Below are positions 1-64,000 of a stretch of 64,000 bases of DNA, piece after piece. The notes beneath the pieces were generated by a model. That model saw only the letters and a list, made by a program, of their open reading frames with translations. It ran no database searches and was not told the DNA's origin. Source of the DNA: Chloroflexota bacterium (GTDB lineage: Bacteria > Chloroflexota > Limnocylindria > P2-11E); NCBI GenBank assembly GCA_021787445.1, contig JAJYLV010000002.1, forward strand, positions 1-64,000. Reading direction: 5' to 3'. Within the stretch, counting starts at the first letter, position 1; each line of letters begins with the position of its first letter. Made by a program: the position numbers and the translations under genes.

Positions 1-2
1 TC

Positions 3-1010
3 TACTTCCTCCAGGGCTACGTCACCGCGCAGGACCGCCTCGCGGAGATGGACGCGCTCCGCGCCGACGCCCGCGCGCACCTCGGCGCCGCCGCGCGGCA
101 GCAGCTCGCGCGCGCGCCGGCGCCGCTGCGCGCGGCGCTCGACGCGTACGCGGCCGGCGTGAGCAAGCTCATCGCGCAGTACCGGGACGCGCGCGCCCTC
201 CCGGGCGAGCTCGTCCTGGCCGGGCGCGACGTGCCCCCGTGGGAGCCCGCGGACCCGCTCGCCATAGCGAGCTGGTACCTCGAGAAGATGCTGCCGTCCT
301 CGGTGTGCGCGGCCGCGCCGGCGGCGGACACCTTCAAGGGCCTGCCCATCCTCGCCGCCGACCTCTACGCCCGGGTCCCGGCGCCCGGCTGGTACGAGAT
401 CGGGATCGACGGCGGCGACGTCCACGCCGTCGGTGTCTCCCTTCCCGGCGTGCCGGGGATCGTCGCCGGCCACAACGGCTGGGTCGCGTGGGCGCTCGTC
501 GCGTCGGCCCAACCCGCTCCGGATCCGGTCGCGACGGTCGAAGGGATCGTCCAAGGGTCGACGGCGCTGAGCGCGAGCAGCTTCGAGGCCGCGATACGGC
601 GCTCCGCCGCTACCGCGTGCGTCGCCGACCTCCAGGGGCACGAGGGAACGACCGTACCGCCCACGACCGCGCTCGTTCGTCCGGGGCGGCCGACGGTCGC
701 CGGCGCTCCGGTGCGCGCGGCCGCGCTCGCGCGGTCCCTCGAGGCGGCGCGCGGCGTCGATACCGAGGCGATGCGCCGCCTGCTCGGCGTCCCGCGGCCG
801 GGGGCGGGCGCCGGCGCCCGCCTCATCGTCGACCTCGCGGACCTCGATACCTCGAAGCTCGTCCTGTCGGACGGGCTCTCGGGACAGCGCGCGTCCCCCC
901 ACTTCGAGGATCAGGCGCCCCTGTGGGAGATCGGACAGGTGCGCGCGCTGCCGTTCTCGCGGCCCGCGTTGACCGATCCCGAGGGCGACCTCGTTCTCCG
1001 GCCCGACTGA
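3..1010 (+). CDS. Penicillin amidase (Ntn-hydrolase) family protein, 5' truncated by window edge, apparently degenerate
   Basis: Frame 3 is open from base 3: YFLQGYVTAQDRLAEMDALR, then GVSLPGVPGIVAGHNGWVAWAL, typical of penicillin acylases. Confidence 0.7.
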   Translation, partial: YFLQGYVTAQDRLAEMDALRADARAHLGAAARQQLARAPAPLRAALDAYAAGVSKLIAQYRDARALPGELVLAGRDVPPWEPADPLAIASWYLEKMLPSSVCAAAPAADTFKGLPILAADLYARVPAPGWYEIGIDGGDVHAVGVSLPGVPGIVAGHNGWVAWALVASAQPAPDPVATVEGIVQGSTALSASSFEAAIRRSAATACVADLQGHEGTTVPPTTALVRPGRPTVAGAPVRAAALARSLEAARGVDTEAMRRLLGVPRPGAGAGARLIVDLADLDTSKLVLSDGLSGQRASPHFEDQAPLWEIGQVRALPFSRPALTDPEGDLVLRPD

Positions 1011-1031
1011 ACGCGCACGTACCATCGCCGG

Positions 1032-2671
<1,640 letters not shown>

Positions 2672-2675
<4 letters not shown>

Positions 2676-3130
2676 GCCCGCTCGTCGCCGGCTCGGAGCT
2701 GCACCACGTCGGGATCGCGGTGCCCTCGATCGAGGCGGCGCTTCCGCTGTACGCGGACGTGCTCGGCCTGCGCGCGGGCGCCGTGCGCGAGCTTCCCGAC
2801 CAGGCGGTGCGCGCGGTCGTCCTCGCCGGCGGCGCGGCGCGCGTCGAGCTCATCGAGCCGCTCGATGCGTCGAGCGGGGTCGCGCGCTTCCTCACGGAGC
2901 GCGGGCGGCCGACGCTGCACCACGTGTGCTTCGCCGTGGACGACCTCGCGCGTGTGCTCGCCGAGCTCGCGGCCGCGGGGACGGAGCTCATCGACCGCGA
3001 GCCGCGGCGGGGGATCGAGGGGATGGTCGCGTTCCTTCATCCGCGAGCCGGCGACGGCGTGCTCATCGAGCTGATCGACCGCGCGTCGTTAGAAGCAGGT
3101 CGGGAACGTGCTCAGCGCTCGGCGGGGTGA
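2672..3130 (+). CDS. mce: Methylmalonyl-CoA epimerase (VOC family)
   Basis: [41 protein letters not shown]; overlaps the mutase stop. Confidence 0.88.
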
Positions 3131-3281
3131 CGCACCCGCTGGCGGTCCCGGCGTCTCGCTCCGGGCCTGCTCCCCCCGGCCCGCTCTTTGTCCCGGACGT
3201 GACTTGTGCTGGCCGGGGCCCGGTCGCAGGCCCTCGCGAGATCGCATTCGGCCGCCGCGACATCACCCCGTCTCGCGCTGA
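3112..3281 (+). repeat. 170-bp dispersed repeat, copy A, 19-bp imperfect terminal inverted repeats
   Basis: TCAGCGCTCGGCGGGGTGA ... TCACCCCGTCTCGCGCTGA; about 88% identical by eye to the reverse complement of 10768-10937 with no gaps. Confidence 0.85.
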
Positions 3282-3376
3282 TCGGCTGACGCCACAGCAG
3301 TGGAGAGACGCCGGGAGCCGGCCGCTGCGAGGGACAACGCGTCACCCGGTCGCCGCGGATCGGCGATACTGCGGAT

Positions 3377-4078
3377 GTGAGCCGCGTCGCTGTCGTCGTC
3401 TGCTCGCACGACAAGGAGCGATGCGCCGTGACGCGGCGCCAATACCTCGACGCGATACGCAGGGCGGGCGGGGACCCGATCGAAGTGCGCCCCGGGGCGC
3501 CCGCGCCCACCGACTTCGACGCTCTCTTCCTCACCGGCGGCGAGGACATCGATCCGAGCCGCTACGGCGAGCCCAACATGGGCTCGGAAGCCGTCGACCG
3601 CGAGCGCGACGAGCTCGAGCTCGAGCTGCTCGCGCGAGCGCTCGAGCGCGACGTCCCCGTTCTCGGCGTCTGCCGCGGCTTCCAGGTCCTCAACGTCCAC
3701 TTCGGCGGAAGCCTCGAGCAGCACGTCGTCGGACACCGCCCGAAGGAGATGGGCATACCCGATGACCCCGAAGGGCGCGATGCGGTCCGTCACGAGGTCG
3801 GCGTCGCGCCGGGATCGCTCCTCGCGCGCGCGACGGGTGCGCGGCGCCTCGCGGTCAACTCGAGCCACCATCAGGTGGTGACGCCGGAGCGTTTGGCGGC
3901 GAACGGGCTGAACGCGACGGTGCTGTACGACGGGATCGTCGAGGCGCTGGAGTCCCCGGCACATCGCTGGGTCGTGGGGGTCCAATGGCACCCGGAGCGG
4001 CCGCTCCAGGTCGACGCCGCGGCGCAGCGGATCTTCCGCGCGTTCGTCGAAGCGGCGGAGGTCGTACCGGCGCGGTGA
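3377..4078 (+). CDS. Class I glutamine amidotransferase-like, peptidase C26 / gamma-glutamyl-GABA hydrolase family
   Basis: FLTGGEDIDPSRYGE; VLGVCRGFQVLNVHFGG; VNSSHHQ; VQWHPE. Confidence 0.88.
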   Translation: MSRVAVVVCSHDKERCAVTRRQYLDAIRRAGGDPIEVRPGAPAPTDFDALFLTGGEDIDPSRYGEPNMGSEAVDRERDELELELLARALERDVPVLGVCRGFQVLNVHFGGSLEQHVVGHRPKEMGIPDDPEGRDAVRHEVGVAPGSLLARATGARRLAVNSSHHQVVTPERLAANGLNATVLYDGIVEALESPAHRWVVGVQWHPERPLQVDAAAQRIFRAFVEAAEVVPAR

Positions 4079-5376
4079 GGGAGGGCGACGGGGGAGCGGC
4101 CGGGCGTCCAGTGCGCGTCGTGATCCTCGCCGCGCAGTCCGGGCCGTTGGAGCAGGCCGCGCGCCGCGTCGTCCTCAAGGCGGGCGTCGAGCTCGTCCTC
4201 GTCCTGCGAGCGGGCGACCCGCGCCACTTCGGCGAGCGCGCCCAAGCGCTGCGCGATGCGCGGCCCGACGTCGTCGTCGTTCCCCTCGCCGACAAGGGAG
4301 GTGCCGAGGAGCTCGTCCTCCTCGCGGAGCCGCTGCGGTTCGGGTGCGCCGCACAGAGTCCGGCGCCGCACGTACTGCTGGCGACCGGCGACGACGGCGC
4401 GATCGCGCGCGCGACGCCGCTCCTCGCCCCCTTCGACGTCGAGCTCGTACCCGACGTCCGCGGCGACAGCGGGCGGATCCGCGCGGTGACGCGTCTGCGC
4501 GAGATGCGCGCGGACGAGGGCGGCCGCCTGCGCGACGAAGTGCTCGAGGAGCTCGCGGCGCGCCTCGCCGCGGAGCGATCGACGGCCATCCTCCTCGTCG
4601 ACGTCGTCGGCTCGTCGACCTCGCTCGTCCATGCCGATCCGGCGGGCGGTCTGCTCGCCGCGCACGTGCGCCCGCTCGGTACGGGTGCCGCCGCGGATCG
4701 GGTCGTGGCGCGCGCGGGGCTGGACCGTGTGCGGCGCTGGATCCCCTGGGCCGTCGATCAGCCGACGCTGCTCGAGCAGGTCTTCAACCGCGCGCGGTGG
4801 CCGGGAGCCGTGCCCACGGATAGCGGGTCGCTCGCCGTCGAGATCGCTCTCGCGCACGAGGCGATCGGACACGCCGTCTCCGACGCGCTCGCCGCGGGCA
4901 TCGGCCCGCAGCTCCGGGCGGTGCCCCTCGTCGTGCTGACGGGACGGCTCGCCGAGCTCGCACCGGCGCAGGCGAGCCTGGTCGCCGTCGACGCGCTCGA
5001 GCTCCCCGCTCCGGCCTCCATCGCGCGGGAGCAGGAGGGGAGCGTCGTCCCGCTCGCCTCGTTCGTTCCCGTCGCGCCGACCCGCCGCGGCACGGTCCGC
5101 TTCGCGTGGTCGGGCGCGCCGCGCGAGGAGCGCGTCGAGCGCGACGCGCTGTACGCGCTCCCGCTGGAGGGGGACGTCGACGTCAGCGGCGCGGGCGTGA
5201 CGGCGTCGCACCTCGTCGCCGGTCCCGTCGGCGCGATCGTCGACGGTCGCGTCCGGCCGCTCTCCCTGCCGCTGCGCGACGCCGAGCGCGTGCCGCTCGT
5301 CGCGCGCTGGTACGCCTCCCTCGACGCCGTGCCGCGCGACCCGCCTCCCGTGGCACAGGAAGCGACACCCGCATGA
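4075..5376 (+). CDS. GlmL/MutL (glutamate mutase L)-like ASKHA-fold protein
   Basis: GTG start overlapping previous stop; ILLVDVVGSSTSLVHA resembles the GlmL phosphate-loop segment (DxGGxTTD); overall layout resembles the glutamate mutase L family. Confidence 0.55.
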   Translation: MREGDGGAAGRPVRVVILAAQSGPLEQAARRVVLKAGVELVLVLRAGDPRHFGERAQALRDARPDVVVVPLADKGGAEELVLLAEPLRFGCAAQSPAPHVLLATGDDGAIARATPLLAPFDVELVPDVRGDSGRIRAVTRLREMRADEGGRLRDEVLEELAARLAAERSTAILLVDVVGSSTSLVHADPAGGLLAAHVRPLGTGAAADRVVARAGLDRVRRWIPWAVDQPTLLEQVFNRARWPGAVPTDSGSLAVEIALAHEAIGHAVSDALAAGIGPQLRAVPLVVLTGRLAELAPAQASLVAVDALELPAPASIAREQEGSVVPLASFVPVAPTRRGTVRFAWSGAPREERVERDALYALPLEGDVDVSGAGVTASHLVAGPVGAIVDGRVRPLSLPLRDAERVPLVARWYASLDAVPRDPPPVAQEATPA

Positions 5377-6329
5377 GCTGGCGCTACGGCCGCTGGACCG
5401 TCGACCACCCGCTCCCCGTCGGCGCGGCGACGCGCGCCGCGGAGGGCGTGTCGGTCCGCGCCGGCGACGTCCTCGCGACCGGCAGCACCATCACGCTCGC
5501 GCACGTCGCCGACGGCGCGCGGCGCGTCGGGGTCGCCGCGCGCGACCTCGACCGCGTGCTCCGCGTGCGTCCGGTCGTCGAGGTGCGTAAGGGTGCCGTC
5601 CTCGCTCGCACGGGTCGCCGCTTCGCGCGCGCCGCGACGTCGCCGATCGACGGGCGGTTCGTGCACATCACGGCCGACGGTGACCTGTACATCATGCCCA
5701 TCGTCGACGAGTGGAGCGTGCGTTCGACCCTCGACGGCACCGTGGTGCGCTCCGACGACGCCGTCGTCGCGGTCGAGGGTGAGTGCTGGGCGCTCGCCGG
5801 CCTCGCGGGCTACGGCCCCGACGCGATCGGAGAGATCGCGCTCGGCGTCGACGATCCCGACGAGCCGCTCGCCCCGCCGCGCGTCGACGTGCGTCTCCGC
5901 GGGCACATCGTCGTCGGCGGGTCGCGTATCGCCGCCGAGGCGATCACGCGCGCGCACGCCTGCGGCGTGGCCGGGCTCGTCGCCGGCGCCGCGCCCGCCG
6001 GCGGTCTGCGAACGGTCTTCGGCGACGACATCGACGCCCGCGGCCGCGCGTCGTTCGACGACCGCCCGACCGTGCTCTGCCTCGTCGGCTTCGGATCGGG
6101 ACCGCTGCCGTCGGCCGTGTGGGACCCGCTCGTCGCGTTCGCCGGCCTGCGCGCGGCGATACACACAGCATCCGCTCGGCTGTTCGTCCTCGCCGGCCGC
6201 GACGAGGTCGAGGTCCCCGCCGCGGCGCCGCTCCTCGCGCTCGCCGACGATCACGGGTCGGTGCGCCCCGTGCCGCCCGACGCGCGCCCGTTCCCGGCGA
6301 ACGTCCTCCCCTTCGACGCCGAGCGCTAA
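5373..6329 (+). CDS. Uncharacterized protein coupled to the GlmL-like gene
   Basis: ATGA overlap with upstream gene; 318-aa ORF with coding-like composition; no recognised family motif; SPIDGRFVHITADGDLYI suggests a barrel-sandwich-like segment. Confidence 0.6.
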   Translation: MSWRYGRWTVDHPLPVGAATRAAEGVSVRAGDVLATGSTITLAHVADGARRVGVAARDLDRVLRVRPVVEVRKGAVLARTGRRFARAATSPIDGRFVHITADGDLYIMPIVDEWSVRSTLDGTVVRSDDAVVAVEGECWALAGLAGYGPDAIGEIALGVDDPDEPLAPPRVDVRLRGHIVVGGSRIAAEAITRAHACGVAGLVAGAAPAGGLRTVFGDDIDARGRASFDDRPTVLCLVGFGSGPLPSAVWDPLVAFAGLRAAIHTASARLFVLAGRDEVEVPAAAPLLALADDHGSVRPVPPDARPFPANVLPFDAER

Positions 6330-6348
6330 GCCCGCCCGGCCTGGCAGC

Positions 6349-6705
6349 ATGTCGTCAGTGAGCTCCCGACGACGGCGTCGTGACCGGCACGCCCGGCGCG
6401 GCGATCATCCCGAGCCGCCTGCGGCGCGCGTGCCGGTGAAGAAGGCGGAGGCGCGTCGGCGCGCCGAGTTCGAGGCGCGGATGACCCGCATGCAGCGGAT
6501 CCGGACGGTCGTCGGGCTGCTCGGCTTCGTCCCGCTCGCCGCGTCGCTCGCCTGCGGCAGCGGCCTCGACATCGTCGGCGTGTGCTCGGTCCCGCGCGAG
6601 GTCTACCTCGGGCTGTGGGCGGCGATCGTCGGCACCTTCCTCGGGCTCACCTTCCGGATGTGGCGCGACCGGCGCGCGGAGCGCCGCACGGAGACGGCGT
6701 CGTGA
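6349..6705 (+). CDS. Small hypothetical membrane protein
   Basis: ATG 6349; two hydrophobic stretches (VVGLLGFVPLAASLACG, VYLGLWAAIVGTFLGLTF); GTGA overlap with tsaE. Confidence 0.6.
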   Translation: MSSVSSRRRRRDRHARRGDHPEPPAARVPVKKAEARRRAEFEARMTRMQRIRTVVGLLGFVPLAASLACGSGLDIVGVCSVPREVYLGLWAAIVGTFLGLTFRMWRDRRAERRTETAS

Positions 6706-7178
6706 CCCCCGCGGACTCTGCGGCCACGATCCACACCCGCGCGACGGACGAGACGGAAGCGCTCGGCGAGCGGATCGGCTGCGCCGCCGAAGCCGGCGAC
6801 GTCGTCGCGCTGTGGGGCGAGCTGGGGTCGGGCAAGACGACTCTGGTCCGCGGCATCGCGCGCGGGCTCGGCGTTCCCGAGCACGCGGTCACGAGCCCGA
6901 CGTTCGTGATCGTCCACGAGCACGACGACGGGCGGCTGCCGCTCTTCCACATCGACCTGTACCGGCTCGCACCGGGCGACACGCCGTCGACGGGCTGGGA
7001 CGAGGCGCTGTCGTCGGGAGGGGTGACCGCGATCGAATGGCCCGACCGCGTCGCGCGATGGCTCCCGCCGGACCGTCTCGACGTCCGGCTGCTCAGCCGC
7101 GGGGGGGACGAACGCGAGATCCTCCTCGAAGCGACGGGCCCGCGTTCGGCGCGGCTGCGCGAGGCGGCGCAGCCGTGA
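6702..7178 (+). CDS. tsaE: tRNA threonylcarbamoyladenosine biosynthesis ATPase TsaE
   Basis: GELGSGKTTLVRGIARGLG; SPTFVIVHEH; FHIDLYRL; AIEWPDR. Confidence 0.93.
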   Translation: MTPADSAATIHTRATDETEALGERIGCAAEAGDVVALWGELGSGKTTLVRGIARGLGVPEHAVTSPTFVIVHEHDDGRLPLFHIDLYRLAPGDTPSTGWDEALSSGGVTAIEWPDRVARWLPPDRLDVRLLSRGGDEREILLEATGPRSARLREAAQP

Positions 7179-7909
7179 TCCTGCTGGCCATCGACACCTC
7201 GGGCGCGTACGCCTCCGTCGCCGTGTTCGACGGCGCCGCCGTCCTCGGCGAGGTCACCTGGCACGCCCGCCGGCGGCACGACGATCACCTCTTCCCGGCG
7301 ATCGAGCGGCTCCTCGTCCTCGTCGGCGCGGAGCTCGGCGACGTGCGGCGCGTCGCGGTCGCGACGGGGCCGGGCTCCTTCACCGGGCTGCGCGTCGGGA
7401 TCGCCGCCGCGCAGGGGATCGTGCGTGCGTCGGGCGTCGCGCTGGTCGGCGTCCCCACCTGCGACGTCGTCGCGTATCCCTTCGCGTCGAGCGGCCGTCG
7501 GGTGTGCGTTCTCATCGACGCCGGCCGGGGCGAGCACTATGCGGCGATGTACCGAACGAGGCGTGGGGTCTGGGGCCGGACGAGCGACATCCGGACCGTC
7601 GCGATCGACGACCTCGTGCGCGAGGTCGTGCGGGACACGATCTTCGCGGGGGACGTGACGCCGGCGATGGCGCAGGCGCTGCGCGAGCGCCTCGGGCGGC
7701 GCGCGATCGTCCCGTCGCCGTCGGCGCTCGTCCGGCGCGCGGGCCACCTCGCCGAGGTCGGCTGGGCGCGCGCGGAAGCCGGAGAGAGCGTCGAGCCCGA
7801 CGCGCTCGAGCCCGTATACATCCGTCCCCCGACGATCCGCGGCCCGGCGGGCGAGATCGTCGCGCCCGCGGGGCCCGAGCCGGCATCCGCGGTGCGGCGG
7901 ACCTCCTGA
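7175..7909 (+). CDS. tsaB: TsaB, universal t6A biosynthesis protein
   Basis: ILLAIDTSGAYASVAVFDG; VATGPGSFTGLRVGIAAAQGI; VLIDAGRGEHY. Confidence 0.92.
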   Translation: MILLAIDTSGAYASVAVFDGAAVLGEVTWHARRRHDDHLFPAIERLLVLVGAELGDVRRVAVATGPGSFTGLRVGIAAAQGIVRASGVALVGVPTCDVVAYPFASSGRRVCVLIDAGRGEHYAAMYRTRRGVWGRTSDIRTVAIDDLVREVVRDTIFAGDVTPAMAQALRERLGRRAIVPSPSALVRRAGHLAEVGWARAEAGESVEPDALEPVYIRPPTIRGPAGEIVAPAGPEPASAVRRTS

Positions 7910-7911
7910 CC

Positions 7912-8433
7912 ATGGTGTCCGTCGCTCCGGTCCTCATCGAGGACATGACGCTCGAGGACATCGACGCCGTGCAGGCGGTCGAGCGCGCCTCGTTCCCCGT
8001 CCCGTGGCCCACGAACGCGTTCCGTCACGAGCTCACGCAGAACCGGAACGCGCGCTACATCGTCGCCCGCGCCGGCGACGCCGTCGTCGGCTACGGCGGT
8101 CTGTGGCTCATGGTCGACGAGGCGCACATCACGACCTTCGCGGTGCTGCCGGAGCACCGCCGGCAGCGCATCGGCGAGCGGATGCTCCAGCGCCTGTTCG
8201 ACATCGCCCAGGAGATGGGCGCCGAGTGGCTGACGCTCGAGGTGCGCGTGTCGAACCTCCCGGCGCAGCGCCTCTACGAGAAGTACGGGTTCCGCCGGGC
8301 CGGGGTGCGGCGACGGTACTACTCGGACAACAACGAGGACGCGCTCATCATGTGGACGGACCGCATCAAGGACCACGCCGTGCGCGAGCGGCTCGCCCAG
8401 CTGAAGCGCGCTCTCGAGCAGAGCCCGACATGA
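7912..8433 (+). CDS. rimI: Ribosomal-protein-alanine N-acetyltransferase
   Basis: GNAT fold: VLPEHRRQRIGERMLQRLF, LEVRVSNLPAQRLYEKYGFRRAGVRRRYYSDNNEDALIM; between tsaB and tsaD. Confidence 0.9.
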   Translation: MVSVAPVLIEDMTLEDIDAVQAVERASFPVPWPTNAFRHELTQNRNARYIVARAGDAVVGYGGLWLMVDEAHITTFAVLPEHRRQRIGERMLQRLFDIAQEMGAEWLTLEVRVSNLPAQRLYEKYGFRRAGVRRRYYSDNNEDALIMWTDRIKDHAVRERLAQLKRALEQSPT

Positions 8434-9431
8434 GGATCCTCTCCGTCGAGACGAGCTGCGACGAGACGGGCGTCGCGATCGTCGAGGACGGGCGGCGGAT
8501 CGTCTCGAACGTCGTCGCGTCGCAGACCGCGCACGAGCGGACGGGCGGGATCGTGCCCGAGGTCGCGGCGCGCGAGCATCTGCGCCAGCTCGACCCCATC
8601 GCGAGCGAAGCGCTGCGCCGCGCGAACACGAGGCTCGACGACGTCGACGCGATCGCGGCGACGGTCGGGCCGGGTCTCATCGGAGCGCTCCTCGTCGGCG
8701 CGAACTACGCGCGCGGGCTCGCGTTCGCCGCGCGCAAGCGTTTCGTGGGCGTCAATCATCTCGAGGGCCACGTGTACGCGAACTGGCTGTACCAGGGCGC
8801 CGAGGCGCCGCCGGAGCCCGACCTGCCCGCGGTCGTCCTCGTCGTCAGCGGCGCGCACAGCGACCTCGTCCTCATGGAGGACCACCGTCGCTTCCGGCTT
8901 CTGGGGCGGACGATCGACGACGCCGCCGGCGAGGCGTATGACAAGGTCGCGCGGCTCCTCGGCCTCGGCTTTCCCGGCGGGCCGCTCATCGAGCGCGCCG
9001 CACGCGAGGGCGACCCGCGGGCGTTCACGCTCCCGAAGGCCGACCTCGCGGGGCGCTACGACGTGTCGTTCAGCGGGCTCAAGACCGCTGTCCTGCGACT
9101 CGTCCGGGACCTGGAGAAGAAGGGGGCGGTGCCCGCGCCCGACCTAGCCGCCTCGTTCCAGCGGACCATCAACGAGATGCTCGCGGAGCGGGTCGCGCGC
9201 GCTGCCGCGGAGTTCGACGTGCGCGCCGTCATGCTCGGCGGCGGCGTCGCCGCCAACCTCGCGCTGCGCGAGGAGATCACCCGGCGCGTGTCGCTGCCGC
9301 TGCGGGTGCCTCCGCCGAAGCTGTGTATCGACAACGGCGCCATGATCGGCGCCGCGGCGTTCTTCTCGCTGCGCTACCGGAGCGAGGACATACCGACGCT
9401 CGTGCGGTCGGGCCTCGCGCTCGCGCATTGA
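8430..9431 (+). CDS. tsaD: tRNA N6-adenosine threonylcarbamoyltransferase TsaD
   Basis: MRILSVETSCDETGVAIVEDG; GVNHLEGHVYANW; VVSGAHSDLVLM; DDAAGEAYDKVARLLGLGFPGGP. Confidence 0.96.
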   Translation: MRILSVETSCDETGVAIVEDGRRIVSNVVASQTAHERTGGIVPEVAAREHLRQLDPIASEALRRANTRLDDVDAIAATVGPGLIGALLVGANYARGLAFAARKRFVGVNHLEGHVYANWLYQGAEAPPEPDLPAVVLVVSGAHSDLVLMEDHRRFRLLGRTIDDAAGEAYDKVARLLGLGFPGGPLIERAAREGDPRAFTLPKADLAGRYDVSFSGLKTAVLRLVRDLEKKGAVPAPDLAASFQRTINEMLAERVARAAAEFDVRAVMLGGGVAANLALREEITRRVSLPLRVPPPKLCIDNGAMIGAAAFFSLRYRSEDIPTLVRSGLALAH

Positions 9432-9892
9432 GCGGCGGCCGCGTCGAGCTCGTCGCGGCTCTCGACGACGCCGCGGCCCGAGCCGCGCGCGCGGAGACGG
9501 ACCCGGCGTCGGTCGCGCCGCTCCTCCTGCGCATCCTCACCGCCGCGGGCGCGACGCCCGAGGTGACGGACGCGCTCGCCGACGTTCCCGCCGCGCGCGC
9601 GCTGCTGCGCGTCACCGACGCCGGTGCCGCGATCGAGCTGTCGGCCGGCGAGGGCCGGATCGCGGCGGAGGTCGCCGATACGAGAGGGACGGGACCGAAG
9701 ATCGACGCGTCCGCCGCGACGTGGCTCGGCCTCCTCGGCGGGACGCTCCGTCCGTGGCTCGCGTTCACGCGCGGCCTCGTCGTCTGCCGCGCGGGGCTCA
9801 ACGAGCTGCGCTGGATCCAGAGCGTCGCCGACCGGCTGCAGCGCGGGTACGAGCGCGCGCGCGCAGCGGAGGCGGCACGCTCCGGCCGGTGA
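9428..9892 (+). CDS. Hypothetical protein (possibly SCP2-like fold)
   Basis: TTG start overlapping the tsaD stop; continuous coding-like ORF; family assignment weak. Confidence 0.45.
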   Translation: MSGGRVELVAALDDAAARAARAETDPASVAPLLLRILTAAGATPEVTDALADVPAARALLRVTDAGAAIELSAGEGRIAAEVADTRGTGPKIDASAATWLGLLGGTLRPWLAFTRGLVVCRAGLNELRWIQSVADRLQRGYERARAAEAARSGR

Positions 9893-9905
9893 TAGCGTCG
9901 GCGAC

Positions 9906-10691
9906 GTGACGGAGGCCTCCTCCGCGCCGCGCCCGGGCGGCGAGCGCCCCGACGGGGCGGCGGACACACGCGCCAAGGTCCATCGCGCCGAGACCAAGAC
10001 CAAGACGCCACAGGAGGCCAAGAAGGCGGGCCCGACGCTCGACGCCGTGCGCGGCGACGAGCGCGTGCGGACCTACATCCGCTCGGCGAATCAGCAGATG
10101 GGCGCGATCGGATACACGGAGCACGGCGAGCGCCACGCGAACACGTGCGCGGACGGCGCGCGCTTCATCCTCCGCTCGCTCGGCCACGAGCCGCGCCGCT
10201 GCGAGCTCGCGGCCATCGCGGCGTACCTCCACGACATCGGGAACGTCATCACGCGCGAGAAGCACGGCCAGACGGGCGCGCTCCTGGCCAAGGACATCCT
10301 CGAGGACCTCGGGTTCGACCACGAGGAGATCGCGATCGTCATGGGCGCCGTCGCGAACCACGAGGAGGAGGAGGGCGGCACGGCCGTCAGCCCCGTCTCG
10401 GCGGCGGTCATCCTCGCGGACAAGAGCGACGTCCACCGCAGCCGCGTGCGGAACCCGAAGACGACGGCGTTCGACATCCACGACCGCGTGAACTACGCGG
10501 CGACCTCGGCGGAGATCAAGGTGAGCCGCAAGGAGAAGCAGATCGCGCTCTACCTCACGATCGACACCGAGGTGGCGGCGCTCATGGAGTACTTCGAGAT
10601 CTTCCTCTCGCGCATGGTGCTGTGCCGCCGTGCCGCGGAGTTCCTGCACTGCTCGTTCGCGCTCGTCATCAACGACACCCGTCTGCTTTGA
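9906..10691 (+). CDS. HD-domain phosphohydrolase family protein
   Basis: GTG start; HANTCADGARFILRSLG ... AAYLHDIGNVITREKHGQTGALLAKDIL; ILADKSDVHR. Confidence 0.8.
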   Translation: MTEASSAPRPGGERPDGAADTRAKVHRAETKTKTPQEAKKAGPTLDAVRGDERVRTYIRSANQQMGAIGYTEHGERHANTCADGARFILRSLGHEPRRCELAAIAAYLHDIGNVITREKHGQTGALLAKDILEDLGFDHEEIAIVMGAVANHEEEEGGTAVSPVSAAVILADKSDVHRSRVRNPKTTAFDIHDRVNYAATSAEIKVSRKEKQIALYLTIDTEVAALMEYFEIFLSRMVLCRRAAEFLHCSFALVINDTRLL

Positions 10692-10767
10692 CCGCTGTAT
10701 GACCAGCGCTCGGCTCGCTCGTAGGCCCCGAGCGGCCGGCTTCCGGCGCCGGCCGAGGTGACCCCTA

Positions 10768-10937
10768 TCGGCGCGAGGCGGGGTGATGTCGCGGCGGGCG
10801 AAGGCGATCTCGCGAGGGCCCGCGACCGGGCCCCGGCGGGCGCAAGGCACGTCCCGGACAGGTGAGGGGCCGGGGGGAGCAGGCCCGGAGCGAGACGCCG
10901 AGACCGCCAGCGGGTGGGTCAACCCGCCGAGCGCCGA
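10768..10937 (-). repeat. 170-bp dispersed repeat, copy B, opposite orientation to copy A
   Basis: Reverse complement aligns ungapped to 3112-3281 with about 20 mismatches; ends TCGGCGCTCGGCGGGTTGA / TCACCCCGCCTCGCGCCGA. Confidence 0.85.
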
Positions 10938-10972
10938 TCAGCAGAACGCTGACCCGCGCCGATCGCGCGAGA

Positions 10973-11419
10973 ATGCGGGTCGTGCCCGGCCGGAAGACGA
11001 CGAGGCGAGTGAAGGACGCGGTGGCGGCCGGAGGCGTCGTGATACGCAAGGGCGAGCGCGGCACCGAGGTCGTGCTCGCCGGACGCGAGGGCATGTGGGT
11101 CCTCCCCAAGGGAACGCCCGACCTCGCGGAGCGCATCGAGGACACCGCGACGCGCGAGGTGCGCGAGGAGACCGGCCTCGACGTGCGCATCGTGCGGCCG
11201 CTGGGCTCCATCGAGTACTGGTTCGCGCTGCCGCGGCAGCGCGTGCACAAGGTCGTGCACTTCTTCCTCATGGAGCCGCTCGGCGGCGACACCTCCCGGC
11301 ACGATCACGAGTACGAGGAGGTCCGCTGGGTGCCCGTCGACGAAGCGCGGCGCCTCCTCTCGTTCGATACCTATCGCGAGATGCTCGAGCGGGCCCTCAT
11401 CGACGAGGAGGCGGCGTGA
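10973..11419 (+). CDS. NUDIX hydrolase
   Basis: Nudix box GTPDLAERIEDTATREVREETGL matches Gx5Ex7REUxEExGU; start set at MRVVPGRKTT because the longer ORF runs into the repeat. Confidence 0.88.
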   Translation: MRVVPGRKTTRRVKDAVAAGGVVIRKGERGTEVVLAGREGMWVLPKGTPDLAERIEDTATREVREETGLDVRIVRPLGSIEYWFALPRQRVHKVVHFFLMEPLGGDTSRHDHEYEEVRWVPVDEARRLLSFDTYREMLERALIDEEAA

Positions 11420-12540
11420 GCGCGGTCGGAACGCTCCGGCGCACGCCGCTCTACGAGGAGCACCTCGCGCTCGGCGCGAAGATGGTCCCCTTCGCGGGGT
11501 GGGAGATGCCCATCCAGTACCCGACCGGGATCGTCGCCGAGCACCGCGCCGTCCGCTCCGCCGCCGGCATCTTCGACCTCTCGCATATGGGCGAGGCGTA
11601 CCTGCGCGGCCCGAAGGCCCTCGCCGCCGTCGACGAGCTCGTCTCGAGCGACATCGCGGGGCTCGCCGTCGGGCAGGCGCGCTACGGGCTCCTGTGCAAC
11701 GAGCGCGGGACGATCGTCGACGACGTGATCGTCTACCGCGTCGCGCCGGAGACCGTCCTGATCTGCGTCAACGCCTCGAACCGCGAGAAGGACGTCGCGC
11801 ACATGCGTGCGCACCTGCCGTCCGACGTCGCCTTCGAGGACGCGTCGCTCGCCACCGCGCTCATCGCGGTGCAGGGCCCCCGCGCCGCGGCCATCCTCGC
11901 GTCCGTCGCGGCGCCGTCGGCCGGAGGATCGATCGCGAGCGTCGCGCCCTTCGCGGTCACCGGCGCGAGCGTCGCGGGCGAGCGCGCGCACGTCGCGCGG
12001 ACCGGATACACGGGCGAGGACGGCTTCGAGATCTTCGTCGCGTGGGACCGCGCCGCGGGACCATGGTCGCGCCTCCTGGACGCGGGCCGCGGCGGCCTCA
12101 CGCCGACGGGCCTCGGCGCGCGGGACACGCTGCGGCTCGAGTCGCGCTACTCGCTCTACGGGAACGAGATCGACGAGACGACGGATCCGATCGAGGCCGG
12201 CCTCGGGTGGACGTGCAAGCTGGACAAGGACTTCATCGGGCGCGACGCGATCGCGGCGGCCAAGGAGCGCGGGCCCTCGCGGCGCATCGTCGGCCTCGTC
12301 GTCGACGGCGGCGTGGCGCGGCACGGCTTCGCCGTCGTGAAGGACGGCCGCGATGTCGGGACGGTGACGAGCGGCACGTTCGGTCCGACCGTCGGCAAGA
12401 ACATCGCGCTCGCCTACGTCCCCGTCGCGCTGGCGAATGTCGGGACCGAGCTCGCCGTCCGTATCCGCGACCGCGAGGTCCCCGCTCGGGTGGTGAAGAC
12501 ACCCTTCTATTCACGGAAGGAGAAGGTGGGAGCAGCGTGA
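11416..12540 (+). CDS. gcvT: Glycine cleavage system T protein
   Basis: [57 protein letters not shown]. Confidence 0.96.
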
Positions 12541-12935
12541 GCGTTCCAGATGACCTTCGGTATTCGAAGGAGCACGAGTGGGTCCGCGTCAACGGCGACG
12601 TCGCGACCGTCGGGATCACGCACTTCGCGCAGGAGCAGCTGGGCGACGTCGTCTTCGTCGAGCTCCCCGACCAGGGCGCGAGCGTGCGCCAGTTCTCGAG
12701 CCTCGGCGTCGTGGAGTCCGTGAAGGCTGCGTCCGACGTCTACGCGCCCGTGTCGGGCGAGATCGTCGAGCGGAACGCGCAGGTGGTCGAGAAGCCCGAG
12801 CTCGTGAACCAGGAGCCGTACGGGAACGGCTGGCTCGTGAAGGTCCGCCTCACCGACACGGCCGAGGTGGGGACGCTCCTGTCGCCCGCCGACTATCGCG
12901 CGCACATCGGCGAGACCGCGCCTTCGGGCGCCTGA
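12537..12935 (+). CDS. gcvH: Glycine cleavage system H protein
   Basis: YSKEHEWVRVNGDVATVGIT; lipoyl-lysine segment SLGVVESVKAASDVYAPVSGEI. Confidence 0.96.
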   Translation: MSVPDDLRYSKEHEWVRVNGDVATVGITHFAQEQLGDVVFVELPDQGASVRQFSSLGVVESVKAASDVYAPVSGEIVERNAQVVEKPELVNQEPYGNGWLVKVRLTDTAEVGTLLSPADYRAHIGETAPSGA

Positions 12936-12937
12936 GC

Positions 12938-14290
12938 GTGAACCGCAACCCCTACTCCCCGCACACCGAGGCCGACCGCCGCGAGATGCTCGCGGCGATC
13001 GGGGTCTCGAGCGTCGACGACCTGCTCGGCGCGATCCCCGCCGACGCGCGGCGTCCCGCGCTCGGCCTGCCCGCGGGGATGTCGGAGGCGGAGGTGCAGT
13101 CGCACCTCGCGTCGCTCGCGGCACGCGACAGGCCCGCGGGCGCGGGCCCCTTCTTCCTCGGCGGGCCCGTGCAGCGGCGCTACATCCCGGCCGCCGTGCC
13201 GGCGCTCGCGTACCGCGGCGAGTTCCTCACGGCGTACACGCCGTACCAGCCGGAGATCAGCCAAGGCACGCTCCAGTCGGTCTTCGAGTACCAGTCGCTC
13301 ATGAGCGAGCTCCTCGCGATGGACGTCGTCAACTCGTCGATGTACGAAGGCGCGTCCGCCGTCGCGGAAGCGGCGCTCATGGCCGTCCGCCTCACCGGAC
13401 GCAAGCGGGTCGTCGTCGCGACCGAGGTCTATTACCAGTACCGCGAGACGCTGCGCACCTACGCACGAGGACCCGAGCTCGAGATCGTCGAGGTGGCCAC
13501 ACGCGACCTCGCGCCGAGCGCCGCGGGCGCGGCGTGCCTCATCGTGCAGCATCCCGACGCGCTGGGCACGCTCGTCGACGTCCGTCCCGTCGCTGACGCG
13601 GCGCATGCCGCGGGCGCGCTGTGCGTGCAGGTGACCGAGCCGCACGCGTGCGCTCTCCTCGAGCCGCCCGGGAAGCTCGGCGCGGACATCGTCGTCGGCG
13701 AGGGCCAGCCTCTCGGCATCCCCATGTCGTTCGGCGGCCCCTATCTCGGGATCATCGCCTGTCGTGACGCGCTCGTGCGGCAGCTCCCCGGTCGCATCGT
13801 CGGGGAGACGCGCGACGCCAACGGGACGAGGGGCTTCGTGAATACGCTCCAGACGCGCGAGCAGCACATCCGCCGCGAGAAGGCGACGAGCAACATCTGC
13901 ACGAACGAAGCGATCGCGGCGATCGTCGCGTCCGTGTACCTCGCGCTCATGGGGCCACGGGGGCTCCGCGCCGCGGCGGGTCTCGGCGTCGAGCGCGCGC
14001 ACCGTCTCGCCGAGCGGCTCTCGGCGCTCGAAGGCTGCCGGATCGGCGACGAGGGGCCATTCTTCGACCGCTTCCTCCTCGCGACCCCGCTCGACGAACG
14101 GACGCTGCACGACGCGCTGGAGCTCGACGGGATCGAGGCCGGAGGCGTCGCGGGTGCCGACGGCTACCCGGGCCGGAGCGGGCTCGTCGTGCAGTGCACC
14201 GAGATGACCACCGAGGCCGAGATGGATGCGCTCGTGCGCGGCGTGACGCGCATCGTCACCGGATCGGGCGAGAAGGCCGCTGCGGGGTGA
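12938..14290 (+). CDS. gcvPA: Glycine dehydrogenase (decarboxylating) subunit 1
   Basis: YTPYQPEISQGTLQSVFEYQSLMSELLAMDVVNSSMYEGASAVAEAALMA. Confidence 0.95.
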   Translation: MNRNPYSPHTEADRREMLAAIGVSSVDDLLGAIPADARRPALGLPAGMSEAEVQSHLASLAARDRPAGAGPFFLGGPVQRRYIPAAVPALAYRGEFLTAYTPYQPEISQGTLQSVFEYQSLMSELLAMDVVNSSMYEGASAVAEAALMAVRLTGRKRVVVATEVYYQYRETLRTYARGPELEIVEVATRDLAPSAAGAACLIVQHPDALGTLVDVRPVADAAHAAGALCVQVTEPHACALLEPPGKLGADIVVGEGQPLGIPMSFGGPYLGIIACRDALVRQLPGRIVGETRDANGTRGFVNTLQTREQHIRREKATSNICTNEAIAAIVASVYLALMGPRGLRAAAGLGVERAHRLAERLSALEGCRIGDEGPFFDRFLLATPLDERTLHDALELDGIEAGGVAGADGYPGRSGLVVQCTEMTTEAEMDALVRGVTRIVTGSGEKAAAG

Positions 14291-15783
14291 GGCTGCCCGC
14301 GTCCGGCGCCACGACCGCCGCCCCCGTGCTCGAGCCGCTCCTCTTCGAGCTCGAGCGTGAGGGCCGCGCCGGCCGCCACGTCCGCGGCGGGGAGAACGCG
14401 GATGCGCTGATCCCCGCGGGGTTCCGGCGCGGCGAGCCTCTGCGGCTGCCGCAGGTGACGGAGTCGCAGGTCGTGCGGCACTACATGCACCTCTCCGAGG
14501 TCAACTACTCGGTGGACACCGGCATGTACCCGCTCGGATCGTGCACGATGAAGTACAACCCGAAGGTGAACGACCGGGTCGCCGCGCTGCCCGGCCTCGC
14601 CGACCTCCACCCGCGGCAGGACGACGCGAGCGTCCAGGGCGCGCTCGCCCTCCTGTGGGAGCTCGAGCGGATGCTCGTCAAGATCACCGGGATGGACGCC
14701 GCGACGCTCCAGCCGGCCGCGGGGGCGCACGCCGAGTTCACGGCGATGCTCGTCTTCAAGGCCTACCACGCGTGGCGTGGCGAAGGCGCGACGCGCCGCC
14801 GCATGATCGTCCCCGACTCGGCGCACGGCACCAACCCCGCCTCCGCCGCGATGTGCGGGTTCGAGGTCACCACCGTCAAGAGCGACGCGCGCGGCAACAT
14901 CGACCTCGACGCCCTCACGGCCGCGCTCGGACCCGACGTCGTCGGGCTCATGCTCACGAATCCGAACACGCTCGGCCTCTTCGAGGAGCGCGTGCGGGCC
15001 GTGTGCGATGCCGTCCACGCCGCCGGCGGCCTCGTGTACGGCGACGGCGCGAACATGAACGCGCTCCTCGGCCTGACGCGACCAGGCGATCTCGGGCTCG
15101 ACTGCATCCACATCAACGTCCACAAGACGTTCTCGACGCCTCACGGCGGCGGTGGCCCGGGTGCGGGACCGCTCTGCGTCAAGGAGCGCCTGCGCCCCTT
15201 CCTGCCGGGGCCGGGTGTCGTCCGCGAGGCCGACGGAACGTTCCGCCGCTCCTCCGACGACCGTCCGCGGAGCATCGGGCGCGTTCGCAGCTTCTTCGGG
15301 AGCTTCGGAGTGCTCGTGCGCGCCTACGCGTACATGCGGACGCTCGGCGAGGAGGGCATGGTCGAGACGTCGGAGGACGCCATCCTCGCCGCGAACTACC
15401 TCGCGGCGCGCCTCAAGGGGCGGTACGCGCTCGCGTACGACCGGCCGTGCATGCACGAATTCGTCCTCAGCGCCGCCGCGCAGAAGAAGAAGGGCGCGGC
15501 GGCGCTCGACATCGCGAAGGCGCTCATCGACGAGGGCTTCCACCCGTCGAGCGTGTACTTCCCGCTCATCGTCCCGGAGGCGATGATGATCGAGCCGACG
15601 GAGACGGAGCCGAAGGAGACGCTCGACGCCTTCGCCGACGCGCTCCTACGGATCGCCGACCGCGTCGAGTCCGATCCCGCCCCGCTGCACGACGCTCCGC
15701 TGACCGCTCCGCTGCGACGGCTGGACGAGGTGACCGCCGCGCGCCATCCCGTTCTCCGATGGAAGCCGCCGAGCCGGCCGTAA
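14287..15783 (+). CDS. gcvPB: Glycine dehydrogenase (decarboxylating) subunit 2
   Basis: LSEVNYSVDTGMYPLGSCTMKYNPKVN; NVHKTFSTPHGGGGPGAGP. Confidence 0.96.
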   Translation: MRLPASGATTAAPVLEPLLFELEREGRAGRHVRGGENADALIPAGFRRGEPLRLPQVTESQVVRHYMHLSEVNYSVDTGMYPLGSCTMKYNPKVNDRVAALPGLADLHPRQDDASVQGALALLWELERMLVKITGMDAATLQPAAGAHAEFTAMLVFKAYHAWRGEGATRRRMIVPDSAHGTNPASAAMCGFEVTTVKSDARGNIDLDALTAALGPDVVGLMLTNPNTLGLFEERVRAVCDAVHAAGGLVYGDGANMNALLGLTRPGDLGLDCIHINVHKTFSTPHGGGGPGAGPLCVKERLRPFLPGPGVVREADGTFRRSSDDRPRSIGRVRSFFGSFGVLVRAYAYMRTLGEEGMVETSEDAILAANYLAARLKGRYALAYDRPCMHEFVLSAAAQKKKGAAALDIAKALIDEGFHPSSVYFPLIVPEAMMIEPTETEPKETLDAFADALLRIADRVESDPAPLHDAPLTAPLRRLDEVTAARHPVLRWKPPSRP

Positions 15784-16586
15784 CGCGCGTGCGTGTGGCG
15801 ATGGTGGTGCCGCCCCAGGCCGTTGTCTTCGAACCCGCCGCCGACCTGCGCGCGTCAGCGAGCGACGATGCCGAGCTGGTCGACCAGGTCCATTACAGAG
15901 AGCACCTGCGCGTGCTCGCGTCGCGAGACGGATGGCATCACGTGCAGGCCGAGGATCATTACTTCGGCTGGGTCCGGCAGGACGCCATCGGGCTCGTGGA
16001 GGCGAGCGTCCACGGTCCGATCGTCGACGTCCCCCTCGCCGCGATCCGCCGGCGCCCCGATCGGTCATCCGAGGTCGTCGGCCATCTGCCGGCCGGCACG
16101 CCGCTCACGCAGCAGTCGTCGGAGCAGGTGGGCTGGGCGTGGGTCGACATCCGTCGACGGGGTGACATCGCCGCGCTGACGGGATACGTGTCGCTCGACG
16201 ATTCCATCGACCTCGGCACGCTCCCGTACCGGCCGCCGACGCCGGACGACCTCATCGCCACCGCGGAGGCGTTCGTGGGCGTTCCGTACCTATGGGGAGG
16301 GACCACCGGCCTCGGTCTCGACTGCAGTGGCTACGTGCAGCAGGTGTACGGTCTGAACGGTCTCCGTCTGGACCGGGATGCGGACCAGCAGGCCTTGGAG
16401 GGTCGAGCGGTGGATCGGGCCGCGCGCGGCGACCTGGTGTTCTTCGGCCGCGAGCGCGTGACGCACGTCGGCCTCGCTCGTGACGCGCGCACGATGCTCA
16501 ACGCGCGCGGAGGACGGCAGGTGGAGGTCGACGACATCGACAGCATCGGCGTCGGCGTGCTCGCGGTCCGGCGGTACTTGCCGTGA
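15759..16586 (+). CDS. NlpC/P60 cysteine peptidase with N-terminal SH3b-like domains
   Basis: VGVPYLWGGTTGLGLDCSGYVQQVY; GDLVFFGRERVTHVGLA; SH3b-like RHVQAEDHYFGWV; start could be 15789 or 15801. Confidence 0.87.
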   Translation: MEAAEPAVTRVRVAMVVPPQAVVFEPAADLRASASDDAELVDQVHYREHLRVLASRDGWHHVQAEDHYFGWVRQDAIGLVEASVHGPIVDVPLAAIRRRPDRSSEVVGHLPAGTPLTQQSSEQVGWAWVDIRRRGDIAALTGYVSLDDSIDLGTLPYRPPTPDDLIATAEAFVGVPYLWGGTTGLGLDCSGYVQQVYGLNGLRLDRDADQQALEGRAVDRAARGDLVFFGRERVTHVGLARDARTMLNARGGRQVEVDDIDSIGVGVLAVRRYLP

Positions 16587-17227
16587 AGCGCACCCTTCGT
16601 CGCGCGGCGTCGCTTCGTCCGGCGCCGCACGACGACGGCGATCGACGCACCGACCGCGAGCTCGTGTACGCCGCGCGCGTCGGGGAGGAAGCCGCCTTCG
16701 ACCTCCTCTTCTATCGCTACCGCGACGGCGTCTATCGCCTCTCGCTCGCCATCACGAAGGATCCTCAAGCCGCGGAGGAGGTCGTCGTCGACACGTTCGC
16801 GCGCGCGTATCACGCGCTCGCGCGCCTCGAGCCGGACGACACGCTGCGCCCGTGGCTCTACCGAGTGGCGATCAACGAGTCGTACGATCACCGGCCGCGC
16901 GGCGTCGCCCAGACGCCGCTCGACCTTGCCGAAGAGCTCGCGATGCCCGACGACGGATCTCCCGCGCGGATGGCCGAGCGCGCGGAGGAGCGCCGTGTCG
17001 TGCTCGCCGCGGTCGGGGCGCTGGATGAGAAGCACCGCGCCGTCGTCGCCCTGCACTACCTCGGCGACCTGCCGCTGGCGGAGATCGCGCTCATCGTCGG
17101 GGCGCCCGTCGGGACGGTGAAATCGCGCCTGCACTACGCCCTGCGGACGTTGCGTGTGCATCTTGCGCAACATCCGGGCCTCGCGCTCGAACCGGATCGG
17201 CCCTCGGCGGATATGGGAGAGAAGTGA
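16583..17227 (+). CDS. RNA polymerase ECF-type sigma factor
   Basis: FDLLFYRYRDGVYRLSLAITKDPQAAEEVVVDTF (region 2); HYLGDLPLAEIALIVGAPVGTVKSRLHYALRTLR (region 4). Confidence 0.9.
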   Translation: MKRTLRRAASLRPAPHDDGDRRTDRELVYAARVGEEAAFDLLFYRYRDGVYRLSLAITKDPQAAEEVVVDTFARAYHALARLEPDDTLRPWLYRVAINESYDHRPRGVAQTPLDLAEELAMPDDGSPARMAERAEERRVVLAAVGALDEKHRAVVALHYLGDLPLAEIALIVGAPVGTVKSRLHYALRTLRVHLAQHPGLALEPDRPSADMGEK

Positions 17228-17706
17228 GGCAGGACACGCAGCGCCTCGCCGAGGACCTCGCGGTCGAGGCCGCGCTCCGCGACGCGTTCGCGCCCCTGCG
17301 GGCGCGACGCGCTCCGGTCGGACCGCTCCGCGTGCGTGCCGCCGTCCGCTGGGGACGGGGGTCCGGCGCCTCCCCGCTCCCCTGGACCGCGGCGATCGCG
17401 CGCCTGTCGGAGCTCTCGGTCGCGGTCGGGATGAGCGTGATGGTGTTCATCGCAGCCTTCGGGACGCCGGCGACGCCCGCCGCCACGCAGACCGTGGACG
17501 AGGCTTCGGATCCCGCGATCCATCCCGTGCCGCACGTCTCGGCCCCGGTCGACGACTCGTACTACATCCGGTGGCTCCGTCTCGACCGGTACGTCCCGAT
17601 GCAGGACTGGCTCGACCCCTCCGTGGTCCGCATCTCGCCGCTGCCGCCGCTCCGGCGCGTCGAGCCGCCTCCGCCCGCCCCGATCGAGCCGGACCGCCCG
17701 TACTGA
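17224..17706 (+). CDS. Putative anti-sigma-like membrane protein
   Basis: GTGA overlap with the sigma factor; single hydrophobic segment SVAVGMSVMVFIAAFG and Pro-rich C-terminus. Confidence 0.5.
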   Translation: MRQDTQRLAEDLAVEAALRDAFAPLRARRAPVGPLRVRAAVRWGRGSGASPLPWTAAIARLSELSVAVGMSVMVFIAAFGTPATPAATQTVDEASDPAIHPVPHVSAPVDDSYYIRWLRLDRYVPMQDWLDPSVVRISPLPPLRRVEPPPPAPIEPDRPY

Positions 17707-17725
17707 TCGGAACGCGGCGCGGCGC

Positions 17726-19288
17726 GTGAGCGCGCGCCTCGTCGCGGTCCTCGCCGGCGTCATCGTCCTCCTCTCGGCGTGCGCACCGGCGCCGACGGCT
17801 CCCGCGACGCGTGGACCGCTCGTCATCGGGATCGTGGGCGACCCGGCGTCCCTCCTCGAGGACGACGGCGTCGGATCGGTCATCGCCGCGCTGGTCACCG
17901 AGCCGATCGTACGGCTGACGGCGACGGACGAGCTCGAGCCGCGGCTCGTCGTGTCCATCCCGAGCTTCGCGAACGGCGACCTGCGCATCGTGCAGGACGC
18001 GAGCGCGCCGACGGGACGGCTCGTCGCGACCTTCCACCTCCGGGAGGGGCTCCGCTGGCAGGACGGCGCGCCGATCACTGCCGACGACGTGCGCTTCGCG
18101 TTCGACCAGGACCGTGTCGCGGCCGTCGGGACGCAGACGCGAACGCGCGCCGATCGGATCGAGCGGATCGATGTCGTCGACCCTCACACGTTCCGCGTCG
18201 CGTACCGCGCGGGGGAGCGCTGGGACCAGTGGGCGCTCGGGCCCCGCATCCTCCCGCGTCATCTGCTGGAAGGCGCGAACGCGCAAGCGCTCGCGCGGTA
18301 CGCGAGCATGCCCGTCGGCGCGGGCCCCTACCGCATCGTCTCGCGGGCGCCCGGGCGCATCGACCTCGAGGCGTTCCCCGGCTACGTCGGAGGCCGTCCG
18401 TCGATCGAGAGGATCGTCGTACGGTCGTTCACGGACCGCTCGTCGCTCCTCATCGCGCTGCGGTCCGGCGAGGTCGACGTCGCGCCATATCCCGACTTCG
18501 ACGCGGACCTCTACGCGACGCTCGATCGCAGCCTCGACGCCAAGACGCAGCAGGTCCTCTACACCCCCGCGGAGATGGTCGCGATGCTGCGCTTCGGCGG
18601 TCGGCTCGATGAGCCCGCCATCCGGCGCGCGATCTCGCTCGCCGTCGACCGCGAGCGGATCGCGCGGACGGTCTTCGGCGGGCGCGCCCGCATCCCCGAC
18701 AGCTACCTCGTCGCGCCGCTGTGGGCGGCGACCGACGTCCCCGCGCAGCCGCGGGTCGACGTCGCCGCGGCGCGCGAGCTGCTCCTCGGCGCCGGGTTCC
18801 ATGCCGGCAACTTCGGGATCATGGAGCGCGGCGCCGAGCGTCTCGTCGTGTCCCTCCTCGTGCCGCCCTCGCCGGCGCTCGAGGACGCCGCGCGCGGCGT
18901 CGCGTCCGACCTCGCGGCGATCGGGATCGCGGCCGACGTCACGCAGCTCGCCGAGACGGAGGTCGAGCGCCGCGTCACGCAGCGCGACTTCGATCTCGCG
19001 CTCGTCCTCGAGCCGGCTGACGACCCGCTCGTCGCGACGGCCCGATACCGCGGGCTCGTCTCGCCGTGGTTCGACGTTCTCGCGCAGGCGGCACGCGAGG
19101 CGAGCGATCGCCAAGAGAAGAAGGTCCTCTATCTAGAGTGCCAACGGCTGTGGTCCGAGGCCGCAGTGGCCCTGCCTCTCTATCAAGCACTGAAGGTCGA
19201 TGTCGTACCCGCGCGGCTGCAAGACGTTCATGCCGCGTCGCACGGAGCTCCGATCACCTGGAATGCGGGAGAGTGGCGCCTCCCCTGA
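17726..19288 (+). CDS. ABC transporter substrate-binding lipoprotein, family 5
   Basis: Lipobox LLSAC; FHLREGLRWQDGAPITADDVRFAFDQ; AIRRAISLAVDRERIARTVF. Confidence 0.85.
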   Translation: MSARLVAVLAGVIVLLSACAPAPTAPATRGPLVIGIVGDPASLLEDDGVGSVIAALVTEPIVRLTATDELEPRLVVSIPSFANGDLRIVQDASAPTGRLVATFHLREGLRWQDGAPITADDVRFAFDQDRVAAVGTQTRTRADRIERIDVVDPHTFRVAYRAGERWDQWALGPRILPRHLLEGANAQALARYASMPVGAGPYRIVSRAPGRIDLEAFPGYVGGRPSIERIVVRSFTDRSSLLIALRSGEVDVAPYPDFDADLYATLDRSLDAKTQQVLYTPAEMVAMLRFGGRLDEPAIRRAISLAVDRERIARTVFGGRARIPDSYLVAPLWAATDVPAQPRVDVAAARELLLGAGFHAGNFGIMERGAERLVVSLLVPPSPALEDAARGVASDLAAIGIAADVTQLAETEVERRVTQRDFDLALVLEPADDPLVATARYRGLVSPWFDVLAQAAREASDRQEKKVLYLECQRLWSEAAVALPLYQALKVDVVPARLQDVHAASHGAPITWNAGEWRLP

Positions 19289-19510
19289 TGAACTTCGCGC
19301 GACGAGGTCCGGTAGTGGTCGAAAACCGCCCCTCGCATCGGTACCTCGCTCACACGGGAGCCGCGAACGCTCTGCGTAGAATGCGGCTCGTCCGTTCGTG
19401 GCTCTGGAGAGAGGAAAGGGAAGGTGACCTCGTCTTCGCGACGGTGCCGACGGACACCCCCACTGCTCAAGGCGGCGCTTCGGCGCCGAGAAGTCACAAG
19501 GAGGGAGCGC

Positions 19511-21211
19511 ATGACCCCACGCGTGAAGGCCCCGTGGTCGCTCGCGGTCGCGTTCATGGCGATCGCCCTCGTGGTCACGGCGTGCCAGGCCCAGCCCGCG
19601 GGAACGACCGCGTCGCAGACGCCCGCCGGCGATCAGGCGGACCCGAACGGCGAGCTCGTCACCAATATGGGCGCCGAGCCGGACACCATCGACCCGCAGA
19701 AGGAGTCGTTCGTCCAGGAGATCGGAGTCACCATGAAGGTCTTCGAGGCCCTCATGACCCCGAGCCTCAAGGACGGCAAGCCGATCCCGGCGGCCGCGAA
19801 GGACCAGCCCAAGGTCAGCCCGGACGGAACGCAGTACACGTACACGCTCCGCGACAACCTGAAGTTCAGCGACGGCTCGCCCGTCACCCCGGCCGACTTC
19901 AAGTACGGCTGGGAGCGCCTCTGCGACCCGGCGACCGCCGGTGACTACGCCTTCACCGGCTACATCGTCAAGGGCTGCGAGAAGTGGAACGAGATGGACC
20001 CGAAGAAGGCCAGCAAGGCGGACCTCGACGCCGCTCGGACGGCCTTCCTCGACAACATCGTCACCACGAACAACACGATCACGTTCAACCTCACCGAGCC
20101 CGCCCCGTACTTCAACTCGATCGCCGCGATCTGGGTCGGCGTGCCGGTCAAGAAGGCCGACGTCGAGAAGGGCGGCGACAAGTGGACGGAGCCCGCGACG
20201 TTCATCGGCAACGGCCCGTTCAAGCTGACCGAATGGAAGCACAACGAGAAGATGGTCTTCGAGCGCAATGACAGCTTCGTCGGCCACGACGGCCAGAAGG
20301 CCAAGCTCAAGAAGTGGACGCAGGTCATGATCAACGAGGGCGCCGTCGCCTTCGCTGCGTACCGCAACAACGAGCTCGACATCTACCCCGTCGCTGCCGA
20401 GGACCTCCGGGCGGTCAACGGCGACGCGACCCTCAGCAAGCAGGTCGTCGACGGCCCCGGCTCGTGCACCTTCTACATCGGCTTCAACAACAAGAAGGCG
20501 CCCTTCACCGACAAGAACGTGCGCATCGCGTTCGCCAAGTCCTTCGACCGCGACCAGTGGGTGAAGGACATCCTCGGCGGCATCGGCAAGCCGGCGACCT
20601 CGTTCATCCCGCCGGGGATCCCGGGCTACGACGCCGGGGACACGTTCCAGAAGTTCGACCCGGCCGCCGCCAAGGCGGCGCTGGCGAAGGCGAGCCCCGA
20701 GGCGACCGCGGCCATCGCGAACCTCAAGGTCACGTACTCGTCCTCGGCGCGCAACAAGACCCGCCTCGAGTGGTTCCAGCAGCAGTGGAAGAACAACCTG
20801 GGCGTCAACGTCGCGCTCGACCCCGTCGACGCGACGACGTACACGCAGCTCGTGAAGAAGCCCGAGACGCTGCCGACGATGTTCCTTCTCGGCTGGTGCT
20901 CGGACTACTACGACCAGCAGGACTGGCTGACGACGGTGTTCTCGTCGAAGGCCAGCTCGGCGCGCGTCGGCTACGACAGCAAGCAGTTCGACGACCTGGT
21001 CTTCGCTGGCGACAAGGAGCTCAACGTGGAGAAGCGTGACCAGGACTACAAGCAGGCGTCGGAGCTCCTCTCGCAGGATGCCCCCGCGGCCTTCATCTAC
21101 TACGACGCGACGAAGCTCCTCGAGAAGCCGTGGGTGAAGAACTACTCGATCACCTCGCTCGGCTTCGAAGAGGCGCACTTCACCGACGTCTACGTCACCA
21201 AGAAGCCGTAA
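19511..21211 (+). CDS. Peptide ABC transporter substrate-binding lipoprotein, family 5
   Basis: SD aggagg upstream; lipobox VVTAC; YTYTLRDNLKFSDGSPVTPADFKYGWERL; NVRIAFAKSFDRDQWV. Confidence 0.9.
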   Translation: MTPRVKAPWSLAVAFMAIALVVTACQAQPAGTTASQTPAGDQADPNGELVTNMGAEPDTIDPQKESFVQEIGVTMKVFEALMTPSLKDGKPIPAAAKDQPKVSPDGTQYTYTLRDNLKFSDGSPVTPADFKYGWERLCDPATAGDYAFTGYIVKGCEKWNEMDPKKASKADLDAARTAFLDNIVTTNNTITFNLTEPAPYFNSIAAIWVGVPVKKADVEKGGDKWTEPATFIGNGPFKLTEWKHNEKMVFERNDSFVGHDGQKAKLKKWTQVMINEGAVAFAAYRNNELDIYPVAAEDLRAVNGDATLSKQVVDGPGSCTFYIGFNNKKAPFTDKNVRIAFAKSFDRDQWVKDILGGIGKPATSFIPPGIPGYDAGDTFQKFDPAAAKAALAKASPEATAAIANLKVTYSSSARNKTRLEWFQQQWKNNLGVNVALDPVDATTYTQLVKKPETLPTMFLLGWCSDYYDQQDWLTTVFSSKASSARVGYDSKQFDDLVFAGDKELNVEKRDQDYKQASELLSQDAPAAFIYYDATKLLEKPWVKNYSITSLGFEEAHFTDVYVTKKP

Positions 21212-21244
21212 CGCGGCGCGATCGAAGCGAAGCTGGACGTGATG

Positions 21245-21277
21245 AAAGAGGGGCCGGCCGCCGGCCGGCCCCTCTTT
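21245..21277 (+). terminator. Intrinsic terminator-like hairpin
   Basis: aaagaggggccggcc-gcc-ggccggcccctcttt, perfect 15-bp stem ending in TTT. Confidence 0.85.
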
Positions 21278-21336
21278 CCACCCCCGGATGGCACACCCGT
21301 GATCAAGATGTCGCGTACTAGACTCGGATCGGTCAC

Positions 21337-22287
21337 GTGCTGAGCTACGTCATCCGGCGCGTCCTTCTCATGATCCCGACCCTGTTCTTCGTCGCGCTCA
21401 TCACCTTCGTGCTCGCGCACTCCGCACCCGGATCGCCGTTCGACAAGAACGAGAACAGGCCGCTGCCGGAAAAGACGATCGAGAGGCTCAACAGGCTCTA
21501 CGGCATCGACCAGCCGATCCAGGTGCAGTTCGCGCTGTACCTCAACAACCTCGTCCACCTCGACCTCGGGTCGAGCCTGGTCAAGGACCGCACCGTCGCC
21601 GACATCATCGGATCCGAGTTCCCCGTCAGCGCCCAGCTCGGCGTCCAGGCGCTGCTCCTCGCCCTCGCGGTCTCGCTGCCGCTCGGCGTCATCAGCGCGC
21701 TGAAGCAGAACACCGGCGTCGACTACGCGAGCCTGCTCTTCGCGACGATCGGCACGACCATACCCTCGTTCGTCATCGCGATCTTCGCCATCTGGATCTT
21801 CGGCGTCTATCTCAACTGGGTCCCGTTCCTCGGCTGGGGCCGCGGCTGCGGACCGCTCCCGTCCTGTGACTGGAAGCGGATGATCCTGCCGACGATCATC
21901 CTGTCGCTCGGCGCGATGGCGTTCCTCACCAGGATCACGCGCGCGAGCATGCTCGAGGCGGTCCGCCAGGACTACGTGCGGACGGCGCGGAGCAAGGGTC
22001 TGCGCGAGCAGGTCGTGATCGTCGGCCACGTCGTCAAGAACGCGATGATCCCCGTCGCCACGATCGTCGGCCCGGCGACCGCCGGCCTCATCACGGGCTC
22101 GTTCATCATCGAGACGATGTTCAGCATCCCTGGCCTGGGGCGCGACTTCGTCCTCAGCATCAACCGCCGCGACTACCCGCTGATCATGGGCGTCTACATG
22201 CTCTACGCGACGCTCATCGTCATCGCGAACCTGACCGTCGACATCGTCTACGCCTGGCTCGATCCGCGGATCAAGCTGTCCAAGTAG
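21337..22287 (+). CDS. Peptide ABC transporter permease (OppB/DppB type)
   Basis: MLSYVIRRVLLMIPTLFFVALITFVLAH; LEAVRQDYVRTARSKGLREQVVIVGHVVKNAMIPV. Confidence 0.93.
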   Translation: MLSYVIRRVLLMIPTLFFVALITFVLAHSAPGSPFDKNENRPLPEKTIERLNRLYGIDQPIQVQFALYLNNLVHLDLGSSLVKDRTVADIIGSEFPVSAQLGVQALLLALAVSLPLGVISALKQNTGVDYASLLFATIGTTIPSFVIAIFAIWIFGVYLNWVPFLGWGRGCGPLPSCDWKRMILPTIILSLGAMAFLTRITRASMLEAVRQDYVRTARSKGLREQVVIVGHVVKNAMIPVATIVGPATAGLITGSFIIETMFSIPGLGRDFVLSINRRDYPLIMGVYMLYATLIVIANLTVDIVYAWLDPRIKLSK

Positions 22288-23243
22288 TGGCCACGATCGC
22301 GCGTCCGCTGACCCAAGACCGCGCGGCGGAGCTCAACGTCCTCGTCCGCAAGCAGCGGTCGCTGTGGCAGGACGCGCTGTACCGCCTCCTCCGCAACAAG
22401 GCCGCGATGGTCGGTCTCGCGATCATCATCCTCGTCGGCCTCGCCGCGATCTTCGCGCCGTTCATCGCGCCGTGGGATCCGATCCTCCAGCACCCCGACC
22501 GGAACACCTACGACCCGTTCTGGGGGAGCCCCCAGTACATCGACCATCGCTTCATCCTCGGGACCGACCAGCTCGGGCGGGACATCCTCAGCCGGCTCAT
22601 CTACTCGGCTCGCGTGAGCATGATCATCGGCTTCGTCCCGGTGACGCTCATCTTCGTCATCGGCGTGTCGGTCGGGATGGTGGCAGGCTATGCCGGGGGC
22701 TGGACCGACCAGATCCTCATGCGCGTCACGGACATCGTGTACGCCTTCCCCGACCTCCTGTTCCTCCTCATCATCATGGCGACGCTGCGCGGCACGGACG
22801 TCGGCAAGTTCGGCGGGGGTCTCCCGCTGATGTTCGTGGCCATCGCCATCGTCAACTGGGTCGGCATGGCCCGTCTCATGCGCGGCCAGGTCCTCTCGCT
22901 CAAGGAGAAGGAGTTCGTCGAGGCCGCGCGCTGTATCGGCGCGACGCCCTCCCGGATCCTGATACGCCACCTCTTCCCCAACGCCCTCGCGCCGGCCATC
23001 GTCGCCGTGTCGTTCGCCATCCCGAGCGCGATGCTCACCGAGGCCACCCTGAGCTTTCTCGGGATCGGCGTCATCCCGCCGACGCCCACCTGGGGCGTCA
23101 TGATCAACGAGGGGTTCGCCGTCTTCACGACGTCCCCCTGGCCGGTCGTCTTCCCGGCCCTGTGCATCGCGGTCGTCATGCTCTCCTTCACCTTCCTGGG
23201 GGACGGCCTGCGCGACGCGCTCGACCCGCGGATGAAGATCTAG
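22287..23243 (+). CDS. Peptide ABC transporter permease (OppC/DppC type)
   Basis: LGTDQLGRDILSRLIYSARVSM; EFVEAARCIGATPSRILIRHLFPNALAP; GDGLRDALDPRMK. Confidence 0.93.
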   Translation: MATIARPLTQDRAAELNVLVRKQRSLWQDALYRLLRNKAAMVGLAIIILVGLAAIFAPFIAPWDPILQHPDRNTYDPFWGSPQYIDHRFILGTDQLGRDILSRLIYSARVSMIIGFVPVTLIFVIGVSVGMVAGYAGGWTDQILMRVTDIVYAFPDLLFLLIIMATLRGTDVGKFGGGLPLMFVAIAIVNWVGMARLMRGQVLSLKEKEFVEAARCIGATPSRILIRHLFPNALAPAIVAVSFAIPSAMLTEATLSFLGIGVIPPTPTWGVMINEGFAVFTTSPWPVVFPALCIAVVMLSFTFLGDGLRDALDPRMKI

Positions 23244-23258
23244 TAGGCTCCGCCGCCA

Positions 23259-24388
<1,130 letters not shown>

Positions 24389-24389
<1 letters not shown>

Positions 24390-25411
24390 TGGCCGCGACC
24401 TTCGAGAAGGCCCGCTCGACCGCGACCGCCGACAGCGGCAAGAACCTCCTCCAGGTGAGCGCGCTCACCATGCACTTCCCGCTGACCCAGGGGATCATCT
24501 TCCAGCGCCAGGTCGGCGCGGTGCGCGCGGTCGACGGGATCGACTTCTTCGTCGAGAAGGGCGAGACGCTCGGCCTCGTGGGCGAGTCCGGCTGCGGCAA
24601 GAGCACGACCGGGCGCGCCATCCTGCAGCTCTACAAGCCGACCGCGGGCTCGGTGCGCTTCGAGGGAACGGAGCTGACCACGCTCGGCGGGGAGCAGATG
24701 CGGCGCATGCGCCGCAAGATGCAGATGATCTTCCAGGACCCCTACGCCTCGCTCAACCCGCGGATGACCGTCGGCAACATCATCGGCGAGCCCATCGAGG
24801 TCCACCACCTCGCCTCCGGCAAGGCCAAGACGGAGCGCGTGCAGGAGCTGCTGCGCATCGTCGGCCTCAACCCGTACTTCACCAACCGCTACCCGCACGA
24901 GTTCAGCGGGGGCCAGCGCCAGCGCATCGGCGTCGCCCGTGCTCTGGCCGTGGAGCCCGAGTTCATCGTCGCCGACGAGCCCATCTCCGCGCTCGACGTG
25001 TCCATCCAGGCGCAGATCATCAACCTCCTCGAGGAGCTGCAGGCGAAGTTCCAGCTCACGTACCTCTTCATCGCCCACGACCTCTCCGTCGTGCGCCACA
25101 TCAGCGACCGCGTCGCGGTCATGTACCTCGGCAAGATCGTCGAGCTGTCCGACCGCCAGGAGCTCTACGAGAAGCCCCTCCACCCCTACACCCAGGCGCT
25201 GCTCTCGGCGGTGCCCATCCCCGATCCCGCGATCGAGCAGAAGCGCAAGCGCATCATCCTCACCGGCGACGTGCCGAGCCCCGTGAACCCGCCGACCGGC
25301 TGCCGCTTCCACACCCGCTGCTGGAAGGCGCAGGAGATCTGCTCCGAGGTGGATCCGGAGTTCATCGAGCACTCGCCGCGGCACTGGGCGGCCTGTCACT
25401 TCCCGGGGTAG
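24389..25411 (+). CDS. Peptide ABC transporter ATP-binding protein (OppF type)
   Basis: [53 protein letters not shown]. Confidence 0.94.
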
Positions 25412-25707
25412 GTGAGGGTCGAGGCGAAGGACCTCGCGGACATCCAGGCGCAGGAGCGCCTCCGCGTCACGAGGGTGCCGCAGCTCGGCTACACGTAAAG
25501 AAGTAACGCCTTCGGCCTCGACCCGCGCCTTCGTGGCGAGCGCGGGGCTGCCTGTTCTCTCGCGCGGGCCCCATACCGACGTTCCGCGGGGTAGAGTCTG
25601 GGCGCCGCCGCCCTGCGGATCGGGTTTCGGCCAGAAGCGAGCGATGCACGCCCAGCGCTACCGGGGCGTACGTGGTGTGGCGGCCGAAGGGGACGACCGG
25701 AGGGGAT

Positions 25708-27456
25708 ATGAAGGTACGAGAGCGCGTCCTGCGATCCCTCGCGATGGTGAGCGTGCTGTCGCTGGTCGCCACGGCATGCAGCACCGGCGGCCCGGCCGCC
25801 AGCGGCGCACCGAGCGGCAGCGCCGGCGCCGGCGCGGGGAGCCCGACGCCCGGAGGACGCGTCGTGGTCGGGTCGATCTCCGACGCGAAGGTCCTCAACC
25901 CGGTGCTGAGCACCGACGTCCCGTCGGCCGACGTGGATCAGATGCTCTACGAGCCGCTGCTCACGGTCGATCCGAAGAACGGGCAGCCCGCGCCCGACCT
26001 CGCGGAGAAGTGGACGATCTCGCCGGACAGCAAGACGTACACGTTCACGCTGCGCCCCGGACTCGTGTGGAGCGACGGCTCGCCGTTCACCGGTGAGGAC
26101 TTCAAGTTCACGGCCGAGGCGGTCATGCGCTCTAAGACGAGCGTCCGGAAGAATATCTTCCAGGACATCGTCGGCGCGACGGACTTCGGCAGCGGGAAGG
26201 CGACGGACATCTCGGGCATTCAGGTGAGCGGCGATACCATCACGGTCCAGTTCACCAAGGCGTTCTGCCCGGCCCTCACCGACGTCGGCGGCTTCGGCAT
26301 CATCCCCAAGTCGGTCTTCGGCAAGTACATCGTCCCGGACGACCCCTCCAAGAACCTGGACAACGCTCCCGAGAACACCAAGCCTCCGGTCTCTGACGGG
26401 CCGTTCATGTTCAAGGAATGGGTCCCCAACGACCACATCACCCTCGTCGCGAACCCGCATTACTTCAAGGGCAAGCCGCTCCTCGACGAGTGGGACTACA
26501 AGATCGTCTCCGACTCGACGGCGCTCGCCGCCTCGCTCAAGACGGGTGAGATCGACGTCGGCACGGTGGATCCCGAGCAGCGCGACGACCTGAAGAAGGC
26601 CGGCACGCTCGACTTCTTCGACGTCCCGGGTCGCGGCTACACCTACATCGGGTGGAACGAGCTGCGCGGCGGGAAGGAGTTCTTCCAGGACAAGACGGTC
26701 CGTCAGGCCCTGGCGTACGGCCTCAACATTCAGGAGGTCGTGCAGAAGGTGCTCCTCGGCGAGGGCACGAAGATGATCGCGCACGAGCCTCCCGTCAGCT
26801 GGGCGTACAGCGAAAGCGGACTGAACCCGTACAACTACGACCCCAAGAAGGCGCAGTCGCTCCTCGAGGGCGACGGCTGGAAGAAGGGGTCGGACGGGGT
26901 CTACCAGAAGAACGGTCAGAAGCTCGCGTTCACTCTCTACACGAACTCCGGGAACAAGGTCCGCGACACGTTCCAGCAGGTCGCGGTCGAGCAGTACAAG
27001 CAGATCGGCGTCGATGTCACGGCGAAGACCGAGTCGTTCGAGGCGCTCGTCGACCGCCTCACCAAGTCGAAGGACCCGAAGTACGGTGCCCAGGGCGGTC
27101 ACGACTACGACGCCGTGATCATCGGCTGGTCGCTCGGGACCGACCCCGACGCCTACTCCATCTGGGACTCGACCCAGATCAAGGGCGGATTCGACTTCGT
27201 CGGCTACAACGACCCGACGGTGGACAAGGCCCTCACCGACGGCCGCACGATGTGCCAGCTCGACCAGCGCAAGACCGCGTACCAGACGTTCGACAAGCAG
27301 CTCAACGAGGATCAGCCGTACAACTTCGGCTTCGACCCGAATGAGCTCATCTTCGTCAACAAGAAGTTCCAGGGCGTCGCCCCGGGACCGTTCGGCGGGA
27401 ACGTGGGACCGGGGCTCGCGATGTGGAACATCGAGAAGTGGTGGATCAAGAAGTAG
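25708..27456 (+). CDS. Peptide ABC transporter substrate-binding lipoprotein, family 5
   Basis: SD ggagggg before ATG 25708; lipobox VATAC; YTFTLRPGLVWSDGSPFTGEDFKFTAEAV. Confidence 0.91.
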   Translation: MKVRERVLRSLAMVSVLSLVATACSTGGPAASGAPSGSAGAGAGSPTPGGRVVVGSISDAKVLNPVLSTDVPSADVDQMLYEPLLTVDPKNGQPAPDLAEKWTISPDSKTYTFTLRPGLVWSDGSPFTGEDFKFTAEAVMRSKTSVRKNIFQDIVGATDFGSGKATDISGIQVSGDTITVQFTKAFCPALTDVGGFGIIPKSVFGKYIVPDDPSKNLDNAPENTKPPVSDGPFMFKEWVPNDHITLVANPHYFKGKPLLDEWDYKIVSDSTALAASLKTGEIDVGTVDPEQRDDLKKAGTLDFFDVPGRGYTYIGWNELRGGKEFFQDKTVRQALAYGLNIQEVVQKVLLGEGTKMIAHEPPVSWAYSESGLNPYNYDPKKAQSLLEGDGWKKGSDGVYQKNGQKLAFTLYTNSGNKVRDTFQQVAVEQYKQIGVDVTAKTESFEALVDRLTKSKDPKYGAQGGHDYDAVIIGWSLGTDPDAYSIWDSTQIKGGFDFVGYNDPTVDKALTDGRTMCQLDQRKTAYQTFDKQLNEDQPYNFGFDPNELIFVNKKFQGVAPGPFGGNVGPGLAMWNIEKWWIKK

Positions 27457-27472
27457 CGGAGTAGGAGCGGCC

Positions 27473-27496
27473 CGGCGCCGGGGCACCCCGGCGCCG
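27473..27496 (+). terminator. Intergenic GC-rich hairpin between SBP and permease genes (attenuator or mRNA stabiliser rather than full terminator)
   Basis: cggcgccgggg-ca-ccccggcgccg, 11-bp arms, no U tract. Confidence 0.55.
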
Positions 27497-27510
27497 GCTC
27501 CGCCATCGCC

Positions 27511-28467
27511 ATGAGCAGGTTCGTCACTCGTCGGCTACTGCAGGCGATCCCGACGTTCTTCGGGATCACCCTCATCACGTTCGCGCTGTTCCGCCTGTCG
27601 CCGGGTGACCCCGTCGATCTGCTCGTCTTCGGCGTCCCCGACATGACGGCGGCGCAGGTGGCCGCCCTACGCCATGCATACGGCCTCGACCAGCCCGTGC
27701 CGATCCAGTACCTGAACTGGCTCCTGCGCTTCCTGCACGGCGACTTCGGCCAGTCGTTCCTCTACCACCGGCCGGTGGTCGAGATGATCGGGTCGGCGCT
27801 GCCGAACACGATCCAGCTGGCTCTCGCCGCGCTCCTCCTTGCGCTCGTCATCGGCGTTCCCCTTGGCGCCGTCGCCGCCCGGTCCCGGGGCTCACGGCTC
27901 GACCAGGCGATCCGCATCGTCGCGGTCGGCGGCCACGCGGTCCCCGGGTTCTGGTTCGGGCTCATGTTCATCCTGGTGCTGAGCGTCCAGGTCCCCCTCT
28001 TCCCCGTGTCGGGGATGCTCACGCTCGGAGCGAGCCAGTGGGACATCCCCGATCGCCTGTGGCACCTCGTCGGTCCCGCGCTCACCTTGAGCCTGGCGGG
28101 GATCGCCAACTACTCGCGTCTGATGCGGACGGAGATCCTGGACGTGATCCGCCAGGACTTCGTGCGGACCGCCAGGGCCAAGGGTCTTCGGGAGCAGAGC
28201 GTCCTCATGGTCCACGCGCTGCGCAACGCGCTCCTCCCGCTCATCACGGGTCTCGGCGGCGTCCTCGCGTTCCTCGTGAGCGGCGCGGTCATCGTCGAGT
28301 CGGTCTTCTCGTGGCCGGGGATGGGGAGGCTGGCGTACGAGGCGGCACGCTCGAAGGACTACCCCATCGTCATGGCCGTCGTCGTGACCAGCAGCACGAT
28401 GCTGCTCGTCTCGTACATCCTCCGCGACATCGCCTACAGCGTCGCAGACCCGCGGGTGCGCCGCTGA
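27511..28467 (+). CDS. Peptide ABC transporter permease (DppB type)
   Basis: MSRFVTRRLLQAIPTFFGITLITFALFRLSPGDP; VIRQDFVRTARAKGLREQSVLMVHALRNALLP. Confidence 0.93.
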   Translation: MSRFVTRRLLQAIPTFFGITLITFALFRLSPGDPVDLLVFGVPDMTAAQVAALRHAYGLDQPVPIQYLNWLLRFLHGDFGQSFLYHRPVVEMIGSALPNTIQLALAALLLALVIGVPLGAVAARSRGSRLDQAIRIVAVGGHAVPGFWFGLMFILVLSVQVPLFPVSGMLTLGASQWDIPDRLWHLVGPALTLSLAGIANYSRLMRTEILDVIRQDFVRTARAKGLREQSVLMVHALRNALLPLITGLGGVLAFLVSGAVIVESVFSWPGMGRLAYEAARSKDYPIVMAVVVTSSTMLLVSYILRDIAYSVADPRVRR

Positions 28468-29393
28468 TGTCCGCAGCGGGACAGGCGGTCCTCTCCGCGC
28501 CAGCGGTGGAGCCGCGCCGCAGTGCGGCGGGCCTCTGGTCCGACGCGTTCTACCGCCTCCGCCGCGACCGGACGAGCATCGTCGCGCTCGCGGTCCTCGC
28601 CCTCATCGTGCTGCTCGCGCTCGGCGCCGACGCCCTCGCGACGAGCTTCTTCCACGAGAGCTTCACGCACCAAGACCTTCTCGAGAGCTACGACCCGCCG
28701 AGCCTCGCGAAGCCCTCGCTGTGGCTCGGAACGGACGAGATCGGACGCAGCCAGATCGTGCGTCTCCTCTACGGCGCGCGCGTCTCGCTGGCCGTCGGCG
28801 CGGGTGCCGGGCTCATCGACCTCACGGTCGGCATCGCCATCGGCCTCAGCTCGGGCTACTTCCGCGGCTGGTGGGACGACCTCATGCAGTTCCTCATCAG
28901 CACCCTCAACTCGATCCCCGCGCTCTTCCTGCTGCTCTTCATCTCGGTCCTGTTCTCCCCCGGGCCCGTCACGATCGTCGCCGTGATCGGCTTCCTCACG
29001 TGGTCGGGGATCGCCCTGTACGTGCGGGGGCAGACCTTCTCTCTGCGAGAGCGCGAGTTCGTCACCGCGGCCCGGGTCGTGGGCGCCGACGACCTCCGCG
29101 TGATGGTCCGCCACATCCTGCCCAACGTCCTCCCGCTCGTGATCGTCCTCGCGGCCATCGACGTCGGCCAGGCGATCCTCATCGAGTCGGCGCTCTCGTA
29201 CCTCGGCCTCGGGATCGACCCGCCCACGCCGTCGTGGGGCAACATGCTGCAGAACGCGACGCAGGACCTGACGCTCGGCCCCTGGCTCGTATGGGGCCCC
29301 GGCCTGGCCATCTCCGTGACCGTGCTCTGCCTGTACCTCGCCGGCGACGGGATCCGCGACGCGCTCGATCCGCGACTGCGCGGCACGGAGTGA
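28467..29393 (+). CDS. Peptide ABC transporter permease (DppC type)
   Basis: LGTDEIGRSQIVRLLYGARVSLAVG; EFVTAARVVGADDLRVMVRHILPNVLPL; GDGIRDALDPRLRG. Confidence 0.93.
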   Translation: MSAAGQAVLSAPAVEPRRSAAGLWSDAFYRLRRDRTSIVALAVLALIVLLALGADALATSFFHESFTHQDLLESYDPPSLAKPSLWLGTDEIGRSQIVRLLYGARVSLAVGAGAGLIDLTVGIAIGLSSGYFRGWWDDLMQFLISTLNSIPALFLLLFISVLFSPGPVTIVAVIGFLTWSGIALYVRGQTFSLREREFVTAARVVGADDLRVMVRHILPNVLPLVIVLAAIDVGQAILIESALSYLGLGIDPPTPSWGNMLQNATQDLTLGPWLVWGPGLAISVTVLCLYLAGDGIRDALDPRLRGTE

Positions 29394-29514
29394 GGTCAGG
29401 GGCGGTGCGCGCGTCTGGTAGCGTCGTGGACGGTGCCGCTATGAAGAAGCAGGGAGCGACCACGAGGACCCAGCGGCCCTCCGAACGGCACTTACCCCGC
29501 GGGCCGGTCCTCGC

Positions 29515-29539
29515 TACAATCCCTACCGGAATGATCGGA
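29515..29539 (+). promoter_or_regulatory. Candidate promoter and operator of the Rrf2/suf operon
   Basis: TACAAT -10-like box at 29515-29520 followed by CTACCGGAATGATCGG. Confidence 0.4.
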
Positions 29540-29995
29540 AATCCCCTCCAGGCGACGGCTTTTCACGTGTCGACCCGCGGCGAGTACGGCATGCGCGTCA
29601 TGGTCGAGCTCGCCCGGCGCTACGGGCAGGGGACCATCAGCCTCAGGAGCGTCGCCGAGGGAGAAGCGCTTCCCGAGGCCTACCTGGAGCAGCTCGTCGC
29701 GTCGCTGCGGCGCGCCGGGCTCGTGAGCGGCAAGCGCGGCGCCGGCGGGGGCTACCAGCTCGTGAAGGATCCCGCGCACGTAACGGCCGGCGACGTCGTC
29801 CGCGCGCTCGAAGGTCCCATCGAGCCGCAGGTCTGCACGGCCGAGGGAGAGTCGATCGTGAACTGCCCTCATGAGCCCAAGTGCGGCACCCGGCAGCTGT
29901 GGGTCAAGCTCCAGGCGACGATCGCGGACGCGCTCGACTCGCTCACGCTCGCCGAGCTCGCGAGGTGGCCGGTCGGCCACGGCAAGGCCGGCTGA
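29531..29995 (+). CDS. Rrf2-family (IscR/SufR-like) regulator with three conserved-type cysteines
   Basis: STRGEYGMRVMVELARRYGQGTISLRSVAEGEALPEAYLEQLVASLRRAGLVSGKRGAGGGYQL; Cys in VCTAEGESIVNCPHEPKC; start may be GTG 29567. Confidence 0.9.
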   Translation: MIGNPLQATAFHVSTRGEYGMRVMVELARRYGQGTISLRSVAEGEALPEAYLEQLVASLRRAGLVSGKRGAGGGYQLVKDPAHVTAGDVVRALEGPIEPQVCTAEGESIVNCPHEPKCGTRQLWVKLQATIADALDSLTLAELARWPVGHGKAG

Positions 29996-30765
29996 TGGCG
30001 ACGCTCGAGGTCCGCGGGCTCCACGTGACGGTCGAGGGGAAGGAGATCCTCAAGGGGATCGACCTCACCATCCCCACCGGCGAGGTCCACGCGGTCATGG
30101 GCCCGAACGGCTCCGGCAAGAGCACGCTCGCGCTCACGATCATGGGCCACCCCCGCTACAAGGTGACCGCGGGGAGCGTGGCCTACGACGGGACCGACCT
30201 CCTCGCGCTCCCGGTCGACCAGCGCGCGAAGGCCGGCATGTTCCTCGCGTTCCAGTACCCCATCGCGATCCCCGGCGTCTCCGTCGCGAGCTTCCTGCGC
30301 ACGGCGCTCAACGCGCGGCGGCAGACGGATGGGCAGAAGAACGACATCCCTATCCCGCAGTTCCGCAAGCTCCTCGCGGAGAAGACCAAGCTGCTCGAGG
30401 TCGATGACGCGTTCCTCACACGGTCGGTCAACGAGGGCTTTTCGGGAGGCGAGAAGAAGCGCCTCGAGATGCTGCAGATGCACATGTTCCAGCCGCGCTT
30501 CGCGCTGCTCGACGAGACCGACTCGGGGCTCGACATCGACGCCCTCCAGACCGTCGCGATGGGGATCGAGGCCCTGCGCTCACCCGAGGTGGGGATCCTC
30601 CTCATCACGCACTACGAGCGCATCCTTCGCTACGTCCATCCCGACTACGTCCACGTCCTCATCGACGGGCGCATCGTCCGGACCGGCGGGCGCGAGCTCG
30701 CCGCCGAGCTCGAGAACAAGGGGTACGACTTCGTCCGCGAAGAGCTGTACGCCGGCAAGGTCTAG
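29995..30765 (+). CDS. sufC: Fe-S cluster assembly ATPase SufC
   Basis: VMGPNGSGKSTLALTIMGHPRYKVTAGSV; EGFSGGEKKRLEMLQM; DETDSGLDIDAL. Confidence 0.96.
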   Translation: MATLEVRGLHVTVEGKEILKGIDLTIPTGEVHAVMGPNGSGKSTLALTIMGHPRYKVTAGSVAYDGTDLLALPVDQRAKAGMFLAFQYPIAIPGVSVASFLRTALNARRQTDGQKNDIPIPQFRKLLAEKTKLLEVDDAFLTRSVNEGFSGGEKKRLEMLQMHMFQPRFALLDETDSGLDIDALQTVAMGIEALRSPEVGILLITHYERILRYVHPDYVHVLIDGRIVRTGGRELAAELENKGYDFVREELYAGKV

Positions 30766-30775
30766 GGAGGACACC

Positions 30776-32038
30776 GTGGCCGTGACGGCGCGCCCGACGC
30801 GATCCGCGACGAAGCTCGACGTCACGCGCATCCGGCACGACTTCCCCGTCCTCTCGCGGACGGTGCACGGCAAGCCCCTGGTGTGGCTCGACAGCGCGTC
30901 CACCAGCCAGAAGCCGCGGCAGGTCCTCGAGGCGATGCGCGTCGTGTACGAAGAGCACAACGCGAACATCCACCGCGGGGTGTATGAGTTCTCCGAGCGG
31001 ACGACGGCGGCCTTCGAGGACGCGCGTGCGGCCGTCGCGCGCTTCATCAACGCGCCGTCGCCGCGCGAGGTCATCTTCGTCCGGAACGCGACCGAGGGGC
31101 TCAACCTGGTCGCCTACGCGTGGGGCCGCGACAACCTGAGGAAGGGCGATCGCGTCGTCACGACGGTCCTCGAGCACCACTCGAGCTTCGTGCCGTGGCA
31201 GCAGCTCGCGAAGGACGTCGGCGCGGAGCTCGTCGTCGTCGACATCGACGAGGAGGGCCGTCTGCGGCTTGACCAGATGCGCGCCGAGCTCAAGCGCGGC
31301 GCGAAGGTGCTCGCCATCACGCACACGTCCAACGGCCTCGGCGTCATCAACCCGGTGAAGGAGATCGTCGCCTGGGCGAAGGCCGCCGGGGCGACCACGA
31401 TCGTCGACGCGGCGCAGTCGGCGCCGCACATGCGCGTCGACGTCCAGGACATCGGCTGCGACTTCATCGCCTTCAGCGGCCACAAGATGCTCGGGCCCGT
31501 GGGGTCCGGCGTCGTGTGGGGGCGTGCGGCGCTCCTCGAGCGCATGCGTCCGTTCCTCTACGGCGGCGACATGATCAGCCGCGTCTCGATCGAGCAGACC
31601 GACTGGAACGAGCTGCCATGGAAGTTCGAGGCCGGAACGTCGGCGTACGTCGACGCCATCGGGCTCGGCGCCGCGGTGGGCTATCTCGAGGACGTCGGCA
31701 TGGACGCGATCCACGAGCACGAGGTCGCTCTCGCGGCGCGCCTCCTCCCGCAGCTCGTCGCCGAGGACGGCGTCACGGTCTTCGGGCCGCGCGATACACG
31801 GGACCGGGTCGGCGTCGTCTCGTTCGACGTGAAGGGCATCCATCCACACGACATGGCGACGCTCCTCGATCGCGAGGGGATCGCGGTGCGTGCCGGGCAC
31901 CACTGCAACAACCCGCTCATGACGCGGCTCGGCGTGAGCGCGACGACGCGCGCGAGCACCTATCTCTACAACACGATGGAGGAGATGGACGCGCTCGTGG
32001 CCGCGGTGCGGAAGGCGAAGAAGGTCTTCGGGATCTAG
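30776..32038 (+). CDS. sufS: Cysteine desulfurase SufS
   Basis: DFPVLSRTVHGKPLVWLDSASTSQKPRQVLEA; SGHKMLGPVGSGVVWG; RAGHHCNNPLMTRLG. Confidence 0.96.
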   Translation: MAVTARPTRSATKLDVTRIRHDFPVLSRTVHGKPLVWLDSASTSQKPRQVLEAMRVVYEEHNANIHRGVYEFSERTTAAFEDARAAVARFINAPSPREVIFVRNATEGLNLVAYAWGRDNLRKGDRVVTTVLEHHSSFVPWQQLAKDVGAELVVVDIDEEGRLRLDQMRAELKRGAKVLAITHTSNGLGVINPVKEIVAWAKAAGATTIVDAAQSAPHMRVDVQDIGCDFIAFSGHKMLGPVGSGVVWGRAALLERMRPFLYGGDMISRVSIEQTDWNELPWKFEAGTSAYVDAIGLGAAVGYLEDVGMDAIHEHEVALAARLLPQLVAEDGVTVFGPRDTRDRVGVVSFDVKGIHPHDMATLLDREGIAVRAGHHCNNPLMTRLGVSATTRASTYLYNTMEEMDALVAAVRKAKKVFGI

Positions 32039-32048
32039 CCTGTACGCG

Positions 32049-32456
32049 ATGGACGACCTGTACCGCGAGAACATCCTCGATCACTACAAGAACCCGCGGA
32101 ACTACGGCGAGCTCGAAGGCGCGACGCATCACTACCACGACACGAACCCGCTCTGCGGCGACGAGATCACGATGTTCCTGCTCGTGGGCGAGGACGGGCG
32201 GATCGACGATGTCCACTTCACCGGGCGCGGCTGTGCGATCTCGCAGGCCTCGGCCTCGCTCCTCACGGAGCGGGTCAAGGGGAAGACGCTCGACGAGGTG
32301 AAGGCGGTCGACAAGGACACCGTCCTCGAGGACCTCGGGATCACCCTCAGCCCGGCGCGCGTGAAGTGCGCGCTCCTCTCGCTGAAGACGCTCAAGGCCG
32401 CCGCGTGGGGCCTCACCGGATGGCCGGGCGAAGAGGCGAAGCAGGCGGCGGAATAG
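32049..32456 (+). CDS. sufU: Fe-S scaffold / sulfur-transfer protein SufU
   Basis: LYRENILDHYKNPRNYG; NPLCGDEI; GRGCAISQASASLLTE; VKCALLSLKTLK. Confidence 0.94.
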   Translation: MDDLYRENILDHYKNPRNYGELEGATHHYHDTNPLCGDEITMFLLVGEDGRIDDVHFTGRGCAISQASASLLTERVKGKTLDEVKAVDKDTVLEDLGITLSPARVKCALLSLKTLKAAAWGLTGWPGEEAKQAAE

Positions 32457-32499
32457 CGGCCCTTCCCGCGGGCGTTCCGGCGGTAGAGGGGGTGGAGCG

Positions 32500-32904
32500 G
32501 TGAGAAGCTGGAACGATCAGGTCATCGAGGGCTTCCGCGGGAGCGGGCGCGCCGGCTACGGACAGTGGGGCGGACACCTGCTGCTTCTGACGGTGCGCGG
32601 CCGGCGGTCGGGCGAGCGCCGCACCTATCCGCTCGCTTTCCACAAGGACGGCGGCCGCTACGTGGTCGCGGCGTCGAAGGGCGGCGCGCCGACGCATCCC
32701 GAGTGGTACCGGAACCTCGTGGCGCATCCGGACGTGACGGTGGAGGCGGAGGGAGAGGAGTTCCGCGCCCGCGCGACGCCGCTCGCCGAGGGCCCGGAGC
32801 GCGATCGCCTGTGGGAGCAGCACGCGACGTCGTTCCCCGGCTTCCGCGACTACGAGAAGAAGACGGCGCGGACCATCCCGGTGGTCGTTCTGGAGCGTGC
32901 CTAG
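32500..32904 (+). CDS. Deazaflavin (F420)-dependent nitroreductase (DDN) family protein
   Basis: LLLLTVRGRRSGERRTYPLAFHKDGGRYVVAASKGGAPTHPEWYRNLVAHPDVTVE. Confidence 0.85.
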   Translation: MRSWNDQVIEGFRGSGRAGYGQWGGHLLLLTVRGRRSGERRTYPLAFHKDGGRYVVAASKGGAPTHPEWYRNLVAHPDVTVEAEGEEFRARATPLAEGPERDRLWEQHATSFPGFRDYEKKTARTIPVVVLERA

Positions 32905-33052
32905 CGGGCAAGGAGCCCGGCGGACGCCGGTACGCTCGCGATGGCGCACACTCCCCTTGACGCAGTGGAAGAGCGACGCGAGCTGGTCCCGCGCCTCCGC
33001 CGCGCGATACCGGAAGGGGAAGCGCTTGGATTTCCGACCCCGCAGGTAGAAA

Positions 33053-33062
33053 ATACCGGTAT
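33053..33062 (+). promoter_or_regulatory. Palindrome ATACCGGTAT overlapping the sufB start codon; candidate operator
   Basis: Perfect 10-bp palindrome; core TACCGG also at 29524 and 33008. Confidence 0.35.
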
Positions 33063-34473
33063 GGCAGTTCAGTCGAAGATCGAAGAGCAGCTCCCCGACG
33101 CCTACCAGTACGGGTGGCACGACGACGCCACGTACATCAACAAGCTCAAGAAGGGCCTCGACGAGGACGTCATCCGCGAGATCAGCCAGACGTACAAGCA
33201 CGAGCCGCAGTGGATGCTCGACCGGCGCCTGAAGGCGTTCCGCCACTACCGGTCCCGGCCGATGCCCACGTGGGGCGCCGACCTCTCGGGGATCGACTTC
33301 GAGGACATCTACTACTACCTCCGAGCGTCGGACAAGAGCGCGAAGAACTGGGAAGACGTTCCCCAGTACATCAAGCAGACCTTCGACAAGCTCGGGATCC
33401 CGCAGGCGGAGCAGAAGTACCTGTCCGGCGTCGGGAGCCAGTACGACAGCGAGTCGATCTACCACAACATCCGCAAGGACCTCGAGGCGCAGGGCATCAT
33501 CTTCATGGACACCGACACCGCGCTGCGCGAGCACGAGGACATCGTCAAGGAGCACTTCGGGACGGTCATCCCCGCGAACGACAACAAGCTGGCCGCGCTC
33601 AACACCGCGGTGTGGTCGGGTGGCTCGTTCGTGTGGGTCCCGCCGGGGGTGCACGTCACCCTCCCGCTGCAGGCCTACTTCCGGATCAACAGCGAGAGCG
33701 CCGGGCAGTTCGAGCGGACGCTCATCATCGCCGAGCCCGGCTCGAGCGTTCACTACGTCGAGGGCTGCACCGCGCCCGTCTTCTCGACCGCGACGCTTCA
33801 CAGCGCCGTCGTCGAGATCATCGTCAAGGAAGGCGCCGACGTCCGCTACACGACGATCCAGAACTGGAGCCACAACGTCTACAACCTCGTCACGAAGCGC
33901 GCGATGGTCCAGAAGGACGGGCGGATGACGTGGATCGACGCGAACCTCGGCAGCAAGGTCACGATGAAGTACCCCTCCGTGTATCTCATGGGCGAGCGCG
34001 CGCACGGCGAGGTCCTCTCCGTCGCCTTCGCCGGTGACGCGCAGACGCAGGACGCCGGCGCCAAGATGGTCCACGCCGCGCCGAACACGACGAGCATCAT
34101 CACGAGCAAGGGCATCAGCAAGGGCACCGGCAAGCAGAACTACCGCGGCCTGGTGAAGATCTACCCCGGCTGCCACGGCGCCAAGAGCACCGTCCGCTGC
34201 GACGCGCTCATGCTCGACGAGACCGCGCAGAGTCAGACGTTCCCGGTCATGGAGATCGAGGAGGACGACGTCACCATCGGCCACGAGGCCAGCGTGTCGA
34301 AGGTCGGCGAGGAGCAGCTCTTCTACCTGATGAGCCGCGGCCTCTCCGAGAGCGATGCCACGGCCATGGTCGTGAACGGCTTCATCGAGCCGATCGTGAA
34401 GACGCTCCCGATGGACTACGCCATCGAGATGAACCGTCTCATCCAGCTCCAGATGGCCGGCGCCATCGGGTGA
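33061..34473 (+). CDS. sufB: Fe-S cluster assembly protein SufB
   Basis: [69 protein letters not shown]. Confidence 0.96.
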
Positions 34474-35732
34474 CCGCGACCGCGACCCTCCCCACGTTGC
34501 ACCAGCCGCTCGACCCGGACGTGGTCGAGCGGTTCTCTGTGGAGCGCGGCGAGCCGGAGTGGCTTCGGCGCTCGCGCCGCGCGGCCGCCGAGCGCGTGAA
34601 CGAGCTTCCCTGGCCGACGGGGCACGAAGAGGAATGGCGGCGCTTCCCTCCGGCGTCCGTCCCCGCGTCGCCGCTGGTGGGAGCCCGCTCGACGGTCGCG
34701 CGCGGCCGCGATGCGCTCCCGGAGGGCGTCTACGTCGCCGATCTCGACGTCGCCGTGCGCGAGCGCCCCGACCTCGTCGAGCGCTGGATCGACGGCGGCG
34801 GGAAGGTCCCGACACACGGCGCGATCTCCGCGGTCGCGGATGCGCTCTGGACCGCCGGGACGTTCGTGCACGTCTCCCGCGGCGTCGCGGCGCGTGTGCC
34901 GATCACGTCGGAGCGCACCTGGGCGGCCGGCGATGCGGCCTGCCTCTCGCGCACCATCGTCGTCGCCGAGGAGGAGAGCAGCATCACGTTCGTCGAGCAG
35001 CTGCGCTCCGAGGGCGGAGGCGATGCGCGCGTCGCGATCCCTCACCTCGATGTCCACCTCGGCCGCGGCGCCGACGTCCGCTACGTTCACCTGCAGCAGT
35101 TCGCGGGCGACGTCTGGGACCTCGGCGCGCAGTGGTACGGCTCCGCGGCCGACAGTCGGCTCGCGAGCTACAACGTGCTCCTGGGCAGCGGCCGGTCGAA
35201 GATCGGCATCGTCTCCGACATCCTCGGCAACGCGGCCGAGGTGAAGCTGTACGGGCTCATCGCGGCGGGCGACGAGCAGCGTTTCGACGTGAACTCCTTG
35301 CAGCGTCTCGACGGCCGCGCTTCGCAGTCCGACCTGCTCTACCTCTCGGCGCTGTACGGAGCGGCCAAGGCGACCTTCTACGGGGTCGTGCGCGTCGAGC
35401 CGACGAGCAAGGCGACCGGCTCCTACCAGGAGTGCCGCAACCTGCTGCTGTCCGACAAGGCCGGCGCGAATCCCATCCCCGTCCTCGAGATCCTGACCAA
35501 CGACGTCGCGCGGTGCGGGCACGGCGCGACGGCGGGGCGTCTCGACGAGGAGGAGCTGTTCTACGTCATGTCGAGAGGGATCCAGCGCGCCCTCGGCGAG
35601 CAGCTCCTCGTCCGGGGCCACTTCTCCCGGGTCGTCGACCGGATCCCCGACGCCGAGACGCGCGCGCGCGTCCTCGAGGCGCTCGTCCCGCGCATCGGAC
35701 GCGTCGCCGAGATCGAGGCGAAGGCGGCGTGA
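34470..35732 (+). CDS. sufD: Fe-S cluster assembly protein SufD
   Basis: SufBD core: [63 protein letters not shown]; follows sufB. Confidence 0.93.
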
Positions 35733-36094
35733 GCCAGGGATCCGTCGACACGTCCGGATACGTCGCGGTCGCGCGCGAGGACGAGATCCGTCCCGGCGAC
35801 GTCGCCGTCGTCGACGCGGGCGGCAAGAGCCTGTGCCTCGGTCACTGCGAGGACGGCACGTGGGGCGCGATCGACAACGTCTGCACCCACGACGGCGGGA
35901 TCCTCGGCGAGGGCGAGCTCGACGAGTGCGCTGTCGAGTGCCCGCGGCACGGCGCGCGCTTCGACCTCAAGACCGGAAAGGTGCTCGCCCTTCCGGCGGT
36001 CTATCCCGTGAACGCGTACCCCGTCCGCATCGTCGACGGCCGCGTCGAGGTGAAGGTCGACGTCCGGACGCACGAGCTCGAGATCGGCGGCTGA
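35729..36094 (+). CDS. Rieske [2Fe-2S] ferredoxin-like protein
   Basis: CTHDGGILGEGELDECAVECPRHGARFDLKTGKVL: CxH ... CxxH with Rieske spacing. Confidence 0.9.
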   Translation: MSQGSVDTSGYVAVAREDEIRPGDVAVVDAGGKSLCLGHCEDGTWGAIDNVCTHDGGILGEGELDECAVECPRHGARFDLKTGKVLALPAVYPVNAYPVRIVDGRVEVKVDVRTHELEIGG

Positions 36095-36145
36095 GCTACA
36101 TCGGGCTCAGGAGCGGGAAGTCCGTCTTGGCTCCAGGGCGGCGAG

Positions 36146-36823
36146 ATGAGTAGGACGACCACGTATCTTGCGATCCTCGTCGGGATCGTCTGCGCGTGGT
36201 TCATCATCAACTCGATCCTCATCAATTCGATCCTCTTCCCCCATCCCCGGAACCTGCGGAGCGACGTGGTGCAAGGCTTCCTTATCGGCGGAGGGCTGGC
36301 GTTCGTCACGGCGCAGATCTACGCCAGGATCAAGGCCACGAAGGTCAACGGCTGGATCACCATGTTCGGCCTCGGTGACCCCGGCAACGGGATGCTGCTG
36401 CGAGCCGCGCATGCTCAGCTGTTCCCCGGCCCCGTGAACGTCCCGCAAGAGGCGATGTACTGGTGGACGAACACCGATGGCGCGGGCCACGCGCTTTCCG
36501 GAGCGCACGACTACGTCATGCACTTTCCGGCAGGCGGTCTTCCCCCGAACGAGGCGTTCTGGTCGATCACGATGGGTGATGCGAGTAACCACTTCGTGGC
36601 GAATCCGATCGACCGGTACAGCCTCAGCGATCGTTCCGGTCTCGCGCGGGACCCCGACGGCTCGGTCGATATCCGCATCCAGAACGCCGCTCCGGCGGGG
36701 CGCGAGTCCAACTGGCTGCCCGCGCCCACCGGCAAGTTCATCCTCTGGCTGCGCGTGTACATACCAGGCGAGGCCATTCTCCGCGGCGACTACACGGTGC
36801 CGCCGGTCGTCGAAGTGAAGTGA
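36146..36823 (+). CDS. DUF1214-type membrane-anchored protein
   Basis: N-terminal TM TYLAILVGIVCAWFIINSILI; FWSITMGDASNHFVANPIDRYSLSDRSGL ... DGSVDIRIQ...GRESNWLPAPTGKFILWLRVYIP. Confidence 0.8.
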   Translation: MSRTTTYLAILVGIVCAWFIINSILINSILFPHPRNLRSDVVQGFLIGGGLAFVTAQIYARIKATKVNGWITMFGLGDPGNGMLLRAAHAQLFPGPVNVPQEAMYWWTNTDGAGHALSGAHDYVMHFPAGGLPPNEAFWSITMGDASNHFVANPIDRYSLSDRSGLARDPDGSVDIRIQNAAPAGRESNWLPAPTGKFILWLRVYIPGEAILRGDYTVPPVVEVK

Positions 36824-37419
36824 CGACGAATATCGAGTACGGGCACCTACTCGTGTTCGGTTCGGTCATGGTCGCGGCGTGGTCCCTGGTCATCTACTTG
36901 TGGCCGCGCCTGCTGCTCTCCGTGTACAAGAGGGCGCTCCTCGCCAAAGGGTTCGGCGGCGGCCCCATCCCGGTCAACACGCTCCAGACGGAGTCCCAAG
37001 CGCTCTTCGCGGATCCACTTCACCCGCCCGCCTCGGCCTCAAGTCTGGCGACCACTGGCGTGAACCGCGACACGCTGCTCACGGCCGGCTGGCTGGACCT
37101 CAGGAAAGGGCCGCTCGTCTTGCACGTACCCGACATGGCCGGTCGTTACTACAGCGTGCAGTTCACGGATCCGTCGAAGAACACCGTATTCGCCTACGTC
37201 GGCAAACGCACCACGGGCACGCAGGCTGGCGACTATCTCATCACCGGCCCCGGCTGGAACGAAGCCGTACCGGACGGCGTGAAGAGGATCACCTCGCCGA
37301 ACAACGGGGTGCTCCTGATCGCACGGGTGCTCGTGGAAAGCGACGCCGACCTATCCACCGCGTACGCCCTCTCCCAGCAGATCCAGTTGTTGAAGGTCGA
37401 AAGCATCGCTCAAAGGTGA
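36820..37419 (+). CDS. DUF1254-type membrane-anchored protein
   Basis: N-terminal TM; GVNRDTLLTAGWLDLRKGPLVLHVPDMAGRYYSVQFTDPSKNTVFAYVGKRTTGTQAGDYLITGPGW. Confidence 0.8.
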   Translation: MTTNIEYGHLLVFGSVMVAAWSLVIYLWPRLLLSVYKRALLAKGFGGGPIPVNTLQTESQALFADPLHPPASASSLATTGVNRDTLLTAGWLDLRKGPLVLHVPDMAGRYYSVQFTDPSKNTVFAYVGKRTTGTQAGDYLITGPGWNEAVPDGVKRITSPNNGVLLIARVLVESDADLSTAYALSQQIQLLKVESIAQR

Positions 37420-37538
37420 GCCGCGTAGGCTCACGGAGCTACGTCGCCATGCTCGCTCTCACGGGCATCACCCTGGCGGCGACGCAGCGCTGCGCCTACT
37501 GCGTATCGTACGAGCGCACGCTGGAGATCCTCATGTGA
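37416..37538 (+). CDS. Predicted small (about 40 aa) hydrophobic protein with a CxxC motif
   Basis: GTGA overlap with DUF1254 stop: MSRVGSRSYVAMLALTGITLAATQRCAYCVSYERTLEILM; unsupported beyond overlap and frame. Confidence 0.35.
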   Translation: MSRVGSRSYVAMLALTGITLAATQRCAYCVSYERTLEILM

Positions 37539-37547
37539 AGCGCCTAC

Positions 37548-37570
37548 CGGTACGGTACAGTACCGTACCG
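37548..37570 (+). promoter_or_regulatory. Perfect inverted repeat CGGTACGGTAC-A-GTACCGTACCG; candidate TetR operator
   Basis: 11-bp perfect arms with 1-nt centre, directly abutting ATG 37571. Confidence 0.8.
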
Positions 37571-38176
37571 ATGGTAAAGACCTCCCGCGGCGATCCGTAC
37601 CTGCGGATCACGCGCGCCGCCCGACCTCTCTTCCTGCAGCGCGGCTTCGACAACACCTCCACCGACGCGATCGCGCAGACCGCGGGGGTGTCGAAGCGGA
37701 CGCTCTACCACTGCTACCCGACCAAAGACGAGCTCCTCGCCGCCGTCATGCGCGACATGACGGTCGGCCGGCTGTCATCGGCCCCCGAGCTGTCGCTGCT
37801 TCCGAACGCGACTCGCGCGACGCTCGAGCGCGTCCTGAGGGACTTCGTACGTCTCGCGATCGCACGGACCATGGATCCGGAATACGTCGATCTCCTGCGT
37901 CTCGCGATCGGGGAGAGCGGGCGACGGCCCCAGCTCGCGACGCTCCTGCGACAGGAGCTCGCCGGCGCGAAGACGCTTCGAGCGCTCCTGGTGGACGCAC
38001 GCCGGTGGAAGCTGCTGCGTGCCGACGTGAACGTCGAGGTCGCCGCGCGGATGCTGGCCGGCGCGCTTCTCACCTGGGTCGTGAGCGATGGCGCGTTCAG
38101 CCGGCTGCCCAAGCCGCCGTCGCGCGCCGTGGTCGACGAGCTGGTTCGACTCTTCCTCGCCGCGGTCGCGTCGTGA
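37571..38176 (+). CDS. TetR-family transcriptional regulator
   Basis: ITRAARPLFLQRGFDNTSTDAIAQTAGVSKRTLYHCYPTKDELLAAVM helix-turn-helix. Confidence 0.92.
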   Translation: MVKTSRGDPYLRITRAARPLFLQRGFDNTSTDAIAQTAGVSKRTLYHCYPTKDELLAAVMRDMTVGRLSSAPELSLLPNATRATLERVLRDFVRLAIARTMDPEYVDLLRLAIGESGRRPQLATLLRQELAGAKTLRALLVDARRWKLLRADVNVEVAARMLAGALLTWVVSDGAFSRLPKPPSRAVVDELVRLFLAAVAS

Positions 38177-40395
38177 CGGCGACCGAAGCGGAGCCGCTCA
38201 TCGTCAGGCTCGACGAGGCCGCCGGTCTGGCCCGATCGCTCCTCGGCGGCAAGGCCGCGAATCTCGCGCGTCTCGCGGCGGCCGGGCTCACCGTGCCTCG
38301 CGGCGTGGTCGTGACGTCCGCGGCCCGCGAGAGCTGGGATGACGCCCGGTCGCGTGTCGCCGATGCCGTCGGCCGGCTCGGGGCGGGCCCGTTCGCGGTC
38401 CGCTCCTCCGGCGTCGCGGAAGACCTCGAGGGCGCATCTTTCGCCGGGCAGTACGAGACGCTGCTCGGAGTCGCCGCGGCGGATGTTCCCGACGCCGTGC
38501 GGCACGTCCTCGACTCGGCCGCCAGCGGACGCGTGTCGTCCTACCGGGCCGCGCGGAACGATCGGGAGCCGTCCGGCGAGGCGATGGCCGTGCTGATCCA
38601 GGTCATGGTGGATGCCGACGCGGCAGGCGTGAGCTTCTCCGCGAACCCGCTCACTGGAGCACGCGATGAGGTCGTGATCACGGCCGTTCGTGGGCTGGGA
38701 GAGCGGCTCGTGTCCGGCGAGGCCGTGGGGGAGCAGTGGGTCGGCCGCGGCAGCAGCGTCGAGCGTCGCTCGGGTGACGAAGAGGCGATCGACGAGCGGA
38801 CCGCCCGCGAGGTCACGGAGCTGACGCGCCGGGTCGCGCGTCACTTCGGCGTGCCGCAGGACATCGAGTGGGCCGTTTCCGACGGCGTGCTCTACCTCCT
38901 TCAGGCGCGGCCGATGACGGCCCTGCCGGCTGCGGTCGAGTGGATCCCGCCGTACCCGGGGTGGTGGCTGCGCAACCTCCGGCTCGGAGAGTGGCTGCCG
39001 GACCCGGTGACGCCGCTCTTCGCGACCTGGCTCCTTCCGCGGCTCGACCTCGGCTACGCGGCCGCGACCGAGGAGGACATCGGCATCGCCATCGAGCCGG
39101 CGACGGCGATCATCAACGGCTGGTACTACACGACCCCGCAGGGACGCGGACCGCTCCGCGACGCGCTCTTCGAGCTCGTGCGTCGACCCCGCGCACTCGC
39201 CCGGATGATCACGCTGCTCCTGCTCGCGGGGCGCGCGCCGGAACGCGCCGATGGGCTCCTCACCACGCTCGCGACGCGCTGGCGGGAAGAGCGCCTGCCG
39301 GCATACGGCGACGCCGTGCGTGCCCGCGAGAGCGAGGCCGCGTCGGCGGGCCCGAGCGAGCTCGTCGCGGCGATCGATGAGGTCGGCGAGCTGGCGGGAA
39401 GGATCGCCTGGTCGATCGCGAGCGTCGCGGGATCGGCCTGGAAGGTCGAAGGCGCGTTCGCCCGCTTCTTCCAGGCGCACCTCTCCCGCCACATCGACGC
39501 GCCTTACCAGCGGTTGCTCATCGGCCTTCCCGGCGCCGCGCCGGGATCCGTCTCGCACGCGGTCCACAGCATCGACTGGCACTGGCCGACGGCGGTGACA
39601 CCGCCGCCCGATGCGCGGGTCCAGGAGCGCCTGCGTGCCGAGCGTGAAGAGATGGAAGCCGCCTGTCGCGCCGCACTCGCGCCGGACTCCGCGCGCCTCG
39701 CTCGGTTCGACCGCCTGCTCGAAATGGCCCAGCGCTACGCCGTCATTCGCGAGCAGCAGACCCGCTCGTTCACGCTGGGCTGGCCGCTCCTGCGCCAGTG
39801 CGCACTGCGCCTCGGGACCATGCTGTGCGAGCGCGGGGCGATCGCGAGCGCCGAGGACGTCTTCTTCCTCGAACGAGACGAGGTCTCAGCCGCGCTCGCG
39901 GCCGACGGAACGACCACCCTGCACGGAACGACGCGCGAGCGGCGCCGGCTCTGGGACGCACAGCGCCGGCTGGCCGCGCCGCTCGAGATCGGCTCGCCTC
40001 CGGCGCTCGCGCGCAGCCAGATGATCGGGACCATCGAGACGGCGCGGTCGAAGGCACCGCCGAGCGAAGGCGTGCTCGTGGGGCAGCCGGCCAGTCCCGG
40101 CCGCGCGACCGGCCGGGTCCGCATCGTGACGGGTCCGGAGGAGTTCGCGCGATTCGAGGCGGGCGAGGTGCTGGTCGCGCGAGCGACGGCACCAGCGTGG
40201 ACGCCACTCTTCTCGCGCGCCGTCGCGGTCGTGACCGACGGCGGGACGCTCGCCGCCCACGCTTCGCTCGTCGCGCGCGAGTTCGGGATCCCGGCGGTGG
40301 TCGCGACCGGCGACGCGACGCGGCGCCTCCACGACGGTCAGACCGTCACCGTCGACGGCGCGGTCGGCGTGGTCGAGGTCGAACGCGAACGCTGA
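38173..40395 (+). CDS. PEP synthase / rifampin phosphotransferase (Rph)-like enzyme: ATP-binding N-terminus and C-terminal phospho-His domain
   Basis: LGGKAANLARLAAAGLTVPRGVVVT; FAVRSSGVAEDLEGASFAGQYET; VTDGGTLAAHASLVAREFGIPAVVATGDATRRLHDGQ. Confidence 0.85.
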   Translation: MTATEAEPLIVRLDEAAGLARSLLGGKAANLARLAAAGLTVPRGVVVTSAARESWDDARSRVADAVGRLGAGPFAVRSSGVAEDLEGASFAGQYETLLGVAAADVPDAVRHVLDSAASGRVSSYRAARNDREPSGEAMAVLIQVMVDADAAGVSFSANPLTGARDEVVITAVRGLGERLVSGEAVGEQWVGRGSSVERRSGDEEAIDERTAREVTELTRRVARHFGVPQDIEWAVSDGVLYLLQARPMTALPAAVEWIPPYPGWWLRNLRLGEWLPDPVTPLFATWLLPRLDLGYAAATEEDIGIAIEPATAIINGWYYTTPQGRGPLRDALFELVRRPRALARMITLLLLAGRAPERADGLLTTLATRWREERLPAYGDAVRARESEAASAGPSELVAAIDEVGELAGRIAWSIASVAGSAWKVEGAFARFFQAHLSRHIDAPYQRLLIGLPGAAPGSVSHAVHSIDWHWPTAVTPPPDARVQERLRAEREEMEAACRAALAPDSARLARFDRLLEMAQRYAVIREQQTRSFTLGWPLLRQCALRLGTMLCERGAIASAEDVFFLERDEVSAALAADGTTTLHGTTRERRRLWDAQRRLAAPLEIGSPPALARSQMIGTIETARSKAPPSEGVLVGQPASPGRATGRVRIVTGPEEFARFEAGEVLVARATAPAWTPLFSRAVAVVTDGGTLAAHASLVAREFGIPAVVATGDATRRLHDGQTVTVDGAVGVVEVERER

Positions 40396-40570
40396 ACGCG
40401 TTACGGAGCCGCCGGCGCCACGCGCTGAGTGACGAGCAGGCGGCGAGGAGCAGTGCCTGGCGCCGGTCCGGCCCGGCGTATCTGCGGAACAGGTCGGCCG
40501 CGCCACCGGTCGCATCCCCGGATGCCGGGCGACATAACATCGGCTCCAGCGACCGACCGGGAGGGTATCC

Positions 40571-40774
40571 GTGATCAGCAGCAACGCACGCGACCGTGTG
40601 AAGCGCTCCATCGACCAGCTCGAGGAGCTCTTCCACACCTACGACGACCGTTCGTCCGCCGACGTCAACGACTCCTACGAGGCCGCGCTGGATCGGGGCA
40701 AGGCCATCGCTTTCCAGGAGGCGGCGCACCTGGTGAAGGCCGCGCTGCACGACATCGACGTGAAGTCGCTCTGA
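40571..40774 (+). CDS. Small hypothetical protein (67 aa)
   Basis: GTG start with upstream gggaggg SD; TGATG overlap with the next gene. Confidence 0.55.
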
Positions 40775-41061
40775 TGATCACGGCCATCGTCCTCGTCAAC
40801 GCGGAAAAGCAGGCGCTCGGCGATCTCGGCGAGCGCCTCGCGGCCGTCGACGGCGTGTCGGAGGTGTACTCGGTCACGGGCGAGATCGACCTCATCGCGA
40901 TGGTCCGCGCGCGCGGGCACGAGGAGCTCGCCGACATCGTGACGAAGAAGATCGCGCAGGTGCCGGGCGTAGCGCGGACGCACACCCACGTGGCCTTCCG
41001 CATGTACTCGCGGCACGACCTCGAGTCCGTGTTCGCCATCGGCGGCGACGCCTCTACCTAG
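40774..41061 (+). CDS. Stand-alone Lrp/AsnC ligand-binding (RAM) domain protein
   Basis: [79 protein letters not shown], no HTH. Confidence 0.85.
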
Positions 41062-41090
41062 CACTCCGCGCTCTACCTAGACTGACCCAC

Positions 41091-43592
41091 GTGCGCGCCG
41101 TCGTGATGGCCGGCGGCGAGGGGAGCCGCCTTCGTCCGCTCACGATCAACCGTCCGAAGCCGATGGTGTCGATCGTGAACAAGCCGTGTCTCGGGCACAT
41201 CTTCGATCTGCTCAAGCGGCACGGGATCACGGACGCGTTCGTCACGCTCCAGTACCTGGCGAGCGTCATCCAGGACGCCTACGGCGACGGCGGATCGGTC
41301 GGCATGCGGCTCCGTTACAGCGTCGAGGAGACGCCGCTCGGGACCGGTGGATCTGTCCGCCAGATCGGCGACGCCCTCGGCGAGCTCCCGTTCCTCGTCA
41401 TCTCGGGCGACGCCCTCACGGACATCGACCTCGGGAAGATCATGGCCTTCCATCACGAGAGGGGCGCGGCCGTGACGCTGTGCCTCAAGCACGTGCCCGA
41501 CCCTCTCGAATACGGAGTGGTCATCACGAACGCCGACGGCCGCATCACGAACTTCCTCGAGAAGCCGTCGTGGGGCGAGGTCTTCTCGGACACGATCAAC
41601 ACCGGCATCTACGTCATCGACCCGCGCGTGCTCGAACGGTTCGCGGTGGGGACGCCGTTCGACTTCAGCAGGGACCTCTTCCCGCAGCTCCTCGCCGACG
41701 GCGAGGCCCTCTACGGATACGCCGCGGAGGGATACTGGACCGACATCGGGAGCATCGCCGAGTACACGCGCGCGAACGCGGACGTCCTTCACGGACAGGT
41801 GCGGGTCGCGCCGCTGGGGCGCGAGGTGCGTCCAGGCGTGTGGGCGGACGGCGAGGTCGAGATCGACGACAGCGCGGACGTCCGCGGTCCGGTCTTCCTC
41901 GGCGAGGGTACGAAGGTCGGACCCCAGGCGCAGGTCATCGGACCGACCGTGCTGCGCGACTACGTGGTCGTCGAGCCGGGCGCGGTCATCGACCGCTCCA
42001 TCGTGTGGCGCAACAGCTACATCGGCGAGCGCTCCGAGGTCCACGGCTCGATCGTCGGACGGCAGTGCGCGCTGAAGGCGCGCGTCGTCCTCGAGGAGGG
42101 CAGCGTCGTCGCCGACCACTCGATCGTGGGCGAGGGCGCGCGCGTCCGGGCGCAGGTGAAGGTGTGGCCCGACAAGCAGATCGAGAGCGGCGCCGTCGTC
42201 GGGTCGAGCCTCATCTGGGGCGCGCAGGGGCGCCGCGCGCTGTTCGGCCGATTCGGCGTCACCGGGATCGTCAACGTCGACCTCACGCCGGAGCTCGCGG
42301 CCGGCCTCGGTGCGGCGTACGCGTCGACCCTCGCGCCCGGCACCACGGTGACGATGAACCGCGACCAGCACCGCACGAGCCGCATGCTCAAGCGCGCGAT
42401 CATGAGCGGCGTCGTCGGGAGCGGCATCCACGTCGCCGACCTTGGGCAGGTCCCGCTCCCCATCGACCGTTACGAGACGCGGCGGATCGGCGCCGCCGGC
42501 GGAGCGCACGTGCGCATCTCGCCCTTCGACGACCGCGTGTGCGACATCAAGTTCTTCGACCAGCAGGCGCTCGACATGGGCCGCGCGCAGGAGCGCAAGG
42601 TCGAGAACGTGTATTTCCGCGAGGATGTCCGGCGAGTGACGTACGACGACGTCGGACAGATCTATGACCTCCCGCGGATCGGCGAGGCGTACAGCGAGGC
42701 GTTCCTCGGAGAGGTCGCGAACAAGCGCGCGATCGCCGAGGCTCACTTCAAGATCGTCGTCAACTACTCGCACGGCATGGGCGCTCAGTTCCTGCCGCAG
42801 CTCCTCAGCTCGCTCGGCGTCGAGGTCGTCGCCATCAACGCGGTCGTGTCGGAGAGCGTCGGAGCGCGCTCGCTCGAGGCCTTCCAGCAGGAGATGCGCG
42901 AGCTCGCCGCGATCACCTCGACGCTGCGCGCGAGCTTCGGGGTCACGATCGACGCCGGCGCCGAGAAGGTCTTCTTCGCCGACGACCGCGGCCGGATCGC
43001 GGAAGACCGCCACTTCCTCACCGCGTTCGTCGGGCTCGCCGCGCGCGTCTCTCCGGGCGTCGTCGCGGTGCCCGTCTTCGCGCCCTCGGCCATCGAGACG
43101 ATCGTGGCGGAGGCCGGCGGCCGCGTGCTCCGGGTCCGGAACTCGGCGGAGGCGCAGATGCGCTTCGCCGCGCGTGAGGATCCGCTCATCGTCGCGGACG
43201 GCCTGGGTGGCTTCATCTTCTCGCACTTCCACCCGTCCTTCGATGGGCTCTTCGCGGTCGTGAAGCTGATCGAGCTGCTCGCCGTCACGCGGACGAGCCT
43301 CGCCGAGCTCATCGATCGGACGCCGACACCGCGGATGGCGCGGCTGAAGGTCGCCTGTCCGTGGGAGGAGAAGGGCCGCGTCATGCGGATGCTCGCGCAG
43401 GAGCCGGCGACGGAGCGGACCAAGCAGGTCGACGGCGTGAAGCACGTGTACGACGGCGAGTGGGTCCTCGTCCTGCCGGACGCGGACCAGCCGCTGTTCA
43501 ACGTGTGGGCCGAAGCGCACGACGAGGGACGCGCATGGGCGCTCGCCCATGAGTACGCGGAGCGCGTCGGATCGCTGCGGATGGCGTCGTAA
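41091..43592 (+). CDS. Nucleotide-sugar pyrophosphorylase + hexapeptide repeat + phosphomannomutase-like fusion
   Basis: [32 protein letters not shown]; hexapeptide-like middle; C-terminal [29 protein letters not shown]. Confidence 0.88.
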
Positions 43593-43663
43593 GTGCTTCG
43601 CACGGACATCCATGGCTCGTGCGTCAGCGCCAGCACGCTGCCGCTGGCTGCCCTGGCGCGGCT

Positions 43664-44533
43664 GTGAGCGTACGCATCGCCGTCGCGCAGTGCGCCCCGG
43701 CGCTCGGAGCATTCAAGAGGAACCTCGACCTGCATCTCGCCACGATCGAGCGGGCACGGGAGGCCGGCGCGCAGGTGGTCGTGTTCCCCGAGCTGTCCCT
43801 CACGGGCTACTACGTGAAGGATCTCGCGACCGACCTCGCGTGCGCGCCGGACGACGCCGCGCTCGCGCCGCTCGCCAAGGCGGCGAACGGCATCGACGTC
43901 GTCGCCGGCTTCGTCGAGCGCTCGCCCGACGCGCGGATCCACATCGCGAGCGGCTACTGGTCGGGCGGGGCGGTCCGCCACGTTCACCGCAAGGTGTACC
44001 CGCCGACGTACGGGATCTTCGACGATGCTCGCTACTTCGCGCGCGGCGAGCGGTTCGACGTGTTCCCCAGCGCGCTCGGACCGGCGGGGATCGCGATCTG
44101 TGAGGACGCGTGGCACATGTCCACTCCGTACCTCTACGCCGTGCGCGGCGCGCACGTCCTCCTCTACGTCGCCGCGAGCCCCGGACGCGGCGTCTCGGAG
44201 GGCGGCGACCTCGGCACCGCCGAGTCGTGCCGCCTCATGGACGCCTTCTACGCCCAGTACCTGACGATGTACGTCGTCTTCGTGAACCGCGTCGGGCACG
44301 AGGATGGGATCGCGTTCTGGGGCGGCTCCGAGGTCGTCGCGCCCGACGGCACCGTCGTCGCGCGCGCGAAGGAGTTCGAGGAGGATCTCCTCGTCGCCGA
44401 GATCGATCCTCTCCTCGCCGCTCGCGAGCGCGCGCGGAACCCTCTCCTGCGCGACGAGCGGCACGACCTCGTGCTCCGCCACCTCGCCGAGCGGGTCGGG
44501 ATGCCGCGCGGTCTCAAAGAGGTGCTGGACTGA
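43664..44533 (+). CDS. Carbon-nitrogen hydrolase (nitrilase fold); probable glutaminase component of NAD synthetase
   Basis: FPELSLTGY (E), HRKVYPP (K), AICEDAWH (C) triad; immediately upstream of nadE. Confidence 0.85.
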   Translation: MSVRIAVAQCAPALGAFKRNLDLHLATIERAREAGAQVVVFPELSLTGYYVKDLATDLACAPDDAALAPLAKAANGIDVVAGFVERSPDARIHIASGYWSGGAVRHVHRKVYPPTYGIFDDARYFARGERFDVFPSALGPAGIAICEDAWHMSTPYLYAVRGAHVLLYVAASPGRGVSEGGDLGTAESCRLMDAFYAQYLTMYVVFVNRVGHEDGIAFWGGSEVVAPDGTVVARAKEFEEDLLVAEIDPLLAARERARNPLLRDERHDLVLRHLAERVGMPRGLKEVLD

Positions 44534-45417
44534 CCGTTCACCCGCGGCGCGAGCAGCGCGTCGGCGCGATCCGGCCCGACCCCGGCGACCTGTCGCCGCT
44601 CCGCATCGACGAGGCGCTCGTCCGGCGGATGCTCGTCGCGTTCCTCCGCGCCGAGACGGCGAAGGTCGGGCTGCGCCGGGCGGTGGTCGGGCTGTCCGGC
44701 GGCGTCGACAGCGCCGTCGCTCTCGCGCTCGCCGCCGAAGCGTTCGGCCCGGAGCGCGTGCTCGCGGTCCACACCCCCTACCGCACCAGCAGTCCGGCCT
44801 CGCTCGAGGACGCGCGCGCCGTCGCCGACCGCTGCGGCGTGGAGCTGCGCGTCATGCCGATCACCGCGCAGATCGACGCGTACCGCGAGCTGGTCGGCGA
44901 GGAGATGCAGCGCGTCCGTCTCGGGAACAAGATGGCGCGCGAGCGCAAGTCCATCGAGTTCGACCTCGCGTGGCCGGACGGCGCCGTCATCGGGACGAGC
45001 AACAAGACGGAGCTGCTCCTGGGATACGGCACCTGGTTCGGCGACATGGCCTCGTCGCTCAACCCCGTCGGCGACCTCTACAAGACGCAGCTGCGCGAGC
45101 TCGCGGTGCTGCTGGGGATCCCGGAGCGGGTCGTGAAGAAGCCGCCGACGGCGGAGCTGTGGCTCGGCCAGACCGACGAGGAGGAGCTCGGCTTCACGTA
45201 CGCCCAGGCCGACCTGATCCTGTACTTCCTCGTCGATCGCCGCGCGCGGCCGGAGGAGCTGCTCGCCGCCGGCTTCGGCGCCGTGCTCGTCGGCCGCATC
45301 CGTGAGATGGTGCGGAAGAGCCACTTCAAGCGGGTGACCCCGCTCATCGCGAAGGTGAGCCTGCGCACGATCGGCCACGACTTCCTCTATCCCCGCGACT
45401 GGGAGGCCGATCGATGA
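44530..45417 (+). CDS. nadE: NAD+ synthase, synthetase domain only
   Basis: AVVGLSGGVDSAVALALAAEAFG; GTSNKTELLLGYGTWFGDMASSLNPVGDLYKTQ; start codon uncertain. Confidence 0.92.
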   Translation: MTVHPRREQRVGAIRPDPGDLSPLRIDEALVRRMLVAFLRAETAKVGLRRAVVGLSGGVDSAVALALAAEAFGPERVLAVHTPYRTSSPASLEDARAVADRCGVELRVMPITAQIDAYRELVGEEMQRVRLGNKMARERKSIEFDLAWPDGAVIGTSNKTELLLGYGTWFGDMASSLNPVGDLYKTQLRELAVLLGIPERVVKKPPTAELWLGQTDEEELGFTYAQADLILYFLVDRRARPEELLAAGFGAVLVGRIREMVRKSHFKRVTPLIAKVSLRTIGHDFLYPRDWEADR

Positions 45418-45490
45418 CCGGGACGCTCTGGACGCGCAGCGCCGACCGTCACTGCTCTGAGGCGGAGGCCAAGATCCGAGACCGCGTGGC

Positions 45491-46438
45491 ATGAATGAGC
45501 TCGCGGTCGAGATAGAGCCGGTCCCACCGGCTCCGGTCCCGGTCGAGCCGCCGGTCCGGCTCGCCCTCGGCTACGCGCTCGCGCTCGCGAGCGCGGCGCT
45601 CTACGGCCTCGGCGGCGTCATGGCGAAGGACGCGTTCAAGGCGGGGATCGAGCCCAGCGAGCTCGCCGAGCTGCGCGCGCTGTTCTCGTTCCTCGTGCTG
45701 TTCGTGGTCCTCGCGCTGTTCGGCCGTCGGCATCTGACCGTCCGGCGCGCGGACCTTCCGATCCTCGCCCTCTTCGGCGCGCTCGGCATCGCCGCGGTGA
45801 ACGGGTCGTACTACGAGACGATCCAGCGCCTGCCGCTCGGCGTGGCGCTCGTCATCCAGTACACGGCGCCGCTCCTGCTCCTCGTCATCGCGCGCGTCCT
45901 CGGCCGCAGCGTCGGACGACGGCTGTGGATCGCCGGTGCCCTGACCCTCGTCGGCTGCTACTTCGTCGTCGGCGCGTACGACGCCTCGCTGCGGCAGATG
46001 AACGCGCCGGGGACGGCGTGGGCGCTCGTTGCGATGCTCACGTTCGCGGCGTACTTCCTCATCGCCGAGCGCGTCGTCCGGCGCTACGCGCCGTGGACGC
46101 TGCTCCTGTGGGGTCTCCTCTTCGCGAGCGTCGCCTGGAGCCTCTACCGCGTCCCGACCCAGCTCCCGTGGAACGTCGTGGCGCTCGAGTGGCCGCTCAT
46201 CGTCGGGATCGTGTTCGTCGCGACCCTCTTCCCGTACGTCCTCTCGCTCGGCGCGGTGTCGCTCCTGCCGGCCCCCCGCGTCGGCCTCACGTCGACGTTC
46301 GAGCCCGTCGTCGGCGCCGTCGCGGGCGCCGCGCTGCTCGGCGAGATCCTCCAGCCGGCGCAGATCGTCGGCGGGGTCCTCGTCCTCTTCGCGATCGCCC
46401 TGGTGCAGACCGTACGAGTACGCGCCGGCGGCGTCTAG
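45491..46438 (+). CDS. EamA/DMT-family transporter
   Basis: About 10 hydrophobic segments; LPAPRVGLTSTFEPVVGAVAGAALLGEILQPAQIVGGVLVL. Confidence 0.88.
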   Translation: MNELAVEIEPVPPAPVPVEPPVRLALGYALALASAALYGLGGVMAKDAFKAGIEPSELAELRALFSFLVLFVVLALFGRRHLTVRRADLPILALFGALGIAAVNGSYYETIQRLPLGVALVIQYTAPLLLLVIARVLGRSVGRRLWIAGALTLVGCYFVVGAYDASLRQMNAPGTAWALVAMLTFAAYFLIAERVVRRYAPWTLLLWGLLFASVAWSLYRVPTQLPWNVVALEWPLIVGIVFVATLFPYVLSLGAVSLLPAPRVGLTSTFEPVVGAVAGAALLGEILQPAQIVGGVLVLFAIALVQTVRVRAGGV

Positions 46439-46493
46439 CGGCTACGCGAGCCAGCGGATCGCGCGCCGCACGGGCCCACTAGGATCGCGCCGC

Positions 46494-47174
46494 GTGGGGA
46501 AGCTGTATCTCGTCGCGACGCCCATCGGGAACCTCGAGGACGTGTCGCCGCGGGCGCTGCGCATCCTCCAGGAGGCCCACATGGTCGCCTGCGAGGACAC
46601 TCGCCACACTCAGATCCTCCTCCGGAAGCACGGCATCCGAGCGAAGCACCTGACCTCGTACAACGAGTTCAACCACCGCCGCAAGGTGGGCGAGCTGATC
46701 GGCCAGCTCGACCGCGCCTGGGACATCGCGCTCGTGTCCGACGCGGGGACCCCGGCGCTGTCCGATCCGGGCGAGGCCCTCGTCGCCGCGGCGATCGCCG
46801 CGGGTCACGAGGTCGTCCCCATCCCCGGCCCCTCGGCCTCCGTCGCGGCCCTCGTCGCGTCCGGGCTCCCGACCCGCGAGTTCACGTTCGTCGGCTTCGT
46901 CCCGAAGAAGAGCGGGCAGCGCCAGCGTCTGCTCCGCGAGCTCCTCGCCGCGCGGCGAACGATCGTCCTGTACGAGAGCCCGTACCGCGTCGCCGACCTG
47001 CTCGGAGACCTCGCGGCGGTGGACCCGGCGGCGCGCGTCGCCATCGCACGCGAGCTCACGAAGCTGCACGAGGAGATCGAGCGCGGTACGGCGTCCGACC
47101 TCGCCGCGCGGTACGCGGGGACGGCCGTGAAGGGCGAGATCACGGTGGTGATCGCGCCCCCCGAGCGTCCCTAG
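46494..47174 (+). CDS. rsmI: 16S rRNA (cytidine(1402)-2'-O)-methyltransferase
   Basis: GKLYLVATPIGNLEDVSPRALRILQEAHMVACEDTRHTQ; LVSDAGTPALSDPGEALV; PGPSA. Confidence 0.95.
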   Translation: MGKLYLVATPIGNLEDVSPRALRILQEAHMVACEDTRHTQILLRKHGIRAKHLTSYNEFNHRRKVGELIGQLDRAWDIALVSDAGTPALSDPGEALVAAAIAAGHEVVPIPGPSASVAALVASGLPTREFTFVGFVPKKSGQRQRLLRELLAARRTIVLYESPYRVADLLGDLAAVDPAARVAIARELTKLHEEIERGTASDLAARYAGTAVKGEITVVIAPPERP

Positions 47175-47183
47175 ACTGGACCG

Positions 47184-48737
47184 ATGCCCGACCGGAAGTT
47201 CTACGTCACGACGGCGATCGACTACGTCAACGACCGACCCGGGCTGCACCACGCCTACGAGAAGACGGGCGCGGACGCCCTCGCGCGCTTCCACCGCCAG
47301 CGCGGCGACCACGTCTTCTTCCTGACCGGCACCGACGAGAACGCGACGCGCAACGACCGTGCGGCGAAGGAGCTCGGGATCCCGACCCAGGAGCTCGTCG
47401 ACCGCAATGCTTCCGAGTTCCGGCGGATGTGCGACGCGTTCCAGATCTCGTACGACCGCTTCATCCGGACGTCCGTGGATCCCGACCACCGCGCCGGGGT
47501 GCAGGAGCTCGTGCGGCGCTGGATCGAGAACGACGACGTCTATCTGGCGACGTACGAGGGCCTCTACTGCGTCGGCTGCGAGGCGTTCTACGAGGAGTCC
47601 GACCTCGTCGACGGGAAGTGCCCCATCCACCCGACCCGGCAGATCGAGCGCCTGCGGGAGGAGAACTTCTTCTTCCGGCTCAGCCGCTATACCGAGCCGC
47701 TGACGAAGCTCTATCGCGAGCGACCGGAGGCCTGCGTCCCGGCCATCCGGCGCAACGAGGTGCTCGGCTGGCTCGAGCGGGGGCTGCGCGACATCAGCGT
47801 CTCGCGGCGCGGACTCAGCTGGGGGATCCCGTTCCCCGACCACCCGGATCACGTCGTGTACGTATGGTTCGACGCGCTCATCAACTACGTGACCGGCGTG
47901 GGGTTCGGGACGAACGAGAAGCTCTTCGCCGAGTGGTGGCCGGCCGACGTTCACATCATCGGCAAGGACATCACCCGATTCCACTGCATCTACTGGCCGG
48001 CGATGCTCATGGCCGCCGGCGTCGAGCTTCCGCGCCAGGTGTACGCGCACGGCTTCCTCGAGTACGCGGGCCAAGGCCGCCTCTCGCGCTCGAGCGGCAA
48101 CATGATCGACCCCATCGCCGCCGCGAACGAGTGGGGGAGCGATGCCGCGCGCTACCTGCTGCTGCGCAGCGCGCCGTTCCAGAAGGACACCCCCATCTCG
48201 CCCGGGTCGTTCAACGCGCGCTTCGACGCCGACCTCGCGAACGGGCTCGGCAATCTCCTCTCGCGCACCGCGGCGATGGTCGAGCGCTACTTCGCCGGTC
48301 GCGTTCCCGAGGCCCGCGGCGGCGGCGCGTCGGAGGCCGCGGTGCGCGAGACCGCCGAGCGGAGCCTGCGCGATCACGACGCCGCGGCGGCGCAGCTGCA
48401 TTTCTCCGAGGCGCTCGATGCCGTCTTCGCCTTGGTCGACGCGGCGAACAAGCACTACACGGTCACGCAGCCGTGGATCCTCGCGCGGGATCCCGCGCGC
48501 CGCGACGACCTCGCCGCGGCCCTCTACGTCGGGTGCGAGTCGCTGCGGCTCATCGCGTACCTGCTCTGGCCGTACATGCCGCAGACGGCGGTCACGATCG
48601 CGGAGCAGCTCTCCGTCGCGTCCCCCGCGGACGCGGCGTGGAGCGACGTCGCGCGGTGGGGCCTGCTGAGCCCCGGGAGCGAAGTGCGTCAGCGCCCGCC
48701 GCTCTTCCCTCGGCTGGAGTCGAACAAGGTCGCGTGA
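47184..48737 (+). CDS. metG: Methionyl-tRNA synthetase with altered signature motifs
   Basis: VTTAIDYVNDRPGLHHAYEKTGADALARFHRQRGDHVFFLTGTDEN; GIPFPDHPDHVVYVWFDALINY; GKDITRFHCIYWPAMLM; RLSRSSGNMIDP. Confidence 0.92.
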   Translation: MPDRKFYVTTAIDYVNDRPGLHHAYEKTGADALARFHRQRGDHVFFLTGTDENATRNDRAAKELGIPTQELVDRNASEFRRMCDAFQISYDRFIRTSVDPDHRAGVQELVRRWIENDDVYLATYEGLYCVGCEAFYEESDLVDGKCPIHPTRQIERLREENFFFRLSRYTEPLTKLYRERPEACVPAIRRNEVLGWLERGLRDISVSRRGLSWGIPFPDHPDHVVYVWFDALINYVTGVGFGTNEKLFAEWWPADVHIIGKDITRFHCIYWPAMLMAAGVELPRQVYAHGFLEYAGQGRLSRSSGNMIDPIAAANEWGSDAARYLLLRSAPFQKDTPISPGSFNARFDADLANGLGNLLSRTAAMVERYFAGRVPEARGGGASEAAVRETAERSLRDHDAAAAQLHFSEALDAVFALVDAANKHYTVTQPWILARDPARRDDLAAALYVGCESLRLIAYLLWPYMPQTAVTIAEQLSVASPADAAWSDVARWGLLSPGSEVRQRPPLFPRLESNKVA

Positions 48738-48783
48738 TCGGACCGCCCGGGGGGTCGGCGGGGGGCTCCGGCCCCGGCCTTCG

Positions 48784-49545
48784 GTGATCGACGCGCACGC
48801 GCACCTCGCGGACGACCGCTTCGCCGCCGACCTCGACGACGTGCTTGTCCACGCGCGTGACGCGGGCGTCGCGCGGATCCTCGCGTGCGGCGAGGACGTC
48901 GCCTCGAGCGAGAGGACGATCGAGATCGCGCGGCGCGATCGGCTCGTCCGCGCCGCTGTCGGCATCCACCCCCACCGTGCCGCGACGTGCGACGCGGCGG
49001 CGCTCGCGCGCCTCCGCGAGCTCGCGCGCGACGAACGCGTCGTCGCGATCGGCGAGATCGGGCTGGACCTGTCGGGGCGCTCCGCGCCGCGCCCGTCGCA
49101 GGAGGCCGCGCTCGTCGCGCAGCTCGCGCTCGCCGCCGAGCTCGGGCTCCCTGTCTGCCTCCACGTACGTGACGCGGGGCCCGAGGTCCGCGCGGTCCTC
49201 GACGGCGTCACGCACGGCACGGGCTACATCCACTGCTACAGCGAGACCGCGAACGAGGTGGACGGCTGGATCGAGCGTGGGTTCTTCGTGTCGTTCGCCG
49301 GCACGGTGACCTACCCCCGCGCCGACGTGCTGCGGGCCGCCGCCGCGGTAGTCCCCGACGAGCGCCTTCTCGTCGAGACCGACGCGCCGGCGCTCGCGCC
49401 TCAGCGCCGCCGCGGTCGGCGCAACGAGCCCGCGGCGATCGGCGAGACGTACGAGACGGTCGCGCGGCTCCGGGGCCGCGACGTCCCGAGCGTCGCGGAG
49501 CTCGTCTCGCGCAATGCGGCGTCGCTCTTCGGGCCGTGCTGGTGA
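48784..49545 (+). CDS. tatD: TatD-family metal-dependent hydrolase
   Basis: MIDAHAHLADDRF; VGIHPH; IGEIGLD; CLHVRDA; LVETDAP. Confidence 0.9.
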   Translation: MIDAHAHLADDRFAADLDDVLVHARDAGVARILACGEDVASSERTIEIARRDRLVRAAVGIHPHRAATCDAAALARLRELARDERVVAIGEIGLDLSGRSAPRPSQEAALVAQLALAAELGLPVCLHVRDAGPEVRAVLDGVTHGTGYIHCYSETANEVDGWIERGFFVSFAGTVTYPRADVLRAAAAVVPDERLLVETDAPALAPQRRRGRRNEPAAIGETYETVARLRGRDVPSVAELVSRNAASLFGPCW

Positions 49546-49602
49546 CCGGCCGGGAACCGTAAGCCAGCTTCGTTCGTCCCTCTGAGAAAGAAGCCCCGTG
49601 AG

Positions 49603-50577
49603 GTGACGGAGATGAAGGCGAAGCCCGCGCGTGCTCTGGTCGCGCTCCTCGTTCTCCCCGCGCTCCTCCTCGCCGCGTGCGCGTCGCGGTCGACGCCCGC
49701 GGCCAGCACCGGACAGGGCGGCGTCGCCACCCACGCGACGGTCGGCGCGGCCGCGCCGAAGGACGCCTCACGGACGCTCGCCGGCGCTCCCGCCGTCGGC
49801 GCGCCCGCCCTCTCCGTCCCCGCGCCGGCCGTCGCGGGAGGCCAGAGCGCGCAGGGTGCGCCCCTCCCGATCCCGGTCCCGCAGGCGTTCGACGGCGAGA
49901 AGGCCATCGTCCTCACCGCGAACGTCGCGCTCCGCGCCGACGACCCGTGGGGCATCGCCGACCGCGTCCAGGCGATCGCGACGGGCCTCGGGGGCGATGT
50001 CCTGTCGCTGTCGCAGTCGGGCGCGAAGGACCAGAAGAGCGCGACGCTCACCATCCGCGTCCCTCAGGCGAGCTTCAACGAGGCGCTGCGGCAGATCCGC
50101 GGCATCTCCGACGTCGACGTGCTCTCGTCGAGCGTGAACGGCCAGGACGTCACGGACCAGTTCGTCGACCTACAGGCGCGCCTCAAGGCGAAGCAGGACG
50201 AGGAGCAGCGCTACCTGGCGCTCCTCGCGCGTGCCACCACGGTCGACGACATCCTCCGCATCGACTCGGTCCTGTCGCAGGTGCGGACACAGATCGAGCA
50301 GCTGACGGGGCAGATCGACTCGATCAAGGCGCGCACGGACTACTCGACGATCACGGTGCAGGTCTCGTCCTCCGCCGTGGTGGCGCCGACGCCGAAGCCG
50401 CTCGCATACGACCCCTCGCGGACTCTCGAGCACGCGACGGCGGCCTTCGTGTCGATCATGCGCACCTTCCTCGACGCTGTGATCTGGGCGGTCGTCTTCG
50501 GGTGGATCCCGCTCGTCCTCTTCGGCCTGGCGCTCCTCCTCGGGCGGATGCGCGGGCGCGTCCTCCCCTCCGCCTAG
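49603..50577 (+). CDS. DUF4349-type membrane lipoprotein
   Basis: Lipobox LLAAC; VALRADDPWGIADRVQAIATGLGGDVLS; YLALLARATTVDDILRIDSVLSQVRTQIEQLTGQIDSIKARTDYSTITV; C-terminal TM. Confidence 0.85.
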   Translation: MTEMKAKPARALVALLVLPALLLAACASRSTPAASTGQGGVATHATVGAAAPKDASRTLAGAPAVGAPALSVPAPAVAGGQSAQGAPLPIPVPQAFDGEKAIVLTANVALRADDPWGIADRVQAIATGLGGDVLSLSQSGAKDQKSATLTIRVPQASFNEALRQIRGISDVDVLSSSVNGQDVTDQFVDLQARLKAKQDEEQRYLALLARATTVDDILRIDSVLSQVRTQIEQLTGQIDSIKARTDYSTITVQVSSSAVVAPTPKPLAYDPSRTLEHATAAFVSIMRTFLDAVIWAVVFGWIPLVLFGLALLLGRMRGRVLPSA

Positions 50578-50592
50578 GCATCCTCTCCCGTT

Positions 50593-50626
50593 CGGGAACG
50601 GCCGTGGCCCAGCCGCGGCCGTTCCC
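50593..50626 (+). terminator. Strong hairpin downstream of the DUF4349 gene
   Basis: cgggaacggccgtgg-cccag-ccgcggccgttcccg with one G-T pair; no U tract. Confidence 0.6.
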
Positions 50627-50644
50627 GCATGTCACACTGCGGAC

Positions 50645-51247
50645 GTGCTCGACCGGCAGTTGGAGCGGTCCTTCCCGGACATCTCGGCCATCCGCGACCC
50701 GAACATCCGCGAGCTCTGCCACGCGCAGTGGCGCTACGTGAGCGCGCACGGCGACCCCTCGCACACGGACATCGAGAAGCTCCCCATCCACCCCTCGCTG
50801 CCGGTCGCGCGCTACGGCGCGCTCGCCTCGCACGTCCGAGGGCAGATGGAGATCTCGAAGGTGCTCGTGCCGTTCGCGAAGCGCGAGTGGAAGGTCGAGC
50901 TCGACCTCGACCACTTCCTCGCGTGCGCGCTCGTGCACGACTCGGCGAAGGTCATCGAGTTCGTCGGGAAGGACGGCGAGCTCGTCGCGACGCCCGGCTT
51001 CGACCACGCGGCGGAGGGTGCGAAGATCGCCCTCACGGTCGGCTTTCCGAAGGAGGTCGCGCACATGATCGCGGTCCACACCTACCTCGGCCCGCGGCGC
51101 CTGCCGCGGACGGCGGCGGCGCAGCTGTTCCAGTTCCTCGACCCCATCTGCCTCCCGGTGTTCCCCGAGGGCGGGAAGGGCGCGGTCGAGCGCCACCTCG
51201 AGGCGAACGGGTGGTCCGTACCGCCCGCGCCGCCGGCGGTGGCGTGA
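50645..51247 (+). CDS. HD-domain-like hydrolase
   Basis: FLACALVHDSAKVIEFVG; FDHAAEGAKIALTVGFPKEVAHMIAVHTYLGP. Confidence 0.7.
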   Translation: MLDRQLERSFPDISAIRDPNIRELCHAQWRYVSAHGDPSHTDIEKLPIHPSLPVARYGALASHVRGQMEISKVLVPFAKREWKVELDLDHFLACALVHDSAKVIEFVGKDGELVATPGFDHAAEGAKIALTVGFPKEVAHMIAVHTYLGPRRLPRTAAAQLFQFLDPICLPVFPEGGKGAVERHLEANGWSVPPAPPAVA

Positions 51248-51684
51248 TGGCGGAGATCCGGATCCACCCCCTCACCGAGCTGGACATCGACGGCATCACG
51301 CGCATCGACGAGCGCATCACGGGGAGGTACCGGCCCGAGGTCTGGGAGGAGCGCGTCACCTACTACATCCGGCGCGACGCGGAGGCCTCGCAGGTGGCGG
51401 AGGCCGACGGCGCGGTCGTCGGCTTCATGCTCGGCGAGGTGCGCGGCGGCGAGTTCGGGCTCGAGGAAGCCACCGGGTGGCTCGACTTCATGGGCGTCGA
51501 CCCCGGCACGCGCGGCAAAGGTGTCGGCGCGCGCCTCGCCGAGGCGCTCCTCGCGCACTTCCGGTCGTGCGGCGCGCACGTCGCGCGCACGATGGTGCGC
51601 AACGAGGACGAGCAGATCCTCGGGTTCGTGCGCTCCATCGGCTTCGCGCCCGCGCCGATCTCCTCCCTCGAGAAGCGCCTGTAG
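51247..51684 (+). CDS. GNAT-family N-acetyltransferase
   Basis: WLDFMGVDPGTRGKGVGARLAEALLAHFRSCGAHVARTMVRNEDEQILGFVRSIGF. Confidence 0.88.
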   Translation: MAEIRIHPLTELDIDGITRIDERITGRYRPEVWEERVTYYIRRDAEASQVAEADGAVVGFMLGEVRGGEFGLEEATGWLDFMGVDPGTRGKGVGARLAEALLAHFRSCGAHVARTMVRNEDEQILGFVRSIGFAPAPISSLEKRL

Positions 51685-51686
51685 CG

Positions 51687-52349
51687 TTGGCGCCGCCGAG
51701 GATCGCGCCGAAGCGGCCCGACGGGCGGACCCTGCGGCGGAAGCGGTCCGCGACCGCGGCGGGCGCGAAGCTGCCGCGCCGGCAGGAGATATTCGACGCC
51801 GCGGCCCTCCTCATGGGACAGCGCGGGTTCGTCGGCACGACGATCGAGGAGGTCGCCCAGCAGCTCGAGCTGACGAAAGCGGCCCTCTACTACTACGTCA
51901 GCAACAAAGAGGAGCTCCTCTACCAGATCCTCGACCAGACGCTGACGCTCGCGCTCGAGCGGATCGCCGCCGTCGAGCGGTCGGAGGCGCCTCCGGCGAA
52001 GAAGATGGCCGACGTCGTCGAGACGTTCGTCCGGCTGGTGGCCGAGCGGCCGCAGTTCTTCACCGTTTACTTCCAGGAGAAGGGCCACCTCGGGCGCGAG
52101 CACCTGCGGGCGGTCACGCGCCAGGAGCGCCGGATCGTCGACGCCGTACGCCGCATCTACCGGCGCGGCGCCGCCGACCGATCGTTCCGACCGCTCGACC
52201 CCGTCGCCGCGACGTTCGGCGTGCTCGGGCTGTGCTTCTGGGTGTATCAGTGGTACCGCCCCGGAGGACGCCTATCCGTGGACGAGGTCGTTCGGACCTT
52301 CCAGGACCTCGCGGCCCGGGGGTATCTTGCCCAGCGGGCGGGCCGCTAA
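51687..52349 (+). CDS. TetR-family transcriptional regulator
   Basis: EIFDAAALLMGQRGFVGTTIEEVAQQLELTKAALYYYVSNKEELLYQILD. Confidence 0.92.
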   Translation: MAPPRIAPKRPDGRTLRRKRSATAAGAKLPRRQEIFDAAALLMGQRGFVGTTIEEVAQQLELTKAALYYYVSNKEELLYQILDQTLTLALERIAAVERSEAPPAKKMADVVETFVRLVAERPQFFTVYFQEKGHLGREHLRAVTRQERRIVDAVRRIYRRGAADRSFRPLDPVAATFGVLGLCFWVYQWYRPGGRLSVDEVVRTFQDLAARGYLAQRAGR

Positions 52350-52386
52350 GGCCTGTTCCCCGCCCGCCGGGCGGCGTATGCTCTTT

Positions 52387-52400
52387 ACTAACTAGTTAGT
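52387..52400 (+). promoter_or_regulatory. Perfect 14-bp palindrome ACTAACTAGTTAGT; candidate TetR operator
   Basis: Between the TetR gene and the diiron oxygenase gene, 30 bp before ATG 52431; AT-rich island in GC-rich DNA. Confidence 0.75.
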
Positions 52401-52430
52401 TAGATCGGGCCGATCGGACAGAGGTGCGAG

Positions 52431-53786
52431 ATGGCGGAGATCAAGCGCGACATGCCGCGTGAGTACCACGAGGCGGTCGTCCACTGGCAGAAGCACAACT
52501 TCCCCGACTACCCGAAGCTCGTCCAGCTCTGGGACCGCTACTTCCCGCGAGATGAGCCCTTCTGCCTCTGCGCGAAGCTCGCCGACGACGTCGACCCGGA
52601 GATCCAGCTCGGAGACCGCAAGGGTCAGCCGAAGGCGCTCAGCCCGAAGGAGCTGCCCCAGGACGCGGCGCACCTCCTCCTCGGCCAGATCCGCGCGCAG
52701 GCCTCGACGGAGTTCGGGTCGATCCAGCAGCACGAGGGGACGCTCGCGCGCGCGGCGGACCCTCAGGACCAAGCATGGGTCCTCCGCGTCATGGCGGAGG
52801 AGCTCCGCCACGGCTACCAGATGGTCCACCTGCTGACGAGCCAGGACTGGTCCTCGGTGACCGAGCAGAAGCCCGCGGACATGGTCGAGGAGATCCTCAA
52901 CATGAACACGGGCTCGCACGTTCTCGCGGCCTTCAACCTCGAGTTCGACAGCTTCACCGACAACGTCGTCTTCGCCGCCCTCATCGACCGGGTGGGGAAG
53001 TACCAGCTCTCGATGCAGAAGGTCTCGGCGTACGAGCCGTACGCCGCGAGCATGCCGCCGATGCTCAAGGAGGAGGCGTTCCACCTCGCCGCCGGGGTCG
53101 TGCCGCTCCGGCGCTGGGTCGAGCGTGCCGCGAAGGGCGACGCGCTGGTGACGATGGAGGTGATCCAGAAGAGCGTCGTGAAGTGGTTCGTTCGCGGTCT
53201 CGAGATGTTCGGCGACGACCGGCCGGGCGGCCACGGTGGCGATGACGCCGTCCGCATGGGGCTCAAGGACATGAACAACCGTCAGGCGCAGGACTCGTAC
53301 ATCGCCGAGGTCCAGAAGGTCCTCGACGACCTGAACGAGCGTTACGTTCGCGCGAAGCGGCCCGACCTCTCACGCGACGAGGCGGACGCCCTGTACGCCA
53401 AGCTGAAGCGCGAGAAGGGGAGCGCCGACGGCATCGCGTACGAGGACCTCCTGCGCCTTCCCGACCGGCGCTTCTTCCGGCGGCGCGGCGAGGGCGCGTT
53501 CCAGATGTACGGGTTCGACGGCCAGACGTTCGACGACCCCGAGAAGTGCATCGCGGACGTCGCGGCGCACCTGCCCGAGGCGTACCGCGCGTCGGTGGAC
53601 GTGCGGCACTGGTCGAACATGCTCCGGAAGGTGCACGCCGGCGAGGTGTCGTTGAAGGACGCGATCAAGAGCATGCCCCGCCTCGCGCGCGTCGGTGGCT
53701 CCTGCCCGTGCGCGCGCTCGGTGCGCTGGGTCATGGACGTCGACGGCGGCGGCGCGAGCGGCGAGGGCGCCCGCTTGCACCCCTAG
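52431..53786 (+). CDS. PaaA/BoxB-like ferritin-fold diiron oxygenase component
   Basis: EFGSIQQHEGTLARAADPQDQAWVLRVMAEELRHGYQM and KEEAFHLAAGV carboxylate/His pattern. Confidence 0.65.
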   Translation: MAEIKRDMPREYHEAVVHWQKHNFPDYPKLVQLWDRYFPRDEPFCLCAKLADDVDPEIQLGDRKGQPKALSPKELPQDAAHLLLGQIRAQASTEFGSIQQHEGTLARAADPQDQAWVLRVMAEELRHGYQMVHLLTSQDWSSVTEQKPADMVEEILNMNTGSHVLAAFNLEFDSFTDNVVFAALIDRVGKYQLSMQKVSAYEPYAASMPPMLKEEAFHLAAGVVPLRRWVERAAKGDALVTMEVIQKSVVKWFVRGLEMFGDDRPGGHGGDDAVRMGLKDMNNRQAQDSYIAEVQKVLDDLNERYVRAKRPDLSRDEADALYAKLKREKGSADGIAYEDLLRLPDRRFFRRRGEGAFQMYGFDGQTFDDPEKCIADVAAHLPEAYRASVDVRHWSNMLRKVHAGEVSLKDAIKSMPRLARVGGSCPCARSVRWVMDVDGGGASGEGARLHP

Positions 53787-53807
53787 CGGCTCGAGGCCGT
53801 CCCGGCG

Positions 53808-54266
53808 TCAGGTCGGCTCGGCCCCGACCTTCCTTCGGCAGTAGGCGTAGAGGGCGTCGAGGACGGGCCGCGACGCCTCACGCTGCCTCTGGTCGTCCGG
53901 ATAGTGGAGGTGCCGCAGGCCGTCGAGGATCGCCTCGACGCCCTGCGACTCCGGCGTGACCGTCTTGTCCGCCGTGTCCGCGCCGCGGATGACCTGTGCC
54001 ATGTACACGAGCGCGGGATCCGTGTCGAGGCCGTACGTGTCGACGAACGCGTCGAAGCTGCACTTCGCGCCGTGATGCCCCAGCTCGACGCCCTTCACAT
54101 CGAAGGGCGTCGCTCCCCGCTTCTGGGCTTCGCTCTCGACCTCCGCTCCGGGGACGTAAACGAACTCCGGCGTCTTGTCGACGAACCGCTCGATGAGCCA
54201 GGGGCAAGCGACGCGGTCGACGCGCGGGTGCTCGCGTGTGATCCAGCGCACGATCGATCCCTCCAT
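53808..54266 (-). CDS. Chromate resistance protein ChrB C-terminal domain-like, stand-alone
   Basis: VRWITREHPRVDRVACPWLIERFVDKTPEFVYVPGAEVESEAQKRGATPFDVKGVELGHHGAKCSFDAFVDTYGL. Confidence 0.85.
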   Translation of the reverse strand: MEGSIVRWITREHPRVDRVACPWLIERFVDKTPEFVYVPGAEVESEAQKRGATPFDVKGVELGHHGAKCSFDAFVDTYGLDTDPALVYMAQVIRGADTADKTVTPESQGVEAILDGLRHLHYPDDQRQREASRPVLDALYAYCRRKVGAEPT

Positions 54267-54268
54267 TC

Positions 54269-54724
54269 CTAGCGGCGCTTCGCGAAAGCCTTCGCGACCG
54301 AGCGCACGACGAGCAAGAAGACGATCGTCGCGATCTGACCGCCGACGATCGTCCTGTTCACGTCGATGGCCGGCCGCCACGTCACGGCGCCGTCCTTGAT
54401 GACGAACGCGCCTACGGGGCTCGCGGACATGGCAACGCCTCCGCCCCAACCGCGTCCCTGGCCTTGCGGCCCCTCACCACTTCCGCCGCCGCCACCGCCG
54501 CGCACGTTCGCGGCGGGGATGACCGTCACGCCGTCCTTCTCGATCGGCTCGCCGTACACGCGGCGGACCGTCATGACGTCCTTGGCGCGCTCCATCAGGC
54601 CCATGACCCCTCGTGGCTCCATGACATCGCCCGAACGCTTTGACGCGTCGAGCTCGACGATCTCGCCCTGGTGGCGATGGTGCTTGTCCTCGTGCTTCTC
54701 GTCGTGGTCGTCGTGATCCGACAC
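54269..54724 (-). CDS. YtfJ/GerW-like (sporulation protein family) with His/Asp-rich N-terminus
   Basis: AKDVMTVRRVYGEPIEKDGVTVIPAANVRGGGGGGSGEGPQGQGRGWGGGVAMSASPVGAFVIKDG; N-term VSDHDDHDEKHEDKHHRHQ; C-terminal TM. Confidence 0.8.
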   Translation of the reverse strand: MSDHDDHDEKHEDKHHRHQGEIVELDASKRSGDVMEPRGVMGLMERAKDVMTVRRVYGEPIEKDGVTVIPAANVRGGGGGGSGEGPQGQGRGWGGGVAMSASPVGAFVIKDGAVTWRPAIDVNRTIVGGQIATIVFLLVVRSVAKAFAKRR

Positions 54725-54765
54725 TCGCTGCCTCCGCTCTCGAGCCGCGCAGCGGCGGGACGTCG

Positions 54766-55890
54766 CTACGTCAGCCGATACTTCGCGATCTTCTTCTTGT
54801 CGAGCTCGAGCCCCAGGCCGGGCCGCCGCGGGACCGCGACGACGCCCTTCGTCGCCTTCGGCAGCGGCTCGGTGAACAGCTCGGCCAATGGATTGTCGAT
54901 CCACATCCATTCCGCCTTCCAGAGTCCGCTGACGGCCGCAGCCAGGTGCAGGGACGCGAGCTGGGCAACGCCGCAGGAGAAGCCTGTGTGGGGCGCGTAC
55001 CGGACGTTGTGGGCATGGACCAGTGCGCTCACGCGCATGCCGGCCGTGAATCCGCCGACGCGCGCGACGTCCGGCTGGATGATGTCGACGGCGCGCCGGC
55101 GCAGGAGCTCGCGGAAACCGAACACGCCGAACTCAGACTCGCCGCAGGCGAGGCCGATCGTCGTGTGCCGCCGGATCTGCTCGTAGCCGTCGATGTCGTC
55201 GGGGTAGACGGGCTCCTCGAGGAACGTGATGTCGTGGCGCTCGATCGCGTCGCAGAAGCGGATCGCCGTCGCCGCGTCATAGGCACCGTTCACGTCGATC
55301 CCGATCTCGACGCCCGGCCCCGCCGCCTCGCGAACGGCGCGCACGCTCTCGATGTCCATCCGAAAGCCGCCCAGGTCGGCGCTCCGTCCACACTTCATCT
55401 TGAGCGCGACGTGCCCCTTCTCGACCTGCTCGCGCGTCTCGCTCTGCATCGTGTCCAGATCCGCGATGTATACGGACGACCCGTACACCGGGACACGGTC
55501 ACGCCCCGCGCCGCCGAGCGCCTTGTACAAGGGGACCCCCTGTGCCTGCGCGACGATGTCCCAGAGCGCCTGGTCGACGCCGCTCATCGCTTCCTGGACG
55601 AAGCCGCGGTAGTGGCCCCAGCCGCGCAGGAGGCGCATCTCGTCGTCCCAGATGCCGCCCGCGTCGCGCGGGTCGCGGCCTTGGACGACCGGCCAGAGGA
55701 GGTCGCGGAGCACCGTGTCGGTCACCCTCGGGGCCCGGCGGGCGATGCACTCGCCGACGCCGGTGATGCCGTCGTCGGTCGTCAGCTCGACGAGCGTCGC
55801 CGTGAAGGCCGCGTAGGGCCCGATCCCGAACAGGATGGGCTTCTCGAGGCGGGCCTCCAGGACGTAGGTCTCGAGCTTGGCGATGCGCAC
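54766..55890 (-). CDS. Enolase-superfamily (mandelate racemase / muconate lactonizing) enzyme
   Basis: GVGECIARRAPRVT; LKMKCGRS; IGIDVNGAYDAATAIRF; FLEEPVYPDDIDGYEQIRRHT; DIIQPDVARVGGFTAGMRV. Confidence 0.9.
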   Translation of the reverse strand: MRIAKLETYVLEARLEKPILFGIGPYAAFTATLVELTTDDGITGVGECIARRAPRVTDTVLRDLLWPVVQGRDPRDAGGIWDDEMRLLRGWGHYRGFVQEAMSGVDQALWDIVAQAQGVPLYKALGGAGRDRVPVYGSSVYIADLDTMQSETREQVEKGHVALKMKCGRSADLGGFRMDIESVRAVREAAGPGVEIGIDVNGAYDAATAIRFCDAIERHDITFLEEPVYPDDIDGYEQIRRHTTIGLACGESEFGVFGFRELLRRRAVDIIQPDVARVGGFTAGMRVSALVHAHNVRYAPHTGFSCGVAQLASLHLAAAVSGLWKAEWMWIDNPLAELFTEPLPKATKGVVAVPRRPGLGLELDKKKIAKYRLT

Positions 55891-55947
55891 CGGAGGGGTA
55901 GCCTAGCGAGGGCGGGCTCGGAGGCCCTGAGCCGCCAGCACCCCCGC

Positions 55948-55977
55948 TTGACAGCCCTTGGACCTGCGGCCTATGGT
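55948..55977 (+). promoter_or_regulatory. Sigma70-type promoter of groESL
   Basis: TTGACA (55948-55953) - 18 nt - TATGGT (55972-55977). Confidence 0.75.
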
Positions 55978-55978
55978 C

Positions 55979-56005
55979 TTAGCAGTCTCGCGGGGCGAGT
56001 GCTAA
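55979..56005 (+). promoter_or_regulatory. CIRCE element (HrcA operator)
   Basis: TTAGCAGTC-N9-GAGTGCTAA; one mismatch from TTAGCACTC-N9-GAGTGCTAA. Confidence 0.93.
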
Positions 56006-56085
56006 AGACCCCTTTGGGCGTCCGAACTGTGGGTCAGCGCGCCCCGTGACCGATATCGGATGCACACAGACGGAGGGAGCAGACC

Positions 56086-58069
<1,984 letters not shown>

Positions 58070-58094
58070 GGCCCCTACTACCTCCTCGCGCGAC

Positions 58095-58137
58095 GCACGA
58101 GCCCGGCCGTACGGCCGGGCTCGTGCCTTTCTTCTTC
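58095..58137 (+). terminator. Intrinsic terminator of groESL
   Basis: Perfect 32-bp palindrome gcacgagcccggccgtacggccgggctcgtgc followed by ctttcttcttct. Confidence 0.92.
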
Positions 58138-58199
58138 TCCGGCATGTCGTCCACCGCCGCGCTCGGAGGTGACCCCAGAGACGGAGCCGACCCGGGGCC

Positions 58200-59006
58200 T
58201 CAGCGCTGCTCGGCCGCGGCTCCGGCGATCCACGGGAAGAACGTCGCTTGGACCCACTTCACGAGCATGACGTTCGCGACCCCGAACATCGACGAGATGA
58301 ACACGACCGCGAGGAGGCGTCCCGTCAGGAACGAGTTCCCGTAGGTGATCAGGAGGTAGCCGAGGCCCGTCAGGCTGACCTCCATCTCGCTGACGATCAT
58401 GCCGATGATCGCGAGCCCGGCGGACACGCGCACGCCGGCGAGGATGTACGGGACGGCGGCCGGGAGCGTGATCTTCCGGAGCATGTCGGTCTCCGACAGG
58501 CCGAAGGCCGCTCCGACATCGACGTACCCACGGTTGACGTTGCGCATGCCGGCGACGGTGTTGAGGAGCACGGGCCAGAGCGTGATGAGGAAGATGAAGA
58601 GCAGCCGGGCGTTCTGACTGATGCCGACCCAGATGATGACGAGCGGGATGATGACGACGAGCGGCGTCGCGTTCAGGAAGTTGACGAACGGGCTGAGCAC
58701 CTTGTCGACCAGCTCGTAGCGCCCCATGAGCAGTCCGAGGCCGATCCCGGCGGCTATTCCGATCGAGCCGCCGATCACCAGCTCCTCGAGCGACTCCGCC
58801 AGCGGGTCGAAGATGACGCCTCGCGTGACGAGCTGAACGAGGTCGCCGGCGATCGCCGCGGGGGTCGAGATGAGGATCGGGTTCAGGAAGAGTCCCGACC
58901 ATTGCCAGACGGCGAGCACCGCCGCCACCGCGGCCGCCGGCAGGAGCGGCTCGAGCTTGCGGCTCGGCCTCGCGCGGCGGCGCTGGGCGACCACGATCCC
59001 GCTCAC
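58200..59006 (-). CDS. ABC transporter permease (SsuC/TauC/nitrate type)
   Basis: GIGLGLLMGRYELVDKVLSPFVNFLNATPLVVIIPLVIIWVGI; VGAAFGLSETDMLRKITLPAAVPYILAGVRVSAG. Confidence 0.92.
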   Translation of the reverse strand: MSGIVVAQRRRARPSRKLEPLLPAAAVAAVLAVWQWSGLFLNPILISTPAAIAGDLVQLVTRGVIFDPLAESLEELVIGGSIGIAAGIGLGLLMGRYELVDKVLSPFVNFLNATPLVVIIPLVIIWVGISQNARLLFIFLITLWPVLLNTVAGMRNVNRGYVDVGAAFGLSETDMLRKITLPAAVPYILAGVRVSAGLAIIGMIVSEMEVSLTGLGYLLITYGNSFLTGRLLAVVFISSMFGVANVMLVKWVQATFFPWIAGAAAEQR

Positions 59007-59785
59007 ACGAGGACCTCGTCGCGCACGCCGAGATGCTGGATGATCGACTCGCGCATCTCGATCGCGCGCGTGTCGCCCCGCACGTTGAACTCCCAGCGCG
59101 GGTGCGGCAGTCCGACGTCGAGGACGTCGGTCACCCGGCCGGGCTTGCCCTGGAAGAGCGCGATGCGATCGCTCAGGAAGATCGCCTCATCGACGTCGTG
59201 CGTGACGAAGACGACGGTCGTGCCGAGCTTCGACCAGAGCTTCGAGATCTCGATCTGGAGCGTCTCACGCGTGAAGTTGTCGAGATGGCCGAAGGGCTCG
59301 TCCATGAGCAGCACCTTGGGGTGCAGGGCGAGCGCTCGCGCGACGCCGACACGCTGCTGCATCCCGCCGGAGAGCGTGTAGGGCGGCACGTTCGCCACGT
59401 CCTCGAGCCCGACCATGCGCAGCGCCTCCAGGGCGATCCGTCGCCTGTCGGCGGCGGGCGTGCCGCGCGCCTCGAGGCCGATCTCCACGTTCTCCCGGAC
59501 GTTCCGCCACGGCAGCAGATTGATGTCCTGGAACACGAACCCGATGTCCCGGCTGACGCCCGTCAGCTCCCGGCCGTTGAAGACGATCCGGCCGTCGCTC
59601 GGCTCCGCGAGGCCGTCGAGGATCCGCAACAGGGTCGTCTTCCCGCAGCCGCTCGGCCCCACGAAGCTCATGAACTCGCCCTCTCGGATGCCCAGGCTCA
59701 CGTCGCGCAGCGCCTCGACGCGCCGCTGCGGCGTCTCGTAGACATGGCTCACATGCTCGATCTCGAGCACGGTCGCTCCTTTCAT
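59003..59785 (-). CDS. ABC transporter ATP-binding protein (SsuB/TauB/NrtD type)
   Basis: SFVGPSGCGKTTLLRILDGLAEPSDG; YTLSGGMQQRVGVARALALHPKVLLMDEPFGHLDNFTRE. Confidence 0.94.
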   Translation of the reverse strand: MKGATVLEIEHVSHVYETPQRRVEALRDVSLGIREGEFMSFVGPSGCGKTTLLRILDGLAEPSDGRIVFNGRELTGVSRDIGFVFQDINLLPWRNVRENVEIGLEARGTPAADRRRIALEALRMVGLEDVANVPPYTLSGGMQQRVGVARALALHPKVLLMDEPFGHLDNFTRETLQIEISKLWSKLGTTVVFVTHDVDEAIFLSDRIALFQGKPGRVTDVLDVGLPHPRWEFNVRGDTRAIEMRESIIQHLGVRDEVLV

Positions 59786-60612
59786 CGCCTCGGCGCGGCG
59801 GACGCCGCGACCCACGGGAAGTACCGGTACTGGAACGCCTTGAGCAGCCCGAAGAGCATCATCGCGAGGCCCGTGCTCGTGATGATCGCCGCGATCAGGT
59901 AGTCGGTCTGGAAGAACGAGCCGTAGTTCTCCGTGAGGCCCCCGAGGCCGCTCTCGCCGACCTCCTGGCCCCCGAGGATCATGCCGACCGTCGCCTGCGC
60001 GAGGGCGACGCGCAGCCCGGCGATCATGTACGGCGCCGCCGCGGGAAGGAACACCTTCCACGTGAGCGCGATGCCGCTCAGGCCGAACGCACGCCCGACC
60101 TCGGCGTAGCCACGGCCGACGTTCCGGATGCCCGCGAGCGTGTTGATGACGAGGGTCCACAGGCAGATGACCGTGATGAAGGCGATGCGGGAACGGACGT
60201 CGGTGCCGAACCAGATCTCCATGAGAGGCAAGAGCGCGATCGTCGGCGTCGCGTTGAAGAAGTTGACGAACGGGTCGATCGTTCGTTCGACCAGACGGAC
60301 ACGGCCCATCGCCGTCCCCAGACCGAAGCCCACGACCATGGCGATCCCGAGACCGACGACCATCTCCCACAGGCTCGAGAGGAAGGCGCTGGGCAGCGTG
60401 CCATCGGCGACGATCTTGACGAACGCGCTAAGGACCGAGGCCGGCGTCGCGATGAATATCGGGTTCATGAACGCGCCGGAGAGCTGCCACAGGCCGAGCA
60501 CGACGCCGATGGCGGCGACGCGCAGGATCTCGCCCCGCCAGGCCGGTGCGCGCGCACCCCGCCGCGGTCGCACCGCGGCAATGGGCAGCTCGACCGCACC
60601 GGCCTGGCGCAT
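59782..60612 (-). CDS. ABC transporter permease, second SsuC-like paralogue
   Basis: GLGTAMGRVRLVERTIDPFVNFFNATPTIALLPLMEIWFGT; VGRAFGLSGIALTWKVFLPAAAPYMIAGLRVALAQ. Confidence 0.92.
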   Translation of the reverse strand: MRQAGAVELPIAAVRPRRGARAPAWRGEILRVAAIGVVLGLWQLSGAFMNPIFIATPASVLSAFVKIVADGTLPSAFLSSLWEMVVGLGIAMVVGFGLGTAMGRVRLVERTIDPFVNFFNATPTIALLPLMEIWFGTDVRSRIAFITVICLWTLVINTLAGIRNVGRGYAEVGRAFGLSGIALTWKVFLPAAAPYMIAGLRVALAQATVGMILGGQEVGESGLGGLTENYGSFFQTDYLIAAIITSTGLAMMLFGLLKAFQYRYFPWVAASAAPRR

Positions 60613-60625
60613 CAGACCAGAGGTG

Positions 60626-61732
60626 CTACTTCTCGAACGCGGCGGCGTGCGCCTTGAAGTACGCGACCGCGTCCGTCCACGGCTTGGTCACCGCCCACTG
60701 CGAGATGGGCCGGTCGCCCTGTCCCTTGATCTGACCCGACTTCTTGGCGGAGTCGAAGTTCTTCTGGAGCGTGGCGGTATCCATGCCGCTGCCGTCGAAC
60801 GGCCACGGCTGCGCCTTGGCGAGAGCGTCATAGCCGCTCGACGCCTCGGCCGAGGTGATCGCTTTCTTCGTGTACGCGACCGCGTTCTGGACCCACTGCG
60901 CCTTGTCCTTGTCGAATACCCAGGCGGCGTGGAGCCAGGCGAGGTCGATCGCCTCCGCCGTCGCGGGGTTCGCCTTGAGCCAATCCGCCGTTGCGGTCAT
61001 GTAGCTGTCGGCGTCCCACGGCTCGAGCGTCGCACCGTTCGCCAGGACGCTGACCGTCCCGCTCTTCTGGAGCTTTCCGAGCGCGTCCGCGTGCACGAAT
61101 GCGACGTCGACCTGGTGCTGGACCATCTGGTTGACGGAGTTCCCGTTCGAGCCCGTCAGCTGGACCTTGACGTCGCTCCGTGTCAGACCCGCCTTCGCGA
61201 GAGCGCCGTCGAGCAGGTAGTTGTCCGGCGAAACGGTCGTCGCGATCGCGACCGTCTTCCCCTTGAGCTCAGAGAGCGACGACAGCTTGCTGGACACCAT
61301 GAGGTAGTCCACATGGACCTGGTTGTTGCCGAAGATGTTCAGGCCGGCGTCGAGGTCCGTCGGGAGCGGTCCTGCCGTCGCCTGGAGCTGGCCGCTCACG
61401 ACCGCGAGCTGTGTCGTGTTGCTGCTACCGAGCTGAAGGTCGGCGTTCGCGCCCCACTTCTTCAGCTCCTGGACGGTGATGTAGACGACCGTGTCCCCGA
61501 TCGTCGCGTCGCCCGCCGCGTTCCCGAGATGGACCGTCAGCCCGGTGAGGTCGGGTGTGCCGTCGGACTTGAAGTGGAGCGTCGTCGCCGAATATCCGGC
61601 CGTCGAAGGCGCCGCACTGGCGGCCGTGGTCGCTGCCGGAGCGCTCGAGCCCGAGGTCGCCGCCGGAGTCGATCCGCCGCATGCCGCCGCCAAGACGAGG
61701 CCCACGAGTGTCGACGCGATCAGTCGAGCCAT
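60626..61732 (-). CDS. ABC transporter substrate-binding lipoprotein (NMT1/SsuA-like)
   Basis: Lipobox LAAAC; LSELKGKTVAIATTVSPDNYLLDGALAKAGLTRSDVKVQLTGSNGNSVNQMVQHQVDVAFVH. Confidence 0.88.
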   Translation of the reverse strand: MARLIASTLVGLVLAAACGGSTPAATSGSSAPAATTAASAAPSTAGYSATTLHFKSDGTPDLTGLTVHLGNAAGDATIGDTVVYITVQELKKWGANADLQLGSSNTTQLAVVSGQLQATAGPLPTDLDAGLNIFGNNQVHVDYLMVSSKLSSLSELKGKTVAIATTVSPDNYLLDGALAKAGLTRSDVKVQLTGSNGNSVNQMVQHQVDVAFVHADALGKLQKSGTVSVLANGATLEPWDADSYMTATADWLKANPATAEAIDLAWLHAAWVFDKDKAQWVQNAVAYTKKAITSAEASSGYDALAKAQPWPFDGSGMDTATLQKNFDSAKKSGQIKGQGDRPISQWAVTKPWTDAVAYFKAHAAAFEK

Positions 61733-61944
61733 GCGTCCCCCCTACTTCCTCTGGTGCCGACCCTCGAGCGCGCGCCCGTGGTCGGCCCGTGCTCGCCGCA
61801 GATCGGACTGATGTTATGACCATTGCACCAGACCTTGTGCATGTTGGCCATTTGTCCGGTCTTCTCATGGCCCTGGTGGCGCCTCGTCGTCGCGGGACGA
61901 GCGCGGACGATGATGCGAAACGTCTTCGATCACAGTGGGCGGGA

Positions 61945-62448
61945 ATGACCGATCTCGCGCTCTTGCTCCTGCGCCTCACGGTGGGGTCGTTCATGTTCGT
62001 CCATGGATCGCAGAAGCTCTTCGGCTGGTTCGGCGGCAAAGGCGTCTCCGGTGCGATGGAGATGCTCGGGAAGCGAGGCGTGCGCCCGGAGTGGCTGTGG
62101 GGCACGGCCGCCGCGCTCGCCATGACGGGCGGTGCCGCGGCGACACTGCTGGGGTTCCTCGATCCGATCGGTCCGCTCTGCATCGTCGCGACGATGCTCG
62201 CGGTCGTCACTCTCGGCCGGCATAGGGGCTTCTTCGCGCACCGGGGCGGCAACGAGCACGCCTACCTCTATCTGCTCACGGCGCTCGCGCTCGGTCTATC
62301 CGGCCCCGGGAGGTTCTCGCTGGACGCCGCGCTGGGGATCGCGCTGCCCGTCCCGCTGCTCTTCGCGGCGATCGCCCTCGCGGCGACCGGCCTCGTCGCG
62401 GTCCACGCGGCGCGGACGGCTCGCGACGGAGGAACGGCGCGCGCATGA
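61945..62448 (+). CDS. DoxX-family membrane protein
   Basis: LLLLRLTVGSFMFVHGSQKLFGWFGGKGVSGAMEML; longer in-frame start at 61867 possible. Confidence 0.85.
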   Translation: MTDLALLLLRLTVGSFMFVHGSQKLFGWFGGKGVSGAMEMLGKRGVRPEWLWGTAAALAMTGGAAATLLGFLDPIGPLCIVATMLAVVTLGRHRGFFAHRGGNEHAYLYLLTALALGLSGPGRFSLDAALGIALPVPLLFAAIALAATGLVAVHAARTARDGGTARA

Positions 62449-63296
62449 GCGCCCTCCGCGGCGACGCCGTCGTCGACACGCACGTTCACGTCACGAGCGC
62501 CGACACGAGGCGGTATCCCCGCACCGAGCCGGCGCCGGGAGCGACGTGGTTCGTCGACCGGCCGCTCGACGTGAACGGTCTTCTGCGCGACATGGACGAG
62601 GCCGGCGTCGCCAAGGCCGTCGTCGTTCAGGGGCTCGGGCCGTACGCGTTCGACAACCGCTACCTCCTCGATGCTGTGCCGCAGGACCTCGCCCGGCTCG
62701 CGGCCGTCGTCGCGGTCGATCCGACGGACCCGGCGGCCCCGGCGACGATGGCGCGGCTCGCCAAGCATCCCTACGTGCGCGCGGTCCGGCTCCCCGCGGG
62801 CACCGCACGCCGGTCCGACTGGCTCTCCGATGCCCGCGCCGACCGCGTCTGGCGCGCGGCCGCGGACCTGCGGCTCTCGCTGGTCCTGTGGGTCACGGAG
62901 GACGCCCTCGCCGAGCTCGCGGCCGTCGTCAGCCGTCACCCCGACGTCCCCGTCGCCCTCGACCACTGTGGCGGAGCGACCTTCCGGCGGGATGACGACA
63001 GCGTCGCGGCGACCGCTCTCCTGGCGTTCGTCCCGCTCGAGCACGTGCTGCTCAAGGTCACGACCGCCGTTCTCGATGTGGCGGACGCTCTCGACGACCC
63101 CGCGCCCCTCGGCGCGTGGCTCGCGGAGCACTTCGGCAGCCGGCGCCTCATGTGGGGGTCGAACCATCCCGCGAGCGGTGGGCGCTCCTACCGCGAGATG
63201 CGCGACCTCCTCGAGCGTGCGGTCGCGCGCCTCGCGTCGTCCGCACGCACGGACGTGCGAGGCGCGACGGCCGCGCGCCTTTACCGCCTGGGATGA
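62445..63296 (+). CDS. Amidohydrolase-family (TIM-barrel, COG3618-like) protein
   Basis: VVDTHVHVTSADTRRYPRTEPAPG; VALDHCGGATF; RLMWGSNHPASGG. Confidence 0.85.
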   Translation: MSALRGDAVVDTHVHVTSADTRRYPRTEPAPGATWFVDRPLDVNGLLRDMDEAGVAKAVVVQGLGPYAFDNRYLLDAVPQDLARLAAVVAVDPTDPAAPATMARLAKHPYVRAVRLPAGTARRSDWLSDARADRVWRAAADLRLSLVLWVTEDALAELAAVVSRHPDVPVALDHCGGATFRRDDDSVAATALLAFVPLEHVLLKVTTAVLDVADALDDPAPLGAWLAEHFGSRRLMWGSNHPASGGRSYREMRDLLERAVARLASSARTDVRGATAARLYRLG

Positions 63297-63306
63297 GCCT
63301 CCCGCG

Positions 63307-63741
63307 CTACGGGTTGGTCACGACGTGCCAGATCCCGTTGATGCCGTTGCCGATGGCGTCGCCCGGCTTCTGGTCGTTCTTGTAGTAGTAGAGAGGCTTG
63401 CCGTTGAGGGTCACTTGCTTACCGCCGTCGGAGCGCGTGATCGTTCCGAGCGTACCGCTGATCCCGTTACCCGTCGGCGTGCCGCTCGCGGTGAGAGGCG
63501 GCCACGTCGTCGCGCACGCTCCGCTGCAGTTCGAGGTGTCCTTGGCGTCCTTGTCGAAGACGTAGAGCGTCATCCCGTTCGCGGCAACGAGGATCGTGCC
63601 GAGGTTCGCGTTCTTCGCCGTCTTGACCGTCGCCCCCGCCGCGCTCGCCGACGCCGCCGCGCTCGCCGACGGGCTACTGGCCCCGCTCGCGCACGACGCG
63701 AGCAGCACGACCGCGACTCCTGCCACCACCGCTATCCGCAC
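63307..63741 (-). CDS. Secreted COG4315-like repeat lipoprotein
   Basis: Lipobox LLASC; ILVAANGMTLYVFDKDAKDTSNCSGACATTWPPL; LNGKPLYYYKNDQKPGDAIGNGINGIWHVV. Confidence 0.87.
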   Translation of the reverse strand: MRIAVVAGVAVVLLASCASGASSPSASAAASASAAGATVKTAKNANLGTILVAANGMTLYVFDKDAKDTSNCSGACATTWPPLTASGTPTGNGISGTLGTITRSDGGKQVTLNGKPLYYYKNDQKPGDAIGNGINGIWHVVTNP

Positions 63742-64000
63742 TGGTGTTCCTCCCTTTGTTCCATGGGCCCCGAGGCCGTTCCGCCGCCTCAGGCGCCCTG
63801 CCCATCAAGCATGCTCCCGCCCCGCGGGAAGCGCCGGAGGGCTGGAAGGGGGAGAACAAGAAGCGTCCCGAGCGACCTGCCTCCGCTTCCGGCCCCCGCT
63901 TCGAAGACGGCGGACCGGGTCGTGGAGCCGGTCCTTGATACCATCGCGGACCGCCTTTGATGCTATCTCCGGTTGCGCTCCCGAGGCCCGGGCCCTTGAT

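What the first reader, a model, noticed from the sequence alone, without database searches (positions are those of the whole stretch)
37548..37570. Perfect 11-1-11 palindrome abutting the TetR start codon
CGGTACGGTAC-A-GTACCGTACCG ends at 37570 and ATG begins at 37571, so a bound repressor would cover the ribosome-binding/transcription-start region. Such a long perfect dyad is very unlikely by chance and is what a TetR autoregulatory operator looks like. The dyad is itself built from a GGTAC/GTACC repeat.
Basis: partly seen in the sequence, partly recalled or inferred. Interest (0 to 1): 0.68.

Follow-up and report, generated by a model that had tools for sequence, protein, structure and literature searches.

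The report
Self-control switch of a TetR gene
A short mirror-image DNA sequence just before a TetR repressor gene is almost certainly the site where that repressor shuts off its own operon, and it belongs to a family of such sites built from paired 5-letter repeats that recur beside related repressors across several bacterial phyla.

Summary
The dyad CGGTACGGTAC-A-GTACCGTACCG is exactly at 37548-37570, abutting ATG 37571, and is the only copy in the genome. Comparative evidence is strong. A sister MAG keeps all 23 bases although the DNA upstream is unrelated. An exact scan of 84,980 genomes gave 11 sites (about 0.2 expected), all 11 beside a TetR gene with SKR[TN]/SRRT in the recognition helix. 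Chloroflexota sites with 2-3 mismatches had no TetR neighbour. Orthologues show the general form (NNNAC)x2-N-(GTNNN)x2. It lies upstream of 34 of 72 TetR genes fetched after it was formulated, against 0 downstream and 0.26 in shuffles. The residue after "SK" covaries with the first repeat base (R/G, E/C, A or Q/T). The best reading is an autoregulatory operator of a tetR-PPDK/Rph-like operon, bound by two interleaved dimers 5 bp apart, like the CprB class. No binding was measured; start codon, promoter and ligand are unknown. A known kind, with a clade-wide operator grammar I did not find described in the open papers searched.

The parts
37548..37570 (.). Operator dyad, perfect 11-1-11 palindrome; core 21 bp is 37549-37569
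37549..37564 (.). Predicted site of dimer A: GGTAC-N6-GTACC (outer-left + inner-right 5-bp repeats, 11 bp centre to centre)
   Evidence: inference from 5-bp tandem structure and CprB geometry (PMC4150764)
37554..37569 (.). Predicted site of dimer B: GGTAC-N6-GTACC, offset 5 bp from dimer A (opposite DNA face)
   Evidence: inference, as for dimer A
37571..38176 (+). TetR-family regulator (TetR_N; AefR-like C-terminal domain TetR_C_7); recognition helix GVSKRTLY; alternative in-frame start GTG 37535
38173..40395 (+). PPDK_N + PEP-utilizers protein, 740 aa, Rph/RedH/PEP-synthase-like; GTG start overlaps the tetR stop (GTGA), so probably translationally coupled; likely regulated target
   Evidence: tracks with the TetR in G000, G001 and G011 only
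37523..37537 (+). GGAG (37523-37526) and GTG (37535-37537): possible alternative ribosome site and start that would place the dyad inside the coding frame
   Evidence: not preserved as such in G001

Best explanation
The dyad is the operator of the adjacent TetR/AefR-like repressor, which represses its own operon (tetR plus the PPDK_N/PEP-utilizer gene) until an unknown small molecule releases it. The operator is four copies of a 5-bp half-site, GGTAC GGTAC A GTACC GTACC. Two TetR dimers probably bind interleaved: each takes one outer repeat and the opposite inner repeat (GGTAC-N6-GTACC), the two offset by 5 bp on opposite faces, covering the transcription-start and translation-start region. 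Arg43 (counted from ATG 37571) of the recognition helix SKRTLY probably reads the first G of the repeats. Shown: sequence, position, single copy, conservation, association with TetR genes, operator grammar, residue-base covariation. Inferred: binding, repression, stoichiometry, ligand response. The confidence given is for 'operator of this TetR'; the interleaved two-dimer mode is about 0.65.
For: Sister MAG G001 keeps 23/23 dyad bases and the abutting ATG, while upstream DNA is unrelated and the TetR gene is 96% identical. Exact 21-bp pattern: 11 sites in 84,980 genomes, expectation about 0.2 (257e9/4^20); 11 of 11 have a TetR HTH within 500 bp with SKR[TN] or SRRT. In Chloroflexota, sites with 2-3 mismatches are no commoner than the reversed control, and 13 examined have no TetR neighbour. 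The framework (NNNAC)2-N-(GTNNN)2 was upstream of 53/105 distinct TetRs vs 0 downstream and 0.5 in shuffles. For the 72 fetched after the hypothesis was written it was 34 vs 0 vs 0.26. Recognition-helix residue vs inner base 1 covaries (permutation p below 1e-4, also in protein-selected loci only). In Ktedonobacteria the operator starts 0-11 nt after a consensus -10. The tetR-PPDK pair stays together in G000, G001 and G011; of 15 genomes searched for the PPDK-like protein only these three have a close homologue. CprB binds 22 bp as two dimers on opposite sides with 38.2 A between recognition helices (PMC4150764), about 11 bp; C. glutamicum McbR uses TAGAC-N6-GTCTA (PMC9210681), the same half-site form and spacing as one predicted dimer site.
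Against: No binding data. No sigma-70 promoter is recognisable near the window dyad. Only 1 of 120 Pseudomonas genomes has the dyad, so this exact sequence is rare. The SKR-to-G rule has exceptions: alphaproteobacterial NVSKRTVY uses TACAC, and Ktedonobacterial operators are GGTACGGTAC-G-GTTTAGTTTA. The counts are not corrected for phylogeny. The R/G link is partly circular in loci that were chosen by the dyad; in protein-selected loci it holds for 8 of 20 inner repeats.
Confidence: 0.88

Rival explanations
1. The palindrome acts in the mRNA: a 10-bp hairpin immediately before the AUG blocks ribosome access or serves as an attenuator.
For: RNA folding gives a 10-bp stem with a 3-nt loop directly before AUG.
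Against: The base sequence, not just the pairing, is conserved across phyla. Ktedonobacterial orthologues keep the 5-bp tandem but lose the palindrome (4 of 10 pairs), so they cannot form the hairpin. In several divergent loci the dyad lies over 100 bases from the tetR start. The folding z-score is only -2.0 and no terminator was found.
Confidence: 0.04
2. A chance palindrome in GC-rich DNA.
For: Perfect palindromes with arms of 11 or more occur about once per shuffled window.
Against: Conserved in G001 while the upstream DNA differs; 11/11 TetR association of exact copies elsewhere; out-of-sample operator grammar 34/72 vs 0.
Confidence: 0.01
3. The dyad is the operator, but is bound by one dimer, the outer repeats being a secondary or low-affinity contact (a rival to the two-dimer part only).
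For: Many TetR regulators bind about 15 bp as one dimer (PMC9210681). Some operators here have poorly matching outer repeats, e.g. AAAAC GGTAC c GTTTA GTTTT.
Against: Inner repeats are only 6 bp apart centre to centre and outer repeats 16 bp; neither fits the 31-38 A spacing of TetR dimers (PMC4150764), whereas outer plus opposite inner gives 11 bp. Tandem identity inside an arm (0.67-0.70 protein-selected; expected 0.41-0.50) is as high as palindromic identity, and survives where the palindrome is lost.
Confidence: 0.25
4. The gene starts at GTG 37535, so the dyad is an operator lying inside the coding sequence (encoding PVRYSTVP) rather than abutting the start codon (a rival to the start codon only).
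For: GGAG at 37523 is 8 nt before GTG 37535; the frame is open through the dyad in G000 and also in G001 (ATG TGC GTA CCG...). No Shine-Dalgarno sequence precedes ATG 37571.
Against: In the 49% orthologue the start is about 9 nt past the dyad, and in Dictyobacter about 25 nt past it with a Shine-Dalgarno between. The G000 and G001 sequences upstream of the dyad are unrelated apart from a few bases, and their in-frame starts are not the same codon.
Confidence: 0.3

Closest known systems
CprB (Streptomyces coelicolor) and the QacR / CgmR dimer-of-dimers operators
   Same: TetR-family; operators of 22-32 bp bound by two dimers, in CprB on opposite sides of the DNA (PMC4150764).
   Different: Different sequence; here a 21-bp site made of four 5-bp repeats in strict 5-bp register. 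Number of dimers not measured here.
McbR operator of Corynebacterium glutamicum (TAGAC-N6-GTCTA)
   Same: Same half-site form (NRNAC) and spacing as one predicted dimer site GGTAC-N6-GTACC (PMC9210681).
   Different: McbR uses one such site; here two are interleaved with a 5-bp offset.
TetR regulators of PDB 6g87/6g8g/6g8h (FrrA of Bradyrhizobium by my recollection, not verified), AefR 3cdl, NalC 8ke8
   Same: Among the closest solved relatives of the window TetR by sequence (E 6e-17 for 6g87, 2e-9 for AefR); the window protein has an AefR-like C-terminal domain.
   Different: 6g87 has SKATLY where the window protein has SKRTLY; their operators could not be read in the library.

Membership tests
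TetR/AcrR family of repressors (protein) | N-terminal TetR_N helix-turn-helix | tested here: met
   PF00440, 59.2 bits vs cut-off 24
AefR-like subgroup (TetR_C_7) | AefR-like C-terminal domain above Pfam cut-off | tested here: met
   PF14246, 28.3 bits vs cut-off 22
TetR autoregulatory operator | Inverted repeat adjacent to the tetR gene, conserved with orthologues | tested here: met
TetR autoregulatory operator | Bound by its TetR, which represses from it and is released by a ligand | not testable with these tools
   needs EMSA, footprint and reporter assays
Dimer-of-dimers TetR operators (CprB/QacR type) | Two dimers, four recognition helices per operator | not testable with these tools
   only geometry (11 bp, 5-bp offset) and tandem-repeat conservation support it
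Rifamycin phosphotransferase Rph (downstream gene) | NCBIfam NF041857 above cut-off | tested here: not met
   224 bits vs cut-off 999; best model PRK06241 266 vs 945; same domain pair, not assigned

The most novel reading that the evidence does not exclude
A large clade of TetR regulators with SK-x-T recognition helices, spread over Chloroflexota, Alpha- and Gammaproteobacteria, shares one operator grammar (NRWAC)x2-N-(GTWYN)x2 read by two interleaved dimers. A single recognition-helix residue (R, E, A or Q) largely sets the first base of the repeats (G, C, T), so operators of uncharacterised members could be predicted from sequence.
Probability: 0.55. Interest if true: 0.55.

Novelty: new member of a known kind. 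Interest (0 to 1): 0.42.

Why it matters
The site itself is an ordinary TetR self-regulation operator in an uncultured Chloroflexota lineage. The wider pattern is useful. It gives a testable operator grammar and a residue-to-base rule for many unstudied TetR regulators, which would help predict regulons and build orthogonal repressor-operator pairs. It also flags a TetR-controlled PPDK_N/PEP-utilizer phosphotransferase-like gene of unknown substrate.

Tried and rejected
Regulon search: no other site in the own genome at 3 mismatches or with relaxed outer repeats. Relaxed dyad in 400 Chloroflexota genomes: sites with 2-3 mismatches were no commoner than the reversed-pattern control and lacked TetR neighbours, so the exact dyad is not a general Chloroflexota element. 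Pseudomonas genus scan: only the one known site in 120 genomes. RNA hairpin and terminator: rejected. Literature: no open paper with GGTACTGTACC/GGTACAGTACC-type TetR operators; the operator of the likely FrrA relative was not readable; PMC10304680 matched only primers. A first recognition-helix regular expression was too strict (25 hits) and was replaced by a profile HMM. A few of the 105 'TetR' segments may be spurious HTH hits.

Full report
OBSERVATION. The dyad is exactly as described: 37548-37570, CGGTACGGTAC A GTACCGTACCG, followed at once by ATG 37571. It is unique in the genome. The claim that a perfect dyad of this length is very unlikely by chance is only partly right. The window is 70% GC, and shuffles yield about 1.5 perfect palindromes with arms of 11 or more (spacer 0-8, nested counts included); two longer ones exist elsewhere in the window. 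The case therefore has to rest on comparison.

PROTEINS. The downstream ORF is a TetR regulator with TetR_N (59 bits) and an AefR-like C-terminal domain. Its closest solved relatives are 6g87/6g8h, then SCO3833; NalC and AefR are also among them. The next gene starts at GTG 38173, overlapping the tetR stop, and encodes a 740-aa PPDK_N/PEP-utilizer protein that resembles Rph, RedH and PEP synthase but reaches no family cut-off. Of the genomes searched, close homologues of this gene occur only in those that also have the close TetR (G000, G001, G011).

SISTER GENOME. G001 (TetR 97% identical; the same site is on a contig titled Chloroflexota bacterium REEB34) keeps the dyad base for base and the abutting ATG. 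The DNA upstream is unrelated: the DUF1214, DUF1254 and 40-aa reading frames of the window are missing there and the dyad follows the Rieske-like gene directly. Homology between the two genomes resumes essentially at the dyad.

OTHER GENOMES. An exact scan of 84,980 genomes found 11 sites, one of them G001. With 20 fixed bases, about 0.2 would be expected by chance (my estimate, 257e9/4^20). All 11 have a TetR helix-turn-helix within 500 bp, and all of these have R at the third position of the recognition motif (SKRT, SKRN or SRRT). They lie in Pseudomonas, Halomonas, Marinobacterium, several Alphaproteobacteria, Dictyobacter and G001, next to different neighbours: fumarylacetoacetate-hydrolase-like genes, DHA2-like transporters, HlyD-like proteins, an ABC transporter (named here from their sequence by eye, not by a family search). 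The natural control is the set of 2-3-mismatch sites in Chloroflexota, of which none of 13 inspected has a TetR neighbour; one regular-expression hit near L045 and one near L054 are not TetR proteins.

GRAMMAR. Orthologues in Ktedonobacteria and in G011 do not keep the exact dyad but keep its construction: two 5-bp repeats ending in AC, one base, two repeats beginning with GT. Examples are CGAACCGAAC t GTTCGGTTCG (SKETLY), CGTACCGTAC g GTACGGTACT (G011, SKETLY), CATACTGTAC g GTACAGTATG (SKQTLY) and GGTACGGTAC g GTTTAGTTTA (SKRTLY). I wrote this hypothesis down and then fetched more TetR loci from Chloroflexota, Alpha- and Gammaproteobacteria. Among 72 new TetRs, 34 have the framework upstream, none in the same length downstream, and 0.26 on average in shuffled upstream DNA. 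Position 2 is nearly always a purine and position 3 mostly A or T. The residue after SK covaries with base 1 of the inner repeat: E with C (9 of 10), A with T (29 of 30), Q with T (7 of 8), R with G in 28 of 40 overall but only 8 of 20 in loci chosen by protein. This is not corrected for shared ancestry. From alignment coordinates this residue, R43, lines up with about residue 44 of CprB, the residue from which the CprB paper measured recognition-helix spacing; the residue-level alignment was not printed.

MECHANISM (inferred). Inner repeats lie 6 bp apart and outer repeats 16 bp, centre to centre; an outer repeat and the opposite inner repeat lie 11 bp apart, about 37 A. CprB binds 22 bp with two dimers on opposite sides and 38.2 A between its helices (PMC4150764). 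I therefore propose two interleaved dimers, on 37549-37564 and 37554-37569, 5 bp apart and so on opposite faces. McbR's TAGAC-N6-GTCTA (PMC9210681) has the form of one of these two sites. In Ktedonobacteria the operator begins 0-11 nt after a consensus -10 element, so bound repressor would cover the transcription start. The window has no recognisable sigma-70 promoter. With no Shine-Dalgarno before ATG 37571, a leaderless mRNA or the upstream GTG 37535 remain possible.

ALTERNATIVES. An RNA hairpin is possible on paper but is contradicted by orthologous operators that lose the palindrome and keep the tandem. Chance is contradicted by the conservation. A one-dimer mode cannot be excluded.

VERDICT. 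A real, single-copy autoregulatory TetR operator: ordinary in kind, well supported by comparison, untested by experiment. The added value is the clade-wide operator grammar and the residue-base link. I did not find it described in the open papers searched, but most subscription papers are not held, so its novelty is uncertain.

Noticed in passing
36146-37538: DUF1214, DUF1254 and a 40-aa frame lie between the Rieske-like gene and tetR in the window but are absent at this place in the sister genome G001 (11.6-kb contig): a lineage-specific insertion or loss whose right edge is next to the operator.
   Followed up: partly
58095-58126: Perfect 16-0-16 palindrome 26 bp after the groEL stop, before the end of a convergent gene: probably a bidirectional terminator.
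   Followed up: partly
21244-21278: Perfect 17-1-17 palindrome between an oligopeptide-binding protein gene and the following permease gene, with a CCTCTTTC tail on the - strand: terminator- or attenuator-like.
   Followed up: partly
38173-40395: PPDK_N/PEP-utilizer protein resembling Rph/RedH but well below every family cut-off; close homologues only in 3 of 15 related genomes searched, the same three that have the TetR. Substrate unknown.
   Followed up: partly
L044 7682 and G505:C51:25373: Pararhodospirillum oryzae has a second, 1-mismatch copy of the dyad 1.7 kb from the first, around its TetR/HlyD-like locus.
   Followed up: no
L195, L196, L211, L212, L215, L218: Alphaproteobacterial SKAT[VL]Y TetRs have the operator form TGAAC TGAAC N GTTCA GTT[CT]A.
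   Followed up: partly
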